Part shown: piece by piece, positions 1 to 64,000 of the stretch
How the letters are laid out: every line of letters starts with the position of its first letter
Numbering within the stretch: the stretch's first letter is position 1
Assembly: GCA_001770855.1 (NCBI GenBank)
Contig: MESE01000096.1
Span: 186,001-250,000, forward strand
Reading direction: 5' to 3'
From: Burkholderiales bacterium RIFCSPLOWO2_02_FULL_57_36
GTDB taxonomy: Bacteria > Pseudomonadota > Gammaproteobacteria > Burkholderiales > Burkholderiaceae_D
Length of the DNA stretch: 64,000 nucleotides
Program-made: the position numbers and the translations under genes
The notes under the pieces: model-generated
Told to the model about the DNA's origin: nothing
What the model saw: the letters and a program-made list of their open reading frames with translations, nothing else
Databases searched by the model: none

Positions 1-1909
1 TTTCGCCTACTTTGTCCACCCATTGCACGCCGGGCAGGGTCTGTGCTGTTGCCTGCAACGCGGGCAAATCACCGTATTCGACACCGCGTAGCGCAACGAT
101 GCTCGCGTAACCGCCGTCAACCTTTCCCAGCCAGAGATGACGCCATGCTTCGCCGGCAGGATTCTGCAGAAAGAGTTCCGGCGTCAAGGCTGCGACCGGC
201 GCCGCATGGCGGGTTTGAATCTGCTTCGTCCACGCATCGCCTTCGCCGAGCAGTGTTGCCAGTTGCGGCAGCGCGGCACCCGGCGCCATCAGCGAATGCG
301 CCGTAAGTTCGTGATTGGCGCGCTGGGTCCGTTGCGACGGCACCCAGTCGGACAGTGCCTGGTAGCCGGTCAGCACATTGCTCGCAACCAGGTTTTCGAG
401 GCGATTCTTCAGCGCTTCCTCGTGCTGCAATACCATTTCCTGCGTCTCGCCGCGCACCAGATAAAACTGGGCCAATGTCGGTGCCGCAAGCAGGCGGCTC
501 ACTTCGATTTGCGCGTCAAGCAGGGATTGCGGCGAATTTTGCAACTGCCTGATGTCGTCATTCGATTTCAGGCGCGATATTCCTGCGACGGCAAAAATCA
601 GCACTGCTGCCGCAACGCAGTAGCTGCGAAAATTGCGCCCAAGCCGCGGCCATACTTGCCGGCTGCGGCCATACCAGTCCATCACGGGCGACTTTTTCAT
701 TGGCGTTCGATCCAGTACAGGAAACCAGAAAATCACCGTCAGCCAAGCGAACAGCAAGCCCACCGCCGAAAATACGGCAACCTGCCGAAGCCCGGGAAAA
801 GGCGTCAATGCCAATGTCAGGTACGCCACCACCGTGGTCAGAATGGCGAGGATCATTCCAGGCAAAATTTCCTGCAGCAACTGCGACGGCGAGCGCCGCT
901 GTTCATCGCCCAGACGGCTGCACAGATAGTGGATCCCATAATCGTGTGCGACACCGATCAGACTGGCGCCAAACACCAGCGTCAACAGATGCAGGCGATC
1001 GAACAACAGCCAGCATACCGATAGCGCGCCAAGGCACCCGACACCGACTGACAGCACTACCATGCCAATCGGCTTCACCGAACGGAACGTAAGCCACATC
1101 AGAAGCAGAATGCCGGCCAGCGAGCCCAATCCGATCGTCGACATTTCCTGGCTTGCCTGTTGTCCGGCCGCGGCTGCATGCAGTATGATTCCCGCGGAAA
1201 TCACCTCGGCATCAGGCGCCGCGCGGAGCGCCGCCTCACGCGCCTGCTGCAGCACCGGCATAACCGCCTGTTGCGTAGCCAGCGAGAATGCCTGGCCGCG
1301 CAATTCGATCGGCATCACCACATAGGCTTTATTTCCTGCGTCGACGCGCAACCTGCCGTCGCTCGGGCGTACCGATGTCTGCTGCGCGCGGGTTTGCGCC
1401 CAGCCGGCGAACAGCCCGAAAGGATCGTCTTGCCACGTGCCGACCTTGATTGCACCGAAGGGACTATACAGCTGGCGTTGCGCGGCATCGACCCAGTACG
1501 ACGTGGGTTGATTCTTCAATGCATCGCGCTGCTCGCTGTTCAACAGCACTCCGCGGTACGGCCAAAACTGATCTATCCACCCTTGTTCGGCCCGAGCCGC
1601 CGATTGTTGATCCAGGCGGAACTGGTCGTCTCTTGACGCCAGCACACCGCGGTATGCGTCCGCCGCCGACTGCGCCCGCCTCCAATCCTCCGCGCCGATC
1701 AATACAATAAAACGCTGTTGCGCAGAGTCGGCCATATGCACGATTGCCTGTTGCAGCACCGGGTCGCGCTCTTCCGTCGGCAGCATTGCCAGAATATCGG
1801 TCTCCGGCGCGAACCGCTTGGTCGAAAATAGCCAGGTGACATGGGCAACCGTCAGGCTTACCACAAGAGCCCAGGCAATTGCCAGCCAGATGTGTTTGGA
1901 ATTTTTCAT
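1..1909 (-). CDS. MMPL/RND-family exporter of the aryl-polyene cluster (3' part cut by window edge)
   Basis: The reading frame opens with ATG at 1909 and stays open to position 1, giving about 636 visible residues. It starts MKNSKHIWLAIAW with one N-terminal membrane helix, followed by a roughly 200-residue soluble loop and then a run of hydrophobic helices. The motif GASLIGVAHDYGIHYL (about 930-985) is the hallmark of the predicted-exporter branch of the MMPL/RND superfamily (COG4258). In aryl-polyene and flexirubin clusters such a protein is thought to move the lipid-linked pigment to the outer membrane together with the LolA-like protein encoded just upstream. It is the most distal gene visible in the operon, 66 bp after the LolA-like gene. 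The family call is firm; the cargo is inferred from context. Several long plus-strand frames over it are shadows. Confidence 0.88.
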   Translation of the reverse strand, partial: MKNSKHIWLAIAWALVVSLTVAHVTWLFSTKRFAPETDILAMLPTEERDPVLQQAIVHMADSAQQRFIVLIGAEDWRRAQSAADAYRGVLASRDDQFRLDQQSAARAEQGWIDQFWPYRGVLLNSEQRDALKNQPTSYWVDAAQRQLYSPFGAIKVGTWQDDPFGLFAGWAQTRAQQTSVRPSDGRLRVDAGNKAYVVMPIELRGQAFSLATQQAVMPVLQQAREAALRAAPDAEVISAGIILHAAAAGQQASQEMSTIGLGSLAGILLLMWLTFRSVKPIGMVVLSVGVGCLGALSVCWLLFDRLHLLTLVFGASLIGVAHDYGIHYLCSRLGDEQRRSPSQLLQEILPGMILAILTTVVAYLTLALTPFPGLRQVAVFSAVGLLFAWLTVIFWFPVLDRTPMKKSPVMDWYGRSRQVWPRLGRNFRSYCVAAAVLIFAVAGISRLKSNDDIRQLQNSPQSLLDAQIEVSRLLAAPTLAQFYLVRGETQEMVLQHEEALKNRLENLVASNVLTGYQALSDWVPSQRTQRANHELTAHSLMAPGAALPQLATLLGEGDAWTKQIQTRHAAPVAALTPELFLQNPAGEAWRHLWLGKVDGGYASIVALRGVEYGDLPALQATAQTLPGVQWVDKVGE

Positions 1910-1975
1910 GACGGCAGCAGCGAAACCGCAAAGAACCGAACGAATGCGCAATGCATTGGATATCGTGACAGGGGT

Positions 1976-2581
1976 TTATTCAAACGCTTTCGCCTCTTCC
2001 GCCGTGAAGGCAGCAGTGCCACTGACCATGCCGGAAAAAGCGATGCTGGTGCGATCGCCGCCGGCCTCGCTGATGACGATATTCCGAACGAATGCGGCAC
2101 CCTCGATCTGCACGCCGCCGATGGCCTTGGCCAAGGCAGGTTCGCGCGCCTTCAGCAATACGCCCCAACTATCGCCGCGAACGCTGCCATCGACATCGAA
2201 CATCGTTTCAAGCTGAGTCAGGTCGCCGGCCAGCAAGGAAAACAATACGCTGTTGATCGTGCGCACCATCGGCTCCTGCTGCGCATCGAGCCGCATCGCG
2301 ACGCGCTCGCCCTGCATCTGGACGATTTCATTGCGCGTCAGCCGCAAGGTGCTGGGGAATGGCTGCAGGGTGCGCCACAGCACGCCCTTGCCGGCAACCA
2401 CGCAAAAGCGTCCGCTCGACATCAGCGGTTTTTTAAATCCCTCCAGATGCTTGGTTTGCTCGAAGTTTCCGCAGAAAGCCTTCGGCTTGGCCAACATCGA
2501 CTGGATTTTCGCCACCGGTGCGGCCGCCTGCGACGACAAGCAGGCCAACGCCAGGCAACAGGCGATCAGACAACGCTTCAT
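1976..2581 (-). CDS. LolA-like periplasmic carrier of the pigment cluster
   Basis: This 201-residue protein has a clear Sec signal peptide (MKRCLIACCLALACLSSQAAA). The mature part has the LolA/LolB-like fold signature: a FEQTKHLEGFKKPLMSSGRF stretch resembling the FTQ...SSG segment of LolA, and alternating beta-strand patterns. LolA carries lipoproteins across the periplasm; cluster-encoded paralogues are thought to serve the exporter or to carry the aryl polyene. It sits between the thioesterase (4-bp overlap) and the MMPL exporter, which supports a transport role. The housekeeping lolA is a separate gene at 23727-24401. The family call is good; the substrate is unknown. Confidence 0.8.
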   Translation of the reverse strand: MKRCLIACCLALACLSSQAAAPVAKIQSMLAKPKAFCGNFEQTKHLEGFKKPLMSSGRFCVVAGKGVLWRTLQPFPSTLRLTRNEIVQMQGERVAMRLDAQQEPMVRTINSVLFSLLAGDLTQLETMFDVDGSVRGDSWGVLLKAREPALAKAIGGVQIEGAAFVRNIVISEAGGDRTSIAFSGMVSGTAAFTAEEAKAFE

Positions 2582-3012
2582 GATGGCAGTACTCCCAATT
2601 TTTCAAACAATACAGGCGGCGATACGAAGCACATTTCGCGCGTGCTCATGTCGACCGCAACCTGGGTCGTGCTGGCGCGGGTAAGCCGGTGTCCGGTAAC
2701 CGCATCGGTAATCAGATAATCGATTTTCAACTGGTTTTCCCATTCCATGATCGCCGCATGCAGCTTCAATCGCTGGCCGAAAGCGGCCGGCTTGACATAG
2801 CGCAGATGAAGATCGATCACCGGCCAGGCATAACCCGACTCCTTCATCTGTGTATAGTTGTAGCCGATTGAGTCGAGCAATGCGCAACGCGCGGTTTCCA
2901 GATACTTGACATAATTGCCGTGCCAGACGATTTCCATCGGATCGAGGTCGAAGAACTGCACCTGCAATTCGATTTCGGCGGACCAGCGGCTGGCGCGCTT
3001 ATTCCTGCTCAT
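2578..3012 (-). CDS. 4HBT-family acyl thioesterase of the pigment cluster
   Basis: A 144-residue hot-dog thioesterase. The motif DLDPMEIVWHGNYVKYLE near residues 20-40 matches the 4-hydroxybenzoyl-CoA/YbgC thioesterase signature, in which the Asp after the first strand is catalytic. I chose the ATG at 3012 (MSRNKRASRW) because it overlaps the end of the upstream ammonia-lyase gene by 14 bp, the spacing used throughout this operon; an in-frame start seven codons earlier is less likely. In aryl-polyene clusters such an enzyme probably hydrolyses polyenoyl or stalled acyl chains from the carrier protein. That role is inferred from neighbours. Confidence 0.85.
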   Translation of the reverse strand: MSRNKRASRWSAEIELQVQFFDLDPMEIVWHGNYVKYLETARCALLDSIGYNYTQMKESGYAWPVIDLHLRYVKPAAFGQRLKLHAAIMEWENQLKIDYLITDAVTGHRLTRASTTQVAVDMSTREMCFVSPPVLFEKLGVLPS

Positions 3013-4561
3013 ACAAGTTCCATGCGCGAGCACGGATACGGTCCAGCAGCAATCGCAAGTCCGGTTCCAGCCGGCGATCTTCCTCGATTGCCTTTACGTC
3101 CGCACTCAGCGCATCCATCATCGCTTGCAGCGAAGCTTCGGGCATGGTTGAAGGATTCAGCCGGCAGCGCAGCCAGACACCCTGACGCACCGTGATCAAC
3201 AGCGCTGCGGTAACCTGCTCGGTCAATTCCAGTACCCGCAGGCAATCGCGGGCGGCGATGGTGCCCATGCTGACCTTGTCCTGGTTGTGGCATTCGGTCG
3301 AACGTGAAAATACCGAGGCCGGCATGGTCAGCTTGAGCGCTTCCGCAGTCCATGCGGATGCACTGATCTGCAGCGCCTTGAGTCCGTGATTGATTGCAGC
3401 ACGCGGACCCTGCATTCCGGACAGATTGGCCGGCAAGCCATTGTTGTAACGGCTATCGACCAGCAATGCCATCTGCCGGTCCAGCAGATCGGCCAGATTG
3501 GCAACCGCATTTTTCATGCTGTCCATCGCAAATGCGATATGGCCGCCATAGAAGTGACCGCCATGCAAAACGTGTTCGCCTTCGGCGTCGATGATCGGAT
3601 TATCGTTTGCGCTGTTCAATTCATTTTCTATCGACCCGCGCAGCCACGGCAGTGCGTCGGCCAGCACGCCGATGACATGCGGCGCGCATCGGATCGAATA
3701 GCGGTCCTGCAAACGCTTGCCGTTGCGCGGCGGCTGATCCGCCGGCAAGTCCTGGCGCAGCCAGCCAGCAACGCATTGCTGGCCCGGATGCGGTTTGACG
3801 GAAAACAGCATTGCATTGAAATGATGGGCGTTGCCGTCCAGTGCGAAGGAGGCCATCGCGGTGATGCGGGTGACGACGCGGGTCAGGTATTCGGCGCGCG
3901 CGTATGCCATGCACGCCAGCGCGGTCATTGCAGCGGTGCCGTTCATGATCGCCAAGCCTTCCTTGGGACGCAGGCGCAGCGGCGCGATACCTGCTTCGGC
4001 CAATGCCTGTGCCGCCGGAACGTGCACGCCGTCGCGCCATACTTCCCGTTCGCCGCACAGTACTGCAGCCAGATAGGACAATGGCGTCAGATCGCCGCTG
4101 GCGCCGACCGACCCTTCGGAGGGGATCAGCGGCAGCAGGCCGTGTTCAAGCAGTCGCACGATTTGTTCCAGCAATTCGACGCTGACGCCGGAATATCCCT
4201 TGCACAATGAAGCAAGACGCACCGCGATGATCGCGCGGGTCTGAGCCGGGGTGAAATACTCGCCCAATCCGCAACCGTGATAGGTGTACAGGTGATGCGG
4301 CAACTCGGCTACCAGTTCGGGCGGCACAGTCACCGTGCATGAGTCGCCGTAACCTGTCGTCACGCCATAGATCGTGCCGTCTTCACGCAGCAGGCGATCC
4401 AGGAAATCGGCGCCGCGGGCAATCGCCGCGCGAAATTCCGGTGCGTCCGACAGGAAGGCGCTGGCCGAACCGTTGGCGATATCGACGATATCTTCGATGT
4501 TCAACCGCTCCCGGTCGAATCGGACAGCGCGTAATGTGGTTTTGAGATCAGCGGGATGCAT
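2999..4561 (-). CDS. MIO-type aromatic amino acid ammonia-lyase (HAL/TAL-like)
   Basis: With ATG at 4561 (MHPADLKTT) the protein is 520 residues, normal for the family; a longer in-frame extension upstream runs into the acyltransferase gene and looks non-coding. Ala154-Ser155-Gly156 in GSVGASGDLTPL form the MIO prosthetic group, and Tyr65 in TIYGVTTGYG is the catalytic Tyr of the inner loop. Such lyases deaminate His, Tyr or Phe to arylacrylates. In aryl-polyene clusters the product (for example 4-coumarate) would be the starter that the adjacent ligase loads onto an ACP. At the substrate-selectivity position the motif is TYHGCG (Tyr94-His95), in register with the SH pair of histidine lyases and the HL pair of tyrosine lyases, so sequence alone does not settle the substrate. 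There are no other hut genes nearby. Confidence 0.9.
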   Translation of the reverse strand: MHPADLKTTLRAVRFDRERLNIEDIVDIANGSASAFLSDAPEFRAAIARGADFLDRLLREDGTIYGVTTGYGDSCTVTVPPELVAELPHHLYTYHGCGLGEYFTPAQTRAIIAVRLASLCKGYSGVSVELLEQIVRLLEHGLLPLIPSEGSVGASGDLTPLSYLAAVLCGEREVWRDGVHVPAAQALAEAGIAPLRLRPKEGLAIMNGTAAMTALACMAYARAEYLTRVVTRITAMASFALDGNAHHFNAMLFSVKPHPGQQCVAGWLRQDLPADQPPRNGKRLQDRYSIRCAPHVIGVLADALPWLRGSIENELNSANDNPIIDAEGEHVLHGGHFYGGHIAFAMDSMKNAVANLADLLDRQMALLVDSRYNNGLPANLSGMQGPRAAINHGLKALQISASAWTAEALKLTMPASVFSRSTECHNQDKVSMGTIAARDCLRVLELTEQVTAALLITVRQGVWLRCRLNPSTMPEASLQAMMDALSADVKAIEEDRRLEPDLRLLLDRIRARAWNLYEQE

Positions 4562-5519
4562 CGGATGTGTCCATCGTTGGTAGGTGCCAGAAATCGTAAA
4601 AATTGAACCACTGCAGAGGTGCACGCAGGCAAAAATATTCGAGCCGAGCCGCGTATTCGGCCGCCAGCACGGCCAGTGCCTGGTCGCGATCTTTGCGTGG
4701 CAGGGAAATCGAATCACGCAGAAGTTCGAAATGCACTTCAGACGTGCGTCCGGTGCGAATCGAGAAAATCAGATACACCGGACACCGCAACAGACTGGCG
4801 ATGATATACGGACCGACCGGAAAAGGCGCCGGCGCGCCCAGAAACGGGGCGATGGCGACCCGAGGGTTCGGCGCAACCGGAATGCGATCGCCGGCGATCA
4901 CGACAAATTCGCCTTGCTCAATCTTTTCCGCCAGCAGCACCGCGGTGGCGGGCGATATTTCGGTGACCTGCATCAGGTTCAACTGGCTATCGGGATCAAG
5001 CTGGGCCAGCAACTGGTTGAAAGCCTGTGCGTGCTTGGTGTGCACCAGCACGGTCAGCTTCAGTCCCGGCTGCTGTTTTGACAATACGCGGCATAACTCC
5101 AGATTGCCCAGATGCGCGCAGATCAGCAGACCGCCGCGCCCTTTGACAATACGGTCGGTCAACAGCGTCTGACCGTGCAGAGTCGTGTGACTGACATCGA
5201 ATAGTCCTCCCCACAACAACATCTTGTCGAGAATGCTTTCGGCAAAAGTTGCGAAATGATGCAGCACTGCGCGGACGCCCGGCTTGATGCGGGGCTTCGT
5301 ATCAAACCCTGCCACACGCCTTATGTAATTGGCGGACGCCTTGCGCGCAACGGGCTTGGCCAGCAGGTACCATGCGACCACCGGATAGAGCACGGCGCGA
5401 AACGGCCATCGGCCGAACACGCGGCAGATCCAGAACAGCGCCCGCATCCCGGCAGTGAAGGTGGCTTCGTTGATATGCGCCCAATGGCGTGCACCGGCGG
5501 TTGAAATCCGCGGCTTCAT
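4548..5519 (-). CDS. LpxL/HtrB-like lysophospholipid acyltransferase
   Basis: A 323-residue member of the lipid A biosynthesis acyltransferase family. It has an N-terminal hydrophobic segment and the H-x4-E catalytic motif in ICAHLGNLELCRV, with later GDRIPV and GPYIIA segments typical of LpxL/LpxM-like enzymes. The ATG at 5519 overlaps the stop of the glycosyltransferase gene (ATGA junction). The 3' end overlaps the ammonia-lyase start by 14 bp. In aryl-polyene loci this class of enzyme is believed to help attach the polyene to its lipid or glycerol anchor. A role in ordinary lipid A synthesis is unlikely given the operon. Confidence 0.85.
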   Translation of the reverse strand: MKPRISTAGARHWAHINEATFTAGMRALFWICRVFGRWPFRAVLYPVVAWYLLAKPVARKASANYIRRVAGFDTKPRIKPGVRAVLHHFATFAESILDKMLLWGGLFDVSHTTLHGQTLLTDRIVKGRGGLLICAHLGNLELCRVLSKQQPGLKLTVLVHTKHAQAFNQLLAQLDPDSQLNLMQVTEISPATAVLLAEKIEQGEFVVIAGDRIPVAPNPRVAIAPFLGAPAPFPVGPYIIASLLRCPVYLIFSIRTGRTSEVHFELLRDSISLPRKDRDQALAVLAAEYAARLEYFCLRAPLQWFNFYDFWHLPTMDTSDASR

Positions 5520-6259
5520 TGCGACCGCCATTTGCGCATCAGCAGCCGCGGCAGGCGCAGCAACATTCCGAAAAACAGCGTGGCATGCATGCGCGAAATC
5601 AATACGTTGTCGCGCCATACCCGAAAATGCGAAACGCCATCCGCGGGATATCCTACACGGGTGGGCACATTGACAATCTCAATTCCATCCCAATACAGGC
5701 GCACCAATATGTCGGTATCGAAATTCATCCGTGCACCGATTTTCTGTCGTTGCGCCAAGCCCACCACCGGCGCCAGCGGATAAACCCGGAAGCCGCACAT
5801 CGAATCCTTGATCTTCAGCGATAGCGTATTGATCCATACCCATACGTGCGTCAGATAGCGTCCGTAAAACCGCACCAGCGGCACGCTTTCGTCGTACACG
5901 GGATAGCCGACAATCAACGCTTGCGGCTGCGCCGCGGCATGCTCGAGAAAACGCGGAATATCGGCCACACAATGCTGGCCGTCGGCATCGATCTGCAACG
6001 CATGGCTATAACCGGCGCGCGCGGCACGATGAAATCCGGTCAAAGCCGCACCGCCCTTTCCGCGATTTACCGCATGCCTCTCCAGCACAATCCGGTCAGG
6101 CGCCGCCTCGGCAAGCCGGTCCAGCACGATTGCGCAATCCGGTGAACTGCCGTCGTCTACCAGGATGCAAGGAAGATTCAATGCGAGAACCTCACTGACC
6201 ACGTCGCCGATTGCGTGTTCATGGTTGTAAACCGGAATCAGCACGCACGGTTTAAACAT
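5516..6259 (-). CDS. Family 2 glycosyltransferase
   Basis: A 247-residue GT-A glycosyltransferase. It shows the nucleotide-sugar binding start VLIPVYNHEHAIGDVV, a VDDGSS motif, and the metal-binding DxD in LQIDADGQH. I chose the ATG at 6259 (MFKPCVLIPV), which overlaps the end of the ligase gene by 8 bp. There are no transmembrane helices beyond a hydrophobic central stretch. Homologues occur in aryl-polyene clusters and probably glycosylate the polyene or its lipid anchor; neither donor nor acceptor can be read from sequence. Confidence 0.85.
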   Translation of the reverse strand: MFKPCVLIPVYNHEHAIGDVVSEVLALNLPCILVDDGSSPDCAIVLDRLAEAAPDRIVLERHAVNRGKGGAALTGFHRAARAGYSHALQIDADGQHCVADIPRFLEHAAAQPQALIVGYPVYDESVPLVRFYGRYLTHVWVWINTLSLKIKDSMCGFRVYPLAPVVGLAQRQKIGARMNFDTDILVRLYWDGIEIVNVPTRVGYPADGVSHFRVWRDNVLISRMHATLFFGMLLRLPRLLMRKWRSQ

Positions 6260-8018
6260 CGGGGGTTCCGAACAGAATGCGGCCACTGCCATGCTGGCCG
6301 GCCGGAGAACTCAATTTGAATGTCACACAGGATTTTGATTGCTCGTGGACCAATTCCAGCGTGACCGCCTGCTCCGGATGAATCACTTGTTGAAACTTGA
6401 GCGCATTGATTCCCAGGAAAACCGGCGGCAGATCGAAGCACTTTCGGCCATAGGCAATGGCCCAATCGATTTGCACCACGCCGGGCAAAATAGGCGCGCC
6501 GGGAAAGTGACCGTCAAAATAAAACAGGTTGCGTGGCGCGGTCAGTTCGAACACGGCTCGCTGAGCTTCTTTCTCAAGCAGGCGCTCCCGCGGCATTTTT
6601 GGCGGTGCTGGCGTTTCATCGAGCAACGCTATCAGTTCCGCATGTGTCGTCTTGCCTTGCGCATTGACCGGCAACACATCCGGATATCGCCAGAGGCGCG
6701 GCAATGCGATCCGCTCCACGGAATGGATCAACCAATCGCGCATCGATTGGTTGAATGCGAGTTTTCCTTCGCGATCCAATTGCCCGCGGCCTTCGAATGA
6801 GGGCACGACGAACGCAGCGATTCTTTGACGCTTGCCGTCCAGCACCAGCACCCGGACATCGGTTACCAGCGATGAAGCAAGCAGCCGGTTTTCGATCGCA
6901 TCAAGCGAAATTCTTTTCTCTTCAATCTTCACGATACGGTCGGCACGCCCCTGCAGACTAAAGCGATTGTCGTTCGCGGCCAGCACGCGATCTCCCAATC
7001 GGAACCAGTTTGCATCGGGTAGATGGGCAGAACGTACCTCAAGCACGCCCCCGTCCCCGGTAGTCCGCCAATCGACATTTGCCATCGGCGTCCAGCCGTC
7101 GTCGGACTGCGCATGCCGTTGCCGCCACGCGATGCCGCCGGTTTCCGAGCTGCCGTAGACCTCAATCGGCGTCCGGCCCAGCAAGCGCTCTGCATCCAGT
7201 GCCACATTCAGGGGCAACGGACCGCCAGAAGAAAATATCGCATGCAATCGCTCCGCTGCATTCTTCCACGCCGGAATATCGGGCAGGCGCTTGAGATGGG
7301 CCGGGCTGGATATCAACGCGCAGTCATGTGTAGCCAGTACCGGCACCAGTTCCTCGGGATATGCAAAGCTGCGCGCATGAATCGCACGCCCGGCGGCCAA
7401 TGGCCACAACACTTTGAAGAGCAAACCGTAAATATGTTGATGCGATACCGTGGCGACGATATCGGCCGTACCCAGTTCGTCGCCGAACAGGCGTTCCAGC
7501 GTTGCGACTTCAGCCGATATTTGGCGAAGAAACTTCGGTATTGCCTGCGCAGCACCGGTGCTACCGGATGTGTGCACGACCAGACCGACAAAATCGGGAT
7601 TGAGCAGGTGAAAGCCATCCGCGCCGGTAGCGTTGCTGTTTTCTGCCGGAGCAAGCGGCGCCCATTGCATGTCGAACTCGCCGAGATAGCCATCGACATC
7701 GCGGCGCAAGGTCGCGCATGTGGCGGGTAAGGTATCGGCCGAAAGATAAATGGTTTTTCCTGCCTGCCATGCACCGAACAGCGCACAGGCGAATTCAATA
7801 CTGTCGCTGATATACAGCGCGAACTTCTTGCCCGGCGAGTCTGCCAGCAACGATCGCCAGGCGTGCACGCGTGCAAGGAAGTCATCGCGCAGCACCGGCT
7901 CCTGCTCGCGCCAACCGACTATACGATCAAGCGCTTGCGGTGCCGAAAGCAGGTCCAGGAAATCGACGGAATCAGACACTGTGCCGCCGCTTGAAATACA
8001 GCCGAGTAAGGAATTCAC
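6252..8018 (-). CDS. Acyl/aryl-ACP ligase fused to a FabA/FabZ-like dehydratase
   Basis: A two-domain protein of up to 588 residues. Residues about 25-455 are an ANL adenylate-forming enzyme: phosphate-binding loop VVHTSGSTGAAQAIPK, VYGSSETGG, GRADRIVKIEEKRI and the C-terminal catalytic Lys in NAQGKTTHAEL. Residues about 485-588 form a hot-dog dehydratase with the active-site motif GHFPGAPILPGVVQIDW. The catalytic His is present, and an Asp stands where FabZ has Glu. The ligase half would activate the arylacrylate starter and load it on an ACP; the other half would dehydrate 3-hydroxyacyl-ACP to the enoyl form. The start is uncertain: GTG at 8018 overlaps the upstream gene by 47 bp, while a GTG at 7979 gives an 8-bp overlap and loses only 13 residues. 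Confidence 0.85.
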   Translation of the reverse strand: MNSLLGCISSGGTVSDSVDFLDLLSAPQALDRIVGWREQEPVLRDDFLARVHAWRSLLADSPGKKFALYISDSIEFACALFGAWQAGKTIYLSADTLPATCATLRRDVDGYLGEFDMQWAPLAPAENSNATGADGFHLLNPDFVGLVVHTSGSTGAAQAIPKFLRQISAEVATLERLFGDELGTADIVATVSHQHIYGLLFKVLWPLAAGRAIHARSFAYPEELVPVLATHDCALISSPAHLKRLPDIPAWKNAAERLHAIFSSGGPLPLNVALDAERLLGRTPIEVYGSSETGGIAWRQRHAQSDDGWTPMANVDWRTTGDGGVLEVRSAHLPDANWFRLGDRVLAANDNRFSLQGRADRIVKIEEKRISLDAIENRLLASSLVTDVRVLVLDGKRQRIAAFVVPSFEGRGQLDREGKLAFNQSMRDWLIHSVERIALPRLWRYPDVLPVNAQGKTTHAELIALLDETPAPPKMPRERLLEKEAQRAVFELTAPRNLFYFDGHFPGAPILPGVVQIDWAIAYGRKCFDLPPVFLGINALKFQQVIHPEQAVTLELVHEQSKSCVTFKLSSPAGQHGSGRILFGTPDV

Positions 8019-8568
8019 CGCCGAACAGCAATCCCATCAGCAGGTAGGAAACAACGCCGTTGTATATCGACCAGACGGCAGGCGATGCCCACAGCGCGGT
8101 GGACAGCGCAATTGCACCGTTGATTGCAAAAAAACCGCACCAGACCTGGGTCACCCGCCGCGTATAGCCAATCGCCGCCGGCGGCAGATCCGGCTCCCGC
8201 ATGCGGGCAAACCGCTCCACCATCGAAGGCGGCTTGACCAGCGTATAGCCGAACACCGCCAGCATCACCGCGCTCACCAATACCGGGTATAGCTTCAACG
8301 GCAGCATTGCATTGGCCCATACGGCGATCGCCGCCAACAGCAATGCGCCGCCCATCCACCAGCGCGCCATCTTGCTGACTTTCAGCGCCGGAAGCCGAGT
8401 CAATGCGGCAAGCAACAGGATTCCTGCGAGCAGACGCGGCTCGACCTGACCATGCCCAAGCCAGATCGCCAGCGGGTATAGCAGTGTGATGAAGACCGTC
8501 AATACAGTCAGCGCAGCGCGATTTATCTTACTGCTCCGCTTGCAGCGCAACCAGCGCATCGACCACAT
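7972..8568 (-). CDS. COG4648-like integral membrane protein of the pigment cluster
   Basis: A protein of about 195-198 residues with five or six hydrophobic helices and few loops (for example LTVLTVFITLLYPLAIWLG). It resembles the conserved membrane protein found between the ACP and ligase genes in aryl-polyene clusters. It has no catalytic motif I recognise. The 5' end overlaps the ACP gene by about 40 bp; ATG codons at 8568 and 8559 are both possible. Function unknown; a scaffold or transport role is only a guess. Confidence 0.75.
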   Translation of the reverse strand: MWSMRWLRCKRSSKINRAALTVLTVFITLLYPLAIWLGHGQVEPRLLAGILLLAALTRLPALKVSKMARWWMGGALLLAAIAVWANAMLPLKLYPVLVSAVMLAVFGYTLVKPPSMVERFARMREPDLPPAAIGYTRRVTQVWCGFFAINGAIALSTALWASPAVWSIYNGVVSYLLMGLLFGGEFLTRLYFKRRHSV

Positions 8569-8794
8569 CCTGAACGGTGCGAACGGTTTTGAAGACCTCG
8601 GGCTGCAAACGTTTGCCGGTGAGCTGCTTCAGTTTCACCGCAAGATCGACCGCGTCGATGCTGTCGATATCGAGATCCGTATATAAATTGGCCTGCGGCG
8701 TGATTTTCGCTTTATCCAGCTCGAACATCTCGTGCAGCGTGTCGACGATCCACGCATGGATTTCGTCATGGGTCATGACGCTTGCTGTTGTCAT
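8528..8794 (-). CDS. Acyl carrier protein 1
   Basis: An 88-residue ACP with the phosphopantetheine site DLDIDSIDAV (Ser45). The DSID form rather than the fatty-acid DSLD is typical of dedicated aryl-polyene carriers. It lies 13 bp downstream of a second ACP gene; paired ACPs are standard in these clusters, one probably handling the starter and the other the growing chain. The upstream gap contains a GGAGG-type ribosome binding site. Confidence 0.93.
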   Translation of the reverse strand: MTTASVMTHDEIHAWIVDTLHEMFELDKAKITPQANLYTDLDIDSIDAVDLAVKLKQLTGKRLQPEVFKTVRTVQDVVDALVALQAEQ

Positions 8795-8807
8795 ATCAAT
8801 TTCCTCC

Positions 8808-9068
8808 CTATTTCTTTCTTTGGCTGGCGATCATCGCCGCCAGTGCGCGTACAGAGGCAAAATGACGACGCGTCTCTTCCGAGTCGGCCGACAATGAAAT
8901 ACCGTAACGCTTCTGCAGCGCAACACCCAATTCGAGCGCATCGATCGAGTCCAGCCCCAGTCCATCGACGAACAGCGCTGCGTCCGTATCGATATCGGCC
9001 GGGGTCATATCTTCAAGCTGAAGGACATCGATAATGACTTGTTTAACTTCTTCTTCAAGCAACTGCAT
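8808..9068 (-). CDS. Acyl carrier protein 2
   Basis: An 86-residue ACP with the phosphopantetheine site GLGLDSIDALEL (Ser41). It differs enough from its neighbour at 8528-8794 to suggest a distinct role rather than recent duplication. Its start overlaps the 3' end of the PlsC-like gene by 14 bp, so the two are translationally coupled. Confidence 0.93.
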   Translation of the reverse strand: MQLLEEEVKQVIIDVLQLEDMTPADIDTDAALFVDGLGLDSIDALELGVALQKRYGISLSADSEETRRHFASVRALAAMIASQRKK

Positions 9069-9834
9069 CGCGTTTGTTTTCCTTGATAAAATAATCTTGC
9101 AGATGGTCGGTCAAATGCCGGGCGGCCAATACCTCGCTGCCTGCCTTGGCGATGAACGGCTGGACATCGATATCCTCTTGCACCTCGATTCTGAAATGGG
9201 ACCGGCGCGGCGGGACTTTCCACCAATTGACTCCCTTGCCCAGCATCAGCGGCATGCAGTGAATGCTGATCGGCGTCACTTTGAAATTACCTCGTATCGC
9301 GATATTCGCGGCGCCGCGTTTCAGGGTGATCGAACCGTCACTCGGCGTACGTGTTCCTTCAGGAAAAATAATCAGATTGCTGCCGCTGCGCAGCGATTTG
9401 ATGCAGTCCTCGACCAGGCCGACTCCAGAATCGTTGCTGACATATCCTGCGGCGCGCACCGGTCCGTGCGTGAACGGATTGCGCCACAAAGCGCTCTTGA
9501 CGATGCAGTCAGCACGTTTGACGAACGCCATCAGAAATACCGTGTCGATCAGCGTCGGATGATTTGCGAGAATCAGCAATCCGTTCCGTTCCAGTCTTTC
9601 CAGTCCGATGATCTCGTAGCGCAAGATACCGACAATTCGCAGCAAGCCGATAAAGAACCGAAACGCGTACCGGATGACACTGCGTGCGAGACGCATCCGC
9701 AATTGCTGCTCCCACACCAGCAGATTAAGAACCGGGAAAACGATAATCCGCAAGATCAGTCCACCCAAGCCAAATACGGAAAAATTCAATGCCGTGCCGA
9801 ATACGCGCCAATAACGGTCGAGGCGACTATGCAT
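9055..9834 (-). CDS. PlsC-like 1-acyl-glycerol-3-phosphate acyltransferase family protein
   Basis: A 259-residue acyltransferase with an N-terminal hydrophobic region (residues about 15-45), block I NHPTLID (an N-H-P-x3-D variant of HX4D) and block III FPEGTRT. This family moves acyl groups from ACP or CoA to lysophosphatidate-like acceptors at the inner membrane. Its place in the operon, overlapping the ketosynthase-like gene by 8 bp and ACP2 by 14 bp, suggests that it attaches an acyl or polyene chain to a glycerol-type anchor. It is probably not the housekeeping plsC. Confidence 0.85.
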   Translation of the reverse strand: MHSRLDRYWRVFGTALNFSVFGLGGLILRIIVFPVLNLLVWEQQLRMRLARSVIRYAFRFFIGLLRIVGILRYEIIGLERLERNGLLILANHPTLIDTVFLMAFVKRADCIVKSALWRNPFTHGPVRAAGYVSNDSGVGLVEDCIKSLRSGSNLIIFPEGTRTPSDGSITLKRGAANIAIRGNFKVTPISIHCMPLMLGKGVNWWKVPPRRSHFRIEVQEDIDVQPFIAKAGSEVLAARHLTDHLQDYFIKENKRDAVA

Positions 9835-10567
9835 TGCGGCTCCAGCGCCATCGGCAGTTTTCGCGAATTCGTATCAATTCCATATCTTTCCGCAGATGAA
9901 AGCGCAGTATTTCGAGTCCCGCAGGAAGCGACCCGGCGGCCGAAGAATCGGCATTTTCGGCAGAGGACCAGCACAGCGATACGGCATCTTCGCCTGGCGC
10001 TTGCATCAGCCATGCCCATGCATGCGGCTGTTCGTCGCAATCCTGGAAGCCCGTGTAAAGAGACGGCAGGACAGTGTCGTAAACCACCAGCAGCACCGCC
10101 GGCTCTCCGTCTGCAAGCAATCCGCAAGCCTCGATGACCGCGTGCTCGATCGTGCTGTGTCCGGCGGCGAGCGCGCTGGCGTTGGATTGGTCGCTGCGCG
10201 CAATGGTGAACAGGCCGCAACTCGCGTTGTGGACCGACAAGCCGAACGACGCGGGAGAAAGCGGCATGTCTTGCGCCAGATCGGTCAATAACTCAACCGA
10301 GCGCGCCACCTCGCCATGCCGGGAACAAAATACCATCGGAACGCCGGTCCGCTCGCCGAGGCACGCATAGGCTACCTGCAGCGCCATTTTCCCAAGAAAG
10401 CCGGCGCGGCGCCGCAACATCGGCGCCATGGCTTTTACCGTGGGCTCGTCACTGCCGGTGATCGTGGGTGTGTTGTCGGCCCATGACAGCCATGCATCGC
10501 GCGTCTCCACTCCAGGAGCCCAAGCCGCATCAGATGCGATAGAAAAGCTGACTCTCTCGGAACTCAT
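9827..10567 (-). CDS. Ketosynthase-like chain-length factor (Ketoacyl-synt_2 type)
   Basis: This 246-residue protein covers only the N-terminal half of a ketosynthase. The nucleophile-elbow segment reads SVHNASCGLF. Aligned to the canonical ACSSGL elbow, the catalytic Cys position is Ala115 and a Cys falls two residues later (Cys117), so it is probably a non-condensing chain-length-factor subunit pairing with a full ketosynthase encoded elsewhere. Such short partners are characteristic of aryl-polyene ketosynthase heterodimers. It is the first gene of the operon; the promoter must lie in the gap to 11074. Confidence 0.82.
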   Translation of the reverse strand: MSSERVSFSIASDAAWAPGVETRDAWLSWADNTPTITGSDEPTVKAMAPMLRRRAGFLGKMALQVAYACLGERTGVPMVFCSRHGEVARSVELLTDLAQDMPLSPASFGLSVHNASCGLFTIARSDQSNASALAAGHSTIEHAVIEACGLLADGEPAVLLVVYDTVLPSLYTGFQDCDEQPHAWAWLMQAPGEDAVSLCWSSAENADSSAAGSLPAGLEILRFHLRKDMELIRIRENCRWRWSRNA

Positions 10568-11074
10568 TATTTGTGGATTCTCTTTGAAACGCCGAGCGCT
10601 CTACTAGTTTTCGGCGATCGGGACGCAGGCTGATTTCATTTTTTCAAAGAAATTCAGGGCAGACGTGCCGATTTAATGGGTATTGCATCGGCTCAAAATT
10701 ATAATCGATATGCTTCAATGAAAACGTTGCCAACTCACAACAACATATGGCAGAGACCAGTGAATTTCATGTTATCTAATTCTCTGAGGAAATAAATAAA
10801 GTAAAGAGGTGGATTCGTTCGCCAAATTGATAATAATTAAGGGTCAAAAATAGGGATTGTTGCAAAGCAACAAGATGATTTAATGCTATATTTGGCGCCG
10901 GTAAACGCTCGAAAAAATTCGTTGTTTCGACGGCAAGAGGCGATGTAAAAATTCCTCCTGTCTACTCCCTGAGTAAGAACTCTTGCTTCCGCGTGCCGCC
11001 TCGATATCGTCATTGATCAATCTCCGCGCAACTAGCTTGGAATAAGCCCTTGGGCCTTTAAGGACCTGACTCTT
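10568..11074. other. AT-rich divergent intergenic region between pigment operon and poly-HAMP kinase
   Basis: This 507-bp gap separates divergent starts and must hold both promoters. It is clearly richer in A+T than the flanking genes. A symmetric ATTATAAT at 10698-10705 could be a -10 element on either strand, but I see no convincing -35 partner. AAGGA at 11060-11064 lies about 10 bp before the kinase ATG. I find no supported ORF, hairpin terminator or clear operator. Confidence 0.5.
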
Positions 11075-14000
11075 ATGGAACAGATTATCGAAGTCCCAAC
11101 TTCAGCCGGCGACAATTCCTTGGACATGAGGGTCTTGCTGGCAACTTTGACCGCATACCGCAACGGAGATTTCTCCGTGCGCATGCCGGTCGACTGGACC
11201 GGGCTGCCAGGCAAGGTTGCCGATATGCTCAATGAAATCATTGATATGTCCAGCGCTACGGTCATCGAATTTGAACGTGTCGAAAGATTGGTGGGAAAAC
11301 AAGGGAAAATCGGAGAACGCATCGAATTGCCGATGATGCGAGGCGCCTGGGAAAGATTGGTTGATTCAAGCAACGCTCTGGCGAACGACATGATGAGCCC
11401 GATGACTGAGGTGATCCGGGTGGTCGGCTCGGTAGCGGAAGGCGATCTCGGTCAGCAAGTTCCGATGGAAATCGACGGGCTGAAACTCAAGGGCCAGTTT
11501 CTCAAGTCCGCCCAGATCGTCAATACCATGGTGGCGCGCCTTGGTTCGTTCACTTCGGAAGTAACCCGCGTGGCACGCGAAGTCGGTACCGAAGGCATTC
11601 TTGGCGGTCAGGCCAATGTCAAGGGCGTATCCGGCACGTGGAAAGACTTGACCGACTCGGTCAACGGCATGGCAGCCAATTTGACCACGCAGATGCGCAA
11701 CATTGCCTATGTGACGACCGCGGTCGCGAAAGGCGACCTCAGCAAGACCATCACCGTGGATGCCAAGGGCGAGATTCTCGAACTCAAAAACACCATGAAT
11801 ACCATGGTGGACCAGCTCTCCAGTTTTGCCGCGGAGGTCACGCGCGTGGCGCGCGAAGTCGGCACCGACGGCAAACTCGGCGGCCAAGCGGCAGTGTCCG
11901 GCGTATCGGGCACCTGGAAAGACCTGACTGAGTCGGTCAACGGCATGGCCGCGAATCTGACCACCCAGGTGCGCAATATCGCCGACGTGACCACCGCCGT
12001 GGCCAACGGTGACCTGTCACGGAAGATTACCGCAGAAGCCAAAGGCGAAATTCTCCAGCTCAAGGAGACGGTTAACACCATGGTGGATCAGCTTTCGACG
12101 TTCGGCGCCGAAGTCACCCGTGTCGCGCGCGAAGTCGGTACCGAAGGCAAACTCGGCGGACAGGCCGAAGTACGCGGCGTATCCGGCACCTGGCGCGACC
12201 TGACCGAATCGGTCAACGGCATGGCGTCGAACCTTACCAACCAGGTGCGCAACATCGCGCAGGTCACCACCGCGGTAGCAAAGGGCGACCTGAGCAAGAA
12301 AATTACGGTGGAAGCCAAAGGCGAGATTCTCGAACTCAAGAGCACTGTGAATATCATGGTGGACCAGTTGTCGAGTTTTGCCGCCGAGGTCACGCGCGTG
12401 GCGCGCGAAGTCGGCACCGACGGCAAACTGGGCGGGCAGGCGGCGGTATCCGGGGTGTCAGGCACCTGGAAAGATTTGACCGATTCGGTCAACGGCATGG
12501 CGGCGAATCTGACCAGTCAGGTACGTAATATCGCCGACGTGACCACTGCTGTGGCCAACGGCAATCTCGGACGCAAGATCACAGCGGAAGCCAAAGGCGA
12601 AATTCTGGAACTCAAGGACACCATCAACACAATGGTGGACCAGCTTTCGACGTTTGCTGCCGAAGTAACGCGCGTAGCACGCGAGGTAGGCACCGAAGGA
12701 CAACTTGGAGGACAAGCCGAAGTTAAGGAAGTATCGGGAACATGGCGCGACCTGACCGAGTCGGTCAACGGCATGGCAGCCAACCTGACTAACCAGGTGC
12801 GCAATATCGCCGACGTCACTACTGCGGTCGCCAAAGGCGATTTGAGCCGCAAGATTACGGTCGAGGCCAAGGGCGAGATCATGGAACTGAAGAACACCAT
12901 CAACACGATGGTGGATCAGCTCTCGACCTTCGGCGCCGAAGTCACCCGTGTCGCGCGCGAAGTCGGTACCGAAGGCAAGCTCGGCGGTCAGGGTCAGGTG
13001 CCCGGCGTCGCCGGTACCTGGAAGGATTTGACCGACTCGGTCAACATGATGGCGTCGAACCTGACCAACCAGGTGCGTAATATCGCGCAGGTGACAACGG
13101 CGGTTGCAAACGGCGATCTGACAAAAAAGATCACGGTGGACGCGCGCGGTGAAATCATGGAATTGAAGAACACCATCAACATCATGGTGGACCAGCTCTC
13201 GACGTTCGGCGCCGAGGTCACTCGTGTGGCGCGCGAAGTCGGCACCGAAGGAAAGCTTGGCGGTCAGGCCGAAGTGGCAGGCGTTTCCGGCACGTGGAAG
13301 GATCTGACCGACTCGGTCAACGGCATGGCATCGAACCTGACCGCACAAGTGCGTAACGTGGCCGAGGTGACCATCGCAGTCGCAAAAGGCGACCTGTCGC
13401 GCAAGATTACGGTGGACGTACGCGGAGAGTTTCTGCAACTGAAAGAGACCATCAATACCATGGTCGACCAGTTGCGCTCATTCGCATCGGAAGTTACCCG
13501 CGTGGCGCGTGAGGTAGGCATAGAAGGAAAGCTCGGCGGCCAAGCATATGTGACCGGCGTCGCCGGCACCTGGAAGGATTTGACCGATTCGGTCAACATG
13601 ATGGCGTCGAACCTGACGGATCAGGTGCGTAATATCGCGCAGGTGACGACAGCGGTTGCAAACGGCGACCTCGGCAAGAAAGTTACCGTGGACGTCAAGG
13701 GTGAAATCTTGGAGCTGAAGAGCACGGTCAACATCATGGTGGACCAGTTGAACAGTTTCGCCGCGGAGGTCACTCGTGTTGCCCGCGAAGTCGGCACTGA
13801 AGGAAAACTGGGCGGACAGGCCGAGGTGCGCGGCGTGTCGGGCACCTGGAAAAACCTGACAGACAACGTGAATTTCATGGCCGCCAACCTGACCAACCAG
13901 GTGCGCGGCATCGCGAAAGTGGTGACCGCGGTGGCGAACGGCGACATGAAAAAGAAACTGACTGTCGAAGCCAAGGGCGAGATTGCCGAACTGGCCGATA

Positions 14001-17000
14001 CGATCAATAACATGACCGACACGCTGGCGCTGTTTTCCGATCAGGTCAGTTCGGTCGCGCGTGAAGTGGGGGTCGAAGGCAAGCTCGGAGGCCAGGCACA
14101 TGTTCCGGGCGCCGCCGGCACCTGGAAAGACCTGACCAATAACGTGAATGGTCTTGCGGCTAACCTCACCAACCAGGTGAGGGCGATTGCCGACGTGGCG
14201 ACCGCCGTGACCAAGGGCGATTTGACACGTAACGTTCAAGTCGAAGCCAAAGGCGAAGTGGCGGACCTGAAAGACAACGTCAATGAAATGATCCGCAATC
14301 TGCGCGAAACCACAAGACAGAATGCGGAACAGGATTGGCTCAAGACCAACCTGGCAAAGTTCACCCGCTTGCTGCAAGGACAGCGCGATCTCGCAGCCGT
14401 TTCCAAGATGGTTCTATCCGAACTCGCGCCACTGATCAATGCGCAGCAAGGCATGTTCTACATGATGGACGAAAGTCAGCCGGACGATCCCAAACTGCGC
14501 TTGCTGTCGGCTTACGCGTACATGAAAAGCAAGAATACCGTCAAGGAATGGCATCTGGGTGAAGGCCTGGTCGGGCAATGCGCATATGAAAAGAAACGCA
14601 TTCTGCTCACTACCGTGCCGGAAGAGTACGTTGCAATCACCTCCGGCCTTGGCGCGGCTGCACCGCTCAATATCATCGTTTTGCCGATTCTTTTCGAAGA
14701 CAAGGTAAAAGCCATTGTTGAAATGGCCTCGTTTACCCTATACAGCCCGATTCATCAGGCATTCCTGGATCAGCTCGGCGAATCGATCGGTATCGTGCTC
14801 AATACGATTGAAGCAAACATGCGTACCGAGGAGTTGCTGAAGCAGTCGCAATCCCTGGCGCAGGAGCTGCAGATCCAGCAGGAAGAACTGCGCCAGACCA
14901 ACGAGGAACTGGAGCACAAGGCAGGTTTGCTGGAAGAACAAAAGGCCGAGGTCGAACGCAAGAACCGCGAGGTCGAAATCACCAAATTGTCGCTGGAGGA
15001 AAAAGCCGATCAGCTCACACTTACCTCCAAATACAAGTCGGAGTTCCTGTCCAGCATGTCGCATGAATTGAGAACGCCGCTCAACAGCTTGCTGATTCTC
15101 GCGCAGCAGTTGAGCGACAATATCGACAGCAACCTGACGCCGAAGCAGGTGGAATACGCAAAAACGATCCAAGGATCCGGCAAGGATCTGCTTGGCCTGA
15201 TCAATGAAATTCTCGATCTGTCCAAAATCGAATCGGGTACCGTCACGCTCGATTTTACGGAGACGGCATTTGTAATGCTGCACGAACAAATCGAGCGCAC
15301 TTTCCGGCCGGTCGCAGAAAGTCACCATCTCGACTTCACGATTCATCTGGCGCCAAATCTGCCCGCGTCAACCTGGATCGATGAAAAGCGACTGCTTCAG
15401 GTAATCAAGAATCTGCTGTCAAACGCATTCAAGTTCACCGAACGCGGCGGCGTCAGCTTGAACATCGAACTGACTGAATCCGGGTGGAGCGTAGATCATG
15501 CAGCACTCAACAACGCCGAAAAAGTCATTTCCTTTGTCGTGGCCGATACCGGCATAGGCATATCGCCCGACAAGCACAAGTTGATCTTTGAAGCATTTCA
15601 GCAGGCCGACACGGGAACATCGCGCAAGTACGGCGGCACCGGACTTGGCTTGTCCATCAGCCGTGAGCTTGCACGCCTGCTCGGCGGCGAGTTGCGTCTG
15701 GTTTCCAGTGACATCAACAACGGCAGTACGTTTGCGTTGTTCCTGCCATTCCGATCGGTGGAAATCAGTGCGGCACCCATAGAACGACCATCCGCTGAAA
15801 CAAACCGCCGCCAACCGGCTCGCGAGCCGGAATTCACATCATTGGTTCAGATACAGGATGACCGCGAATCCGTCGGCCCCGCCGACCAAGTGGTGCTCAT
15901 GGTGGAGAACGACCCCAGATTCGCCAGCATCCTGCTGACTGCAGCCCGCGAGAAAAAATTTACCGGAATCGTCACCACGCGCGGCACGGATGCCCTTGAA
16001 CTGGTCGAACGTTTCAAACCCGTGGCCATCACGCTCGATCTGCATCTGCCGGATATTGATGGCTGGACCGTGCTGGAACGCCTGAAGGGCAATCCGGCAA
16101 CCCGCCATATACCCGTACAGATTCTTTCGGCGGAAGACGACCGCGCGCGCGGATTGCGCCAAGGCGCTTTCGATTATCTAGTCAAGCCCGTAACGGCTGG
16201 TGAAATCCAGAATGCACTTGTCGGAATGGTCAAATTTTCCCGGCGTGCAATCAAGGATTTATTGCTGGCCGAAGGCGTCGACACCTGCCACGACAGCATC
16301 ATGGATTTGATCGACGGTCCCGACCTGCGAATAAAGGTAGTCGCCACCGCCAAGGAAACTTTGACCGCACTCAAGAAGAAACGATACGACTGCGTTGTGC
16401 TGAATCTCAATATGCCTGACATGTCGCCGGCCGAGTTCGCCAACGCCATACAAAAAAATGATTTGGTGCGGAATGTGCCTATCGTTCTCTGCGGTATAGA
16501 TGAACTGCCCGAGAAAGACCAGGATCCTGTCAGGAAAATCATGAGCAAGGGCGTGTTCAAGGAAGTGCATTCATTGGAGCGCCTGCTCGATGAAACCGCC
16601 CTCTTCCTACATCGGGAGATAGTAAGGCTGCCGCCGAGTCAGCGCAGGACACTCGAGAAGCTATACCGAGGTTCAGCCGGACTGGAAGGAAAGAGAGTCC
16701 TGGTAGTCGACGACGACATACGCAATATTTTTGCTCTTACCAGCGTATTGGAACGCAACAAGATGGAAGTCGGCTCCGCGGAAAATGGCAGGACCGCAAT
16801 TGAATTGCTGCTGTTGCATCCCGATACCGACATCGTGCTGATGGATATCATGATGCCGGAAATGGATGGATTCGAAACAATGCGGCAGATACGAAACCTT
16901 GAACAATTCGAGACTTTGCCAATGATCGCGCTCACCGCCAAGGCAATGAAAGGCGATCGTGAAAAATGCATACAAGCCGGTGCCTCGGATTATGTAAGCA

Positions 17001-17056
17001 AGCCGGTGGACACCGATCAACTGCTATCCCTGATGCGAGCCTGGCTGTATCGCTGA
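11075..17056 (+). CDS. Giant poly-HAMP hybrid sensor histidine kinase with GAF and three receiver domains
   Basis: A 1993-residue protein without signal peptide or membrane helices, so probably a cytoplasmic sensor. Residues about 17-1085 are a chain of some 23 HAMP-like units; residues 163-1082 consist of ten 92-residue tandem units, each holding two HAMPs. Then follow a GAF domain (about 1110-1255), a Gln/Glu-rich coiled coil (about 1255-1315), HisKA with His1330 in MSHELRTPL, and an HATPase (N-box [25 protein letters not shown]). Three receivers come last: REC1 with Asp1655 (LDLHLPD), REC2 in which the phospho-acceptor position is Asn1777 (LNLNMPD), and REC3 with Asp1924 ([10 protein letters not shown]). 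The architecture recalls fungal group III (Nik1/Bos1) osmosensing kinases. A receiver/kinase gene follows and may be cotranscribed. The signal sensed is unknown. Confidence 0.93.
11561..14320 (+). repeat. Ten tandem 276-bp units encoding paired HAMP domains
   Basis: The motif [10 protein letters not shown] recurs at exact 276-bp steps (11561, 11837, 12113 and so on to 14045); the tenth copy is degenerate ([10 protein letters not shown]). Each unit encodes 92 residues containing [30 protein letters not shown] and TMVDQLS blocks. Units 2 and 4 are nearly identical at protein level and very close in DNA, suggesting recent duplication or gene conversion. Arrays like this can expand or contract by recombination and may be collapsed in short-read assemblies. 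Confidence 0.95.
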
Positions 17057-17207
17057 CCGGGACAGCAAGTACCTCACGGCCCCTTGATCAATGCAAACCG
17101 CGTCCGCTCCGGGCACGAAAGAAAAGGAAACAGGAAGTGAAAAAAATCACGTGGATTTTTCTGCCGGTTCTGCCGCTGAGGGAGTCGATTTTCTACGGAG
17201 AATGCGC

Positions 17208-18359
17208 ATGAGCGCCCATCAGGAGTTTCCGGCATTAAAGTCGGGGAGTCAGGTCCGGGAACCGATGCCTCCAGACGGCATACCAGCGTCCGTCCTGATC
17301 GTCGACGATAATCCATCCAAGCTCAAGGCTGTGGTCTCGGTCGTATCCGGCATGGGCCTGGACGTAACTACCGCCAATTCCGGACGCGAAGCCTTGCGCC
17401 TGCTGCTTAAACAGGATTTTGCGCTGATTCTGCTCGATGTAAAGATGCCGATGATGGATGGCTTCGAGACCGCAACCCTGATCCACGGGCGCCCGCGCTC
17501 GGCACACACGCCGATTATCTTCATCACCGCCGAAGCCGGCTCCGATTCGGACCGGTTTCATGGCTATACATTGGGCGCGGTAGACTATATTTACTCGCCG
17601 ATCGTGCCCGAGGTGCTGTGCGCCAAAGTGCGGGTATTCGTTGATCTGTTCTATCTGCAACGCAAGCTCCTGCTACAGGCTGATGAATTGCGCGAATCGA
17701 AAATGATGCTTCGCGAACTCGCATCGCATCAGGAGCTGATCAAGGAAGAAGAGCGAAAACGCATCGCTCGCGAAATCCATGATGAACTGGGCCAGAATCT
17801 TTTGGCCCTGCGGATAGACGCATCAATGCTGCATGCACGCACCGGCGACTTGCACCCCAGGTTGCACCAAAAAGCATCGTATGCGTTGAACCAGATCGAT
17901 GCCACCATCAAGAGCGTGCGTGGCATCATTAATGACTTGCGCCCTCCTGTCCTGGATCTTGGACTGCAGGCGGCAATCGAATGGCAAATCGAGGAATTTC
18001 GCCGACGTAGCGGAATTGCATGCGACATCATGGTGAGAGATGAGAATTTTGATCGCGATCTGGGTGAAAAAAGTGCGACGGCGTTGTTTCGCATATTACA
18101 AGAATCGCTGACCAACATTATCCGGCATGCACAAGCTACCCAGGTCCAGGTCGATTTGAATCGGGACAACGGATGGCTTTACATGAAAATCGCAGATAAC
18201 GGCGTTGGCATGCAAGGCAATGGCCACAATAAAGCCAACACCTTCGGACTCGCGGGAATCAAGGAGCGCATCAGCATGTTGGGAGGCGATTTGCAGATTG
18301 ACAGCGGCAACGGCAATGGCACCATATTGGCAATATCGATTCCATTGATTCTGCCTTGA
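17208..18359 (+). CDS. Receiver-HisKA_3 sensor kinase (NarX/DegS-like output)
   Basis: A 383-residue protein: N-terminal receiver with VLIVDDN and phospho-acceptor Asp77 (LLDVKMPMMDG), a coiled linker, HisKA_3 dimerisation domain with His191 in EEERKRIAREIHDELGQN, and an HATPase (ESLTNIIRHA, DNGVGM, FGLAGIKERI). HisKA_3 kinases normally phosphorylate NarL/FixJ-type regulators. I chose ATG 17208 because GGAG at 17197-17200 is well spaced; an open frame continues upstream to 17091 but looks non-coding. It lies 151 bp after the poly-HAMP kinase on the same strand, so that kinase may feed phosphate into this receiver. No LuxR-type partner is adjacent. Confidence 0.88.
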   Translation: MSAHQEFPALKSGSQVREPMPPDGIPASVLIVDDNPSKLKAVVSVVSGMGLDVTTANSGREALRLLLKQDFALILLDVKMPMMDGFETATLIHGRPRSAHTPIIFITAEAGSDSDRFHGYTLGAVDYIYSPIVPEVLCAKVRVFVDLFYLQRKLLLQADELRESKMMLRELASHQELIKEEERKRIAREIHDELGQNLLALRIDASMLHARTGDLHPRLHQKASYALNQIDATIKSVRGIINDLRPPVLDLGLQAAIEWQIEEFRRRSGIACDIMVRDENFDRDLGEKSATALFRILQESLTNIIRHAQATQVQVDLNRDNGWLYMKIADNGVGMQGNGHNKANTFGLAGIKERISMLGGDLQIDSGNGNGTILAISIPLILP

Positions 18360-18386
18360 TCATGAAAAATTCGCCAGTCGGCGCCG

Positions 18387-18578
18387 CTACGACTGACGAC
18401 GCGGATATCCCTGCGCAATAATGCGCTCCCACACCGCGTCTTTCTCCTGTTGGCTCAGCGTGACCCAGTGCGCGACTTCATTGGCCGTACGTCCACAGCC
18501 GCGGCATACCTCGTCAAATGTAGTTGAACATACTGCGACACAAGGCGTATCGGGGCTGCTGGCGTAGGGTTTTTGCAT
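18387..18578 (-). CDS. DUF1289 small Cys-rich protein
   Basis: A 63-residue protein matching the DUF1289 pattern: TPCVAVC, then VCRGCGRTANEVAHW and a C-terminal acidic/aromatic helix. The four conserved Cys (PC, VC, CRGC) suggest metal or Fe-S binding. The family is widespread in proteobacteria with no established role. It converges on the receiver-kinase gene with 27 bp between the stops. Confidence 0.88.
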   Translation of the reverse strand: MQKPYASSPDTPCVAVCSTTFDEVCRGCGRTANEVAHWVTLSQQEKDAVWERIIAQGYPRRQS

Positions 18579-18681
18579 GATAGGAGTTCATGAGTATGTA
18601 CAGTCTTGCTTGCAGATTTCAGTAATCAAATGGCTGCCGATGCCATGGCATGGCTATAAAAGACATGAATACATAAATAAT

Positions 18682-20358
18682 CTAATGCGCGGCCGAAACC
18701 GGCTCCAATTTTTTGCAGCCCACGTTATAACCGATTGAACAAAGCATCTTGTAATCGGCCAGTGCCGCCGAAGCATTACCGAGGCCCTCATATGTCAGCG
18801 CCCTGCCAAGATATGGCCGCCAAAATTTCGGATTGATCTCAAGCGCCTTGTTGAAATCTGCCAGTGCTTGCTCATATTTCTTTTCCGCCAGATAGATTGC
18901 GCCTCGATCATTGTAAACAAGAATATGGCCTGGATTCAGAGAAATGGCCTTGTTGAAATCATCGATGGCAAGGTCCGAATATCCCAGCTTGAACAACTCC
19001 AGACCCCGGTTATGGTAAACCCGATCTACCCCCGGACGATTATCCTTGCCCTTGATAAGCCGGGCGGCATCGTTCCACAGCAGGAATGGCGATGAAAATG
19101 TGTCCAGGCGCGCCCATGTCGCCGGGATCATGACGAGAACCAGCGCTGCCAATATGACCGCAGTACGCCTTGCCGGCGTTTTATGAAAAAGAAACGCCAT
19201 CGCGGCAAATGCCCCAGGCATCCAGAGATAACTGCGATACAAAACGAATGATTCCTGGATTCTGATTGTCGATAGTTCCGTTGCAAACATCAGCCACGGG
19301 CACAGCAATGCAAAGCCCAGCAAGCCTTTTCTCTCGCGTTGCAACAGCAGCCAGACCGCTGCGACCGGATAGAGCACAAATGCAAGCATTCCGGCCACAT
19401 ACGGCAAGGACCAGAACCGGGTAGCAAATGGTTCGAACATGTCCACCGACATCCATGCCGGATTGGGAAAAATCCAGACCAGCAGATATTTGAAGAACAA
19501 GAACGACTGCGTCAGCATCGAAAACGGATACGCAAGCTTTGGATCGAAGTTCGGGTCCAGTCTGGCGAGCGTCGATAGCATGTCCATCCCGCGAGGCTCA
19601 TATGCTTGGGCCAGCAGGTTGCCGGTCTTTACTTGAAATATCACATACCCGGCAATCAACCCATATAGTACAAACGTCGGTAAAACCTGATAGAAAAGTT
19701 GGCGGGTCGGTTTACGTACCAACAAAAGAATTGCCAACGCAACTGCGGGCGCCATCAATGCATGCTCTTTCGCAAAGACCGAGAAAAAATATGCGGCCGC
19801 TGAACCGAGCAGATACCACTGATTGTTTTTGACTACGCCGCGTAAAAATAGATACCACGTAATCAACGCAAACAGCGTCGCCATCAGAATGGTGCGTTGG
19901 ATCAGATAGGCGGCTCCATATACGGCCGCAGGATGCAGAGAAAAAATCAATGCCGCAAAAAACGCCATCCATATGGAAGCCAAAGCACCACTTCTTGCGC
20001 CAGGCAAAGGAGATTGCTCTTCGGGAACTACTGCTTGAAACAGTCTGTTCAAAAACAGAAATAGCATGACGGACGTAAGAACATGCAATGCCAAATTCCC
20101 GAGTCGATACCAGATGATCTCGTCACCAAGAAAAACCCGTGTCCATTCGAGTGATGCATACGGTAACCAGCGAAACTCGACCTTGAATATTGATTCCAGA
20201 TATTTGGAGTGAGAACCGTGATCGAAGAAATTTTTGTCATCGAAAACGATGGGATTCCAGAGAAACTGCCCGTAAATCGCGGAAACAATCAGCACGATGA
20301 ATACGATGAGAGCTATCGGCCGCATCGGCCAAAAACGAGAAAGCATGGAAGTTATCAA
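18682..20358 (-). CDS. Multi-spanning glycosyltransferase-like protein with C-terminal TPRs
   Basis: A 558-residue protein with roughly 10-12 hydrophobic helices (residues about 15-410) and three TPR units at the C-terminus (RVYHNRGLELFKLGYSDLAI, LVYNDRGAIYLAEKKYEQAL and one more). The first periplasmic loop holds the acidic pair in NPIVFDDKNFF, in the place where GT-C enzymes (PMT, PglL, TMTC types) keep catalytic acidic residues. The layout resembles the TMTC/PMT-like O-glycosyltransferases that modify pilins and other exported proteins in betaproteobacteria, using polyprenyl-linked sugars. No pilin gene is nearby, so the acceptor is unknown. The function is an architecture-based inference. 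Confidence 0.7.
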   Translation of the reverse strand: MITSMLSRFWPMRPIALIVFIVLIVSAIYGQFLWNPIVFDDKNFFDHGSHSKYLESIFKVEFRWLPYASLEWTRVFLGDEIIWYRLGNLALHVLTSVMLFLFLNRLFQAVVPEEQSPLPGARSGALASIWMAFFAALIFSLHPAAVYGAAYLIQRTILMATLFALITWYLFLRGVVKNNQWYLLGSAAAYFFSVFAKEHALMAPAVALAILLLVRKPTRQLFYQVLPTFVLYGLIAGYVIFQVKTGNLLAQAYEPRGMDMLSTLARLDPNFDPKLAYPFSMLTQSFLFFKYLLVWIFPNPAWMSVDMFEPFATRFWSLPYVAGMLAFVLYPVAAVWLLLQRERKGLLGFALLCPWLMFATELSTIRIQESFVLYRSYLWMPGAFAAMAFLFHKTPARRTAVILAALVLVMIPATWARLDTFSSPFLLWNDAARLIKGKDNRPGVDRVYHNRGLELFKLGYSDLAIDDFNKAISLNPGHILVYNDRGAIYLAEKKYEQALADFNKALEINPKFWRPYLGRALTYEGLGNASAALADYKMLCSIGYNVGCKKLEPVSAAH

Positions 20359-20676
20359 AGGTCAAATACCGTGTAGTTTTTAGTCGATTTGCCAAAGGTT
20401 GTCCGGATCGTACGATGATTCTTCTCCGTTAACCATTCGGATTTGGCAGTTGCTACGTACGATCATGGAACGAAAAGCGGATAGACTTTCCAGATTGTTC
20501 ATCATCTTTCCGCTATTCAAGAGTGAGTATAGACGTCTTGCTGCCGGCTTGGCGATACGGGTTTTTTTGATTTAACCGGAAAAGTCATACGGCGCGCTCC
20601 AGAAACAAAAAACCCGCATCAGCACTGGGCTTGAGGCGGGTTATTGGACGTTTCTGGACTTCTTAAAACATGTTTC
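20359..20676. other. Intergenic region between the TPR membrane protein gene and tRNA-Ser
   Basis: A 318-bp gap. It should contain the promoter of the TPR-protein gene on the minus strand (towards 20359) and holds the terminator of the serS/tRNA unit at 20612-20643. I see no ORF with coding character. Confidence 0.5.
20612..20643 (-). terminator. Rho-independent terminator after tRNA-Ser
   Basis: On the minus strand AACCCGC pairs with GCGGGTT around a partly paired loop, followed by a T-run. It lies about 35 bp beyond the tRNA 3' end and probably ends the serS/tRNA-Ser transcript. Confidence 0.8.
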
Positions 20677-20766
20677 TGGCGGAGAGGGTCGGATTCGAAC
20701 CGACGGTACGCCTAAACGTACACTGGATTTCGAGTCCAGCGCATTCGACCACTCTGCCACCTCTCC
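20677..20766 (-). tRNA. tRNA-Ser, anticodon CGA (reads UCG)
   Basis: A 90-nt class II tRNA with acceptor stem GGAGAGG/CCTCTCC, discriminator G and encoded CCA (20677-20679). The anticodon loop GACTCGAAATC gives anticodon CGA. A long variable arm (GTGTACGTTTAGGCGTAC) is typical of serine tRNAs, and the T-loop reads GGTTCGAATCC. It is transcribed in the same direction as serS, 143 bp upstream of it, and may be cotranscribed. Confidence 0.97.
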
Positions 20767-20909
20767 TGATTCGGTCAATTTGCAACCATGTGGGCTGCAA
20801 AGCGGGAAATTATAGCAGAGTCTAACTCGGTGCGTCACTCCGATTCGATATCGAAATCTCAATTCGCGTTTACAAAAATCGCCGCGTTTGTAAAAACCTG
20901 AAGCCTGCA

Positions 20910-22304
<1,395 letters not shown>

Positions 22305-22343
22305 CTACCGATATATTCGCAAGGCAAAAACCGAAGGCGGCGA

Positions 22344-23639
22344 TTAATTCTTTTTATTTTTCCTGGCTGCCTGGTCCAGCGATGCAAGGTATGCCAGTTT
22401 TTCGGCAATTTTCCCCTCCAGTCCCCGTGGAGTCGGCGCATACCAGTGCGGCTCGGCAATGCCATCCGGAAGATAGGTTTCGTCGGCCGCATACGCGTCC
22501 GGTTCGTCATGTGCATAGCGGTACAGCTTGCCGTAACCGAGCTCCTTCATCAGCTTGGTCGGCGCATTGCGCAAGTGTTCGGGCACCGGTCGCGATTTGT
22601 CCTTGCTTACAAATGCACGGGCGGCATTGTAGGCCTTGTAGACAGCATTGGATTTCGCGGCACAGGCAAGATAAATCACCGCTTGCGCCAATGCCAGTTC
22701 GCCTTCGGGCGTGCCGAGCCGCTCGTAGGTTTCGGTTGCATCCAGCGCCAGACGCAACGCGCGCGGATCCGCCAGGCCGATATCCTCGCTCGCCATGCGG
22801 ATGATGCGGCGCGCCAGATAACGCGGATCGGCGCCGCCATCCAGCATCCTGACAAACCAGTACAGCGCCGCGTCCGGGTTGGAACCCCGCACCGATTTAT
22901 GCAAGGCCGATATCTGATCGTAGAATGCATCCCCACCTTTGTCGAAGCGGCGCAGCGCATCGCCCAGGCATTCCGCCAACAGCGCCGCGTCCACTTCCTT
23001 CTGGTCTTTTGCTTGCGCCGCATGCGACACGATTTCCAGATTGTTCAAAAGTTTGCGGCCGTCACCGTCGGCGCTGGCAACCAGGATCGATTTCGCGTCA
23101 ACCGTAAACATGAGGCCGCCCAGTTCGTTATCGCAGGCACGCTCCAGAAGGATGCCGAGATCATCATCCGATAATGACTTGAGCACATACACCGACGCCC
23201 GCGACAACAACGCGCTATTGACTTCAAACGATGGATTCTCGGTGGTCGCGCCGATAAACGTAAACAACCCGCTTTCCACATGCGGCAGAAATGCGTCTTG
23301 CTGGCTTTTATTGAAGCGATGAACTTCATCGACGAACAGGATGGTGCGCCGGCCGGAATTGGCGCGTATCACTTGCGCCCGTTCGACCGCTTCGCGTATG
23401 TCCTTGACACCGGATAACACCGCCGACAATGCGATGAATTCCGCATCGAAGCCATCGGCCATCAGCCGCGCCAAAGTCGTTTTTCCGACGCCCGGCGGTC
23501 CCCACAGGATCATCGAATGGGGCTCGCCCGACTCGAACGCGACGCGCATCGGTTTGCCGGAGGCGAGCAAATGCTGCTGGCCGATGACCTCGTCGAGCGT
23601 TCGGGGACGAAGGCGTTCAGCCAGCGGAATCGAAGTCAT
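22344..23639 (-). CDS. rarA: Replication-associated recombination protein A (AAA+ ATPase)
   Basis: A 431-residue RarA/MgsA. It has Walker A GPPGVGKTT, Walker B LFVDEVHRFNKSQQDAFLPHVE, a sensor-1 GATTENPSFEVNSALLSR segment and the C-terminal MgsA domain with HKSVRGSNPDAALYW and YAHDEPDAYAADETYLPD. RarA acts at stalled replication forks, interacting with SSB and the replisome. It lies between lolA and serS on the same strand, as in Escherichia coli. Confidence 0.96.
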   Translation of the reverse strand: MTSIPLAERLRPRTLDEVIGQQHLLASGKPMRVAFESGEPHSMILWGPPGVGKTTLARLMADGFDAEFIALSAVLSGVKDIREAVERAQVIRANSGRRTILFVDEVHRFNKSQQDAFLPHVESGLFTFIGATTENPSFEVNSALLSRASVYVLKSLSDDDLGILLERACDNELGGLMFTVDAKSILVASADGDGRKLLNNLEIVSHAAQAKDQKEVDAALLAECLGDALRRFDKGGDAFYDQISALHKSVRGSNPDAALYWFVRMLDGGADPRYLARRIIRMASEDIGLADPRALRLALDATETYERLGTPEGELALAQAVIYLACAAKSNAVYKAYNAARAFVSKDKSRPVPEHLRNAPTKLMKELGYGKLYRYAHDEPDAYAADETYLPDGIAEPHWYAPTPRGLEGKIAEKLAYLASLDQAARKNKKN

Positions 23640-23726
23640 TTTTCCCGGGAGGAGTTGAATTGGTTATAAGGATGCCTCTGGCACATCCCAATGATCGCGG
23701 CAAACCTGATCCGCTCTGAAAGAAGT

Positions 23727-24401
23727 TTACTGTTGAAATACGTCCGCGCCCTTGGGCACGACAAATTTAAAATGATTCTCGGTCATCGGTGGATTTTTTT
23801 CGAACTTGGTAAATGACAGCAGCGACACCTGACCGAATGAATCCCGAAGCTCCATCGCTACCGGCACACCATTACGCAAGCCGATACCGATTTGGTCGAA
23901 CGTCGTATCCTTGGTCTTCGGCGTGGCTTGCAGCCACTCCATGCCATCCTTGGTCCCAGCCTCTTTGAGCGTAAAATTCTTTTCCAGATCGTTGTTTCCA
24001 AACAAAATCGCCGCAGGCGATGAGCCCAGCGCATTACCCAGCTTCTTGACCGTCACCTGATTCAGGTCCTTGTCGTAAATATAGAGTTTTTCACCATCGG
24101 CCTGCAGCAACTGCTCGTATGGCTTCTGGTAGGTCCAGATAAACTTTCCGGGCCGCGCAAATTGAAACGTCCCCGTAGATGCATTTGACAACTTCATGTT
24201 GCCGCCGTTTGCACCATCGGCTTTAACCTGACGCTGGGTGAATTCGCCTTTCGCTGCTTTCGTGGAGGCGACAAAGGATTTGAATTGCTCCAGCGCCGAA
24301 GCGTGCGCAAGTATCGGCAAGCTCAATGCACATACCGTCAGCAAGCGGCTGATCACCCTCAAGCGGGAAGGAAGAAAACGCGAAATGGTTTGTTGAGTCA
24401 A
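23727..24401 (-). CDS. lolA: Outer-membrane lipoprotein carrier protein LolA
   Basis: A 224-residue precursor with signal peptide ending ...LPILAHA. The mature protein has the LolA pattern: [33 protein letters not shown] (Arg and Trp conserved), [18 protein letters not shown]. It takes lipoproteins from the LolCDE transporter and passes them to LolB at the outer membrane. It begins 10 bp after the ftsK stop and is followed by rarA. This is the housekeeping copy, separate from the pigment-cluster paralogue at 1976-2581. Confidence 0.95.
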
Positions 24402-24411
24402 AGTGTCGATC

Positions 24412-26739
24412 CTATTCTGTATTTCCTGCAGGCACCAGGATTTCCCGGTTGCCGTTCGACTGCATCGTAGAAACCAGGCCGCTCTGTTCCATTTGCTCCA
24501 GCAGCCGGGCAGCGCGGTTGTAACCGATGCGCAAATGCCGTTGCACCAACGAGATTGAAGCCCGGCGATTTTTCAGCACAATGGCGACTGCCTGATCATA
24601 TAGCGCATCCGCCTCACCGTTGGTTGACCCGTCACCACCAGAGACGCCGTCGACACCATCTTCGGTGGTCCCACCTTCTAGGATTCCCTCAATGTAATTC
24701 GGTTCCCCCTGGGCTTTCAGGTAGTCAACAACGCGATGGACTTCTTCATCCGATACAAATGCGCCATGCACGCGTACCGGCAAGCCGGTGCCTGGCGGCA
24801 TGTACAGCATATCACCCATACCGAGCAGTGCTTCGGCGCCCATCTGATCGAGAATCGTGCGCGAGTCGATCTTGCTGCTGACCTGGAATGCAATTCGGGT
24901 CGGGATGTTGGCTTTGATCAGTCCGGTAATCACATCGACCGAAGGCCGCTGCGTGGCCAGAATCAAGTGGATACCGGCAGCACGCGCCTTTTGCGCAATC
25001 CGGGCAATCAATTCCTCAACTTTTTTTCCAACCACCATCATCAAATCGGCCAGCTCATCGATGATGACCACGATGGTAGGCAATTTTTCCAGCGGTTCCG
25101 GCGCATCGAGCGTCAGGCTGAACGGATTGGGAATTTTCTGTTCATTCTTTTCAGCATCGGCAATTTTATGATTGTAACCGGCGAGATTGCGCACGCCGAG
25201 CTTGGACATCAATTTATAGCGACGCTCCATTTCAGCCACCGCCCAATTCAGCGCGTGACCGGCCTGGCGCATGTCGGTCACGACCGGCGCCAGCAAATGC
25301 GGAATGCCCTCGTAGATCGACAATTCCAGCATTTTCGGATCGATCAGGATCAGGCGGACCTGGTTCGGGTCCGCCTTGTATAGAAGCGACAGGATGGTAG
25401 CGTTGATGCCGACCGATTTGCCCGACCCGGTGGTGCCGGCAACCAGCAAGTGCGGCATCTTCGCCAGATCCGCGACTACCGGATGGCCGGCAATATCCTT
25501 GCCGAGCGCAATCGTAAGGCTGGATACTCCATCGTTATACACCTTGGAACCGAGAATCTCGGTCAGGCGCACAATTTGCCGCTTCGGATTAGGCAGCTCC
25601 AATCCCATGTAATTCTTGCCGGGGATGGTCTCCACCACGCGAATCGACGTCAACGAAAGTGCTCTCGCCAGATCGCGTGCAAGACCGACGATCTGGCTGC
25701 CCTTGACGCCGGTGGCCGGTTCGATTTCGTAACGGGTAATCACCGGGCCCGGATAGGCGGCGACCACCTTGACTTCGACGCCGAAGTCCGACAGCTTCTT
25801 TTCGATCAGCCGGCTGGTAAATTCCAGCGTCTCGATACTGACCGTTTCCTGCGACTGCGGCGCGGCGTCGAGCAGAGATAATGGCGGCAGGTTGGAATCG
25901 GGATGGTCGGTGAACAATGACACCTGCCGCTCCTTCTCCACTCGATCCGATTTGGGCACGGCGACCATTTGCGGCTCGATCCGAATCGGCGGTGCGTCGA
26001 CGATTTTTGCACGCTCCTGCACCACCACGACTTCCCGTTTGACAGCAGCTTCATGTCCCAGCTTGCGATCCTTGCGCGTTGCGTACAAGTTGACGATCCA
26101 TACGACACTGGATTCAAGAAAGGCGCCAACGCGCTCCGCAACCGCCAGCCACGAGACATGGAAGAACAGGCTGAAACCCACACCAAACAGCAGCAACAAA
26201 AACAAGGTGGCCCCGTTAAAGCCCAATGCACTTTGCAATGCCTCGCCTATCTCCTTGCCCAGCACGCCACCCGGCTGACCCGGCAGTTCTGCCTGGAGCC
26301 GGTGCATCCGCAGATACTCGAGACCGACGCTGCCGCATAACAGCAGGAAAAAACCCGCGCCCCGTATCAAGCCCTCCTGACGGTGTTGCGGCTCGGGTTC
26401 CTGCTGCAAAAGAAATTTCTGCGACAGCCGCCGATACCCGGTCCACACCGAGCGCAACGACATCACGCACCACCACCATGCGGAAAGCCCGAAAACCAGC
26501 AGCATCAAATCGGCCAACCATGCTCCGGTACGTCCGCCCCAATTGCTCAACTTCGGCACCAGATTGGCGTGCGACCATCCCGGATCCAGCCTGGAATAAG
26601 TCAAAAAAATCAAGATCAGGTACGCGGTGATTACCGCAAGCATCAGCCAGCGCGCCTCGGACAGCAGGCGCACCAGTCGGTTCGGAAGCGGCTCCGGTGG
26701 CGTCGTGTTGCGTGTATACGTTTGTGTCGTTCTAGTCAT
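24412..26739 (-). CDS. ftsK: DNA translocase FtsK
   Basis: A 775-residue FtsK/SpoIIIE protein. Four N-terminal membrane helices (residues about 30-205) anchor it at the septum; a short linker is followed by the motor with Walker [11 protein letters not shown] and Walker [14 protein letters not shown], then [15 protein letters not shown]. The C-terminal winged-helix gamma domain ([20 protein letters not shown]) reads KOPS-type polarity sequences. It moves chromosome ends to XerCD at dif during division. It is first in the ftsK-lolA-rarA-serS block and divergent from trxB. Confidence 0.97.
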
Positions 26740-26945
26740 AAGTCGTGGTGCAATTTATTTCCAAGCCGCCGTTAATTACGGGGCTTAAGGCGGGTTTAAT
26801 CCGGTCGCACAGGAGCAAAAGGCATGTTCGTCTATAATCTTAACCAGTTTTAATACTTAAATACCGCATTCATCGATGCGCAGTTGAAATATCATCGTTT
26901 GGCGCTATATGGCACATATAAAACCAGGTATTTTGTTATTTTTGA

Positions 26946-27944
<999 letters not shown>

Positions 27945-28026
27945 CCTGACTGGATCGCAGGCATGTTGCGATAGCCAGTTGGTGGAAAATTTTCTTTCAG
28001 CACATGAATACGAGGATTTTTTCATC

Positions 28027-28668
28027 ATGGCCGGCATCAAGGATTTCGGGGCTCTCAAATCCCTGCGCAAGGAACTGAAGGCGCAAGAAGAGGCGCGCCA
28101 AGCGGTGGAAGCCGAACGCGAGCGGCGCGCGAAAGAAACACGAATTGATGCCGATCTTTTTCGCCGAACCGTCGGTGACGTTGCGCCGCTTTCCGCGGTC
28201 GACAAGGCGGTCGTGCCGGCGCCGCGCCCGCTGCCGATAGCGCGTCAGCATCTGGCTGATGAACGCGCAGCGCTGCAGGAATCGTTGTCCGACGAATTCA
28301 ATGTAGAAACCCTGCTCGAAACCGATGGTGCACTGAGTTTTGCACGCAATGGCATCGGCCCGGATACACTGCGCAAGTTACGCCGCGGGCACTGGATCAT
28401 CCAGAGTCAGCTTGATCTACATGGCTTGCGGCGGGATGAGGCGCGCGAGGCATTGGCGCAATTCTTGCGCAATGCCGCGAAGCGTGGTTTGCGCTGTGTG
28501 CGCGTGATTCATGGCAAAGGCCTCGGCTCGATCAACAAGGAACCAGTGTTGAAAAACAAGGTGCGCAGCTGGCTCGTGCAAAAAGAAGAAGTGATTGCTT
28601 TTTGTCAGGCACAAGCCGCCGACGGTGGAAGCGGCGCCCTTGTGGTGCTGTTAAAAGCCACGAGTTGA
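28027..28668 (+). CDS. Smr-domain protein (putative endonuclease)
   Basis: A 213-residue protein with a charged coiled N-terminus and a C-terminal Smr domain: LDLHGLRRDEAREAL and the RVIHGKGLGS loop. The ATG at 28027 (MAGIKDFGAL) is the family-like start; the open frame extends back into trxB but that part is non-coding. Small MutS-related domains nick or cleave nucleic acid; bacterial stand-alone versions (SmrA/SmrB class) are linked to DNA handling or to cleavage of mRNA at collided ribosomes. Which applies here cannot be read from sequence. It follows trxB by 82 bp on the same strand. Confidence 0.88.
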   Translation: MAGIKDFGALKSLRKELKAQEEARQAVEAERERRAKETRIDADLFRRTVGDVAPLSAVDKAVVPAPRPLPIARQHLADERAALQESLSDEFNVETLLETDGALSFARNGIGPDTLRKLRRGHWIIQSQLDLHGLRRDEAREALAQFLRNAAKRGLRCVRVIHGKGLGSINKEPVLKNKVRSWLVQKEEVIAFCQAQAADGGSGALVVLLKATS

Positions 28669-28754
28669 CCGATGAGGATCAAACCGACGCCGTCCAGGCC
28701 AAGGGATGGCTTGAACGCTGAATGCCCGGCGCTGCCGCGGCGTCAGGATAAACG

Positions 28755-29102
<348 letters not shown>

Positions 29103-29276
29103 CTAAATAAATTGCAGCCTACATTATCATTTACAAATACATGATCGAAAAGAGCGCAGCAGATGAGCGTGAACATTTCGTGCTCCGGCGCGAAAACATT
29201 AATTGACGGCACCGTTTCCCAAAGCGTCGGTTAAACGCGTTTGCGGGATTTCTGCGTAAAATACCGGTGACAGTAT

Positions 29277-30518
29277 ATGTGCAGCAGCATATTCAAGCAT
29301 CAATCACTTCGAAATCAACCAAATGCGTGTTCCGTACTTGAGCTCGCCTTCAACCGCCATCCAAGTTCAGTGAATTATCGCACGCGCATCGTCAGTTCTT
29401 TGTCGGAAATCGGCCAGCCGGTCTGGGATGCGTTGATCAAGTCGCAGCCGGACGCAAACCCTTTTCTTTCGTTCGCCTTCCTTGATGCCTTGCATGAATC
29501 AGGATGCGCATCTGCGCAGTCGGGTTGGCGCCCGCAGTATTTAACGCTGTGGCATGCCGAGCAGCTTGAAGCGGCGATCCCGCTCTATGAAAAAAACCAC
29601 TCCTACGGCGAATATGTGTTCGATTGGGCTTGGGCGGACGCTTATCAACGCAACGGCTTGAATTACTATCCAAAGCTGTTGTCGGCAATTCCCTTCACAC
29701 CGGTTACCGGCGGCCGACTGCTTGCGCAGAATGAAATGGCTAGAAGCGCATTAATCGATGCGCTTCGTAAAATGCAGGAAGAGTACGAAATTTCTTCGTC
29801 CCATATCCTGTACCCGCCCGATTCACAGGCCGCGCTGCTGGGACAGGCCGGATTCATTTTACGCACCGGCGTACAGTTTCACTGGGTTAACCCGGGATAC
29901 CGTGATTTTGAGGACTTTCTTTCGGCATTGGAACAGAAGAAACGCAAAAATATCCGCGCCGAACGACGCCGGGTTCGCGAAGCGGGCATCACCTTCCGTC
30001 GCGTACCCGGTGCTCTGGCCAGTCAAGCGGACTGGCGTTTTTTCAAGCGCTGCTACGACCATACGTATGCGGCGCATTATTCGACGCCATATCTGAACCT
30101 GGATTTTTTCCTGCGGATCGGTGCCGGCATGCCTCAGCATATCCTGCTCGTCATCGCCGAACGCGAGGGAAAACCGATTGCCTCATCGTTATCGATACAT
30201 ACCGACCGGACTCTGTACGGCCGTTACTGGGGTGCAGTGGAACATCATCCGTGCCTGCATTTCGAGACCGCTTACTATCAACCGCTTGAATTCTGTATCG
30301 AAACCGGCATCGAATGCTTTGAAGGCGGGGCGCAAGGCCAGCATAAAATGGCGCGCGGCTTTCTTCCTCAAAAAACCTGGTCGGCACATTGGCTTGCCCA
30401 TCCGGCTTTTGCGGATGCGATAGAGCGGTTTCTTGAACGCGAAAATAACGGCGTCGAGGCCTATCTCGATGAGTTGAATGAGAACACACCGTTTCGCGGC
30501 CCAAAGGAAAACCGGTAG
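29277..30518 (+). CDS. COG3146 FemAB/GNAT-like acyltransferase
   Basis: A protein of up to 413 residues of the DUF482/COG3146 family, related to GNAT and FemAB transferases. Conserved stretches include FLSFAFLDALHESG, EYVFDWAWADAY, RRKNIRAERRRV-like basic helix, and FEGGAQGQHKMARGF near the C-terminus. The family is annotated as probable peptidoglycan or aminoacyl/N-acyl transferase, without firm biochemical proof. The start is uncertain: ATG 29277 gives 413 residues; a GTG at 29370 (VNYRTRIVSS) would remove 31 poorly conserved residues and fits the family start better. Confidence 0.8.
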   Translation: MCSSIFKHQSLRNQPNACSVLELAFNRHPSSVNYRTRIVSSLSEIGQPVWDALIKSQPDANPFLSFAFLDALHESGCASAQSGWRPQYLTLWHAEQLEAAIPLYEKNHSYGEYVFDWAWADAYQRNGLNYYPKLLSAIPFTPVTGGRLLAQNEMARSALIDALRKMQEEYEISSSHILYPPDSQAALLGQAGFILRTGVQFHWVNPGYRDFEDFLSALEQKKRKNIRAERRRVREAGITFRRVPGALASQADWRFFKRCYDHTYAAHYSTPYLNLDFFLRIGAGMPQHILLVIAEREGKPIASSLSIHTDRTLYGRYWGAVEHHPCLHFETAYYQPLEFCIETGIECFEGGAQGQHKMARGFLPQKTWSAHWLAHPAFADAIERFLERENNGVEAYLDELNENTPFRGPKENR

Positions 30519-30602
30519 TTCACGATATAACGCTCAAAATTAACATTTATAACAATAAATTTCATTGTAATTTAATTAATTTCCGTGCATGCTTGTGCGC
30601 AT

Positions 30603-31646
30603 ATGAATTTATCTTATGCACCACAAAATACACCAACCCACCCAACGCTGAATCGGGTCGGACGTTTTCATATCTTGCGCGAACTCGGGCGCGGCGCAAT
30701 CGGCTCGGTTTACCTGGGGCACGATCCAGTCATCGACCGGCAGGTCGCGATCAAGACATTCAATCCTCGCCTGAGTCCTGTCGAGAAAAAGCGACACGAA
30801 CAGCAGTTGATTAATGAAGCGCGTGCGGCAGGACGCCTGTCGCACCCTAACATCGTGACAATCTTTGACGCGTCCTGCGAGGGCGGCACCAGTTACATCG
30901 CAATGGAATATCTGCAGGGACTTGAACTTAGCAAGCGATTGGAAACGGGCGATCGCTTCATTCCGGATGACGTCGCAACTATTATCTGGAAAATCGCCGA
31001 TGCGCTGGAGTATGCGCATAAAAACGACGTAATCCACCGTGACATAAAACCCGCGAATATCTTCATGGTTGGAGACCAGCCCAAGGTGGTCGATTTCGGA
31101 ATCGCTCGCGCGCCGAATCGCGTCTCCGACAAACCGATGGAGAGTGAACCGTATACGCTATTCCATAACAACCTGCTTGGCACGCCGAATTACATGTCGC
31201 CGGAACAGGCATTAGGCCAATCTGTCGATTTACGTACCGACATCTATTCGCTCGGCGCCGTGATGTATGAAATGCTGGCAGGATGCAAACCGTTCAAATC
31301 AAGTGACAGCACCCGGCTGCTGCAACAGATCGCCTACAAGAACCCGCCGTCGCCGCATGCGCTCGATGCCGGCATTCCGATCGTCCTGTCGCATATCGTG
31401 ATGAAGGCGATGAGCAAACGCCCGGAAAAGCGCTATCAGCATGCCGAGGAAATGGCACAGGATATCAAGCGCTACCTGATCGCCGAGAAACGTGTCAAGC
31501 GGCGCCAACAACAAGAGCTGCCCATACCGGAGCCCGCGAAACCCGTACTTCGTTCATCGAAAGGCCGCAAGGCTTTCTGGCTGACCTGTGCCGCAGGTCT
31601 GGCTGCGCTTGCTATTCTCGTGCCTGGGCTTTTTTATAGCTTCTGA
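30603..31646 (+). CDS. Membrane-anchored Hanks-type Ser/Thr protein kinase
   Basis: A 347-residue eukaryotic-like kinase. It has the glycine-rich loop LGRGAIGSVYLG, ATP-binding Lys51 (VAIKTF), catalytic loop H145-R-D147-IKPANIF, metal-binding D164-F-G, and the activation-segment end GTPNYMSPEQALG. A basic juxtamembrane stretch (RVKRRQQQ) precedes one hydrophobic helix at the very C-terminus (FWLTCAAGLAALAILVPGLF) that ends the protein, so there is no external sensor domain. I chose ATG 30603. No phosphatase or substrate gene is adjacent. Confidence 0.92.
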   Translation: MNLSYAPQNTPTHPTLNRVGRFHILRELGRGAIGSVYLGHDPVIDRQVAIKTFNPRLSPVEKKRHEQQLINEARAAGRLSHPNIVTIFDASCEGGTSYIAMEYLQGLELSKRLETGDRFIPDDVATIIWKIADALEYAHKNDVIHRDIKPANIFMVGDQPKVVDFGIARAPNRVSDKPMESEPYTLFHNNLLGTPNYMSPEQALGQSVDLRTDIYSLGAVMYEMLAGCKPFKSSDSTRLLQQIAYKNPPSPHALDAGIPIVLSHIVMKAMSKRPEKRYQHAEEMAQDIKRYLIAEKRVKRRQQQELPIPEPAKPVLRSSKGRKAFWLTCAAGLAALAILVPGLFYSF

Positions 31647-31765
31647 GAAAATGCCGATGGCAACACGCCAGCCCCTCTCCTTCTTCCGCAAACCGGATTT
31701 TGTCAGGCGCTATTGGTAACCTAATCCTTCATGCCGACAGGACTGCCATTGTGAGTGATCCAAAA

Positions 31766-31800
31766 AAATAAAAGGCGCACCGCGGTGCGCCTTTTATTTT
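31766..31800. terminator. Bidirectional terminator between kinase and ppa
   Basis: A near-perfect inverted repeat: AAATAAAAGGCGCACC pairs with GGTGCGCCTTTTATTT around a CG centre. The A-run on one side and T-run on the other suit both convergent genes. Confidence 0.9.
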
Positions 31801-31830
31801 GATGCTTCGGATTGATTGCCGGGACTCGGA

Positions 31831-32379
31831 TCAGAAATGCGGTTTCTTGGCGGCCTTGTTGTAAGCCGCAATGCCGTTCATGATTTCCGTCTTGGCGTCG
31901 TCTGGACCGAACCAGCCTTCTATTTTGACCCACTTGCCTTTTTCGAGATCTTTGTAGTGTTCGAAAAAATGCTGGATTTGCTGCAATCGAAAGTCGTTCA
32001 AGTCTTCCGGCTTTTGCCATTGGCTGTAAATCGGAAGAATTTTGTCCACCGGTACGGCAAGAACTTTGGCGTCGCCGCCGGCTTCGTCCTCCATCTTGAG
32101 AACTCCGATCGGTCGGCAACGCACCACGACACCGGGAATCAGCGGAAACGGTGTAATGACCAACACGTCAACCGGATCGCCATCGTCGGAAATCGTGTGT
32201 GGAATATAACCGTAGTTACACGGATAGTGCATCGCAGTACCCATGAAGCGGTCGACAAAAATTGCGCCCGACTCCTTGTCGACTTCGTACTTTATCGGAT
32301 CCGCATTCATCGGGATTTCGATAATGACGTTGAAATCGTTCGGAAGATCGCGGCCGGAAGGAACTTTATTGAGGCTCAT
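31831..32379 (-). CDS. ppa: Inorganic pyrophosphatase
   Basis: A 182-residue family I soluble pyrophosphatase. The catalytic core [10 protein letters not shown] holds the three metal-binding Asp; NYGYIPHTI and [18 protein letters not shown] are also conserved. ATG 32379 ([13 protein letters not shown]) is the family start; the open frame upstream is non-coding. It hydrolyses PPi in the cytoplasm. It has its own terminator, shared with the convergent kinase gene. Confidence 0.97.
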
Positions 32380-32596
32380 GTGTTTTCTCAGAGGTATTGA
32401 TGATTTCGTAAAGGCGCAAATTATAGCGGCTTTCGACTCCGGATTGCGCGTCGCGGCGCTGATGTAAAACAACGTTATCCACGTTGTTTCCGCGTGATTG
32501 CATTAGGCAACGGCGCTCCGGTAACCCAGGCCTGCGCTGTGCGATGTATGAATGCGGGTTATCGACGAGCGCTACGACTGCCATCTTGAAAGCCGA

Positions 32597-33793
32597 TCAG
32601 CGCATTCTTGACAACGCACAATGCCTGTAATGCGCGGTGGCTTCTTCGGGGTGATTCAGCGCCTCATGCAATTGCGCGAGCTTCAGATGCGCCTCTCGCG
32701 CAGTCGCTGCTTCGCTGGCATCAGACAACGCCTGTTCAAGGTACCGCTGCGCCTTGCCCCATAGTTTTTGCTTCAGGCACAAGGTGCCTAGCGTAAGTGC
32801 AAGTTCGGCATCCATCGGCCGCTGATTCGCCCATTGCTCACAACGCTCTATCTGCGTCAGCAATGCCGGGGATCCTTCGGCTGCGGCCGATTCCCGGTAG
32901 GCACGAATCAGACGATCGTCCCAGGAAGCGGACAATGCTCTTTCCACCAGCGCACGCGCTTCGTCATGCAATCCTCTTGTATTGAACGCGCCGGCAGCAC
33001 GCGCCGCTACCTGCGGATTGATGCGATCTTCGGCCGGAACGATTGCCCAGATTCGCCGAATCGACTCCGCATCGTGAGCTCGACCGGACAACATATCGTC
33101 GTACGCCAATTCACGCAGCCGGCTCGACAACGCAGGATGGATCGCATCGTTTTTATCTAGAGACCGCACCAGGCGCAACACCTCCGGCCAGTTTTTCGCT
33201 CTCTGATTTGCCTTCAATGCAAGTCGCTGCGCATGTATATGGCGGGTCCCGGTGGCATTCAGCTCATTTACCGCATCAAGCGCGGCTTCGGGCCGATGAT
33301 CGTCGATCAACAATTCTATGGCAGTCATGAGCCGCGCAGTCTTGAGCGCGCTATCGTCCGGCACTTTGGATAACCAGATATCGCGTCGGCTTGGCTGGCC
33401 CATCCTGTGCGCTGCGCGCGCAGCGATGAGAGCGGCCAGGCCCGCATTGTCCTCGGACACCGCAGCACGCAGGGCAGCCTTTTCCGAGTGACCGAAACGA
33501 CCTTCGAAAAGCGCCTTCAAAGCCTCGCGCATCGCCTTGTTGCTTTCACGCTCACGCTTTTCCTTGCGATACAGTGCAACGCGTTGCGGCATCCGCTGTG
33601 TCGTGCGAATCGCCTTCAGCACACCGTATGTGAACAGAAATGAAAGCGCCATCAGCAGCAGGAAAAAATTCAGCGATAAATCGACCCGGTAAGGCGGATA
33701 AAACAACACGACATTGCCCGGATTGAAACGTGCCGCCAATGCGAGCCCGATAGCGGTGGCGAACAGAACGAGAAGCCAGATAAATATGCGCAT
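32597..33793 (-). CDS. hemY: HemY, TPR membrane protein of the hem operon
   Basis: A 398-residue HemY protein with two N-terminal membrane helices (residues about 2-22 and 40-60), a basic cytoplasmic segment (RTTQRMPQRVALYRKEKRERE) and a long alpha-helical TPR region. The ARFNPGNVVLFYPPYRVDLSL loop is typical of the family. HemY follows HemX in proteobacterial hemCDXY operons; its exact role in tetrapyrrole synthesis is not settled. It is the distal gene, 49 bp after hemX. Confidence 0.93.
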   Translation of the reverse strand: MRIFIWLLVLFATAIGLALAARFNPGNVVLFYPPYRVDLSLNFFLLLMALSFLFTYGVLKAIRTTQRMPQRVALYRKEKRERESNKAMREALKALFEGRFGHSEKAALRAAVSEDNAGLAALIAARAAHRMGQPSRRDIWLSKVPDDSALKTARLMTAIELLIDDHRPEAALDAVNELNATGTRHIHAQRLALKANQRAKNWPEVLRLVRSLDKNDAIHPALSSRLRELAYDDMLSGRAHDAESIRRIWAIVPAEDRINPQVAARAAGAFNTRGLHDEARALVERALSASWDDRLIRAYRESAAAEGSPALLTQIERCEQWANQRPMDAELALTLGTLCLKQKLWGKAQRYLEQALSDASEAATAREAHLKLAQLHEALNHPEEATAHYRHCALSRMR

Positions 33794-33842
33794 ATGCGTT
33801 TAGAAGAGCCTGTTGGCAATCATGTTGGCGGCGGTGCCGCCG

Positions 33843-35000
33843 TCAAGATGTCGGTTTGTAATTGCGGACCGCATTGAGGCTATCGGTCAGCGTCGGCATC
33901 TCGATCGACAGGTCGCTGCCTTGCACCTGCTTGAGCAATGATTGCGCAGTCTGGGTTTGCTTGGCGCGCGTATCGAAATATTTGGCAATCGTGTCCTGAG
34001 CGGCAAGCAAATCGCTGCGGAATGCCGACTCGTTGCGCGACAACAGCGCCAATCTCGCATTGAGCAAACGCAGTTTCAGGTTTTCACGTGCATAGTACGC
34101 TTGGGTTGGCGATAGCAATAACGCGTCCGGCGTTTCGACGGTACGCACGCGGACCAGTTGCCTGATTTCGTTCCACATTTCGTTGGCCAGGCTTTGTCCC
34201 ATGTGCTTCATCCTGGTGAACCAGGCTACGTCGGACTCGCCGGTATCAGCGCGCTTGTCTCCGGCAACAGTGGCCTCCCTGATGCTGGCACGCCGAGCAT
34301 TTTTCGGCTGCGTCGCTGGTAATGCGGGTTTCTCGTCGGACAGCAGCGGCATGCTGTCGATCTGGCCGATAATACTGTCCAGCCGTAACGCGATACCGGT
34401 CAAGTCCACGCTCGGCAACGATTTCAACCTGTCGATATCCTTGGCAATTGCCCGTCGGATGACGATGAACTGCGGCTTGTCCGCACGCGACAACCGCGTG
34501 TCCGCATTCTGCAGAGCGATCAGTGCACCGCGTACATTGCCCGCAAGTTGCAACTGCTGGCTGGCCGTCGACAACACCTGCTCGATTTCGGCGAGTGCCC
34601 AGTCGTCGCGATTCTTCGATAGATCCTGGTAAAGCTGCTCAAGCGCCAGTTGCTGGCTCTGGGCTTCGACTTGCCGGCTTTCCAGTACATTGACCTTGGC
34701 TTGCAATTCTTTCATCCCGTCCTGCATCGATTTGACGAGAACTTTTGTTTCGGTATTGATGCTGTCACCGGTTTGCAAGCGCTGTGCCACCTCCTTGCGC
34801 AGGCTCCTGATATCGCTTCGCGATTTCCACCATTCAGCGGCCAGCAAGAGCGCCAGTGCAATCAAAAGCAGGTAAATCAGGCGTTGGCTCAAGCGTGCCC
34901 GCCCTTGACGCACTACGGAGTTCGGCGCAATTGTATCTGCTTGCTGCGTAGCGGGATTCGGTTGCGAATTGGTGTCGGAGGGGGATGGCAGTTCGTTCAT
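33843..35000 (-). CDS. hemX: HemX, membrane-anchored hem operon protein
   Basis: A 385-residue protein: Pro/Ser-rich cytoplasmic N-terminus, one membrane helix (LIYLLLIALALLLAAEWW, residues about 42-60), then a coiled coil and helical domain characteristic of HemX (often misnamed uroporphyrinogen-III C-methyltransferase; there is no SAM-binding domain here). Its start overlaps the hemD stop by 4 bp. It is thought to scaffold or regulate early heme enzymes. Confidence 0.92.
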   Translation of the reverse strand: MNELPSPSDTNSQPNPATQQADTIAPNSVVRQGRARLSQRLIYLLLIALALLLAAEWWKSRSDIRSLRKEVAQRLQTGDSINTETKVLVKSMQDGMKELQAKVNVLESRQVEAQSQQLALEQLYQDLSKNRDDWALAEIEQVLSTASQQLQLAGNVRGALIALQNADTRLSRADKPQFIVIRRAIAKDIDRLKSLPSVDLTGIALRLDSIIGQIDSMPLLSDEKPALPATQPKNARRASIREATVAGDKRADTGESDVAWFTRMKHMGQSLANEMWNEIRQLVRVRTVETPDALLLSPTQAYYARENLKLRLLNARLALLSRNESAFRSDLLAAQDTIAKYFDTRAKQTQTAQSLLKQVQGSDLSIEMPTLTDSLNAVRNYKPTS

Positions 35001-35767
35001 TGTGAGAATTGTAACGCGGCGAGCAATTGTTCGTCGCCTGATCCTGTAAGAGTGATATGCCGAAAACCAAGTTCTCTTGCGGTTTCTTCAATCCGCATAT
35101 GGGAAATGATGATTTTTTGCTGTAGCATTTTTGCTACACCATCATCACCCAATACTTGTCTCGCCATCCGTATCAGATTTCGCAACGCTTCGGAACTGGT
35201 GATGATCCAGTCATTTTCGGAGTTTGCCAATTCGGTCAATTGCTTGCGTTGCGCCTGTTCCAGCGTCGGCGCATTGCGCCGGTATGCCGCCACCTGGATT
35301 ACCTCGATGCCTGCGTTGCGTAGCGCATCCGCCAGCAACTCGCGCCCTGTTTCGCCACGTACGATCAATACCCGTTTACCCTGCAACGCATGCAGATCCA
35401 GCGCATCCAGCAGCGTTTCGGAATCGGTGCGCGCCGGGTCGCGTGGACTGACGATGTCGGCATTCGCGGAAGTCACGCCATACCGTGCCAGCGCCGTCTT
35501 GCTGCCGTCGCCGATTACCGCCAATGCAACATCCTTCGGCCAGCTGTGCACGATGTCGAACGTCGCATCGATCGCATTCGGGCTGACAAAAGCCACCATG
35601 GCGAAACCGCTCAAGTCGGCCAGTACCGCGTGTAGCGGTGCCGGATCGGCCAACGGCCGGATCTCCAATAACGGAAACACAATGGCGTTACGACCCAAAG
35701 CGGCGACGCGTTGCGCGAACGTCTCGGCCTGTGCGATCGGGCGTGTGATTACGACAGGATTAGCCAT
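34997..35767 (-). CDS. hemD: Uroporphyrinogen-III synthase
   Basis: A 256-residue HemD starting at ATG 35767 ([15 protein letters not shown]), overlapping the hemC stop by 8 bp. The family is poorly conserved, but VVITRP, the segment [16 protein letters not shown] and the late [11 protein letters not shown] pattern are typical. It closes and rearranges ring D of hydroxymethylbilane to uroporphyrinogen III. An open frame upstream of 35767 lies within hemC and is not coding. Confidence 0.94.
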
Positions 35768-36785
35768 CCACTTTGCATGCCGCAAGGATTGCGTTTGCAT
35801 CTTGTGCGCGCAGCGCATCCGCGATTTTCCGGCCCAGCGCTTCCGGTGCATCCGCCGGGCCGGTGGCGTCGGCACTTGCGATGCGCTGTCCGTCCGGTGT
35901 CGCCACCATGGCGCGCAGCCGCATGATCGCGCCGTCGATTGTCGCGAATGCCGCCAGCGGAATCTGGCAACTGCCGCCGAACGCCTTGGACAAGGTCCGC
36001 TCCGCCGTCACGGCACGAGCGGTATCCTGATGGTTGAGCGAAGCAAGCATGGTCCGCAGATCATCTCTTCCGGCGGGTATTTCAATTGCCATTGCCCCCT
36101 GCCCCGGTGCCGGCAAGCTCTGCTCCGGCTCCAGCACCGAACGGATACGGCTGGACATACCCAGGCGGTTCAATCCGGCTGCCGCCAATATAATCGCCGC
36201 GTACTCGCCGCGGTCCAGCTTTCCCAGCCGGGTATCGAGATTACCGCGTAGCGGGTGAATCACAAGCTTCGGATAACGGGCGGCAATCAGCGCCTGACGC
36301 CGCAAGCTGCTGGTTCCCACCACGGCGCCGTCGGGCAGTGCATCGAGCGATGCATATTCATTGGAGACGAACGCATCACGCGGATCTTCGCGTTCAAGCA
36401 CTGCCGCAAGCTCGAAGTTTTCCGGCAAATCCATCGGCACATCCTTCAACGAATGCACTGCGAGATCGGCGCGGCCTTCTGCCATTGCAATTTCCAGCTC
36501 CTTGACGAACAAGCCTTTGCCGCCCACTTTTGACAAGGCGCGATCGAGAATCTGGTCGCCCCTGGTAGTCATGCCTAGAATTTCAACGCTGGTCTGCGGA
36601 TATAATGCGGACAGCTTTGCCCGTACATGTTCAGCCTGCCACATTGCGAGGCGACTTTCGCGCGAGGCGATGACCAACTTCGGTAAGGGAAATACTTTCA
36701 AAACAGGCTCTTTCGATTTTAGTGGCACTAATTGCGCTAGACGACTGGCTTTATCGCGCTGTTGAAATTTTCCAGATTTTATCAT
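35760..36785 (-). CDS. hemC: Porphobilinogen deaminase (hydroxymethylbilane synthase)
   Basis: A 341-residue HemC. It has the conserved [16 protein letters not shown] start, [37 protein letters not shown], and the Cys of [10 protein letters not shown] that binds the dipyrromethane cofactor. It polymerises four porphobilinogens. The ATG at 36785 has an excellent GGAGG ribosome binding site five bases upstream, so I keep it although it adds about 30 residues (Lys/Gln-rich) before the usual N-terminus. It is the first gene of hemC-hemD-hemX-hemY, divergent from ppc. Confidence 0.96.
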
Positions 36786-36854
36786 GCGCCTCCAGGTGAA
36801 ATTAGGCCGAGGACTATATTCATTTTTTCAAAAAGCTGATTGAAACCGCCCATC

Positions 36855-39728
36855 ATGGCAAAACAACCAAATCATTCCTTGCACCCTTCAAAAATTTCCG
36901 CCGACAAAGACGCTCCTTTAAAAGAAGATATTCGGCTGCTGGGCCGACTGCTCGGCGATGTCCTGCGACACCAGGAAGGAAATTCCGTTTTCGAAATAGT
37001 CGAAACCATTCGCCAGACTGCCGTGCGCTTTCGGCGTGAATCCGATGCGCAAGCCGGCTCCGACCTTAACAAATTATTAAAAAAATTGACGCGCGACCAG
37101 ACAATTTCGGTGGTCCGCGCATTTTCCTATTTTTCGCACCTGGCCAACATTGCGGAGGATCAGCATCACAATCGGCGACGGCGTGCGCATCAACTCGCGG
37201 GGTCCGGCCCTCAGCAAGGCAGCATCGAGTATGCGCTGTCGAAGCTGGACGGCGCCGGCGTATCCGGCGCAACGGTGCGTTCCTTCTTCAAGGATGCATT
37301 GATTTCACCGGTACTGACGGCGCATCCGACTGAAGTGCAGCGCAAAAGCATCCTGGATGCCGAACATGAAATCGCACGCCTGCTGGCTGAGCGCGACCTG
37401 CCATTGACGCCCAGGGAACGGACTCGCAACGATGAAATGCTGCATGCCCGTATCGCCACGCTTTGGCAAACGCGGATGCTGCGCTATACCAAGCTGACCG
37501 TGGCGGACGAGATCGAGAATGCGCTGTCATATTATCGAATCACTTTCCTGCGCGAGTTGCCCGGCTTGTACGACGATCTGGAAAGCGAAATCGCGTCGCA
37601 GTTTCCGCAGCGATCGAGCCGCGGCTTGCGCCACAACGAATTGCCGCCGTTCGTGCAAATGGGCAGCTGGATCGGCGGCGACCGCGATGGCAATCCGAAC
37701 GTCAATGCGGCAACAATGCAGCATGCGCTGGCACGCCAATCGACCACGATTCTTGACTTTTACCTCGACGAAGTACATGCGCTCGGAGCGGAACTGTCAA
37801 TATCGACGTTGCTGGTCGACGCAAGTCCGGAACTTCAGAAATTGGCCGAAATTTCCCCCGATCCGTCGAAGCACCGAGCCGATGAACCTTATCGTCGTGC
37901 ATTGATCGGCATTTATGCGCATCTGGCTGCAACCGCGCGCGCGTTGGGCGCGGCCGATGTCTTGCGTAAGGAAGTCGGCCATGCCGCGCCTTATGCAAAT
38001 GCATCCGAGTTCACCGGCCATCTGCAAATTCTGGTGGATTCGCTCAATGCGCACCACGGCGCAATATTGGTCAGGCCGCGCTTGGCCATGCTGAAACGCG
38101 CATCCGAAATTTTTGGATTCCATCTTGCCACGCTGGATATGCGCCAGAGTTCGGATGTGCACGAGCGCGTTCTCGCGGAATTATTCTCCCGTGCGAAAGT
38201 CGAGCAAAAATATGCCGAATTGCCCGAGCAAAAAAAGGTCGAACTGCTGCTTCAGGAATTGGGCCAGCCGCGCCTTCTTTATTCCCCCTACATCAGCTAT
38301 TCGGATGAGACCGGATCGGAACTGGCGGTGTTGCGTGCCGCCTTTGAGATCCGGCAGAGATATGGCAACCGGGCCATCCGCAACTATATTATTTCGCATA
38401 CGGAAACCGTATCGGACTTGCTTGAAGTCTTCCTGTTGCAAAGGGAAACCGGACTGCTGCGCTTCGAATCGGAAAATGCGTCGGGGCATGTCGACGGACA
38501 AACCGGCGCCAAGCAGGGATTGATGGTGATTCCATTGTTCGAGACCATTCCGGACTTGCGTTCCGCCGCAAAAATCATGGAAGACGTGATGGCGATACCG
38601 CAAATCAAGCGCCTGATCACCAGGCAAGGTGCTTTGCAGGAAGTCATGCTTGGATATTCCGACTCCAACAAGGATGGCGGGTTTTTGACGTCCAACTGGG
38701 AGTTGTACAAGGCGGAAACGCATCTGGTCGATGTCTTCGACCGCGCCGGAATCAAACTGCGCCTGTTCCATGGCCGCGGCGGAACCGTAGGGCGCGGCGG
38801 CGGACCCAGCTATGAAGCCATCCTCGCGCAACCGCATGGAACAGTGAACGGCCAGATACGCCTGACCGAGCAGGGAGAAACCATTGCATCCAAGTTCTCC
38901 AATCCGGAAATCGGCAGGCGCAATCTCGAACTGCTGATTGCGGCAACCCTGGAAGCAAGCCTGATGCCCAGCCCGTCCAATGGGAAGCAGGCAAAAAGAC
39001 TGGCTGAGTTCGAACAGGTGATGGGGGAATTGTCCGAACTGGCATATCGATCATATCGCAATCTGGTGTATGAAACGCCAGGATTTACCGATTATTTTTT
39101 CTCCGCCACGCCGATTGCGGAAATCGCTGAACTCAACATCGGGTCTCGCCCGGCCTCGCGCAAACCAAGCCGCCGCATCGAAGATTTGCGTGCCATCCCG
39201 TGGGGATTTTCGTGGGGCCAGTGCCGCTTGCTGCTGCCGGGCTGGTATGGCTTCGGCACCGCGGTATCGTCCTGGCTGGGGCAAGGCGATGCCAAGACCA
39301 AAGGCAAGAAACTGGCGACCTTGCGCGCCATGTTCAAGGAATGGCCGTTCTTTGCCACGCTGTTATCGAACATGGATATGGTGCTATCGAAAACCGATCT
39401 TGCGGTCGCATCGCGCTACGCTGAACTGGTAGCGGACAAAAAGCTGCGCAACGGCATTTACAAGCGCATCGTCAACGAGCACGAAAGAACTACCGCGTGC
39501 CTGACCATGGTCACCAGCGCCAAGGAACGGCTCGCAAATAATCCGCTGCTTGCACGTTCAATCAAGAATCGCTTTGCCTATCTGGATCCGCTGAATCACT
39601 TGCAAGTTGAACTGATCAAGCGCCATCGGGCAGCAACGCTCGATGGCCGCAACATCGACGAACGGGTAAATCGCGGGATTCATCTGACAATCAACGGGAT
39701 TGCAGCGGGATTGCGCAATACCGGTTAA
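36855..39728 (+). CDS. ppc: Phosphoenolpyruvate carboxylase
   Basis: A 957-residue PEPC from ATG 36855 ([10 protein letters not shown]); a TTG five codons earlier is also in frame. It has the catalytic His motif [13 protein letters not shown], the [14 protein letters not shown] glycine loop, and [22 protein letters not shown]. The C-terminus ends in [11 protein letters not shown], as the family does. It makes oxaloacetate from PEP and bicarbonate to refill the TCA cycle. It is divergent from hemC with about 70 bp between starts, and is followed by a DUF427 gene. Confidence 0.97.
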
Positions 39729-39740
39729 GGAGGAGGACCC

Positions 39741-40031
39741 ATGCCGAAAGCAATATGGAATGGAACGGTGATCGCCGACGCGCCTGCCGATGCAGTCGAA
39801 ATCGTCGAGGGAAATGTTTATTTTCCCGTCGGCGCGGTTAACTCGGCCTGTCTGCAGGCCAGCGACCATCATTCATTTTGTCCGTGGAAAGGCACTGCGA
39901 ATTATCACCATGTCGTGGTCGCGGGCGAGGTCAATCAAAATGCGGCTTGGCATTATCCGGACCCGAAGGATGCGGCGAGAAATATTGCCGGCCGTATTGC
40001 GTTTTGGCGCGGTGTGCAAATTCTGCCTTGA
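39741..40031 (+). CDS. DUF427 family protein
   Basis: A 96-residue protein with the DUF427 signature: KAIWNGTVIADA, VEGNVYFP, and the core TFCPWKGTANYH-type motif seen here as SFCPWKGTANYHHVVV, with AWHYPDP. The fold is a small beta barrel; the function is unknown. It follows ppc by 12 bp with an AGGAGGA ribosome binding site overlapping the ppc stop region, so the two are cotranscribed. Confidence 0.92.
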   Translation: MPKAIWNGTVIADAPADAVEIVEGNVYFPVGAVNSACLQASDHHSFCPWKGTANYHHVVVAGEVNQNAAWHYPDPKDAARNIAGRIAFWRGVQILP

Positions 40032-40077
40032 GCGGGAACCGGGTTGCGTCGCAATCGTTGCAACGCCGCATGGCCGA

Positions 40078-40872
40078 CTAACGCACCAGCGCCTTGATCA
40101 CCGTCCACTGCCGCCGCGAAATCGGCAGCCGGTCATCGACGTCGCGCAAGATGACTTGCCATGACTCTTGCGCCTTTTCATTTTCGCCTTCCGGATCCAC
40201 CGTCTGGGATCCTCGTTCGACACCGATAATTGCCTTGCGCGCCACCAATGCATTTCGATGCACGCGGACGAATACCGCACCGAACTCCTCCTCGATGGAC
40301 AACAGCGACGCCTCAATCAGGTAATCGCGCATCTTGGTGCGAAGCGTGACATATTTCAGTTCCGCCTTCAGATAGATTACATCGGTCACCGGAACCAGCA
40401 ACAAGCGCCCGCGCTCCTGTACCGAAAAATGCTGACGCTTCATCCGCAGCGCCACGGCAGTGTCGGTAATTGCATCCTTTTGCAATGGAAGCTGTCCCCG
40501 CAAAGCGCTGACTCTCTGAATCGCTTCCGCGAGACGCGCGGCGCGGACGGGCTTCAACAAATAATCCAGCGCATGCACGTCGAATGCCTTGAGCGCATAT
40601 TCATCATGCGCGCTGATGAAAATAATCGAGGGAGCGCCGGTGAGCTCGCTGGACAGGTGACTTGCGAGTTCAAGCCCGGTCATCCCGGGCATTTGAACGT
40701 CAAGCAAGACGATATCCGGCCTGGTCCGGACAATCTCGTCCAGCGCATCCTGAGCGTGGCTTGCCGTTCCCGCCAAATGATGCGGGCATTGCTCCGCGAT
40801 GTCCGACAACAGCGTGATGAGCCTGGCGCGCGCCGGTGCTTCATCGTCGACAATAAACAGCCTTGGAATCAT
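40078..40872 (-). CDS. algR: LytTR response regulator, AlgR-like
   Basis: A 264-residue regulator: receiver with IVDDEAPARARL and phospho-acceptor Asp58 (LLDVQMPGMTG), then a C-terminal LytTR DNA-binding domain (AVFVRVHRNALVARKAI, SRRQW). The start overlaps the stop of the sensor kinase gene by 4 bp. Gene order (argH divergent from a LytS-type kinase plus this regulator, with hemC-hemD nearby) matches the algZ-algR region of Pseudomonas. The regulon here is unknown; in Pseudomonas AlgR affects type IV pili and alginate. Confidence 0.88.
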   Translation of the reverse strand: MIPRLFIVDDEAPARARLITLLSDIAEQCPHHLAGTASHAQDALDEIVRTRPDIVLLDVQMPGMTGLELASHLSSELTGAPSIIFISAHDEYALKAFDVHALDYLLKPVRAARLAEAIQRVSALRGQLPLQKDAITDTAVALRMKRQHFSVQERGRLLLVPVTDVIYLKAELKYVTLRTKMRDYLIEASLLSIEEEFGAVFVRVHRNALVARKAIIGVERGSQTVDPEGENEKAQESWQVILRDVDDRLPISRRQWTVIKALVR

Positions 40873-41912
40873 ACAGACACTTTCACGTAAGGAAATCGAA
40901 GCCGCACCTCGAAAAATCCGCGGGCCACGGTCGTCGTCAGTTGGGCCTCGACGTCATACAGCAATGTCAGTCGCTCGCGGATGTTTTCGAGCGCCATATG
41001 ATTGCCGGTGGATGGCGCATCGCCATGATATGGATTGACTACCGCAATCTCGATTCGGTCGATCGAGCGGCTCAGGTGAATCTGTATCAGTACCGGCTTG
41101 CTGCTGGGTTCGACACCGTAATGCACTGCGTTCTCCAGCAACGGTTGCAGCAGCAAAGACGGTATCTGCGCCTTGCGCAATACCTCATCGGTGACATCCA
41201 CCGCATCCCATTGCACCTGCAAGCGCTGGCCCAGCCTGACCTTTTCGATTGCCAAATATTGCTTGCATACGCGAACCTCGTCCTGCAATGTGGTCATGTC
41301 GCGTCCGTCGCGGATCAGCACCCTGAACAGGTCGGCCAGATCCTCCAGGGTGGTTTCGGCTTGGCGCGGCTCGGTCCGGATCAGCGACAGCACCGCATTC
41401 AGGCTGTTGAACAGGAAATGCGGCTGGATCCGCGCCTGCAGCGCCTGCAGGCGCGCTTCCGCCAGCGCCGGTGAAAACGCGCGAGTGCGCATTTCAAAAT
41501 AGTGCTGCAATACGATGCCGAACAATGCCGCAACCGACATCCCCTTGATCATCGTCAAATAGTTAAAGCTGTTCAGGAACAGCTCGAGCGACGATAAAAA
41601 CTGGATCAGCAGCGCAGTGACGGCAGCGGGCACCAGCGCACATACGGCACGCTGCCCCCATTGCGGAATTGTACCAATCAGCCGTCTTAACGCACATAGC
41701 ACCAGCAGCGACGACAGGCAAGCCAGTTCGACCAGAATCGACGATTCGACAAACTCGAGCAAACCCGGCCGAATTCCATTGGTCCGCAATAGAATCGCCG
41801 CCAGTACCGACACATTCACGGCAAGCAGCACCCGGAAAATCACCCCGATGTTGCAGCAATCCGGGATGACGATGTCGATGGGTCGACTGACAGACGCGGT
41901 GGATGACGGCAT
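40869..41912 (-). CDS. algZ: LytS-type sensor histidine kinase, AlgZ/FimS-like
   Basis: A 347-residue membrane kinase with four or five hydrophobic helices (residues about 25-150), then a His_kinase domain with the phospho-acceptor motif RIQPHFLFNSLNAVLSLIR and a degenerate HATPase (LLQPLLENAVHYG, LENIRERL). ATG 41912 (MPSSTASVSR) is preferred over 41975, which would leave almost no room for the argH promoter. It partners the LytTR regulator encoded with a 4-bp overlap. Confidence 0.86.
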   Translation of the reverse strand: MPSSTASVSRPIDIVIPDCCNIGVIFRVLLAVNVSVLAAILLRTNGIRPGLLEFVESSILVELACLSSLLVLCALRRLIGTIPQWGQRAVCALVPAAVTALLIQFLSSLELFLNSFNYLTMIKGMSVAALFGIVLQHYFEMRTRAFSPALAEARLQALQARIQPHFLFNSLNAVLSLIRTEPRQAETTLEDLADLFRVLIRDGRDMTTLQDEVRVCKQYLAIEKVRLGQRLQVQWDAVDVTDEVLRKAQIPSLLLQPLLENAVHYGVEPSSKPVLIQIHLSRSIDRIEIAVVNPYHGDAPSTGNHMALENIRERLTLLYDVEAQLTTTVARGFFEVRLRFPYVKVSV

Positions 41913-42002
41913 AAGCGGATAGCTTTGTTGTGATGAGACGCTGGAACACGGTGCGCTTGTTCTATAATCGAGCAATTCACCAGGACTTGAAACCTATTTA
42001 TT

Positions 42003-43397
42003 ATGACAGCACAACTTTCCAAAAAAAGCGAGGCCTGGTCGGCCCGGTTTTCCGAACCTGTCTCCGATTTGGTAAAACGCTACACCGCTTCGGTTTTTTT
42101 CGACAAACGTCTCGCGCAATTCGATATCCAGGGCTCGCTGGCGCATGCGGAAATGCTGGCGCACCAGAACATCATCAGCAGCCAGGACTACGCCGATATC
42201 CAGCGCGGCATGACGCAAATCCAGTCGGAAATCGCCTCCGGCAAGTTCGAATGGCTGCTTGACCTGGAAGATGTGCATCTCAATATCGAAAAGCGCCTGA
42301 CCGAGCTGGTCGGCGATGCCGGCAAGCGTTTGCACACCGGGCGTTCGCGCAACGATCAGGTCGCCACCGACATTCGTCTTTATCTGCGTACCGCGATCGA
42401 TGACATCAAGGTGTTATTGCGTGAACTGCGTCTGGCATTGGTCGACCTGGCCGAGCAGCATGCGGAAACCATCCTGCCCGGCTTTACCCATATGCAGGTG
42501 GCGCAACCGGTGACCTTCGGTCACCATATGCTCGCGTATGTCGAAATGTTCGGACGCGACGCGGAACGCATGGCTGATTGCCGCAAGCGCGTCAACCGCT
42601 TGCCGCTCGGTGCGGCAGCGCTTGCAGGAACGACGTTTGCCATCGACCGCGAGCGTGTTGCCGCCACACTCGGTTTTGACGATGTATGCCGGAACTCGCT
42701 CGACGCTGTCTCCGATCGCGATTTTGCGATCGAATTTTGCGCCGCCTCCGCATTGGTGATGACGCATATCTCGCGCATGTCGGAAGAACTGGTGATCTGG
42801 ATGAGCCCTCGGGTTGGCTTCATCGACATCGCCGATCGGTTCTGCACCGGATCGAGCATCATGCCGCAAAAGAAAAATCCCGACGTGCCGGAATTGGCAC
42901 GCGGCAAGACCGGACGCGTCAACGGGCACTTGATCGCGCTGCTGACGCTGATGAAAGGGCAGCCACTGGCATACAACAAGGACAATCAGGAAGACAAGGA
43001 GCCGCTGTTCGATACCGTCGACACGGTGGTCGACACCTTGCGTATCTTCGCCGACATGGCGCGCGGGATTACGGTCAAGGCCGACGCGATGCGCGCGGCT
43101 GCGCTGCAAGGCTATGCCACTGCCACGGATCTGGCGGATTATCTGGTCAAAAAGGGATTGCCGTTCCGCGATGCGCACGAAGCGGTGGCTCGTGCGGTAC
43201 GCGCTTGCGTCGACAAGAATTGCGACCTTAGCGATTTGACACTGGATGAAATGCGCGCGTTTTCACCGCTGATCGAACAGGATATTTTCAGTGTTCTGAC
43301 GCTTGAAGGTTCTGTCCGTGCCCGCGATCATGTAGGCGGAACGGCACCCGGTCAGGTACGTACTGCGATCGCGCGCATACGGGCTGAATTGACCTGA
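42003..43397 (+). CDS. argH: Argininosuccinate lyase
   Basis: A 464-residue member of the fumarase/aspartase superfamily. Landmarks: [27 protein letters not shown], the signature [20 protein letters not shown] with catalytic Ser in the flexible loop, and C-terminal VGGTAPGQV. It cleaves argininosuccinate to arginine and fumarate. It is divergent from the algZ-like gene and followed by a long gap. Confidence 0.97.
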
Positions 43398-44136
43398 ACG
43401 TCCCATTATCTGTAGTAGTTGCGCTCATCCAAAAAAATTTGGAGCTGCGGACGTATGTATTGCGATTTGGCCCCTTTATTTAGTCGTCTTATGCAATCTC
43501 GTAGATGCTTCATTGGCAAGAGCCGTCAATTTTTCTGATTAAAATACCGCATAGCCTCTTCCTTAAAAATCAATTCAACGTTAGTCCTTGAATGAAAATA
43601 CGTAGTACTACTTAGTGCGAAATACGTAGTACTACTTAGACTTGGTGCAAAATTCGACCATTCGATCGTTTCATCAATATACTCACGCTCATTGGCGAAA
43701 ATTGTGAAAAAATCGCTGCGTTACAGGGAAGCTATGCATTTGCAAGATTGAAATGTCATATACTGCCGCGAGTTCTGCAACAGAACGCAAACACCAGTTC
43801 ACATTATAAAAACAGTCTGTTAAGACGATTAATGACTTTTCAAGGATGGAGACAAATCGTGTTTGTTTTGCACTCTTTTGCGCTAGCCGTTGACAAAATC
43901 GTCAGCTCTCGCGGTGACATCGTAAATTCAAGCTTGCCGCCGACGCGCCGGATTTCCGATGCGATACCGCTATCCATTATTTTCCGGGCTTCAAGTTCAA
44001 TTCATGGCAGCTATCCCGGGGATGGGTTTAATTATTGCCGTGCTGCCAGACTTGGCGCATGCGATCAAACAAGGTAAACATTGGCTAATGGATACCGTCA
44101 GAAAACCCGGATGCATTACTTCAAACTGGATCCCAT
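43398..44136. other. Long AT-rich intergenic region upstream of the TRAP permease genes
   Basis: A 739-bp stretch with no convincing gene. Plus-strand open frames at 43748-44077 and 43959-44153 have unlike-protein composition; the second contains a short hydrophobic peptide and may be a relic. The region carries the duplicated CTACGTAG-like element at 43596-43639, about 500 bp before dctQ, so the transcript may have a long leader or the promoter may be recent. No clear terminator follows argH. Confidence 0.55.
43596..43639 (+). promoter_or_regulatory. Two 20-bp direct repeats made of phased 8-bp operator units
   Basis: The same 20-bp sequence, AAATACGTAG followed by TACTACTTAG, occurs at 43596-43615 and 43620-43639. 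Each copy contains two 8-bp units (ATACGTAG and CTACTTAG) whose starts are 10 bp apart, with GTAGTACTAC as a perfect central palindrome. The units match the CTACGTAG triplet upstream of dctP at 49761-49788. I infer a binding site for a regulator shared by the two halves of the transporter. Confidence 0.65.
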
Positions 44137-44745
44137 ATGAAACTCTTACTTAAAATATCCAGCCTGATCGACTGGATCAATGAACGGGTCGGGCACGGCT
44201 TGATGTGGCTGATTCTGGCTGCCGTGCTTATCAGCGCCGGAAATGCCATCGTGCGCAAAGCCTTTAACATGAGCTCCAACGCACTTCTTGAAGTCCAGTG
44301 GTATCTGTTCTCCGCGGTGTTCCTGTTCGGCTCCGGCTATGCTTTCCTGAAAAACATCCACGTGCGCATCGACTTTCTGTCGAACCGGCTGTCGCCGAAA
44401 ACGCGCTCCTGGATCGATATCATCGGCATCATCGTTTTTCTCACGCCGCTCTGCCTGCTGCTGATTTTTCTCTCCTGGCCACTCTTCGTCAACGCCTGGG
44501 AAAGCGGCGAAATGTCGCAAAATGCGGGCGGCCTGATTCGCTGGCCTGTATATGCGCTGATACCGATCGGCATGACCCTTTTACTGATGCAGGGCGTGTC
44601 CGAATTAATCAAGCGCATCGCCTTTTTGTATGGCTTGATCCCGGATCCTCTTGCTCATGGCGAGCATTCCGAAAACGCCCACGCGGAGCAGATTCAAGAA
44701 GCGATATCAGTGCATATAACGGATACGTCAAGGGATAAAGCGTAA
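44137..44745 (+). CDS. TRAP transporter small permease (DctQ/FcbT2-like)
   Basis: A 202-residue membrane protein with four helices (residues about 15-35, 50-70, 90-115, 140-160) and the DctQ family pattern (EVQWYLFSAVFLFGSGYAFLKNIHVRIDFL). The C-terminal tail of about 40 residues is hydrophilic. It pairs with the large permease, whose ATG overlaps this stop codon (TAATG). The VRIDFL...RSWIDIIG form fits the mannitol/chloroaromatic branch (COG4665). The ribosome binding site is weak. Confidence 0.93.
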   Translation: MKLLLKISSLIDWINERVGHGLMWLILAAVLISAGNAIVRKAFNMSSNALLEVQWYLFSAVFLFGSGYAFLKNIHVRIDFLSNRLSPKTRSWIDIIGIIVFLTPLCLLLIFLSWPLFVNAWESGEMSQNAGGLIRWPVYALIPIGMTLLLMQGVSELIKRIAFLYGLIPDPLAHGEHSENAHAEQIQEAISVHITDTSRDKA

Positions 44746-46532
44746 TGGAATTCATCACTCAAAACTTCGTTCCCCTGATGTTTGTCGGGCTGCTGGTATT
44801 TTTGCTTACCGGCTTTCCGGTTGCCTTCGGCCTGGCAGCCACCGGTCTTACCTTCGGATTGCTTGGCATGGCGGCCGGACTATTTCCTCAAGTGCTGTTT
44901 CAAGCCTTGCCGCTTCGGCTGTTTGGCATCATGCAGAACGATACGTTACTGGCCATTCCTTTCTTTACCTTGATGGGGATTATTCTGCAGCGCAGCGGCA
45001 TGGCCGAGGATCTATTGGAAACCGTCGGGCAGGTGTTTGGACCGTTACGCGGCGGTCTGGCGCTCGCAGTCGTCTTCGTCGGCGCGTTGCTGGCCGCGAC
45101 CACCGGTGTCGTGGCCGCCGCCGTCATCTCCATGGGCCTGATTTCTCTGCCGATCATGCTGCGTTACGGTTACAACCGCACGGTCGCCACCGGCGTCATT
45201 ACCGCGTCAGGCACCTTGGCTCAAGCGATCCCGCCTTCGCTGGTGTTGATCGTCATGGCTGACCAGTTAGGCCGTTCCGTAGGCGACATGTATGCGGGTG
45301 CGATGTTGCCAGCCGGGATGCTCGTCGGCCTGTATGCGCTGTTCATCGTTGCACTCGCTTTTTTCCGCCCCAAATGGGTGCCGGCGCTGCCACCTGAAGC
45401 GCTTATCTATAAGGAAGAGAACGGCGCAACCGGTCACAAATCCCTGTTGGCAATCCTTTCGATTGCTGCCGCCGCCGGATTTGGCTGGGCAGCGGTGCAC
45501 GATAGAATCATGGGCCCGCTGCTGGATCGCTCAATGAATGCAGGCACCGATGAAATCATCATCATGTCGATGACGGTTGCATCCTTCACCGCACTCAGTC
45601 TGGCGCTTGCAAATCGGTTGCTGAAATTGAAGCTGCTGTCGCAACTTTCCGAGCGGGTTACCTTCGTGCTGATTCCGCCCCTGGTCCTGATCTTTCTCGT
45701 GCTGGGTACTATTTTCCTCGGCATCGCAACGCCGACCGAAGGCGGCGCGATGGGCGCGCTCGGTGCGGGGATCATGGCGATCGCGCGTCGTCAGCTCAAT
45801 CTAAACTTGCTCAAGCAGGCGCTGGACAATACGGTACGGCTCTCCTGCTTCGTCATGTTTATCCTGATCGGTTCGACGGTGTTCAGCTTTACATTCAATG
45901 CCGCCGACGGCCACATCTGGGTCGAGCATCTGTTCGAAAAGTTGCCGGGCGGCCCGATAGGCTTCCTGATCGCGGTGAACATCCTGGTATTCGTGCTTGG
46001 CATGTTCATCGACTTCTTTGAGATTGCCTTCATCGTTATCCCGATCCTTGCACCGGTGGCCGACAAAATGGGCATCGACCTGATCTGGTTCGGCATCATC
46101 ATTTCACTGAACCTGCAGACGTCGTTCCTGACGCCGCCTTTCGGTTTCGCACTGTTTTATCTGCGCAGCGTGGCGGCCAGATCGGATTACAACGACAAAA
46201 TCACGAACCAGCGCATTCCGGCTGTCACGACAACGCAAATCTACAAGGGTTCGGTCGCCTTCATCTTCATCCAACTGGTCATGGTCGGCTTGATTATCGC
46301 CTTCCCGAATCTTGTCTTGGGCAATCTTGATAAAGGCCCGAAGGTGGACTTTAGCACTATCAAGCTCGAGGCTGAAACAGGCAATTACGGGAAAAAGATG
46401 GATGATCCAATGGACCTGTTCGCACCGGTGCCGGAGGAAAACCAACCGGTTCAGCCCAATGGCGATGCCAAGGAAGAGGATCCGATGGAGGCGATCAGAC
46501 GCTCGCTTGAGCAAGACAAGGATAAAAAATAA
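44745..46532 (+). CDS. TRAP transporter large permease (DctM/FcbT3-like)
   Basis: A 595-residue DctM subunit with about 12-14 helices; it contains LLAATTGVVAAAVISMGLISLPIML, ASGTLAQAIPPSLVLIVMADQ and TPTEGGAMGALGAG, typical of Na+-coupled TRAP permeases. It is longer than common DctM proteins (about 425 residues) because of a central insertion (residues about 220-310) and a hydrophilic, acidic C-terminal tail of about 70 residues, features of the COG4664 FcbT3 branch. With the DctP protein encoded at 48533-49615 it should import an organic acid; the substrate is not evident. Confidence 0.93.
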   Translation: MEFITQNFVPLMFVGLLVFLLTGFPVAFGLAATGLTFGLLGMAAGLFPQVLFQALPLRLFGIMQNDTLLAIPFFTLMGIILQRSGMAEDLLETVGQVFGPLRGGLALAVVFVGALLAATTGVVAAAVISMGLISLPIMLRYGYNRTVATGVITASGTLAQAIPPSLVLIVMADQLGRSVGDMYAGAMLPAGMLVGLYALFIVALAFFRPKWVPALPPEALIYKEENGATGHKSLLAILSIAAAAGFGWAAVHDRIMGPLLDRSMNAGTDEIIIMSMTVASFTALSLALANRLLKLKLLSQLSERVTFVLIPPLVLIFLVLGTIFLGIATPTEGGAMGALGAGIMAIARRQLNLNLLKQALDNTVRLSCFVMFILIGSTVFSFTFNAADGHIWVEHLFEKLPGGPIGFLIAVNILVFVLGMFIDFFEIAFIVIPILAPVADKMGIDLIWFGIIISLNLQTSFLTPPFGFALFYLRSVAARSDYNDKITNQRIPAVTTTQIYKGSVAFIFIQLVMVGLIIAFPNLVLGNLDKGPKVDFSTIKLEAETGNYGKKMDDPMDLFAPVPEENQPVQPNGDAKEEDPMEAIRRSLEQDKDKK

Positions 46533-46618
46533 TCGGCGGCTACGTTGTCGCCGCCGGTTCCCTGTTTCTTTCGAAGCTTGGCAATGCCATGAAAGAATTC
46601 AGGACTTGATATTCAAGA

Positions 46619-46650
46619 GCCGCGCCCTGACAGGGTTTGCGGCTTTTTTT
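46619..46650 (+). terminator. Rho-independent terminator after dctM
   Basis: GCCGCGCCCTG pairs with CAGGGTTTGCGGC (one mismatch region), followed by seven T. It lies 86 bp after the dctM stop. Confidence 0.85.
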
Positions 46651-46714
46651 ATTTATGCAAAAGCGCGTGCATTGCACAATTCCGGCACTATGCAGCGCGC
46701 TCCGCACAATCGGC

Positions 46715-48471
46715 ATAGGGGCGGCCAGTAAACTGACCGGTCCCCTGCCACACCACCCGGCATGCGGGTCCGCACCGGGCGGTTCGAGTAGTTGAGGTTT
46801 AACATAGGCGAGGTACGCCGAGGCGGTCGAAGTAGGCAATCGTGAGTACGCTGTTCAGCAATTTCGCACTATTGCGCCACCATTCATCGAGTTCACGCCA
46901 AACCGTGGGGGTTTGCGCCAAACCGTGGGGGTTTGCGCCAAACCGAAATACCCTTTCCATCCCAGTAAATATGGACGTAGTGTTGCCACCACCTCCTGCA
47001 TGCTACGACCACCGGGGCGGCCGGTCAGCTCGCGGATGCGTTGTTTGAACGTTGCCAGCGGCTTCTCGGCCACCTTGCGTTTGACTTCGCGCCCACGCGC
47101 CACCCACAGACTGTAACCGAGGAACTCGCGGCCAAAGACGCTGGCCACTGCGCTTTTGCTGTCGTTGACCAGTAAGTGCAGCTTGGCATAACAACGGCGC
47201 AGCAGTGTCATCACCCGCTGGCCCGCCCGCACGATATGAACATACACGTTCGCATCGTCGGCGTAGCGCGCAAAGCAATGCCCGCGCCTTTCTAGCTCCT
47301 TGTCCACCTCGTCGAGCATCACGTTGGCCAGTAGAGGACTGAGCGGACCGCCTTGCGGCGTCCCTTCGTGCCGCAACTGCGCCACGCCGTGGTCCATGAT
47401 GCCGCTGTTCAGATAGGCACGGACCAGCCGGATCACTCCGGCGTCATCAATGCGTTTCCGTAGTCGGTCGATCAGGATGTCATGGTTGACCCGGTCAAAG
47501 AACTTCGGCAGGTCTACGTCGACCACGACCCGCAGACCGGATTGGACATACGCTTGAGCGGCTAACACCGCTTCTTGCGCACGCCTGCCCGGACGAAAGC
47601 CGTAGCTATGCTCGCTGAAAGTGGGATCAAGCATCGGTTGCAGCACCTGTAGCAGTGCTTGCTGGATCAAGCGATCCGTCACCGCGGGATGCCGAGCTCG
47701 CGCTCGCCACCATCAGGCTTAGGAATTGTCACCCGACGCACCGGACTGGGCCGGTACGTCCCTGTTAGCAGTTGCTCTCGTATGCGCCACCACGCAGTCG
47801 CCAGATGACGGGACGTCTGGTTGATATCCAGTCCATCCACACCCGCCGCTCCCTTGTTGGCACGCCTTGTTGGCACGTACACGCTTGAACGCCCGCCGCA
47901 GGTTCTCTGTCGTCAGCACCGCTTGCAGCAGCGCCGACCCCGTGTCTCCGGTGGCAGGTCGCGGGCAGAACGCTTCGTCGCTGAAAGCATCAGGCATGGC
48001 TTCACCTTGCCCTATGGCCTCCCGCCCCGCGCAAGCAGGCATCTGACGCTTTGCTTCCTGCATCGACATATCGGAAATCACTCCTACTCGTTCGGTCCTT
48101 CGTCGGCGGGGTCGAGCCTTCCCAGCGCTACCACCAACTACTATGACCTCTGCTGAGACCCCGGCTCCGGCCTTCACCGTCGCCCTTTTAGGCGCAAGAC
48201 GGGGCGTCCCCAGGTAAGGGTCGCACTCCTTCATCACACAACCGCCGCATTTACGCCGCCTTTCCTTGACCACAAGAGCTTCACGGTTTCTAGCCCGCTC
48301 GCCCTGATCGGCAGCGCCTTTTATGCGATTCGTGTTCCTCGGCTCATGATTTATGCTCCACGCTTCCTTCCCACACTCGGTTGCCCTCATGCAGTTGCGC
48401 TTCACTTCGCTCACTGTGGTCAGCTCGCGGCGGGACTTTCACCCACAGGAGTGCGCCCATGCTGGGCGCAC
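46715..48471 (-). mobile_element. Group II intron inserted at the dctP terminator
   Basis: The element is about 1.76 kb. On the minus strand it begins at 48471 with GTGCGCCCAGCATGGGCGC, a typical bacterial group II 5' end, directly after the T-run of the dctP terminator. A domain V hairpin lies at 46752-46783 (ACCGCCCGG pairing with CCGGGTGGT around an ACCC tip), followed by a domain VI-like segment; the 3' end is near 46709-46715 (CCCCTAT). Insertion just behind a terminator stem is the target preference of bacterial class C introns. Orientation is the same as dctP. The internal maturase gene is broken, so the copy cannot move by itself, though its RNA may still splice if helped in trans. 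Confidence 0.88.
46799..48069 (-). pseudogene. Group II intron reverse transcriptase/maturase, multiply disrupted
   Basis: The coding path runs through at least three frames. From ATG 48069 (MSMQEAKRQMPACAG) it reads to AFKRVRANK, where a 13-bp tandem duplication (47853-47877) shifts the frame. It resumes as GAAGVDGLDINQ and stops at about 47683, where one base is missing between GIP and VTDRLIQQ. The third part carries the RT core (YGFRPGRRAQEAV, DVDLPKFFDRVNHD, GTPQGGPLSPLLANV, FARYADDANVYV). Near the end a 20-bp tandem duplication (46896-46935) shifts again, and about 60 residues of the maturase domain appear deleted before the tail KLLNSVLTIAYFDRLGVPRL and stop at 46799-46801. The YADD catalytic motif itself is intact. 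Confidence 0.88.
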
Positions 48472-48472
48472 C

Positions 48473-48507
48473 AAAAAAAACCCACGCGGCTTGCGCCGCG
48501 TGGGTTT
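48473..48507 (-). terminator. Rho-independent terminator of dctP, site of intron insertion
   Basis: A perfect 10-bp stem (CCCACGCGGC at 48481-48490 with GCCGCGTGGG at 48495-48504) and a 4-nt loop; on the minus strand it is followed by eight T (48480-48473). The group II intron begins two bases later. It lies 25 bp after the dctP stop. Confidence 0.93.
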
Positions 48508-48532
48508 AGTCCGAGTACGGACGAATTACGAA

Positions 48533-49615
48533 TTACAGTTTTTGCGATTGCATGAAGTCGTCAAAGCCGGCTTCGGTAAAGCGGAACCAAAGGTTTGAAT
48601 CGGCACGGAACTTCGCGAAATCTGTGTAAACCTTCTTCCAGTTCGCGTTCTTCGCAGAGAGCTCACTGTAAAGCGCCTGCGATTCCTTGAAGGCAGCCTC
48701 CATGATCGGCTTCGAAAAGCGATGCAACTTGGCGCCGCCAGCCACCAACTTCTTCAAGGCATCCGGATTGCGAGCGTCATAACTCGCTTGCATGACTATG
48801 TGCGCATGAGAAGCCGCTGCTTCGACGATCGCCTTGTTCTCCGCCGACAGCGCGTCGTAGGCTTTTTGATTGACAAACAGCTCCAGTTGCGGTCCGCCTT
48901 CCCACCAGCCAGGGTAGTAGTAATGCGGCGCCACTTTTTGGAAACCCAGCTTCAGATCGTCATATGGCCCAACCCACTCCGCAGCATCAATCGTACCTTT
49001 CTCCAACGCTTGATAGACCTCTCCACCGGGAATGTTTTGCGGTACACCGCCAATACGCTCCAGCACCTTGCCGCCGAAACCGCCAATGCGCATCTTCAGG
49101 CCTTTGATGTCCTCAAGCGAATTTACTTCCTTGCGATACCAGCCGCCCATCTGTGCACCGGTATTGCCCATCGCGAAATTGACGATATTGTAATTTTTGT
49201 AAAACTCGCGCATGAGCGTCAGCCCGTTGCCGTCATAGTACCAGGCAGTCATCTGGCGCGAGTTCAGCCCGAATGGGATAGCACAGCCGAGAGCGAAGGT
49301 CTCATCCTTGCCGAAGAAATAATATGGTGCGGTATGGGCACATTCAACTGTGCCGTTCTGCACGCCATCGACTACACCGAACGCCGGCATCAGTTCGCCG
49401 CCGGCATGCACCGAAATCGTGAACTTGCCGCCCGACATGGCGTTTACAGCCTTGGCGAAGACATCAGCAGCGCCAAAAATAGTGTCCAGTGCCTTGGGGA
49501 AGCTGGAAGCAAGCCGCCAACGTACCTGCGCTTGCGCATTCACAATGGCTGGTGCTGCGATGGCACCGGCACCTACTGCAACCGTGGCTTTCTTAAGAAA
49601 GGAACGACGTTCCAT
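48533..49615 (-). CDS. TRAP transporter substrate-binding protein (DctP/FcbT1-like)
   Basis: A 360-residue periplasmic binding protein. The ATG at 49615 has an AGGAGA ribosome binding site and opens a Tat-type signal peptide (MERRSFLKKATVAVGAGA...NAQA) with the twin Arg followed by FLKK. The mature part is DctP-like: FPKALDTIFGAADVFAKAVN, the conserved Arg region KGLKMRIGGFGGKVLERIGG, and AAEWVGPYDDLKLGFQKVAPHYYYPGW, which is typical of the mannitol/chloroaromatic group (COG4663). It would deliver substrate to the DctQM permease at 44137-46532, encoded convergently 2 kb away. Confidence 0.94.
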   Translation of the reverse strand: MERRSFLKKATVAVGAGAIAAPAIVNAQAQVRWRLASSFPKALDTIFGAADVFAKAVNAMSGGKFTISVHAGGELMPAFGVVDGVQNGTVECAHTAPYYFFGKDETFALGCAIPFGLNSRQMTAWYYDGNGLTLMREFYKNYNIVNFAMGNTGAQMGGWYRKEVNSLEDIKGLKMRIGGFGGKVLERIGGVPQNIPGGEVYQALEKGTIDAAEWVGPYDDLKLGFQKVAPHYYYPGWWEGGPQLELFVNQKAYDALSAENKAIVEAAASHAHIVMQASYDARNPDALKKLVAGGAKLHRFSKPIMEAAFKESQALYSELSAKNANWKKVYTDFAKFRADSNLWFRFTEAGFDDFMQSQKL

Positions 49616-49760
49616 ATTGTTGTCTCCTAAAGGATTTAAACACCAAAAACTATGCGGCACCGCTCTTGTGATGCGGACGCACAATCTAGCTTCACGCTGC
49701 CGGAAATTGTAGAGCGCCGATGGGATTGCTGCAATAAAAGAATCGCTCAACAGGGTCGGG

Positions 49761-49788
49761 CTACGTAGTTCTACGTAGAACTACGTAG
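49761..49788. promoter_or_regulatory. Perfect 28-bp palindrome of three phased CTACGTAG units
   Basis: Three copies of the 8-bp palindrome CTACGTAG start at 49761, 49771 and 49781, joined by TT and AA, so the whole 28 bp equals its own reverse complement. The 10-bp spacing places all units on one DNA face. It lies 145 bp upstream of the dctP start and just behind the pmbA 3' end (stop at 49809), so it probably controls dctP. Related units occur upstream of dctQM at 43596-43639. The binding protein is unknown. Confidence 0.75.
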
Positions 49789-49808
49789 TGAAAGCTGCTA
49801 AAACACGC

Positions 49809-51173
49809 TTAACCGCCGGCGACGACCATCTCTTCAATGAGGATGGAACCAGTCTGCTTCGTGCCCCGAATCAGGACGTCGGCACCGACGGCCACAATTT
49901 GACGGAGAATATTTTTCATGTTGCCGGCAATGGTGATTTCTTCCACCGGATATTGGATAACGCCCTTTTCGACCCAGTATCCGGATGCACCGCGCGAATA
50001 ATCGCCGGTAACATAATTCACACCTTGCCCCATCAATTCCGTGACGAGCAAACCGGTGTCGAGCTTGCGCAGCATTGCCTTGAAATCATCAGCAGGCGTA
50101 GTCAGCGACGATGTCAATGACAAATTATGCGAGCCGCCGGCATTGCCGGTGGTTTTCATGCCGAGCTTGCGCGCCGAATAAGTCGACAGGAAATATCCTT
50201 GCACCACGCCATCCTTTACCACGTCGCGCCGGTGGGTTTTGACACCTTCTTCATCGAACGGCGAAGAGCCGACCTCACCCGGAATATGCGGGTCTTCAAG
50301 GATTTGAATGTGCGGTGCGAATACCTGCTTGCCCAAGGAATCGAGCAGGAAGGTCGACTTGCGATAAAGCGCACCGCCGGATACGGCTTGGACGAATGCT
50401 CCCAGCAACCCGGCCGCCAATGGTGCTTCAAACAGGACGGGACACGTGCGCGTATCGAGTTTGTGCGCATTCAGACGCGCCAATGCCCGTTCGGCGGCAT
50501 AACGGCCGACATCTTCCGGCCTGGCCAGCCTTTTCGGATCGCGCATCGATGAATACCAATCGTCGCGCTGCATGTTTGCCCCTTTCCCGGCGATCGGCAC
50601 CACAGAAATGGTATGACGCGAGTAAGGATATCCGCCCATGAAACCGCGGGTATTGGCGGAAATAAAATGCGATTGCTGCGCATAAACACTTGCGCCCTCG
50701 CTATTGGTAATGCGTTTATCCACCGCAAATGCCGCCGCCTCGCCGCGTTTTGCCAGTTCGACCGCTTCTTCCGCCGAAATCAACCACGGGTAACACAACT
50801 GCAGATCCATCGGGTTCATCTCGAATGCGTCGGCGTCCGGCAAACCGGCGCAATTGTCTTCCGCGGTAAAGCGGGCGATGTTGTAAGCGGCATCAACAGT
50901 GTCTTTTAATGCCTGCCGGGAAAAATCGGAAGTGCTTGCATTGCCGCGTCGAATCGAATTTTCGTTGCCTAAATAGACCGTTACGCCGATACCCTTGTCT
51001 TTATTCTGTTCAATGGTTTCGATATTTCCCTTGCGTACCGTGACGGACAGGCCGTTTCCTTCGCTGATTTCGACCGCCGCATCGGACGCGCCTTTTTCCT
51101 TTGCGAAACGCAGCACATCCTGCGCGAGCTGTTTTAATTGGTCCTGGCTATGAATAAAGATGGAATCGCTCAT
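49809..51173 (-). CDS. pmbA: PmbA/TldE metalloprotease-like protein
   Basis: A 454-residue PmbA (TldE). It shows the N-terminal DAAVEISEGNGLSVTVRKGNIE, the central VFMPPEAAGLLG-equivalent PVLFEAPLAAGLLGAF, and the C-terminal SRGASGYWVEKGVIQYPVEEITIAGNM. With TldD it forms a heterodimer that degrades or matures peptides such as microcin B17 and CcdA; TldE itself lacks the zinc-binding HExxxH motif, and none is seen here. It is divergent from yjgA/darP, as in Escherichia coli. tldD is not in the window. Confidence 0.95.
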   Translation of the reverse strand: MSDSIFIHSQDQLKQLAQDVLRFAKEKGASDAAVEISEGNGLSVTVRKGNIETIEQNKDKGIGVTVYLGNENSIRRGNASTSDFSRQALKDTVDAAYNIARFTAEDNCAGLPDADAFEMNPMDLQLCYPWLISAEEAVELAKRGEAAAFAVDKRITNSEGASVYAQQSHFISANTRGFMGGYPYSRHTISVVPIAGKGANMQRDDWYSSMRDPKRLARPEDVGRYAAERALARLNAHKLDTRTCPVLFEAPLAAGLLGAFVQAVSGGALYRKSTFLLDSLGKQVFAPHIQILEDPHIPGEVGSSPFDEEGVKTHRRDVVKDGVVQGYFLSTYSARKLGMKTTGNAGGSHNLSLTSSLTTPADDFKAMLRKLDTGLLVTELMGQGVNYVTGDYSRGASGYWVEKGVIQYPVEEITIAGNMKNILRQIVAVGADVLIRGTKQTGSILIEEMVVAGG

Positions 51174-51259
51174 GAGATGGTGTTTTTCGAAATACGTATA
51201 AAACAGTTATGATAGCAGTCGTTTACCGACTGCCTTTGAGACCCACCCATTTCCCCACT

Positions 51260-51844
51260 ATGCCAAATCCAAATCGAGGCGCCTGCGGCTTCCAATCGAA
51301 TGAATTCGAGCAGGAGTACGATCGCCCATCCAAGTCGCAATTAAAACGCGAAATGACCGCGTTGCAAAAATTGGGCGCAGAGCTGATCGCTGAACCGAAA
51401 GAGCGCGTGAAGCGCGTCCCGATGCCCGAAGATGTGCGGGACGCGATTCTCGAATGCCAATTGATCAAGGACCATGAAGGCCGACGCAGGCAGCTCCAGT
51501 ATGTTGGAAAAAAAATGCGTACGCTTGATGAGGACGAACTCGCCGCGATTCAAAGGACGCTCGATAGCTGGAAAGGCGCGTCCAAAACCGAAACGGCGGC
51601 GATGCACGCACTCGAACGAAAGCGCGAAAAATTATTGAGCAATGACAGCGCACTGACCGACTTGCGCGCGGAGCACCCGGAAGTGGATGTTCAGCACTTG
51701 CGTATCCTGATCCGTAACGCCCGCAAAGAGCAAGCCGAGAATAAGCCGCCCAAGGCATATCGTGAAATTTTCCAGATACTGAAACAATTGCAATCGAAAA
51801 CAACGCCGCAAGAGCCTGAGCCGCATGACGAATCCGAAGAATGA
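51260..51844 (+). CDS. darP: Ribosome biogenesis factor YjgA/DarP (DUF615)
   Basis: A 194-residue DUF615 protein, highly charged and helical, with SKSQLKREMTALQKLGAEL, LIKDHEGRRRQLQYVGKKMR and HLRILIRNARKEQ. ATG 51260 (MPNPNRGACG) is the plausible start; the frame upstream runs into the divergent promoter. The family associates with the late 50S subunit precursor. It overlaps the mog gene by 20 bp, so the two are translationally linked. Confidence 0.94.
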   Translation: MPNPNRGACGFQSNEFEQEYDRPSKSQLKREMTALQKLGAELIAEPKERVKRVPMPEDVRDAILECQLIKDHEGRRRQLQYVGKKMRTLDEDELAAIQRTLDSWKGASKTETAAMHALERKREKLLSNDSALTDLRAEHPEVDVQHLRILIRNARKEQAENKPPKAYREIFQILKQLQSKTTPQEPEPHDESEE

Positions 51845-52445
51845 TTCCAAAGAACTCTTGATCGGCCTGGTTTCCATTTCCGATCGTGCCTCCAGCGGCG
51901 TTTATGTGGACCAGGGCATACCTGCATTACGCGAATGGTTCAGTGCGGCGCTGACCAGTCCATGGAAAATCGAAACCCGCCTGATTCCGGATGAGCAAGC
52001 CGCCATCGAACAAACATTGATTGAGCTGGTCGATCAGTTGCACTGTGATCTCGTGCTTACCACCGGCGGCACCGGCCCGGCACGACGCGACGTCACGCCG
52101 GAAGCGACGCTGGCGGTCGGCACCAAGCCGATGCCCGGCTTCGGCGAGCAAATGCGCCAGATCAGCCTGAGGTTTGTCCCAACTGCGATCCTTTCACGCC
52201 AGCTTGCGGTCATTCGCGAGACACAGGACCATGCCGCCCTCATCATGAATCTGCCAGGACAGCCAAAATCGATCCGGGAAACCCTGGAAGGTTTGAAAGA
52301 CGCCGATGGAAAGCAAGTCGTGCCGGGCATCTTTGCGGCGGTTCCGTACTGCATTGATTTGATCGGCGGACCGTATATCGAAACCAGTGAGGCAGTGTGC
52401 CAGGCATTTCGCCCCAAGTCGGCAGTTCGGCCAAAATCCGAATAA
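51825..52445 (+). CDS. mog: Molybdopterin adenylyltransferase
   Basis: A 206-residue MogA-type protein with the MPT-binding TTGGTGPARRDVTPEA, PGFGEQMR and the LPGQPKSIRETLEGL segment. It adenylylates molybdopterin before molybdate insertion by MoeA. It starts inside darP (20-bp overlap) and precedes the carboxylesterase gene by 43 bp. No other molybdenum cofactor genes are in view. Confidence 0.95.
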   Translation: MTNPKNDSKELLIGLVSISDRASSGVYVDQGIPALREWFSAALTSPWKIETRLIPDEQAAIEQTLIELVDQLHCDLVLTTGGTGPARRDVTPEATLAVGTKPMPGFGEQMRQISLRFVPTAILSRQLAVIRETQDHAALIMNLPGQPKSIRETLEGLKDADGKQVVPGIFAAVPYCIDLIGGPYIETSEAVCQAFRPKSAVRPKSE

Positions 52446-52488
52446 TGAAGCACTGCAAAACACAGATACCATTTTTAAAAACAAACAG

Positions 52489-53160
52489 ATGAATACCTCC
52501 TTGCTTGAAACCATTCAAATTGAAACCGCGCCCAATCCGACTGTGTCCGTCATTTGGATGCATGGGCTGGGCGCGGATGGATCGGATTTCGTGCCGATCG
52601 TTCGTGAACTCGATTTAACCGGATGTCCGCCGATCCGTTTCGTGTTTCCGCATGCGCCGACCATGCCGGTCACGATCAACGGCGGTTACGTGATGCGCGC
52701 ATGGTATGACATCCTCGGGAACGACCTGGTCAAGCGTGAAGATGAAACCGGCTTGCGCACATCGCAAGCCGCGATCGAACGTTTGATCGAGCAGGAAAAA
52801 TCGCGCGGGATTGCCGCAAATCGAATCGTGCTGGCCGGATTTTCGCAAGGCAGCGCGATGGCGATCCAGGCCGGATTGCGGCATCCCGAAAGACTGGCGG
52901 GATTGCTATGCCTGTCCGGTTATGTTCCGCTTCATACCACGGTCATGACGGAACGTCACAATGCGAATCACGAAACACCTATCTTCATGGCGCATGGCCG
53001 CGGCGATCAAGTGATTCCCATCGATCGCGCAGAAACGTCGCGGGATTTTTTAAAGGCGCTCGGCTATTCGGTGGAGTGGCATGAATACATGATGCAGCAT
53101 TCGGTCTGCCCTGAAGAAATTGACGATATCAGCGCATGGCTGCAGCGAGTGCTTAAGTAG
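52489..53160 (+). CDS. Alpha/beta-hydrolase carboxylesterase (YpfH/phospholipase family)
   Basis: A 223-residue serine hydrolase: oxyanion-hole region WMHGLGADGSDF, nucleophile elbow GFSQGSAM, catalytic Asp in AHGRGDQVIP and His in MMQHSVCPEE. It belongs to the acyl-protein thioesterase/carboxylesterase family (predicted esterase, COG0400). I chose ATG 52489 (MNTSLLETIQ), 43 bp after mog. The cellular substrate is unknown. Confidence 0.93.
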   Translation: MNTSLLETIQIETAPNPTVSVIWMHGLGADGSDFVPIVRELDLTGCPPIRFVFPHAPTMPVTINGGYVMRAWYDILGNDLVKREDETGLRTSQAAIERLIEQEKSRGIAANRIVLAGFSQGSAMAIQAGLRHPERLAGLLCLSGYVPLHTTVMTERHNANHETPIFMAHGRGDQVIPIDRAETSRDFLKALGYSVEWHEYMMQHSVCPEEIDDISAWLQRVLK

Positions 53161-53172
53161 CATATCCAAAAT

Positions 53173-53203
53173 AAAAGGGGCACCGCAATCGGTATGCCCC
53201 TTT
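53173..53203. terminator. Convergent terminator between esterase and purU
   Basis: AAAAGGGGCA pairs with TGCCCCTTT across a short loop that contains an imperfect inner stem (CCG/CGG). It probably serves both convergent genes. Confidence 0.75.
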
Positions 53204-53240
53204 GAATTCCCGCCGCATCCGGCACCGGCCTACTGTCTGG

Positions 53241-54110
53241 CTATTTGAACACCACTGTTTTATGCCCGTTGAGTAAAACACGGTGTTCGACAAACCATTT
53301 CACCGCACGCGCCAGCACGACACACTCCACGTCGCGGCCGATCGCGGTCAACGTGTCCGGATCCATCGCATGATCGACCCGTTCCACGTCCTGCTCCACG
53401 ATCGGACCTTCATCCAGGTCGCCGGTGACGAAATGCGCGGTGGCGCCGATCAACTTCACACCTCGGTCATGCGCCTGATAGTAAGGCTTGGCACCTTTGA
53501 AGCTGGGCAGGAACGAATGATGGATATTGATCGCCCGCCCTCTTAAGGTCTCGCACATTTCGGGCGACAGAATCTGCATGTAGCGTGCCAGAACCACCAG
53601 ATCGATATCGTTGGCCTTGATGATTTCCAGCACACGCTGTTCTTGCGCCCGCTTCATTTCGGGCGATGCGCCGATTGCAAGCGGTAAATGATGAAACGGA
53701 ATGTTGTAACTTGCCGCCAACTGATAGAAATCGGTATGGTTGGATACGATGGCCGAGATTTCGACAGGCAGCAAACCGGTCTTGTAACGGAACAGCAGAT
53801 CGTTCAGGCAGTGCCCGATCTTGGAAACCATCAGCATCAAACGCGGCTTCTTGCGCGCGTCATGCAGCTGCCAGTTCATTTGCATCGTGCTCCCCAATGC
53901 GCCGAACCGGTCACGCAAGGCCGCATCGCCAATGGACGAATCCTCCGCGGAGAAATGGACACGCATGAAGAACAGCTTCGATTGTCCATCGCCGAACTGA
54001 GCGGAATCAATAATGTTGCAGCCGTGTTCGGCCAAAAATCCGGATACGCGATGGACAATACCGCGCTGATCAAGACAGGACAAGGTAAGGATGTATTCCG
54101 GATGCATCAT
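53241..54110 (-). CDS. purU: Formyltetrahydrofolate deformylase
   Basis: A 289-residue PurU: N-terminal ACT domain (residues about 5-85, YILTLSCLDQRGIVHRVSGFLA) and a C-terminal formyltransferase-like domain with INIHHSFLPSFKGAKPY, GATAHFVTGDLDEGPIVEQD. It hydrolyses 10-formyl-THF to formate and THF, balancing one-carbon pools. It is monocistronic. Confidence 0.96.
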   Translation of the reverse strand: MMHPEYILTLSCLDQRGIVHRVSGFLAEHGCNIIDSAQFGDGQSKLFFMRVHFSAEDSSIGDAALRDRFGALGSTMQMNWQLHDARKKPRLMLMVSKIGHCLNDLLFRYKTGLLPVEISAIVSNHTDFYQLAASYNIPFHHLPLAIGASPEMKRAQEQRVLEIIKANDIDLVVLARYMQILSPEMCETLRGRAINIHHSFLPSFKGAKPYYQAHDRGVKLIGATAHFVTGDLDEGPIVEQDVERVDHAMDPDTLTAIGRDVECVVLARAVKWFVEHRVLLNGHKTVVFK

Positions 54111-54265
54111 GATGGTCGGTATTTCGTAAAGTGCGCCGGCAGAAGCACCAGCCCAAGCGCGTTATTGTCGCACGCCCGGACGGATTGAACAAAACCCGCC
54201 CCATCCTCGCCGCGGAAGACAAATGGAATGCCCCGATACACTTATCCGGAAAACGAAAATCCGAC

Positions 54266-54303
54266 AAAAAAAACCGCCAGCACTCGTTGCAGAGCACTGA
54301 CGG
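54266..54303 (-). terminator. Rho-independent terminator after the bactofilin gene
   Basis: On the minus strand CCGTCAGTGCTC pairs with GAGTGCTGGCGG (one G-T pair) around a 6-nt loop, followed by eight T. Confidence 0.88.
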
Positions 54304-54337
54304 TGCAGAAAACCGGTATGACCGATGTACTGTTTTG

Positions 54338-54880
54338 CTAGACGGCTTTTGCTACAGCCAAGCCACGTGCACCGGCTGCCGTAGTACCAACCTGAACGTC
54401 ACCGGCGAGTTGGCCACCCTCTTCAATCACGACTTTTCCATAACGGATTTTCCCGGACACTTTGCCGGTGGCGTAGATCACCAGCTTCTGGCGCACGGTC
54501 AGTTCACCGTCGAACTCACCGCGAATTTCAGCGATATCGATTTCGGCCGAACCCTTGAACGCGCCGCGCTCTGCAATTTGAATCACACGCGAATCCATCG
54601 TCGCTTCTACTCGGCCTTCTACCACCAGAGTATCGCAATCGGTGATCTCGACGCCCTTGAGCTTGATGTTCGGTCCGACAATCAGCTTGCTTCCGACTTC
54701 GTTGGTGCTGGAAGCAGACGAATCGGTATTATTGGAATTGCCGACCGAGTTGCTTGCCGAGGGCATGATTGCCTTGGCAGCGCTCGAGTTTCCAACTGGC
54801 GGCAAGCTGTTGGTGGTGCTGAGTGGGGGATTTGGCGTATTGGTTTCGCGCTTGCCAAAAAGCGATTCGGATCGAAGCAT
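54338..54880 (-). CDS. Bactofilin-family cytoskeletal protein
   Basis: A 180-residue protein. The N-terminal 70 residues are low-complexity and rich in Ser, Asn and Pro; the rest is a DUF583 bactofilin beta-helix with repeating strands (LVVEGRVEATMDSRVIQIAERGAFKGSAE, GEFDGELTVRQKLVIYATGKVSG). ATG 54880 (MLRSESLFGK) has an AGGAGATC ribosome binding site. Bactofilins polymerise into filaments that organise cell shape or polar proteins. No peptidase partner is adjacent. Confidence 0.92.
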   Translation of the reverse strand: MLRSESLFGKRETNTPNPPLSTTNSLPPVGNSSAAKAIMPSASNSVGNSNNTDSSASSTNEVGSKLIVGPNIKLKGVEITDCDTLVVEGRVEATMDSRVIQIAERGAFKGSAEIDIAEIRGEFDGELTVRQKLVIYATGKVSGKIRYGKVVIEEGGQLAGDVQVGTTAAGARGLAVAKAV

Positions 54881-55173
54881 GTGATCTCCTGGAAATGTGA
54901 CGATATGCCATGACGTGATGTACGCGTTGACGGTACAAGCGCGTTTCAGCCTTCTGTAAGTTTTGTGTCGTTGTGACAAAGCAGCGTTTGACATGCATTC
55001 GCGCCCTGTACATCAGGCCGACACCCCGTGAGTTGCGGTAAAGCATTGCGGACTCCCCCATTGGTCCATGGCAAGTTTAAAAAGTTCCACTGCTGTTACA
55101 CATTTAAAAAAAGCACGATCGTGCATTTTGCGTTATAGTCTTGCCACAACAATTCAGCCCACAGGAGATCACC

Positions 55174-56199
55174 ATGACTGCCAATATGAATCAACAGGTT
55201 CAACTCGCCGCACGCCCTGTCGGCATGCCAAAGCCAAGCGATTGGAACTTCACCTCGGAACCGGTTCGCGAAATAGGCGATGGCGAAATCGTAGTCAAGG
55301 TTTTATATCTTTCACTCGACCCTGCCATGCGCGGCTGGATGAATGAGGGGAAATCCTACATTCGCCCGGTGGCAATCGGCGAAGTGATGCGCGCAGGCGG
55401 CATCGGCAAGGTGGTCGCATCCAAATCGCCGAAATTCGCTGTTGGCGATACTGTTTCCGGTGGTCTCGGAGTTCAGCAGTATTGGGTCGGCGCCGCGAAC
55501 GATAAGACCGCTGCGCTATACAAGGTCGACCCCGCTGCGGCACCGCTGCCGGCCTATTTGAATGCGCTAGGCATGCCCGGCATGACCGGGTATTTCGGCT
55601 TGCTCGACGTCGGAATGCCGAAAGCCGGTGAAACCGTGGTCGTATCCGGCGCCGCCGGCGCAGTTGGTCAAACCGTCGGCCAGGTTGCCAAACACAAGGG
55701 CTGCCGTGTCGTGGGCATTGCCGGTGGCAAGGATAAATGCGATTTCGTGGTGAACGAACTCGGCTTCGATGCCTGCATCGATTATAAAAATGAATCGGTC
55801 AAGGATGGTCTCAAAACCCATTGCCCGAACGGCGTGGATATTTATTTTGACAATGTGGGCGGCGACATTCTGGATACCGTACTCACGCGGATCAATTTGA
55901 AGGCGCGCATCATCATCTGCGGCGCGATCTCCCAGTACAACAACACGGCGCCGGTCAAAGGCCCGGCCAACTATCTTTCCCTACTGGTTAACCGTGCGCG
56001 GATGGAAGGGATCGTCGTATTCGACTATGCGGACCGTTATCCGGTCGCCGTTGCGGAAATGGCCAAATGGATGAAAGAAGGAAACTTCAGAACCCGCGAG
56101 GATATCGTTCAAGGCCTGGAAAATTTCCCGGATGCCCTGTTGATGTTGTTCGAGGGAAAAAACTTCGGCAAGCTGGTTTTACAAGTAGCTGCTGAATAA
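55174..56199 (+). CDS. MDR-family NADP-dependent oxidoreductase (CurA/leukotriene B4 dehydrogenase-like)
   Basis: A 341-residue medium-chain reductase without zinc ligands. It shows LSLDPAMRGWMNEGKSY, the nucleotide-binding VVSGAAGAVGQTVGQVAK and FDNVGGDILDTVL, typical of the CurA/PTGR branch that reduces alpha,beta-unsaturated ketones or quinones. ATG 55174 is preceded by ACAGGAGA. It is monocistronic; the natural substrate cannot be deduced. Confidence 0.93.
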   Translation: MTANMNQQVQLAARPVGMPKPSDWNFTSEPVREIGDGEIVVKVLYLSLDPAMRGWMNEGKSYIRPVAIGEVMRAGGIGKVVASKSPKFAVGDTVSGGLGVQQYWVGAANDKTAALYKVDPAAAPLPAYLNALGMPGMTGYFGLLDVGMPKAGETVVVSGAAGAVGQTVGQVAKHKGCRVVGIAGGKDKCDFVVNELGFDACIDYKNESVKDGLKTHCPNGVDIYFDNVGGDILDTVLTRINLKARIIICGAISQYNNTAPVKGPANYLSLLVNRARMEGIVVFDYADRYPVAVAEMAKWMKEGNFRTREDIVQGLENFPDALLMLFEGKNFGKLVLQVAAE

Positions 56200-56419
56200 T
56201 CCCCCGATTAACCGGTTGGAGCTCGCGCGCTTGGCAGGCGCGCAGTTCCTTCCACGCGCCGTCCTATCCGTCTTGACCCGCACATCAAACTCGCGGAATT
56301 TGACTGCTTCGCCAATTTTCCGGCTCTTCCGGTTTTTAATCATGATCTATTGACATTTTCTTGCCGGCAAGTCATCGTTCTCTCCGTTTTGACATGATGA
56401 AAACACACGGGGAGAAAAA

Positions 56420-57529
56420 ATGAGTGCCGTACAAGAAGAATTGATCGAAACCCCTTCCGGACTTTCACCGGTGCAAACCATGCTGGAACCTCCGGTCCGG
56501 CTGGAGCGATTTACTTTTACCGGAAGCGGAAGCGAGTATTTTCGTATCTGGATTGTCAATCTTCTGCTGACAATCGTCACCTTCGGCATCTATTCTGCGT
56601 GGGCGAAAGTGCGCCGGACCCGCTATTTTTACGATAGTACGCGTGTCGCCGGTTCCAGTTTTGAATATCATGGCAATCCGGTCGCGATTTTAAAAGGCCG
56701 CCTGGTCGCTGTGGCGTTCGTCGGCGCATACAATATCGCCTTCATGATTTCCGAATCGATTGGCTTCGCGATGCTTGGCGTCCTGATGCTGGTTATGCCT
56801 TGGCTGCTATGGAAGAGTATTCAGTTCAAACTTTACAATTCCAGCTATCGCGGCATCCGGTTCGGCTTTCGCGGCACACTGGGCAAAGTGTATTTTGTAT
56901 TTTTCCTGCTCCCGATATTCGCGTTGTTTACGCTCTATCTGCTGGCGCCTTTCGCCCATCAGCGAATGAAAAAATTTCAGCATGAGGAAAGCCGGTTCGG
57001 CGCCACGCATTTTTCTTTCCATGCCAACGTAGGAACGTTCTACAAAACATATCTGATCGGCTTTTTGATTTTCGTCGCAGGCGCCACGGCAATTACGCTT
57101 AGCTTCGGCGGCGCACTGATGGGGCTCATTGCAACGGGCAGCGGGAAAGGAGCGGACCCGGCCACCATTGCCGCGATCGTATTTTTCGTGTTCGCCATGT
57201 ATCTCTGGCTCTTTTTGTGTTTCCCGATCTTTTTGACGATGATCCAGAATCTGATCTGGAACAACACCAGACTTTCCGGGCATCAATTCAAGAGCGAAAT
57301 GAAATGGACCAGAATGACTTTCATTGCAGTCACCAATATCGTTGGCATCATGCTGACTCTTGGACTGTTCATACCGTTCGCGCAAGTCCGTGCAATGAAG
57401 TATCGGATCGAGTCAATGTCGCTGTTGCCGAACGATAGCCTAGATAACTTCATCGCCGACACGCAGGCAAAAGCCTCGGCAACCGGCGAGGGCATGGCCG
57501 ATTTGCTCGATTTCGATCTATCCCTTTAA
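56420..57529 (+). CDS. DUF898 (YjgN-type) membrane protein
   Basis: A 369-residue protein with six to seven hydrophobic helices and the DUF898 start FTFTGSGSEYFRIWIVNLLLTIVT, repeated hints of GIYSAWAKVRRTRYFYD, and a second half copy (GLFIPFAQVRAMKYRIE). The family function is unknown. It begins 10 bp upstream of an M48 peptidase gene with the same direction; this pair recurs in proteobacteria, suggesting a joint envelope role. Confidence 0.9.
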   Translation: MSAVQEELIETPSGLSPVQTMLEPPVRLERFTFTGSGSEYFRIWIVNLLLTIVTFGIYSAWAKVRRTRYFYDSTRVAGSSFEYHGNPVAILKGRLVAVAFVGAYNIAFMISESIGFAMLGVLMLVMPWLLWKSIQFKLYNSSYRGIRFGFRGTLGKVYFVFFLLPIFALFTLYLLAPFAHQRMKKFQHEESRFGATHFSFHANVGTFYKTYLIGFLIFVAGATAITLSFGGALMGLIATGSGKGADPATIAAIVFFVFAMYLWLFLCFPIFLTMIQNLIWNNTRLSGHQFKSEMKWTRMTFIAVTNIVGIMLTLGLFIPFAQVRAMKYRIESMSLLPNDSLDNFIADTQAKASATGEGMADLLDFDLSL

Positions 57530-57539
57530 CAAGAGAAAA

Positions 57540-58520
57540 ATGGGTATCTCCGCCGCTTACTTCGATGGAAAGACATCGCGCCGATTCGCGGTGGAATTTT
57601 CCGTCGCGGCGGGAACCGCCTTTGTCACAGGTGACATACAACGGAATTGTCCGATTGATGAATTGCGCGTCTCGGAGCGCGTGCGTAATGCCGCGCGTAA
57701 AGTGACATTCCTTGATGGCGCCTATCTGGAAGTATCGGACAATTCCAGCTTCAATCAGCTGCTTGCCGAAACCGGTTATCAGGATTCTCTTGTGGTAGCG
57801 GTGCAGCAGAGCTGGCGTGGAACATTCATCGCTTGCATTGCGACAATGACGATCCTGGTATTCGGCTATTTGTATGGCTTGCCGGCGGCGTCCGAAGCAA
57901 TCGCGAAGGCGTTGCCGGAGCAAGCCGAGCGCGTTATCGGACGTGAAACACTCGATTTTCTGGACCAAAGAATTCTGGCGCCGTCAAAGCTCCCTGAGGC
58001 CCGGCGCAAGGAAATCGTGGCCCGTTTCAAGGGATTGGTGCCACCCCGGCAAGGCGTACCTGCATATGAAATTATTTTCCGCAAAAGCAAAATCGGACCG
58101 AATGCGTTCGCGCTTCCCTCCGGCCAAATCATACTTACCGACGAGATTGTGCAATTGGTTCAATCCGACGATGCAGTTATTGGCATACTGGCCCATGAGC
58201 TGGCGCATTTGCATGAACGCCATCTGATGCGGCGTGTCATTCAAAGCTCTGTCATCGGTGCCGCCGCAATGGCGCTCTCCGGCGACGTTTCTTCGATCGT
58301 TGCCGGTATCCCGACCATCATGCTGGATCTGAAATATTCACGCGATGCCGAACGCGAAGCTGACGACTACGCGATCGCCATGCTGAAAGCGAATGGAATC
58401 GATTTGTCAAACCTCACCTTGCTGTTCGAGAAAATTGGTGAGGATTCGGAAGGGTCTTCTTATCTTTCCAGCCATCCACCCGCCTCTGAACGGGTTGAAC
58501 GCATACTGAAGGAACGCTAA
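57540..58520 (+). CDS. M48-family membrane metallopeptidase
   Basis: A 326-residue protein. Residues 1-95 are a small beta-rich domain; one membrane helix follows (FIACIATMTILVFGYLYG, residues about 98-118); then an M48 protease domain with the zinc motif HELAHLHERH (His219, Glu220, His223) and the third-ligand Glu in READDYAI. Its orientation probably places the protease domain outside the cytoplasm, as in other BepA/HtpX-like M48 enzymes that deal with misfolded envelope proteins. It is coupled to the DUF898 gene 10 bp upstream. Confidence 0.92.
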   Translation: MGISAAYFDGKTSRRFAVEFSVAAGTAFVTGDIQRNCPIDELRVSERVRNAARKVTFLDGAYLEVSDNSSFNQLLAETGYQDSLVVAVQQSWRGTFIACIATMTILVFGYLYGLPAASEAIAKALPEQAERVIGRETLDFLDQRILAPSKLPEARRKEIVARFKGLVPPRQGVPAYEIIFRKSKIGPNAFALPSGQIILTDEIVQLVQSDDAVIGILAHELAHLHERHLMRRVIQSSVIGAAAMALSGDVSSIVAGIPTIMLDLKYSRDAEREADDYAIAMLKANGIDLSNLTLLFEKIGEDSEGSSYLSSHPPASERVERILKER

Positions 58521-58733
58521 AGCAGCTTGCGTATCCTGGCGTCTCGCAAAGGCATTGGCTCCCGCTGCCTGTGAAGAGGCACCGATCCGACTTCATTTGA
58601 ACGATTGGCGATCTTTTACGCTCGGGGTCTGCATTCTTGATGCTGCTTCCTACTTCATCCTGGAACTTTTGACATCATCATCACGTCATCTTGATAGTGA
58701 CATGTGTATTGACCGTTAAGGAGACTGGAAACA

Positions 58734-59900
58734 ATGCGCGGAAATTGCCGATCTGAAAATTGCGCATCTGCAAGCATATACGAATCCGGCAATTCGGTTG
58801 CACATCATTCCAGGCATACAGTGACACTGGAACAAACCGGATATGCAGCTCGCCCCTACCATGAATATCCCGATGCAAAATTTCGCGCCAAACGCGGTTT
58901 CCATCTTATAGCGGGAGTGCTTCCGACAAAGCCGCTGCAAACCGCATCTGCCGCCACACCGTTATCCCGTCGCCAGCCAACGTCCAGCTCCCAACCGATT
59001 AAAGTATCGGGGCAAACGCCGCCGTTGGCAGCTTTAGAAAAAGCTGCGAATACCTCGCCCACTATTGCACGCACCGAATGTTCCGGTGGAAACAAATCGC
59101 CGCCCCTCACTTGCAGGAAACGGAGTAAGCACCATTTCATGCTCTTGCAATCAGGATTATTTGCTGGAATATTTACCTTGATGATAGCAATGATAGTCGG
59201 CGCTTTTTGGTGGATGGAAACTCCAGACAATGCCATTCGCATGAATACGATGTCGTCTCCTTCCGCCAAACCCCAGCCTGCCGATGCAGTCCCTCCAAGA
59301 CAAACTGCCTCCAATACGCTCGCAGATCGGAAAGACGATGGGCCGATCGCCATTGCTGGTATTCCGACGAAAAGTGCCGGTAGTCTGGCATCATCGGGAT
59401 CAAATCAGAGCGAGATGGGGCAATACCGGACGATATCGATGCCTGAAACTCAATCCGCCTCCAGCATCGCTTCCGCTGCCAACTCACGTCGGAAAGCGTC
59501 AGTCTCGACTTTAGCTATTCTGCAGAAAAAGCAGGCAAGACCCGATCAAAAGAAAAGGCACGCTCCACGGCGAAATAATATTGTCGGTGGAGGCGAACGA
59601 GCCAATGAAATAAGCCGATTGAAAGCCCAGGCATTCGCGGAAACCAGGAAGACCGCCTCGGCAGTGCCAAACCCTCGAAAAAAATCCGGACCAGAAGCCT
59701 GGGTTGATCAATCGTCAGGCAAGCGGACTTCGAGTAATGCAGGCCAGTTAGCCAGGCGCGTCAACCTTGCCCACGAGTTCAACCAATGCAAGCGCAAGGC
59801 AAGCTTTCTTCAGCGAGAAAAGTGCAAGTGGGATATATGTGCCGGCAATTGGGGAATGAACGGCTGCCCGACATACAAGCACGATATCGCGGGCTATTGA
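58734..59900 (+). CDS. Unrecognised one-TM protein with Cys-rich C-terminus
   Basis: I do not recognise this 388-residue protein. AAGGAG at about 58717 supports the ATG. Residues 1-135 are hydrophilic and rich in Ser, Ala and Pro; one strong membrane helix follows (LLQSGLFAGIFTLMIAMIVGAFWW, about 137-160), giving a type II topology. The distal part is low-complexity and basic (Lys, Arg, Ser, Ala), and the last 40 residues form a compact motif, FNQCKRKASFLQREKCKWDI with CAGNWG-MNGCPTY, containing four Cys. Such a tail occurs at the end of other betaproteobacterial envelope proteins of unknown role. Codon use resembles neighbours but the protein is less constrained. It may be lineage-specific. 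Confidence 0.65.
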   Translation: MRGNCRSENCASASIYESGNSVAHHSRHTVTLEQTGYAARPYHEYPDAKFRAKRGFHLIAGVLPTKPLQTASAATPLSRRQPTSSSQPIKVSGQTPPLAALEKAANTSPTIARTECSGGNKSPPLTCRKRSKHHFMLLQSGLFAGIFTLMIAMIVGAFWWMETPDNAIRMNTMSSPSAKPQPADAVPPRQTASNTLADRKDDGPIAIAGIPTKSAGSLASSGSNQSEMGQYRTISMPETQSASSIASAANSRRKASVSTLAILQKKQARPDQKKRHAPRRNNIVGGGERANEISRLKAQAFAETRKTASAVPNPRKKSGPEAWVDQSSGKRTSSNAGQLARRVNLAHEFNQCKRKASFLQREKCKWDICAGNWGMNGCPTYKHDIAGY

Positions 59901-59992
59901 GAGCCGAAGCTGGATCGTACATCGCCGAACGGATGTTGCCGGATTCGCTGGTTCTAGCTTATTTCTGAAGCGGGACTACAAAACAGATGGGC

Positions 59993-60029
59993 AAAAAAAA
60001 ACGCTGCCCGCTATCAGCAGCGTTTTTTT
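59993..60029. terminator. Terminator between the one-TM gene and efp
   Basis: ACGCTGC (60001-60007) pairs with GCAGCGT (60017-60023), with A-run on the left and T-run on the right, so it can work for either convergent gene. Confidence 0.88.
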
Positions 60030-60042
60030 GATTTCAGGCGAT

Positions 60043-60618
60043 TTAGTTGCGAACCACTCGCTTGTACTCGTTGGTGCGGGTATCGATTTCAATCACGTCG
60101 TCCGTGCTGACAAACAGCGGCACTTGAACGGTGTGTGCGTGCGCCTCGATGGCATTTTCAATCTTGGCTTCCTTCAAGACGTTGCCGGAAGTATTGCCCT
60201 TGACTGCCGGCTCGGAGTAAGCCACCTTACGCGCAATGGTTGTTGGCAATTCGACAGAAATCGCTTTATCGTTATAGAAAACGGCTTCGCATTCCATGCC
60301 CTCTTTCAGGTAGTGCAGCGCATCACCCAGGTTTTCCTCCTCGATTTCGTACTGATTGTATTCAGCGTCCATAAACACGAACAATGGATCAGCGAAATAC
60401 GAATAAGTCACAGGCTTTTTGTCGAGAACTACGACGTCGAATTTGTCGTCACCTCGCATTACGTTTTCCTGAGGGCTGTTCGTCAGGAGATTTTTCATCT
60501 TCCATTTGTATGTGAAGCCCGTGCGGCTTGAACCGTTAACATCAGAACGCAACACGATCATAGGCTTGCTATCGACCATAATGATGTTGCCAACACGAAT
60601 TTCTTTTGCAGGTTTCAT
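60043..60618 (-). CDS. efp: Elongation factor P, Arg32 (rhamnosylation) type
   Basis: A 191-residue EF-P with three beta-barrel domains. The tip of domain I reads [17 protein letters not shown], with Arg32 where Escherichia coli has the beta-lysylated Lys34. The C-terminus has the typical [23 protein letters not shown] relieves ribosome stalling at polyproline; the Arg type is activated by rhamnosylation. The gene for the modifying enzyme EarP lies 132 bp upstream on the same strand, confirming the type. Confidence 0.97.
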
Positions 60619-60750
60619 AAAGAGTGAACGTAAAAAGTTGGTTGCATAAAAATCATCTGTCGCCTCCCAGCCAAAAGCGCCGTAAGCTCACGTTTGATTG
60701 AATAAAAATACGTTATAAATTAACCGCGCATTATACCGTCTTTTTAAGCA

Positions 60751-61926
60751 TCACTGACGACTCGCACGGGCAAACTTAAGCAGATTGGATGTCAGATCCC
60801 CGTTGACCAGCACTTGCCATTTCCACTCCGCAGACCGGCACGCGATTTTTGGCATGTCAGCTTGAAATGACGGCCATAGCGCAGCCCAGTTGACCTGCTC
60901 TTCCATGCTCTCAGTCCCGGCACCATTCCAGCACAAAGAGAAGGCAGTCAAACTTTCAATGCCGCCGGAGTAACGCTGCAAGAATGCGCTCAATTTTTTG
61001 TGATGCAGGTTCTCGTCCTGGGGATAGATATGCCAGATGAATGGCTTGTCTGCCCACTGTGCACGCACAAAGGAATCCTCTCCACGCACAAAATTGAGGT
61101 CGCACGCCCATAACAGCTTGTCGTAGTCCGGCTGAGCAACAAAAGGCAATACGCGTACGGTGAGCGCGCCGCGGGTTCGTGCTGCTCCCGCTTTTGCTTC
61201 CGCTCCAAGAAATGCTTGAATCGTATCGACAGCAACCCCTTCGGGTACGAGGCAAGTGATTGATGTATCACCGCTTTGCCATTGTTCAAACAGTGCCACG
61301 ACTGGTGCCTGCGGATAACAAAACAAGGACACCTTTAACGATGACATTTCCGCTGGCGTCACGCCGAACTGGGCGAAAAAAGCCGTTATGGCGGCTTGAT
61401 TTGATTGAAATTGCTGACGTTGTTCTTCCAATGAAGATTCGTGCAGCAAGCCTCCTGTTTTGTTTGTGAAGCCAGGAAAGAAAAAATATTTCGTCAATGG
61501 CAAGCGTGATTGAGGCGAGGACAAAGTGTGGCAACCTTCAACCCATTCCTCAGCACTCAATCCTTCCAGGTTGAGCCACACCGGGCGCGGATTGCACTCC
61601 ACCATTGCCGCGATGTAGCCTGGCGGGATATCGCAAGCAAAAAATTCGATGACGATATCAGCGATATCGCTGGCCGAAAATATGCCCTCCTGATTGCGCC
61701 AGTGACGCACCGTCACGCCAGCAAGCTGCTGTACTTCGACGTTGCTCATGACATCTGGACAAATCCGTTGAAAGCTCCGCAAATCGTCAACCCACAGGGT
61801 GACGGCGATGCCATGCTCTTGCTGCAACTGCCTCGCCAAGCGCCAGCAGATACCGATGTCGCCAAAGTTATCGACCACTTTGCAGAATATGGCCAGGGAA
61901 GATGCTTGATTTTTATTGAGGAACAT
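60751..61926 (-). CDS. earP: EF-P arginine rhamnosyltransferase
   Basis: A 391-residue DUF2331 protein. The N-terminal FCKVVDNFGDIGICWRLARQL contains the catalytic Asp pair, and the C-terminal nucleotide-sugar site reads VRGEDSFVRAQWADKPFIWHIYPQ. It transfers rhamnose from dTDP-rhamnose to Arg32 of EF-P. It lies directly before efp; a TATAAT-like element at 60730-60735 (minus strand) could give efp its own promoter. Confidence 0.96.
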   Translation of the reverse strand: MFLNKNQASSLAIFCKVVDNFGDIGICWRLARQLQQEHGIAVTLWVDDLRSFQRICPDVMSNVEVQQLAGVTVRHWRNQEGIFSASDIADIVIEFFACDIPPGYIAAMVECNPRPVWLNLEGLSAEEWVEGCHTLSSPQSRLPLTKYFFFPGFTNKTGGLLHESSLEEQRQQFQSNQAAITAFFAQFGVTPAEMSSLKVSLFCYPQAPVVALFEQWQSGDTSITCLVPEGVAVDTIQAFLGAEAKAGAARTRGALTVRVLPFVAQPDYDKLLWACDLNFVRGEDSFVRAQWADKPFIWHIYPQDENLHHKKLSAFLQRYSGGIESLTAFSLCWNGAGTESMEEQVNWAALWPSFQADMPKIACRSAEWKWQVLVNGDLTSNLLKFARASRQ

Positions 61927-62179
61927 ATTTTGATGATTTAATTCCAGGCGTGCAGCGATCGTGACGCCCCGTGCCTGCCGAAGTGCGACGTCAGCTTCGA
62001 CGGCCTTTGGAAAACGCCGGCGTCTTTGTCGGCATCAGGAGCACTAGGATAGAGAGATTTTAGCGGATTTTACAAGCATTTCTCACATGCCTCCCGTGAA
62101 CGCCGGCTCTGCGCCCCTAGCATTCAACTTTCAAGTCAGTGAGTAATGCCTCTGGTTCGCCGGAAGAGTATGGATGGTT

Positions 62180-63268
62180 TCAAACACGCAGCGAGCGTCC
62201 GCTATGTGTAGCAAAATAATCGAGCACCATGCCAGGCAGCGTGCTCAACGATCCAACTTCGTGCGCGGCGCCCACCGCGATCGCTTCCCGCGGCATGCCG
62301 AACACGACGCATGAAGCTTCATCCTGCGCAAAATTGTATGCGCCGGCGCCTTTCATTTCACGCATGCCCAGTGCACCGTCCTTGCCCATACCGGTCAGGA
62401 TTACACCGACTGCATTTTTTCCGGCATATTTTGCGGCGGAGCCAAATAGCACATCCACGGAGGGCCGATGGCGATTGACAGGCGGCCCTTGGTCCAGATG
62501 CGTCATATAGTTGGCGCCGCTGCGCGATAACATCAGATGCGAGTGACCAGGCGCCACATAGGCGTGACCCGGCAATATCCGCTCGCCATGTTCCGCTTCC
62601 TTGACCGAAATCTTGCACAGGTTATCCAGACGCCTGGCGAACGAATGTGTAAATCCCTCGGGCATATGCTGTGCAATCAGGATACCTGGACAATCGGGCG
62701 GCATCCTGATCAGGAACTCCTTGATTGCTTCCGGGCCGCCGGTTGACGCCCCGATAATAATCAGCTTTTCGCTACTGGTAAGCGGATTCCTGATCATCGG
62801 CAGCGACTCGGATCCGTCGCCACTTGCAACGGATCCGCGTAGCGTTCGCGGCCTGATATTTGCCTTGGCCGCGACACGGATCTTGTCCGCAATCATGTCT
62901 GTGTACTCGCGCATGCCGGCCTGAATCGACATCTTCGGTTTGGTCACGAAATCGACCGCGCCGAGTTCCAACGCACGCAATGTAATCTCCGAGCCACGCT
63001 CGGTCAGCGACGACACCATCACCACCGGCATCGGCCGCAGCCGCATCAGTTTTTCAAGAAAGTCCAAACCATCCATGCGCGGCATCTCTACGTCAAGCGT
63101 CAGCACATCCGGATTGGTTTGCTTGATAAGGTCGCGCGCGACAAGCGGATCTGGCGCAACGCCGACCACTTCCATATCATCCTGACTGCTGATAATCGCA
63201 GTCATGACGCTGCGTATCAATGCAGAGTCATCAACGATCAATACCTTGATTTTCCCGATGCTCATCAT
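62180..63268 (-). CDS. cheB: Chemotaxis methylesterase/glutamine deamidase CheB
   Basis: A 362-residue CheB: receiver with [14 protein letters not shown] and phospho-acceptor Asp59 ([12 protein letters not shown]), linker, and the esterase domain with the catalytic Ser in [10 protein letters not shown], His in AQHMPEGF and Asp in GMGKDGA. It demethylates and deamidates chemoreceptors. The start overlaps the cheD stop by 4 bp. Downstream (to 61927) is 253 bp with no clear gene or terminator. Confidence 0.97.
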
Positions 63269-63876
63269 GAAAACAACTCAACCTCTCCGCCGACCGGGCT
63301 CTTCTGGAGTCGGTGTGCATAGTCCTGATCACGGTTCACCAGCGTATTATTGTTGAGCTTGTTGAGCTTTCTGACGAATACCTTGCCGTTTCGAGGGAAA
63401 AAATATACCTTGCGCGGATGAACGTCGTTCAGGTCCTCGGCAACGATCTTTATATTTTCGGTCTGCAGATAACGGCGCACGAACTGGGCATTTCTTTCCC
63501 CTATGTTGATTGCCAAAAAACCGCTTAGCACATTGCCACCGCCGAAAACTTTCGCTTCCAGATTCTCGCGCCTCGCGCCCGCCTTGAGAAGGTCGTTGAT
63601 CAATATTTCCATCGCGTAGGTGCCGTAACGCATCGATGCGGAAATCGGGCTGTTGGCATCGCCGCCGCTTTCCGGCAGCATAAAATGATTCATGCCGCCG
63701 ACGCCTGATACCCGATCGCGGATGCAAGCCGCCACGCACGAACCCAGAACAGTGACAATCAGCATGTCCTTGGCAGTGAAATAATATTCACCAGGCAGGA
63801 TTTTCGCAGCGTCGCGGTCGAATGTCCGGTCGTAATAAATATTCGAAGAAAACTGTTCTTGAAGTGCTTGGCTCAT
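63265..63876 (-). CDS. cheD: Chemoreceptor glutamine deamidase CheD
   Basis: A 203-residue CheD with the catalytic Cys in [11 protein letters not shown], His in [10 protein letters not shown] and conserved [11 protein letters not shown] chose ATG 63876 ([10 protein letters not shown]), 10 bp after the cheR stop, rather than 63939 inside cheR. It deamidates receptor Gln residues and can be titrated by CheC or CheY-P. Confidence 0.95.
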
Positions 63877-63886
63877 AGATCCATTT

Positions 63887-64000
63887 TCATGCTCGGCGCA
63901 ACAAGACGGATTTCCTGGTACCGTCGCGGTCCGGTTCATACACTGTCTCTCCGCGCAGCTTGAACGCGTCGGATACGTAAAGGAAATTTTCCGAATGTCC
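63887..64000 (-). CDS. cheR: Chemotaxis methyltransferase CheR (3' end only)
   Basis: The minus-strand frame from 64000 to the TGA at 63887-63889 reads [13 protein letters not shown], then [11 protein letters not shown] and a short basic tail. This is the conserved C-terminus of CheR, an SAM-dependent methyltransferase of chemoreceptor Glu residues. Only 37 residues are in the window. Order cheR-cheD-cheB is that of many betaproteobacterial chemotaxis operons. Confidence 0.9.

Follow-up and report, generated by a model that had tools for sequence, protein, structure and literature searches.

The stretch of DNA analysed here, hereafter called the window, comprises 64,000 nucleotides from Burkholderiales bacterium RIFCSPLOWO2_02_FULL_57_36 and carries the genes of a TRAP transporter. 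These genes are arranged in two convergent units, dctQM and dctP, and a palindromic element lies between the second of these and a pmbA/tldE-like gene that is likewise on the minus strand. The features relevant to the present analysis are as follows.

43598 to 43615, no strand assigned: ATACGTAGTACTACTTAG, first proposed operator copy upstream of dctQM (matrix score 23.2)
43622 to 43639, no strand assigned: ATACGTAGTACTACTTAG, second proposed operator copy, 24 bp further on and about 500 bp before dctQ (matrix score 23.2)
44137 to 44745, plus strand: dctQ, TRAP small permease (Pfam DctQ, 1.7e-21)
44745 to 46532, plus strand: dctM, TRAP large permease (Pfam DctM, 1.1e-90)
48533 to 49615, minus strand: dctP, TRAP solute-binding protein (Pfam DctP, 3.4e-63; phmmer 5e-125 to 2hzk)
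49706 to 49711, minus strand: TACAAT, candidate -10 element of dctP (pattern match only)
49761 to 49788, no strand assigned: 28-bp palindrome of three CTACGTAG units in 10-bp steps, proposed dctP operator
49809 to 51173, minus strand: pmbA/tldE-like gene, upstream of the proposed operator (Pfam PmbA_TldD domains)
49810 to 49828, minus strand: terminator-like hairpin with a T-run at the pmbA end, before the 28-mer (pattern match only)

A sequence-only reading of the window had described the element as a perfect 28-bp palindrome, built from three 8-mers in 10-bp steps and situated 145 bp from dctP. This description stands: read directly, CTACGTAGTTCTACGTAGAACTACGTAG equals its own reverse complement, its units start at positions 49761, 49771 and 49781, and the dctP start on the minus strand is at 49615. 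The 18-bp unit of the element, CTACGTAGNNCTACGTAG, can be read as inverted heptamers separated by a 2-bp gap (TACGTAG-NN-CTACGTA), which is a NarL-like 7-2-7 arrangement seen here and in relatives. The 28-mer then consists of two overlapping dyads (49762-49777 and 49772-49787) that have the middle unit in common. This 7-2-7 reading and the two further sites upstream of dctQM go beyond the earlier description. The proposal that the operator is a cooperative one fared less well, given that this genome alone among 275 sequences has three copies of the degenerate core TRCGYA at 10-bp steps and that the aligned sites of relatives are two-unit dyads. A promoter scan reported no sigma-70 site at the candidate -10 element of dctP.

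The nearest solved chain to the dctP product is 2hzk/2hzl, which we take to be TakP and whose structure file carries the name SmoM; the alignment to 2hzk covers residues 1-358 (phmmer, 5e-125), and a ketoacid-binding protein, 7ug8, is also close. TakP of Rhodobacter sphaeroides binds pyruvate, as described in the part of PMC5812351 consulted. We infer that the window encodes a TakP-like TRAP transporter, with a predicted substrate of the pyruvate type.

Other features of the neighbourhood deserve mention in their own right. The interval between the convergent dctM and dctP genes contains a group II intron (46855-48414), with a match to Rfam group-II-D1D4-3 at 48219-48390 on the minus strand, one reading frame that matches a maturase and another ahead of it. 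Apart from this intron, Rfam returned nothing at gathering scores across 43000-51500. Between the operator copies and dctQ there are about 500 bp without a clear gene (43640-44136), possibly a long leader, and the corresponding interval in the related genome G207 is about 175 bp. Finally, genes for a LytTR-type regulator and a His_kinase-type sensor are located at 40078-41975, adjoining argH (assigned by Pfam).

Close matches to the site are confined to the two TRAP units

At up to 3 mismatches, CTACGTAGNNCTACGTAG has four matches in the window, versus 0.01 expected from shuffles, and none of 100 shuffles reached four. Two of these matches overlap inside the 28-mer, and the other two are the copies at 43598-43615 and 43622-43639. 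The sequence-only reading had favoured an operator over a terminator or a chance palindrome, and had named random scattering in the genome as one outcome that would count against this view. The whole assembly (5.4 Mb in 151 contigs, 97.5% complete, 5.2% estimated contamination) was searched, and matches within 2 mismatches were found solely in the 28-mer and the two copies upstream of dctQM, such that both TRAP units, and no other place in the genome, carry a match this close. Allowing 3 mismatches adds two places that fall within reading frames, L005 with a matrix score of 19.8 and L006 with one of 10.7.

Bare counts are less telling. A backwards-pattern control outnumbers the true pattern in this genome, with 47 versus 6 matches at up to 3 mismatches and 6 versus 4 at up to 2, and the argument therefore rests on the placement of the sites rather than on their number. 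Similarly, a loose pattern, CTRCGYAGNNCTRCGYAG, matches 114 of 195 family genomes when 1 mismatch is allowed, and its counts are of the same order as those of the backwards control across the 195 family genomes (3 versus 5 in this genome). Seven of the 30 loose-pattern loci were read, none of these seven was tied to this TRAP transporter, and we draw no association from them.

The site recurs beside a kinase/regulator pair in relatives

Matches with up to 2 mismatches are present in 7 of 60 genomes including the one studied here, or 6 of the 59 others. In three of these six (G017, G025 and G027), the site occupies the divergent gap between cstA, whose product was assigned by Pfam, and a gene pair for a Cache-domain kinase and a LuxR-type response regulator. 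In two of the remaining three (L091 and L092), the site lies by genes without an evident link, and the last (L087) was left out.

Seventeen sites from cstA/kinase gaps in family genomes, and none from TRAP promoters, were used to build a scoring matrix. The matrix is not wholly independent, because a degenerate version of the window motif was used to pick each site as the best match. The matrix gives 27.9 for each of the two dyads of the 28-mer and 23.2 for each of the dctQM copies, and the next-best position in the window scores 8.9. Ten random 5.4-Mb sequences contained on average 0.1 sites scoring at least 22 and 1.2 scoring at least 18; the highest random score, from one of the ten sequences, was 23.4, which exceeds the 23.2 of the dctQ sites. 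The choice of sites for the matrix was circular, yet the core 8-mer TACGTAGT is also recovered when no motif is supplied. In a motif-free count over 15 cstA/kinase gaps, which stem from related genomes, TACGTAGT is present in 13 of 15 and TGCGTAGT also in 13 of 15, with shuffles reaching at most 4. The best motif matches in these 15 gaps have 0-3 mismatches, versus 6-8 at 15 other family kinase loci. Some gaps of this kind, such as L143 at 7225-7300, have an extra TACGCA unit 13 bp before the dyad, and TGCGCTTG is common to 10 of the 15.

An orphan kinase/regulator pair is encoded in the same genome

The genome under study yields 20 matches to the GerE domain, 19 of them over the cut-off. Among these 20, the regulator L095 is the best match of the regulators from G017, G025 and G027 (62-71% identity), and the kinase encoded beside it is 60-69% identical to the kinases of those relatives. 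The location of this pair is given below.

Contig C64, 15059 to 16417: MctS-like kinase, with the regulator gene starting at C64:16432; orthologous pair

The kinase comprises sCache_2 (at C64:15200), HisKA_3 and HATPase_c domains, and its LuxR-type partner comprises Response_reg (7.1e-29) and GerE (1.4e-19) domains according to Pfam. NarL is among the nearest solved chains of the regulator, and the sCache_2 domain is similar to domains of chemoreceptors. In Pseudomonas syringae, a chemoreceptor domain of Cache-like type is described as binding C2 and C3 carboxylates including pyruvate (PMC5062169, in part). In NCBIfam, the best match of the kinase is MctS (467.9 bits against a cut-off of 700) and that of the regulator is MctR (233.9 bits against a cut-off of 300). 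The pair is closest to rhizobial MctS/MctR, and the regulator can be proposed as MctR-like; because neither curated cut-off is reached, it should not be called MctR itself.

In this genome the pair is an orphan, located between clpA/clpS-like and icd-like genes (named by eye) and not adjoining the TRAP genes. The surroundings of the pair on C64 yielded no convincing site, and no CstA match was found in this 97.5% complete assembly. The contig that carries the pair is not the one that carries the TRAP genes, and contamination of the assembly is estimated at 5.2%. The base composition of C64 and the window agrees: tetranucleotide use compares at 0.905-0.961 between them and at 0.916-0.948 among pieces of the window.

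Pair, site and transporter genes are linked in relatives

The kinase is encoded in 93 of 195 family genomes, own included (E <= 1e-60). We read 49 kinase loci, namely the best 30 of the family and 19 from the set of named dctP homologues described below. In 27 of the 49, the pair adjoins candidate transporter genes, with cstA present in 22 and dctQ directly after the regulator gene in 5; the other 22 have neither. Three of the five regulator-dctQ gaps carry sites of 22.1, 22.1 and 19.4 bits, and the other two carry only a weak 1.3. No 12-16-mers are shared between the regulator-dctQ and dctP upstream regions within these five genomes. Upstream of dctP itself, a site of 19.7 is present in G022 and one of 6.0 in G024.

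Genomes with orphan pairs also carry the site. In G207, CTACGTAGAACTACGCAG lies in the argH-dctQM gap, matching the location of the sites from position 43598 in the window. In G104, G138 and G196 (L246, L251 and L252, at about 1501), the site precedes a gene for a membrane protein of about 470 residues, which Pfam assigns to CitMHS_2 in G104 and which is possibly another target. These observations come from 7 of 16 site loci (L253, L246, L251, L252, L256, L247 and L248), among which the site lies at dctQ in L253, at the kinase gene in L256 and without a clear target in L247 and L248.

The dctP promoters were also compared with the occurrence of the kinase. A near-full-length kinase is encoded in 19 of the 80 genomes with named dctP homologues (8 of 18, 8 of 50 and 3 of 12 in the three groups). 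An upstream score of at least 8 is reached at dctP in 4 of the 19 genomes with the kinase versus 1 of the 61 without it (one-sided Fisher p = 0.010, uncorrected for kinship), and a Mann-Whitney comparison of the scores of all 80 promoters is borderline (p = 0.052). Fifteen of the 19 kinase-bearing genomes have no dctP site at this score. Weaker sites occur at the same promoter position in four of them (L017, L028, L058 and L074), cstA is present in the kinase locus of five (L047, L069, L075, L079 and L081, in some cases through a short match at the edge of the locus), and six have neither. Sites are also present in genomes that lack the kinase, at dctP in L024 (12.8) and at dctQ in L010 (10.5) and L032 (8.8).

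Inspection of nine dctP promoters of relatives, including that of L024, placed TAGAAT 44-47 bp from the dyad centre, on its downstream side. The spacing is longer in the window, where 58 bp separate TACAAT from the centre of the nearer dyad, and TAnAAT is common anyway (49 of 81 dctP promoters). If the transcription start is taken to lie 12 bp downstream of the initial T of TAGAAT, the dyad of the relatives lies about 56-59 bp before the start, a position that suits an activator.

Proposed operator and recognition helix differ together between rhizobia and beta/gammaproteobacteria

Kinase matches were present in 184 plasmid records, from which 12 loci were read (7 rhizobial and 5 from beta- and gammaproteobacteria). 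The pair adjoins candidate transporter genes in 11 of the 12. Six of the seven rhizobial loci contain an exact CTACCCA-N4-TGGGTAG, in the same frame as the TACGTAG dyad, in the regulator-mctP gap in three cases and in the regulator-TRAP gap in three. The Agrobacterium locus has a 3-mismatch form upstream of dctQ, a level that chance also reaches (83 of 240 shuffles). In four of the five beta/gamma loci, a TACGTA dyad is located between cstA and the pair, with 30.8 bits in Pseudomonas mandelii; in the fifth, from Burkholderia cenocepacia, neither cstA nor the site was found. Among 240 shuffled plasmid loci, 10 gave a best match with 2 mismatches and none gave a closer one.

The recognition helices of 17 regulators, which are related to one another, were compared. 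The sequence SVRT is present in all 10 beta/gamma regulators and S/T-x-AT in 6 of the 7 rhizobial ones, with SERT in Agrobacterium. The L272 regulator has SVRT, yet no site was found in its locus. Operator and recognition helix differ together, a correlation that fits direct contact between them.

A putative operator for an MctR-like regulator

We consider it very probable that the palindrome is bound by a two-component regulator akin to rhizobial MctS/MctR. More specifically, we hold with good confidence that the 28-mer is the operator of an MctR-like, NarL-type regulator that acts with an sCache_2-containing, MctS-like kinase and probably activates the TakP-like TRAP genes. What can be read from sequence comprises the site, its placement at both TRAP units, the orthologous pair, and the linkage of pair, site and transporter genes in relatives, where sites stand at the promoters of one linked set of regulator and transporter genes as an operator should. 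The sequence-only reading had suggested either FixJ/NarL-type or TetR-type proteins. The former part of this suggestion is favoured by the linked GerE-type regulator and by the 7-2-7 geometry, whereas nothing for the TetR part came out of the analysis, in which the genome was searched for GerE-type regulators.

By this model, the sCache_2 kinase would detect a ligand, probably pyruvate or another short carboxylate, and phosphorylate the regulator. A regulator dimer would then bind TACGTAG-NN-CTACGTA upstream of dctP and dctQM and switch on both halves of the transporter, activation seeming a better fit than repression. The three-unit palindrome could offer the dimer two overlapping registers.

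The most serious competitor, which we regard as unlikely, is that the 28-mer serves another DNA-binding protein as operator, either a further GerE-type regulator or a TetR-type repressor, and resembles an MctR-like site by chance. Nineteen GerE matches over the cut-off offer other candidates, other dimeric proteins might also fit 8-bp palindromes spaced at 10-bp intervals, and the case for MctR-like binding is built from sequence comparisons. Against this stand the recurrence of the site between or adjoining the genes of one kinase/regulator pair in beta- and gammaproteobacteria, and the related site in alphaproteobacteria, where the operator differs and the recognition helix differs with it. 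Control by the LytTR-type regulator and sensor whose genes lie at 40078-41975 seems highly improbable. These genes are only 3 kb from the dctQ sites, they encode LytTR and His_kinase domains, and the best NCBIfam match of the regulator is BtsR, a pyruvate-linked regulator. At 143 bits, however, this match falls well short of the BtsR cut-off of 246; direct repeats are the binding sites of LytTR proteins, and in the relatives that were read the sites accompany the sCache_2 pair instead.

Two further explanations dispense with a DNA-binding protein. That the element forms a terminator or an mRNA-stabilising hairpin at the end of pmbA strikes us as very improbable, even though it begins about 20 bp past the pmbA stop codon and its transcript folds into a hairpin, with 12 bp in the stem and 4 bases in the loop (z -3.4). 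No T-run follows the 28-mer, which is not reported as an intrinsic terminator, whereas a separate terminator-like hairpin with a T-run precedes it; moreover, the sites at dctQ and the aligned sites of relatives are two-unit dyads before transporter or regulator genes. Least credible, along with the LytTR proposal, is a repeat family or chance palindrome with no regulatory role. Site counts no higher than those of the backwards pattern in its own genome, together with degenerate forms in many genomes, are what such a repeat would produce. Its weakness is that sites with up to 2 mismatches are placed at both TRAP units only, that four window matches face an expectation of 0.01, and that the site recurs at linked genes in relatives.

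If the 28-mer is indeed an operator for an MctR-like regulator, regulators of this kind appear to govern pyruvate-type uptake systems that differ from one bacterium to another, by way of a near-identical DNA signal. On balance we favour a broader proposal, held with less assurance than the operator assignment, in which one MctR-like lineage controls at least three unrelated transporter families (MctP, CstA and TRAP), and perhaps CitMHS_2 as a fourth, across alpha-, beta- and gammaproteobacteria by way of the frame CTAC-N10-GTAG. Transporters would have been exchanged under a kept regulator and operator, and the helix would have changed with the operator core (CGTAG to CCCA). The analysis offers a predicted DNA operator for the MctR-like regulator family, assigns likely targets to an orphan two-component pair, and predicts the cargo of a TRAP transporter. 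It would also present a case of the transporter changing while the switch stays, and the paired change of operator and recognition helix may serve as a handle on DNA choice by NarL-type regulators.

Comparison with known systems

Sites for NarL and NarP are 7-2-7 inverted heptamers of consensus TACYYMT. The element described here resembles them in its TAC-starting inverted heptamers, its 2-bp gap and the Response_reg and GerE domains of the candidate regulator. It differs in the heptamer itself (TACGTAG) and in its three overlapping units, and nitrate signalling is not implied.

Two other regulators of carboxylate-related genes were considered as identities and rejected. CrbR, a LuxR-type regulator of acetate-use genes, recognizes the ACTU motif, which is likewise an inverted repeat, in this case an imperfect one (PMC5715377, in part). 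This motif is TACTACCATCGTCGAAT-like, however, and the sensor is of the SLC5/STAC type rather than sCache_2; compared by eye with the motif as given in that source, the 28-mer is unlike TACTACCATCGTCGAAT. The RpuR site at Sinorhizobium fredii mctP offers another instance of two-component control of a pyruvate-linked transporter, but it is an imperfect direct repeat of different sequence that is coupled to an SLC5/STAC sensor, according to the portion of PMC9100948 consulted.

The closest parallel is MctS/MctR. In Rhizobium a Cache domain is part of MctS, and the system controls MctP, a carrier of pyruvate, lactate and alanine (PMC9100948, in part). No operator for the MctR-like family was found in a limited literature search or in the MctS/MctR text of that article. 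The pair in our genome shares with MctS/MctR the combination of a Cache-type kinase and a LuxR-type partner, each with its best NCBIfam match there, and a 7-2-7 site lies in the same frame between mctR and mctP on R. leguminosarum pRL10. The two systems are distinguished by 42.5% identity to the pRL10 kinase (H24) and scores below the equivalog cut-offs, by a target that here would be a TRAP transporter unlinked to the pair, and by the operator core, which is CGTAG here and CCCA in the rhizobial system. As for that proposed target, its relation to TakP of Rhodobacter sphaeroides is one of full-length similarity between dctP and 2hzk, the nearest solved chain.
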